From: a bacterium
Lineage (GTDB): Bacteria; Latescibacterota; UBA2968; GCA-2709665
Assembly: GCA_027619145.1 (NCBI GenBank)
Contig: JAQCGA010000235.1
Coordinates: 1 to 6,619, forward strand
Reading direction: 5' to 3'
DNA: 6,619 nucleotides
In this document: piece by piece, positions 1-6,619 of the stretch
Numbering within the stretch: the first letter of the stretch is position 1
Layout of the letters: each line of letters begins with the position of its first letter
Translations under genes and position numbers: made by a program
The notes under the pieces: model-generated
What the model saw: only the letters and a program-made list of their open reading frames with translations
Databases searched by the model: none
What the model was told of the DNA's origin: nothing

Positions 1-1003
1 TGGCCGGCGTGGGCGGGTGAACAGGCCAACCCATCGCTGCATTGATGTTTTCTACGGCCAGGTCAATGCCGTACACACGTTTGACCAGAGGCTGGATGCA
101 GTCTCCGCCCATGCGGGCACCAATTTCTACAAGGCGAGGACCATCGGGCGTGATTTTGACCTCGGCGTGGATGCCAGAGTTGACCAGACCCAGAGCGGCG
201 GCGCCTCGGGTGACCATATCTCGAATGTCCTCCTGCACCTGGGCAGGAAAACGCGAAGGTGTGCATTCGCCGCGTTCAATAAAAAAGGATTCGGACATCT
301 TGGCTTTGTCTATGATGGCATAGAGGGTAACGTTGCCGTTTTGCATGACGCCTTCCACGCTGACTTCCGGCCCGGAGAGGAATCCTTCCAGGAGAAAGCG
401 TGTGGGAGGATAGGGATAAATACTATCCTGAATGCGTACTACATGGCGAATTTCCCGGTAGCGTTCCAGGGCCTGTTCTACGGTGTCCACGCGAGTGACC
501 CATTCGCTGTCTGCGCCCCATTCGGGTTTGAGGACAGCGGGCAGGCCAATTTCGCGACAGGCGTTTTCCAGGGATTCTTCGTCTGTGATGAGACGAAAAG
601 AAGGGACGGGCACGCCGGCCTGCTGAAAGGCTTCGCGCATGTGGTACTTGCTGCGGGCGTTCATTGCAGCAGTTACGCTGTTTCCGGGCAGGCCCAGGTG
701 CTGTGAAATGCAGGCACAGGTGGGTACATCTTCTTCCCAGAACGTGACTACGCCGTCCAGGTGGACCTGTTCGTGCAGGTCTGCTGCGAGAGAAAGGATT
801 TCAGAGAGGGAACGACCCCGAGTATAAAACGACTGTTTTGTATAATCGTCGGCCCAACTGGGCCCGGGGTTGAAGAGATAGATGTGGATACCAAGTGCGG
901 AAGCGGCCTCAAATGCAAGGCGCTTTTTGGGGGAACCGCTGTGTACAAAAAGCAGTTTGGGGGAAGAAGAACCAGTATCTGAAGACGGGTTTTCGTTGCT
1001 CAT
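1..1003 (-). CDS. ATP-grasp carboxylate-amine ligase family protein (3' end cut by window edge)
   Basis: 334 residues are visible from ATG at 1003; the C-terminus lies beyond base 1. GGAGGT at 1020-1015 gives a strong ribosome site. Residues about 15-130 form the N-terminal domain typical of this family: a Rossmann-like start (KLLFVHSG), then DGVVTFWEEDVP and LGLPGNS. The ATP-grasp core follows: K159 with the glycine loop KPEWGADS, acidic residues in EGFLSGPEVSVEG (205-217), H279/E281 in IHAEVKI, and the metal-binding segment VEIGARMGGD (292-301, with E293 and R297). Known family members use ATP to join a carboxylate to an amine through an acyl-phosphate, as in dipeptide ligases of the BacD and carnosine synthase type. 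The substrates cannot be read from sequence. It is the first gene downstream of the c-di-GMP riboswitch-like leader and may belong functionally with the aminotransferase, GNAT and C39 genes on the same strand. Family assignment is firm; substrate is unknown. Confidence 0.88.
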   Translation of the reverse strand, partial: MSNENPSSDTGSSSPKLLFVHSGSPKKRLAFEAASALGIHIYLFNPGPSWADDYTKQSFYTRGRSLSEILSLAADLHEQVHLDGVVTFWEEDVPTCACISQHLGLPGNSVTAAMNARSKYHMREAFQQAGVPVPSFRLITDEESLENACREIGLPAVLKPEWGADSEWVTRVDTVEQALERYREIRHVVRIQDSIYPYPPTRFLLEGFLSGPEVSVEGVMQNGNVTLYAIIDKAKMSESFFIERGECTPSRFPAQVQEDIRDMVTRGAAALGLVNSGIHAEVKITPDGPRLVEIGARMGGDCIQPLVKRVYGIDLAVENINAAMGWPVHPPTPA

Positions 1004-1014
1004 AGTATCTAATG

Positions 1015-1020
1015 ACCTCC
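1015..1020 (-). promoter_or_regulatory. Ribosome binding site GGAGGT for the ATP-grasp gene
   Basis: The minus strand reads GGAGGT, then 11 bases, then ATG at 1003. It is a full Shine-Dalgarno match and fixes the ATP-grasp start. It also shows that translation initiates independently, far from any upstream cistron. Confidence 0.75.
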
Positions 1021-1114
1021 ATAGGGAAGCAAGGTGAGTGTGATGTTAGAAAAACGGGTTGGGTGAAGAATGTTGGTCTGCATGTCACAAATCCTTGGGT
1101 TGAAAATCTGTCTC

Positions 1115-1211
1115 ACGCAAAGGCGCAGTCGAAGGCAGGAGCCGGAGACCGCCTGCCGAAGGCAGCCCCGAAGGGGCCGGTGCAGGATGCGCCGAGCGCA
1201 CGACGCAAAGG
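1115..1211. repeat. GC-rich structured repeat element flanked by ACGCAAAGG direct repeats
   Basis: ACGCAAAGG occurs at 1115-1123 and again at 1203-1211. Between the copies, GGCGCA (1122-1127) can pair with TGCGCC (1188-1193). This closes a branched fold containing two tight hairpins, CTGCC-GAA-GGCAG (1153-1165) and CCCC-GAA-GGGG (1166-1176). Read on the minus strand these have C(UUCG)G tetraloops, the stable RNA form, so the minus strand is the more likely functional strand if it is transcribed. GGCAGG (1134-1139) can alternatively pair with CCTGCC (1152-1157). It looks like a dispersed intergenic repeat (REP- or MITE-like). Copy number cannot be judged from one window. Confidence 0.55.
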
Positions 1212-1362
1212 GTGAAGCGATGCAGTTTCGAAGGTTCAACGTGAAAACGCAGCGCAAATATGATTCACTAATCCACAAGGCAAATTCGGTACCATTCGAA
1301 TATTGGGCTTTTATTCTATGTTTTTTTAGAAGCTGGGTAGACCAGGATGACAGAATAACGTG

Positions 1363-1394
1363 ACACCAGGTCTGGTGTGCGACAAAATGTCGCA
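1363..1394. repeat. Two abutting perfect inverted repeats
   Basis: ACACCAG-GT-CTGGTGT (1363-1378) is a 7-base-arm inverted repeat with a 2-base centre. TGCGACA-AAA-TGTCGCA (1378-1394) is a second with a 3-base centre, sharing one base with the first. The first looks like a dimeric-protein operator, since its 2-base loop is too tight for a good RNA hairpin. The second could be an RNA hairpin on either strand. They lie just past the T-tract of the second minus-strand terminator. Confidence 0.5.
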
Positions 1395-1409
1395 GTACGG
1401 AATTCCCAT

Positions 1410-1453
1410 AAAAAAACCGCACTGCTGATCTGGGAAAGATCCATACAGTACGG
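1410..1453 (-). terminator. Intrinsic terminator 2 in the riboswitch leader
   Basis: On the minus strand CCGTACTG (1453-1446) pairs with CAGTGCGG (1424-1417; 8 pairs, one G-U). An inner GATCT/AGATC stem (1441-1437 with 1431-1427) lies within it, and seven Ts follow immediately (1416-1410). The GTGCGG arm can instead pair with a second CCGTACTGC copy downstream (1400-1392), or with GCCGCAC segments upstream, so this hairpin is in competition with other folds. It lies 407 bases before the ATP-grasp start. Confidence 0.72.
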
Positions 1454-1476
1454 ATGTTCTTTTTGAAGGAACAGAT

Positions 1477-1517
1477 CCGCCGCACTGTCGAATATTCCCG
1501 TAAGGGTTATGCGGCGG
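1477..1517 (-). promoter_or_regulatory. Leader hairpin without T-tract, possible alternative pairing element
   Basis: On the minus strand CCGCCGCAT (1517-1509) pairs with GTGCGGCGG (1485-1477): nine pairs, one of them G-U. A nested CCC-TTAC-GGG lies inside. No T-run follows, so it is not itself a terminator. Its GTGCGGC arm repeats the word used in terminator 1, and its GCCGCAT arm could pair with that terminator's 3' arm. It lies between the two terminators and may be part of the switching fold. Confidence 0.45.
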
Positions 1518-1526
1518 GGTGATAAC

Positions 1527-1569
1527 AAAAAGCCGCACAGCCGAAGGTGTTGCATCGAGTGTGCGGCTT
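1527..1569 (-). terminator. Intrinsic terminator 1, expression platform of the c-di-GMP riboswitch candidate
   Basis: On the minus strand AAGCCGCACA (1569-1560) pairs perfectly with TGTGCGGCTT (1539-1530). The 20-base loop contains CCTTCGG, and the T-run ends at 1527 (TTTTT, 1531-1527). The 5' arm is also the 3' arm of the upstream antiterminator-like hairpin (1595-1556), so only one of the two can form. No gene ends just upstream except the aminotransferase, 290 bases away, which favours a riboswitch attenuator over a plain operon terminator. Confidence 0.75.
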
Positions 1570-1595
1570 ATATAGACAACGTGGCCGCACTCTCG
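1556..1595 (-). promoter_or_regulatory. Antiterminator-like hairpin competing with terminator 1
   Basis: On the minus strand CGAGAGTGCGGC (1595-1584) can pair with GCCGCACACTCG (1567-1556): 11 of 12 positions pair across a 16-base AT-rich loop. This captures the 5' arm of terminator 1. The AGTGCGGC part (1591-1584) is also an exact complement of GCCGCACT (1691-1684) inside the 3' half of the riboswitch aptamer. The segment therefore links aptamer state to termination. Confidence 0.6.
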
Positions 1596-1671
1596 AACAG
1601 GACGGAATACAAAATTGAAACAGTATCCGAAATATTCGACTCCAGGAGCCAGGTTTAATACGGCTGCCGGA

Positions 1672-1805
1672 GAGAGCTTCGTTAGTGCGGCTATCCTTAG
1701 GTAGAAGGTGCGCCCGAAATCCGCTTCACCAGCCCCAAGCGCCCCTAAATGAGGACCCGTTCCTTTGCGTCCTACACTTTCGTGTAGTTTGCTTGATCGA
1801 AGATC
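1672..1805 (-). ncRNA. Cyclic-di-GMP-I (GEMM-I) riboswitch candidate
   Basis: The minus strand carries the family's conserved core in order. GCAAAC (1792-1787) leads into the perfect hairpin CTACAC-GAAA-GTGTAG (1787-1772), whose GAAA tetraloop is characteristic. GACGCAAAGG (1771-1762) follows, then ACGGGTCCT (1760-1752). The 3' half is GGATAGCCGCACTAACG (1696-1680), like the family's GA-AGCCGGG-U-CCG segment. Closing helix P1 is AGATCTTCG (1804-1796) with CGAAGCTCT (1680-1672): eight pairs, one mismatch. The P3 base is TCC/TTAGG (1755-1753, 1748-1744) with CCTAAGGA (1701-1694), capped by an unusually long arm (about 1743-1702). Known GEMM-I RNAs bind the second messenger c-di-GMP and control motility, biofilm and surface functions. 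The assignment rests on motif recognition, not a covariance-model score. Confidence 0.75.
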
Positions 1806-1811
1806 TGCGCA

Positions 1812-1840
1812 ATAATAACAGGTTTTTCTGCTTCCGTCAA
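1812..1840 (-). promoter_or_regulatory. Sigma-70-type promoter for the riboswitch RNA
   Basis: The minus strand reads TTGACG (1840-1835), a 17-base spacer, then TATTAT (1817-1812): 5/6 matches in both boxes with ideal spacing. Transcription would start near 1806-1804, exactly where the P1 helix of the riboswitch candidate begins. It starts only 20 bases after the aminotransferase stop, with no terminator between, so read-through from the upstream operon could also enter the leader. Confidence 0.75.
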
Positions 1841-1859
1841 GAGGATATTTTTAAACGAG

Positions 1860-3203
1860 CTATTTTTGTTTTTTCTGGATGTACTCCACGGCTGCTTCCA
1901 GCACACCCAGACCTTCGTCGAGTTGTTCATTCGGGATTGTTAACGGTGGAAGCAGACGGATACAGTTGCTGTAGAGGCCGGCGCGAATCAGCAGGAGGCC
2001 CTGGGAAACGGCCTGGCGAAGGATCTGCAAGGTTTGTTCGGGTGCCGGCGTTTTTTTTGCGCGGTCCAGCACGAATTCCACAATGCGCATCGCACCCAGA
2101 CCTCGGGTGTCTCCAATGAGAGGGTACTGGTCTTTCCACCGGTCCAGGGTATGGGCAATGCGTTCGCCGAGAGATTCGGCCTGTGCGAGAAAGTCCGGAC
2201 TGGAGACCTGTTTTAAAGTTTCCAGGGCGGCGGCGCAGGCTACGGGGCTTCCAGAGAATGTGCCACCCAGGCCGCCGGGGTGGGCTGCGTCCAGGATTTC
2301 TGCGCGGCCGGTTACAGCGCTTATGGGCAGGCCGGAGCCCAGGGATTTGGCCGTGGTAATAAGGTCCGGTACCACGTTGCTGTGTTCAATGGCAAAAAGC
2401 CGACCTGTGCGGGCAAATCCGGACTGGATTTCGTCTGCAATAAAGACGATGCCGTGTGTGTCGCAGAAACTGCGGATTTTTTCCAGGAAGGGATGGGGCA
2501 TGGCAATGAAACCGGCTTCGCCCTGGATGGGTTCAATGAGAACGGCGGCCACAGCCGAAGGATCCACCTGGGTAATGAAGGCGTTCTCGAACTGCCGGAT
2601 GCAGAAGTCTGTATATTGCGACTCGTCCATTGAGGAGGGTCTGTGATAGGGGTAGGGTGCAGGCAGGCGGTAGATTTCCGGGGCGAACGGACCAAAGCCT
2701 TTTTTGAAGAGGCCATATTTGCTGGTGAGGCTGAGCGTAAGGAGGGTTCGGCCGTGGTAGGCACCTTCGAAAACGACAATGGCTGCTCGGCCCGTGTAGA
2801 CCCGGGCGAGCTTGACTGCGTTTTCCACGGCTTCGGCACCAGAGTTTCCCAGGAGCGTTTTTTTGGGGAAGGTTCCGGGGGTGAGTTCGTTGAGGCGTTC
2901 GGCCAGAGCGACATAGGGTTCGTAGGTAGCCACCAGCGCACAGGCGTGCAGATATTTTTCGGCCTGGTCCTTGACGGCCTGGACCACTTTGGGCGGACAG
3001 TGGCCAGCGTTGAGCATGCCAATACCGCCGACCAGGTCGATGAGGGTGTTGCCGTCCACATCGTGAACCAGAGCACCTTCGGCGCGTTCAATGACAACGT
3101 CTGTAGAGCGGGCCAGGCCAGAGGGAGTAGCGGCTTCTCTGCGGGCGAGGAGTTTGCGACTTTTGGGGCCGGGAATTTCGGTGTTCAGGCGAATGGCGCT
3201 CAT
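1860..3203 (-). CDS. gabT: Class III PLP aminotransferase, GabT-like
   Basis: 447 residues from ATG at 3203, with TAG stop at 1860. The protein would transfer an amino group from an omega-amine such as 4-aminobutyrate to 2-oxoglutarate using pyridoxal phosphate in the cytoplasm. Visible family marks, numbered from this ATG: phosphate-binding GNSGAEAVENA (119-129), AYHGRT with Y149, IEPIQGE, IADEIQSG with D257, TTAKSLGSGLP with the PLP lysine K286, GGLGGTFSG, and SNCIRLLPPLT with R416 in the carboxylate-binding position. Length and motifs match GabT closely. A TTG at 3230 would add nine residues, but SAIRLNTEIPGPKS is the usual family beginning, so ATG is preferred; neither has a strong ribosome site. 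It follows the GNAT gene by 63 bases. In this cluster it could supply or remove an amino-acid building block. The exact substrate (GABA or another omega-amino acid) is not proven. Confidence 0.88.
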   Translation of the reverse strand: MSAIRLNTEIPGPKSRKLLARREAATPSGLARSTDVVIERAEGALVHDVDGNTLIDLVGGIGMLNAGHCPPKVVQAVKDQAEKYLHACALVATYEPYVALAERLNELTPGTFPKKTLLGNSGAEAVENAVKLARVYTGRAAIVVFEGAYHGRTLLTLSLTSKYGLFKKGFGPFAPEIYRLPAPYPYHRPSSMDESQYTDFCIRQFENAFITQVDPSAVAAVLIEPIQGEAGFIAMPHPFLEKIRSFCDTHGIVFIADEIQSGFARTGRLFAIEHSNVVPDLITTAKSLGSGLPISAVTGRAEILDAAHPGGLGGTFSGSPVACAAALETLKQVSSPDFLAQAESLGERIAHTLDRWKDQYPLIGDTRGLGAMRIVEFVLDRAKKTPAPEQTLQILRQAVSQGLLLIRAGLYSNCIRLLPPLTIPNEQLDEGLGVLEAAVEYIQKKQK

Positions 3204-3266
3204 GGCGTTCTCGAAATAAAAAGGTGACAAGTTGTCGTTGCCGGAGGCAAATTTACGGGGTTGGCT

Positions 3267-3911
3267 TTACCCCACCTGTTTGGCCGCATCCAGAACAATG
3301 AGGATGCCGGCATTGCCGCAGGTGGGATCTTTGACGTAGTTGGGCACAAGCGCACGGAGTTCAAAACCGATGCGTTGTTGTGCTGAAATTGTAGGATCTG
3401 TACATTCGCCGTTGAAAAGCTTCTGGTAATATTCCTCCACAGTCATCTGATCCTGGACCGAGCTGTACCCGTTCATCATGCCAACGGTAACCTGGCCTTT
3501 CAGGCCCAGTTCGCGTACGGTGTGTTGCCGGGCAGCGTACAGGGCACGCCCAATGCCCTTGCGCCGGTGCTGGGGGTGGGTGCCAATATCTGCGCCGTAG
3601 AGCCAGGCGCCATCCGGCTGGTGCGAAGTGAGCCAGCCGCCCTGAATGAGATCTGCAAAGGTGTGGTTGATATGGTCGAAATCGAAGTGGAGGCGGATGG
3701 AGGAGGTCATGCCAACCACGGATTCCCCATCCAGAGCTACGAATTGACCCTCGGGAAACAGCTCGATGTGTTTGAGGTAATGGGCGGCCTGGAAGCGCTC
3801 TTCGGGTGCCAGCGTAGGGAAAACAATCTCCTGGAGTTGTTCGAGTTGCAGGGCGTGTTCGGGGCGGGTGGATGCAATGGTAATGCCGTTTTCCAGGGTG
3901 CGTTTGTACAT
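3267..3911 (-). CDS. GNAT family N-acetyltransferase
   Basis: 214 residues from ATG at 3911, preceded by GGAG at a 7-base distance. The acetyl-CoA pyrophosphate-binding loop is clear at QHRRKGIGRAL (114-124), after the core strand AWLYGADIGTHP. The N-terminal half carries EGQFVALDGESVVGMTSSIRL, a typical beta2-beta3 hairpin. The C-terminal part (150-214) is longer than in minimal GNATs and includes MTVEEYYQKLFNGEC and a final strand GILIVLDA. GNAT enzymes move an acetyl or other acyl group from CoA to an amine. Its partner here may be the product of the neighbouring aminotransferase or ligase, which is inference from context. It starts 19 bases after the C39-like gene and is probably in one operon with it and the aminotransferase. 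The acceptor cannot be named. Confidence 0.85.
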   Translation of the reverse strand: MYKRTLENGITIASTRPEHALQLEQLQEIVFPTLAPEERFQAAHYLKHIELFPEGQFVALDGESVVGMTSSIRLHFDFDHINHTFADLIQGGWLTSHQPDGAWLYGADIGTHPQHRRKGIGRALYAARQHTVRELGLKGQVTVGMMNGYSSVQDQMTVEEYYQKLFNGECTDPTISAQQRIGFELRALVPNYVKDPTCGNAGILIVLDAAKQVG

Positions 3912-3930
3912 GGTGCTTCTCCGGTTCGAG

Positions 3931-4536
3931 TCAAGAATGACCGTTGTCTCTCCACATCAGCAGGCACTCTCTGCTATTCTTCAGGCCGAAACAGAACTGG
4001 CGCTGGTCTGTAAATCCATCCAGCCATTCGCGGCGGATGGCCAGATTGGGATCGTTGCCAGATCGACGTTTCAGGACGCGTACATTGTCTTCCATATCAT
4101 CTTCAAGCGCTTGCCTGCGGTAAGGATCAAAGACGTAAATCCACTCTACGTCGGCCTTCAGGGCGAGAACGAAGTGTTCTTCGGCGTGTTTGAGCAGGAT
4201 ATTGCACAACGCCACGCCGCCGGAGTTGAGGCAGGTTACAATTTTATTGCCCTGGCGAAGGTGTACCTGGTCAAATTCCAGGTATTCTGTGCCTAAGGAG
4301 AACCGGCTGGTTTTGTAGGATGCCAGCCAGTTGCTGAGCAGTTGTACTGCGAACCGACTGGTGCCACCTTTGCCAACGTCTTCGTCATTGACGATTTCAT
4401 CCAGGCTGTAAATGAAGATGTGCCGAATGATCATGGGTGGGATGTCGCGGCGGTCGAAGAGGTGAATGAGCCCGTTAATCATGACGGTGGGGACGCAGTC
4501 GTATTCAGAAATCTGGTAGCGAAACGGAATTTTCAT
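3931..4536 (-). CDS. C39-like (papain-fold) cysteine peptidase domain protein
   Basis: 201 residues from ATG at 4536. The beginning MKIPFRYQISEYDCVPT matches the C39-type active-site entry: oxyanion glutamine Q8 and catalytic cysteine C14 in Q-x5-C spacing. The second half supplies H121 in EEHFVLALKAD and D137 in WIYVFDPY, the expected His and Asp of the triad. No membrane or ABC-exporter part is present, so this is a stand-alone domain, not a bacteriocin exporter. Such proteins may cut peptides or amides, or act as transferases. The reading frame is open to a TTG at 4614, but the promoter -35 and -10 boxes lie inside that extension, so the upstream start would not be transcribed. The chosen ATG has no clear Shine-Dalgarno and may be read from a short leader. 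It is the first gene of a three-gene operon with GNAT and aminotransferase. The fold call is good; the function is open. Confidence 0.7.
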   Translation of the reverse strand: MKIPFRYQISEYDCVPTVMINGLIHLFDRRDIPPMIIRHIFIYSLDEIVNDEDVGKGGTSRFAVQLLSNWLASYKTSRFSLGTEYLEFDQVHLRQGNKIVTCLNSGGVALCNILLKHAEEHFVLALKADVEWIYVFDPYRRQALEDDMEDNVRVLKRRSGNDPNLAIRREWLDGFTDQRQFCFGLKNSRECLLMWRDNGHS

Positions 4537-4743
4537 AACAGAAATTGGCCCAAACTGTGTAAGAAGGAAGGCGTTGTGTTCGATGTTTCGTAAGTAAAGA
4601 TCATACTGAAACAATTGGAGAAAGTCAATAAGCCGAAGACGGGGTCAGTTTCTGGGGTTTGCACATTCAGGAGGTGCGGGTTATCTTTAGAGATTGTTGG
4701 CCGAGTGCAGGATTCTGTTAACCACAGGTAGAGAGGCGGATGG
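4537..4743. promoter_or_regulatory. Divergent intergenic region between the C39 operon and uppP
   Basis: 207 bases separate two divergent genes. The minus-strand promoter is clear. For uppP only a weak plus-strand candidate is seen: TTTGCA (4658-4663), an 18-base spacer and TATCTT (4682-4687), 4/6 in each box. GAGAGG at 4731-4736 is the likely ribosome site of uppP, 7 bases before its GTG. A perfect AGGAGGTG at 4669-4676 has no start codon at a usable distance. Confidence 0.4.
4600..4628 (-). promoter_or_regulatory. Sigma-70-type promoter of the C39-GNAT-aminotransferase operon
   Basis: The minus strand reads TTGACT (4628-4623), a 17-base spacer, and TATGAT (4605-4600): 5/6 matches in both boxes. 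The start of transcription is expected near 4593, leaving a leader of about 57 bases before the ATG at 4536. It is divergent from uppP. Confidence 0.72.
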
Positions 4744-5523
4744 GTGACACTTTTTCAGGCGGTGGTTCTGGGGCTGGTACAGGGTATATCGGAGTTTTTG
4801 CCCATTAGCAGTTCGGGGCATCTTGTACTGGGGGAGGCTTTGCTGGGCGTACCGGCGGGTGATCTTACCTTTGAGGTGTTTGTACATTTTGGCACGTTGC
4901 TGGCGGTGTTGACGGCTTTGCGCGGACGGGTGTGGGTGCTGGTACAAGGTTGTTTTCGGCGGGAGGCTGCCGCTTGGCGGATGGTGCTGTTGTTGGGGCT
5001 GGGTACGGTGCCGGCTGGCATGATTGGCATTTTGTTTGAGGATGCTCTGGAGGTTATGTTTTCCAGTCCGGCGGCGGCTTCGGGTTGGCTGCTGGTGACT
5101 GGGGTTGTATTGTGGAGCACCCGATTCAGACAGGGGAGCCGGGAAGAGGTTGGCTTAAAAGATACAATATTAATTGGATTGGCGCAGGCATTTGCGATTT
5201 TGCCGGGAATTTCGCGTTCGGGAATGACCATCAGTATGGGGCTCTGGCGTGGTCTGGATGGACGAGAGGCGGCTACGTTTTCGTTTTTGCTGTCTATCCC
5301 TGTAATCCTGGGGGCAACGGTGCTTAAGGTGGGAGAACTGGTGGTGCATCCACCCGCACAGGAGGCGCTGGTTGCGTTGGGTGCAGGGACGGTAGCGGCA
5401 TACATTTCGGGAATACTGGCCATTCGCTGGTTGCTGGCTCTGTTGCAGGGAGGGCGCCTGGATCGGTTTGCCTATTATTGTTGGGCGGTTGGGGTATTGG
5501 GATTGGGAATGTTCTGGTTGTAA
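4744..5523 (+). CDS. uppP: Undecaprenyl-diphosphatase UppP (BacA family)
   Basis: 259 residues from GTG at 4744. An in-frame stop at 4729-4731 and the ribosome site GAGAGG (4731-4736) leave this as the only sensible start. The integral membrane enzyme removes a phosphate from undecaprenyl pyrophosphate at the outer face of the inner membrane. This recycles the lipid carrier for peptidoglycan and other wall polymers, and overexpression gives bacitracin resistance in known members. Both signature motifs are present: QGISEFLPISSSGHL (13-27, with the catalytic glutamates) and PGISRSG (154-160, R158), followed by REAATFSFLLSIPVILGA. The remainder is hydrophobic, with about seven to eight membrane segments, and the length is usual for the family. 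The next gene starts 34 bases downstream on the same strand and is probably co-transcribed. Confidence 0.95.
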   Translation: MTLFQAVVLGLVQGISEFLPISSSGHLVLGEALLGVPAGDLTFEVFVHFGTLLAVLTALRGRVWVLVQGCFRREAAAWRMVLLLGLGTVPAGMIGILFEDALEVMFSSPAAASGWLLVTGVVLWSTRFRQGSREEVGLKDTILIGLAQAFAILPGISRSGMTISMGLWRGLDGREAATFSFLLSIPVILGATVLKVGELVVHPPAQEALVALGAGTVAAYISGILAIRWLLALLQGGRLDRFAYYCWAVGVLGLGMFWL

Positions 5524-5557
5524 AATGGGGAAGGCTCGAAGGGAAGGAGCAGGAGAT

Positions 5558-5998
5558 ATGGAGTGGTGTGGATCAGGGGAGGCGCAATGGGTTTTGGGTA
5601 GGAGGTGGTTCTGGATAGGGGTTGTTGCTCTGTTTCTGTTCTGGGGCTGTGGAGAAAAATCCGTGGGTCTGGATGCAAACGAGCTTTCAAATATGCTGTC
5701 TCTGACAAACGTGAGCAAACAACCGATTCCAGACGTGCTGAACACATCTCAGGTTGCCGGGGTGGTGATTGATGTGGATGTGGTTCAGGTGGGAGATTTT
5801 CCGATCCTGGTGCCGTTTTTGATACGGTGGCAGATTCGGGATGCGCAGGGAGAGGTGCTGGGAGAAACCACCCGGCGTTTTGAGAAGGATCTGGCACCTG
5901 GAGCCCGTGTTCACACAACGCTGCGGGTCACGTTTTTAGCCCGGCCGAATTTGGGTGGATTGCAGGATCTGGTGACGTTTGACCCGCTGCCGAGATGA
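5558..5998 (+). CDS. Small lipoprotein or membrane-anchored protein of unknown function
   Basis: 146 residues from ATG at 5558, chosen because AAGGAG (5544-5549) lies 8 bases upstream; an in-frame ATG at 5525 would add 11 residues but lacks such a site. An N-terminal signal (R15-R16, then FWIGVVALFLFWGC, 18-31) ends in F-W-G-C31. Glycine before cysteine and the following GEKS suggest lipidation, although the bulky residues at -3 and -2 are not classical for a lipobox. Residues 45-143 are rich in alternating hydrophobic residues (GVVIDVDVVQVGDFPILVPFLIRWQI, LRVTFLARP), suggesting a beta-sandwich, perhaps LEA- or immunoglobulin-like. I do not recognise the family. It follows uppP by 34 bases, so an envelope role is plausible. 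No clear terminator follows. Confidence 0.6.
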   Translation: MEWCGSGEAQWVLGRRWFWIGVVALFLFWGCGEKSVGLDANELSNMLSLTNVSKQPIPDVLNTSQVAGVVIDVDVVQVGDFPILVPFLIRWQIRDAQGEVLGETTRRFEKDLAPGARVHTTLRVTFLARPNLGGLQDLVTFDPLPR

Positions 5999-6042
5999 GG
6001 GTGGCCAGGAGAATGTGCGGGAAATTTTGGTCCAGAAAAGGC

Positions 6043-6071
6043 TTGATCGGGTACCGAGAATATGGTATTAT
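6043..6071 (+). promoter_or_regulatory. Sigma-70-type promoter upstream of the phosphatase gene (distal)
   Basis: TTGATC (6043-6048), a 17-base spacer and TATTAT (6066-6071). The -10 box is 5/6 and the -35 box 4/6. It would give a leader of about 70 bases before ATG 6147. Confidence 0.5.
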
Positions 6072-6091
6072 GGGTGGCCAATTTTGCGCGA

Positions 6092-6120
6092 TTGAAATTG
6101 AAAAATTACATTCATATTGT
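6092..6120 (+). promoter_or_regulatory. Possible second, proximal promoter of the phosphatase gene
   Basis: TTGAAA (6092-6097; 5/6), a 17-base AT-rich spacer and TATTGT (6115-6120; 4/6). The start would fall near 6127, just before the ribosome site AGGGA (6132-6136). Confidence 0.4.
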
Positions 6121-6146
6121 TGCACTAGAACAGGGATATATGATAT

Positions 6147-6619
6147 ATGGAATTATATTTAATTCGCCACGGACAGTCGTTTAACAATGCATTGAAAGAT
6201 AGCAGTCAGCGGGTGTGTGATCCGCCTTTGACGGAGATTGGGGTGGCGCAGGCCGAGCGGGCAGGAGAATATTTGAAAGCGGCCTCGGCTGCACCGGGTT
6301 CGCTGGAAGTGGCTGCGGATGTGCAAAATAAAACTGGGTATGTCTTTACTCGAATTTTTTGTAGTGCCATGCTACGGACCTTGCAGACGACGTTGCCTAT
6401 TGCAAGGGCATTGGATATGCGGCCCGAGATCTGGCTGGATGTGCATGAAGAAGGCGGTATTTGGCGAGATGCAGGAGATGGGCAGGGACCGATTGGGTAT
6501 TCTGGTCTGGTGCGGGGAGAGATTGAGGCGCAGTTTCCGGGATTTGTGATTCCGGACGAGATTACAGAGAAAGGCTGGTGGAACCGCCCGGCAGAGACAA
6601 AAGAGGAGTGGACGGTTCG
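6147..6619 (+). CDS. Histidine phosphatase / phosphoglycerate mutase family protein (3' end cut by window edge)
   Basis: 157 residues are visible from ATG at 6147, preceded by AGGGA at a 10-base distance. The reading frame runs through the last base of the window. The N-terminal LIRHGQSFNN (5-14) is the RHG signature with the phospho-accepting H8. SAMLRTLQTTLPIA (73-86) supplies a phosphate-pocket arginine, and VHEEGGIW (99-106) the expected acid-base glutamate. Enzymes of this superfamily move or remove phosphate from small molecules or proteins through a phosphohistidine. Cofactor-dependent phosphoglycerate mutase, fructose-2,6-bisphosphatase and alpha-ribazole phosphatase are known examples. 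The insert at 50-66 and the segment WRDAGDGQGPIGYSGLVRGEIEAQFP are unlike classical glycolytic GpmA, so a phosphatase of unknown substrate is more likely. It appears to have its own promoter(s) and is not tightly linked to the upstream gene. Confidence 0.85.
   Translation, partial: MELYLIRHGQSFNNALKDSSQRVCDPPLTEIGVAQAERAGEYLKAASAAPGSLEVAADVQNKTGYVFTRIFCSAMLRTLQTTLPIARALDMRPEIWLDVHEEGGIWRDAGDGQGPIGYSGLVRGEIEAQFPGFVIPDEITEKGWWNRPAETKEEWTV

Follow-up and report, generated by a model that had tools for sequence, protein, structure and literature searches.

The locus described here raises the question of how a riboswitch aptamer can act on a gene that starts about 670 bases further on. It lies in a window of 6,619 nucleotides, the whole stretch of DNA that was analysed. 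We consider it probable that a gene cluster here contains an internal GEMM-I-family riboswitch, transcribed from a promoter of its own and working as a ligand-ON attenuator of the downstream ATP-grasp ligase gene. On the minus strand the order is GNAT acetyltransferase (3911-3267, assigned by domain search), class III aminotransferase (1860-3209, 4-aminobutyrate transaminase-like and directly before the riboswitch), riboswitch and ATP-grasp ligase (2-1003, PF13535). The ligase gene runs off the window and is the probable regulated gene; its ATG at 1003 follows a Shine-Dalgarno-like GGAGG (1016-1020, minus strand) and is 669 bases from position 1672, in agreement with the distance given by the earlier note on this DNA. 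The first five taxon-named matches of the ATP-grasp protein are from Candidatus Latescibacterota/Latescibacteria (four) and Gemmatimonadota (one), and the sole taxon-named row among the 120 listed GNAT matches is from Latescibacterota. One ATP-grasp match and one GNAT match share a longest contig of 148,437 bases, a hint that the cluster exists in another genome as well. A 227-aa frame upstream of the GNAT gene and in the same direction (3931-4614, minus strand) has no Pfam or NCBIfam match; its YQISEYDCVPT stretch may hint at a likeness to C39-like peptidases. Divergent genes on the plus strand (4744-6617) encode an undecaprenyl-diphosphatase, a frame without Pfam match and a histidine phosphatase.

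The leader begins with a promoter-like site (1812-1840, minus strand) composed of a -35 TTGACG (1840-1835), a spacer of 17 and an extended -10 (TGtTATTAT, with -10 hexamer TATTAT) ending at 1812. It has 10 of 12 consensus matches in the promoter scan, with an expected start near 1805. Because the scan count over the window is near the shuffle range (seven such sites against a shuffle mean of 4.3, sd 2.3), the site counts mainly by its position: P1 of the aptamer (CUUCG 1802-1798 / CGAAG 1681-1677) begins about 3 nt past the expected start. The earlier note's near-consensus promoter with a start at P1 is upheld as a promoter-like site, by position as much as by consensus. The aptamer itself, with a long P3, occupies 1677-1803 on the minus strand according to RF01051 and the predicted fold. 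The covariance scan proposed in that note (Rfam cmscan) returned RF01051 at 1803-1678 with 44.0 bits, above the gathering score of 35 (E value 2.6e-06), and the aptamer motifs it had claimed are all found in the order in which it gave them. GCAAAC, the GAAA-capped P2, GACGCAAAG and P1 are intact in the RF01051 alignment, in which the P2 hairpin with its GNRA loop stands between the GCAAA and GCAAAG positions, and minimum-energy folding of this stretch also gives the closed aptamer. The match spans 126 nt compared with the 87 positions of the model, so that the P3 arm is indeed long as had been remarked; four GEMM-I matches among those listed in one phylum are similarly long (123, 127, 131 and 132 nt). 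In P3 the tetraloop-receptor positions (UAA / uAu consensus) are gapped in the alignment, 52 nt replacing 6 consensus positions, and the lower helix contains two mismatched pairs.

For comparison, GEMM-I material was gathered from 15 viral contigs, from eight genomes that gave six hits, from one phylum with hits in 45 of 50 genomes and from a second phylum with hits in 189 of 249 genomes, an even sample of a larger group. For some of these hits the surrounding region was retrieved, 171 loci in addition to the window, and 121 distinct cores from 112 sources, which carried the core pattern with at least 250 nt behind it, were scored; one of them, L070 on the plus strand, looks spurious. In each of the three RF01051 searches over other genomes none of the 14 control genomes gave a signal, but strong hits were obtained. 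Three genomes of 2.3-2.4 million bases (G188, G193 and G203) had 13, 15 and 13 GEMM-I hits, some of them in close tandem pairs.

The ligand pocket departs from the c-di-GMP-I pattern at two places. The counterpart of G20 in Vc2, which we take to be the base directly before GCAAAC, is A in the RF01051 alignment of the window and a gap in the RF03167 alignment; among the 121 cores this base is G in 113, A in seven (the window and the spurious L070 included) and T in one. Five GEMM-I loci (L036, L041, L042, L065 and L129), found in three viral contigs and in two genomes from the same phylum as the Atribacterota-labelled genome G152, have A at the same position and GATAATA before GCAAA, and are candidate cGAMP-type riboswitches. 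According to the available text of PMC9262584, G20 of Vc2 corresponds to G11 of Cd1, and the base at the contact position is a selectivity factor and no hard filter; that of PMC9481103 describes the ligand-contact G as important for c-di-GMP binding and A for c-AMP-GMP binding. The second place is the 3' strand of the aptamer, CUAACGAAG. Most of the compared cores have (C/U)U(A/G)C ahead of P1, and we infer that its C is equivalent to the Watson-Crick partner of the ligand, reported as C87 in Cd1 and C75 in pilM in the available text of PMC9262584. In both the RF01051 and the RF03167 alignments this position holds A in the window. A permissive 3'-strand motif with the ligand-pairing C was matched by 118 of the 121 cores, a count that includes at least two matches at an implausible place (L044 and L137); it was missed in L051, L070 and the window. 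Two readings of the pocket remain: either A replaces the ligand-pairing C and the 5' linker has 5 nt, or an A has been inserted, so that C1681 becomes the partner, P1 is one pair shorter and the linker has 6 nt. Because the G20 equivalent is A and the ligand-pairing C is either replaced or displaced, c-di-GMP, the ligand assigned in the earlier note, is not supported; the receptor positions are gapped and two lower-helix pairs mismatched as well. Judged from its sequence, the aptamer is classed as a GEMM-I fold and not as a c-di-GMP sensor; with its ligand-binding residues altered, it could therefore be degenerate.

Repeat and chain searches revealed that the stretch noted earlier merely opens a longer repeated structure, which reaches to about 1392. 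Arm A1 (GCCGCACU, 1684-1691, minus strand, as are all arms) is the aptamer's own 3' strand and takes part in inverted repeats I5-I7. A linker (1592-1672) with two predicted hairpins brings it together with arm B1 (AGUGCGGC, 1584-1591), which the repeat search and folding identify as both the anti-A1 and the antiterminator strand. Arm A2 (AAGCCGCACA, 1560-1569) is predicted to pair with B1 or with B2 (UGUGCGGCUU, 1530-1539), the latter being the 3' arm of terminator site T1 (1524-1569), a hairpin at 1569-1530 followed by the U-tract UUUUUGUU (U5). Arm A3 (CCGCCGCAUA, 1508-1517) resembles the aptamer 3' strand (GCCGCA-UAAC vs GCCGCACUAAC) and is followed by B3 (ACAGUGCGGCGG, 1477-1488), which belongs to direct repeat D1. 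Arm A4 (CCGUACUGU, 1445-1453, from folding and the chain search) and arm B4 (GCAGUGCGG, 1417-1425) form the hairpin 1453-1417 of terminator site T2 (1410-1453), with B4 as its 3' arm and the U-tract UUUUUUU (U7) behind it, and arm A5 (CCGUACUGC, 1392-1400) offers B4 an alternative partner in place of A4. The nine arms, in the order A1-B1-A2-B2-A3-B3-A4-B4-A5, are thus one sequence and its complement, and each can pair with either neighbour. The repeat search over 1000-1860 gave three direct copies of a GCCGCAC-TCGAA motif (D1) at spacings of 53 and 52 bases, and inverted copies of the arm motif that include the aptamer 3' strand.

Both terminator sites were recovered by a wide scan of 1860-1000 (stem of at least 6 with at least 4 G-C pairs, then 5 or more T among the following 8), whereas a standard scan with loops of 3-8 picked up neither. 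Its five rows fall at two places: four end in the T1 region before UUUUUGUU, one is A4.B4 (T2), and past T2 the minus strand gave no terminator site. The 3' ends of the sites are B2 and B4, with none at B1 or B3. About 400 nt separate T2 from the ATP-grasp gene. A G+C-rich repeat-like element lies in between (1110-1215, plus strand), with ACGCAAAGG at 1115-1123 and 1203-1211 (D5); it may be a dispersed repeat that accounts for part of the extra leader length. A RAGATH-36 match on the plus strand (1078-1182) was dismissed as chance, with 16.8 bits against a cut-off of 70 and an E value of 0.81.

The shared arms exceed what shuffled sequence produces. The longest chain behind the aptamer has seven stems and eight arms (B1 to A5) in 297 nt, with A1 as a ninth arm, while 1000 dinucleotide shuffles gave a chain of 0 in 288 cases, 1 in 655, 2 in 54 and 3 in three. 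The length of seven is obtained at score thresholds of 14, 16 and 18 and falls to four at 20; the plus strand gives two at all four thresholds, and a plus-strand reading was rejected on this ground. Chains of at least three occur nowhere else when 297-nt windows are moved in steps of 50 along both strands. Among the 121 cores, ten have a chain of 0, 78 of 1, 29 of 2 and three of 3, and the window alone has 7. A pair of terminator-like sites within 400 nt is not as rare as the chain, being present in 11 of 114 single-aptamer cores, the window included. The difference between strands arises from C-to-U changes in the cores of A3, A4 and A5 relative to A1 and A2, by which pairing with GUGCGG is kept as G.U in the minus-strand RNA only. 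Since these changes are few, the bias is suggestive of kept pairing and no more. The best unit alignments join u1 with u3 and u2 with u4, and the alignment of the two halves was equalled by six of 2000 mononucleotide shuffles. This likeness, together with A3 copying the aptamer tail, is as expected if an A-B-A-B-U unit had been tandemly duplicated, and T2 looks like a duplicate of the T1 platform.

No homologous locus was found among the relatives searched by aminotransferase or ATP-grasp. Sixteen aminotransferase relatives were collected, and the eight loci scanned with Rfam (L001-L008) had no RF01051 match and two lysine riboswitches only. The nearest, L001, comes from a MAG labelled Armatimonadetes; its aminotransferase is 69% identical, its locus is without an RF01051 match, and RF01051 was also absent from the search of its genome, a search in which no control gave a signal. 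At 2925-4942 of L001 a GNAT gene precedes a class III aminotransferase gene as in the window, and the next gene is different. Searches for the ATP-grasp protein in the phylum of L001 (149 genomes) returned distant matches only, none of the 15 loci fetched exceeding 33% identity, and an alignment search of viral contigs returned none.

We propose that the arms form a switch with two serial stops. As read from sequence and predicted folding, A1 complements B1, B1 complements A2, A2 complements B2, and the U-tract after B2 completes the site T1. With ligand bound, A1 would be kept in the aptamer, B1 would be free to capture the emerging A2, and T1 would be blocked; with ligand absent, A1.B1 would pair and A2.B2 would stop transcription at about 280 nt. 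A similar second unit (A3-B3-A4-B4) follows, which has a further U-tract (T2) and the spare arm A5, and because all arms share one sequence the state could be handed on through T2. In the ON state, B1 holding A2 might let B2.A3, B3.A4 and B4.A5 form, so that T2 fails too, and in the OFF state, B2 holding A2 might let A3.B3 and A4.B4 form, so that T2 backs up T1; this hand-over is the weaker part of the proposal. The product of the OFF state would be the attenuated RNA (about 280 or 395 nt), which might also act as a small RNA, and one sensor acting on two serial stops would explain the distance of the aptamer from its gene. An extended version, in which the ligand shifts the register of all nine arms by one through both terminators while the A/A pocket reads a cyclic dinucleotide other than c-di-GMP, seems unlikely to hold in full.

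In predicted energy the 427-nt RNA folds below 100 of 100 shuffles (z -6.85). The A1.B1 duplex is worth -20.6 kcal/mol and the A1-B1 segment folds at -41.8 kcal/mol; the A2 hairpins reach -19.5 with B1 and -20.7 kcal/mol with B2, and the neighbour hairpins from B1-A2 through B4-A5 range from -15.3 to -20.7 kcal/mol. The T1, T2 and B4-A5 hairpins have -21.0, -18.2 and -17.7 kcal/mol, respectively. For RNA ends from 1676 to 1588 the closed aptamer is 0 to 2.9 kcal/mol above the best fold, and once B1 is out (end at 1580) A1.B1 is favoured by 7.4 kcal/mol, a difference small enough for the binding of a ligand to cover. When the RNA that ends at T1 is folded without constraints, the OFF fold comes out best (-102.3 kcal/mol). 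Even with the aptamer closed, the terminator is still better, the T1 hairpin giving -95.4 and B1.A2 -88.9 kcal/mol, and the ON state must therefore be kinetic. The predicted barrier for refolding from B1.A2 to A2.B2 is 14.9-16.5 kcal/mol; in the second unit it is 15.1-18.4 kcal/mol from B2.A3 to A3.B3 and only 8.4 kcal/mol from B3.A4 to A4.B4. In longer RNAs the free best fold lies below the OFF fold, by 5.2 kcal/mol for the RNA to 1408 (-156.7 vs -151.5) and by 7.5 kcal/mol for the RNA to 1388 (-162.7 vs -155.2), and longer-range pairings therefore compete.

Transcription was simulated with a coarse kinetic model (12 settings, 150 runs per state) whose rates we chose ourselves and which shows what conclusions depend on those rates. 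With the aptamer locked, termination at T1 was 0.00 in all 12 settings; with the aptamer free it was 0.05-1.00, the low values coming from the slowest refolding constant. Of the locked runs, 0.03-1.00 ended at T2, and at least 0.37 in eight of the 12 settings. Full-length RNA was made in 0.78-0.97 of locked vs 0.65-0.89 of free runs at the slowest refolding constant, 0.07-0.63 vs 0.01-0.32 at the middle one and 0.00-0.01 vs 0.00 at the fastest, a moderate difference only, at best 0.63 vs 0.13. A ligand response at T1 is the better supported part of the proposal; a hand-over to T2 is less so, since T2 often fires in the model whatever the state of the aptamer.

Other readings have to be weighed; they are not mutually exclusive, and the confidence placed in them need not add up to one. 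That the aptamer has decayed or changed its ligand, so that the attenuator is constitutive or otherwise triggered, or senses another cyclic dinucleotide, is a possibility to be taken seriously, if not the leading one. The A at the G20 position and the lack of a ligand-pairing C in the RF01051 alignment would fit it, with the window among the three motif misses in 121 cores, as would the gapped receptor positions and the two mismatched lower-helix pairs; the retention of GCAAAC, GAAA-capped P2, GACGCAAAG and P1 and a score above the curated cut-off argue against it, and a one-base insertion would restore the C together with a 6-nt linker. We are doubtful of an arrangement as in Bc1, in which T1 would respond to ligand, T2 would be constitutive and mask or tighten the switch, and the second-unit arms would be inherited by duplication without serving a relay. 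Bc1 has two terminators on one aptamer, with T2 nearly intact when ligand is present (PMC11218506, available text), and the low barrier to T2 (8.4 kcal/mol), the arrest at T2 of at least 0.37 of locked runs in eight of 12 settings and the occurrence of two terminator-like sites within 400 nt in 10 of the 113 other single-aptamer cores all accord with such an arrangement. However, the second unit has kept arms that can pair on either side, and only in the strand that is transcribed, and A5 would be useless to a plain terminator, yet it balances the ON fold (-146.0 vs -146.5 kcal/mol for the closed aptamer with both terminators).

The RNA itself might be what the locus is for: transcripts terminated at about 280 or 395 nt would act in trans as small RNAs, their ends defined by the promoter-like site and the two terminator sites; this we hold to be improbable, given a same-strand ATP-grasp gene with a Shine-Dalgarno-like site and, in the scan used, no further terminator site between. 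Of the two options that the earlier note had offered, a long regulated leader or an RNA product, it is the long leader that is favoured, because T1 and T2 lie in the gap, no terminator site follows T2 in the wide scan and GGAGG precedes the gene. Least probable is a REP-like repeat array without relation to the riboswitch: three copies at 53- and 52-nt spacing (D1) and the G+C-rich repeat-like element nearby (about 1110-1215) are suggestive of one, but A1 is part of the aptamer itself, two U-tracts stand on the matching strand, the chain is seven on one strand vs two on the other, and chains of at least three are confined to this place (297-nt windows, both strands).

If the ligand-ON attenuator with two serial stops is real, one sensor would govern two stops through a shared strand code, a natural cascaded RNA strand exchange giving a tighter OFF state without a second aptamer. 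Tandem duplication of the platform suggests a simple route for attenuator growth. The altered pocket would mean that a Latescibacterota-like organism has a riboswitch of the cyclic-dinucleotide type, with an uncertain ligand and a link to a cluster with an amino-acid ligase.

In the open-licence literature searched, no account of a shared-arm chain or relay on one aptamer was found, and Bc1 was the sole close precedent for tandem terminators on one aptamer found there, other papers being judged by title and the start of the abstract. Among known families, RF01051 (c-di-GMP-I) is like the window in its fold, GAAA-loop P2, GCAAAC and GACGCAAAG, with a score above the cut-off; the window differs by the A at the G20 position, the replaced or displaced pairing C and the gapped receptor positions, and its 44 bits compare with 53.7-95.4 for the best rows among the matches listed. 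The c-di-GMP-I-GGC family (RF03167), which models P1, matches the window too (38.2 bits, the clan row kept in a 901-base search with an E-value threshold), but far under its 59-bit cut-off and with A in place of the G in GCAAAG. It is common for c-di-GMP-I aptamers to occur in tandem, with 347 doublets and 12 triplets reported in the available text of PMC9481103. Bc1 of Bacillus thuringiensis combines, like the window with its predicted terminators, one c-di-GMP-I aptamer, a long platform and two intrinsic terminators, of which the ligand unfolds T1 and leaves T2 almost intact; unlike the window, no shared-arm chain is described for it in the available text (PMC11218506). GEMM-Ib riboswitches (cGAMP, c-AMP-GMP) such as pilM of Geobacter metallireducens share with the window the A at the selectivity position (PMC9262584 and PMC9481103, available text). 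The pilM riboswitch is a cGAMP ON switch that works by terminator competition (PMC9262584), and its C75, as described there, is without a plain counterpart in the window aptamer. In the part of that account available, the pilM terminator is built with the aptamer strand itself (T, A, H), whereas the window interposes B1 and A2 between aptamer and terminator and adds a second unit.
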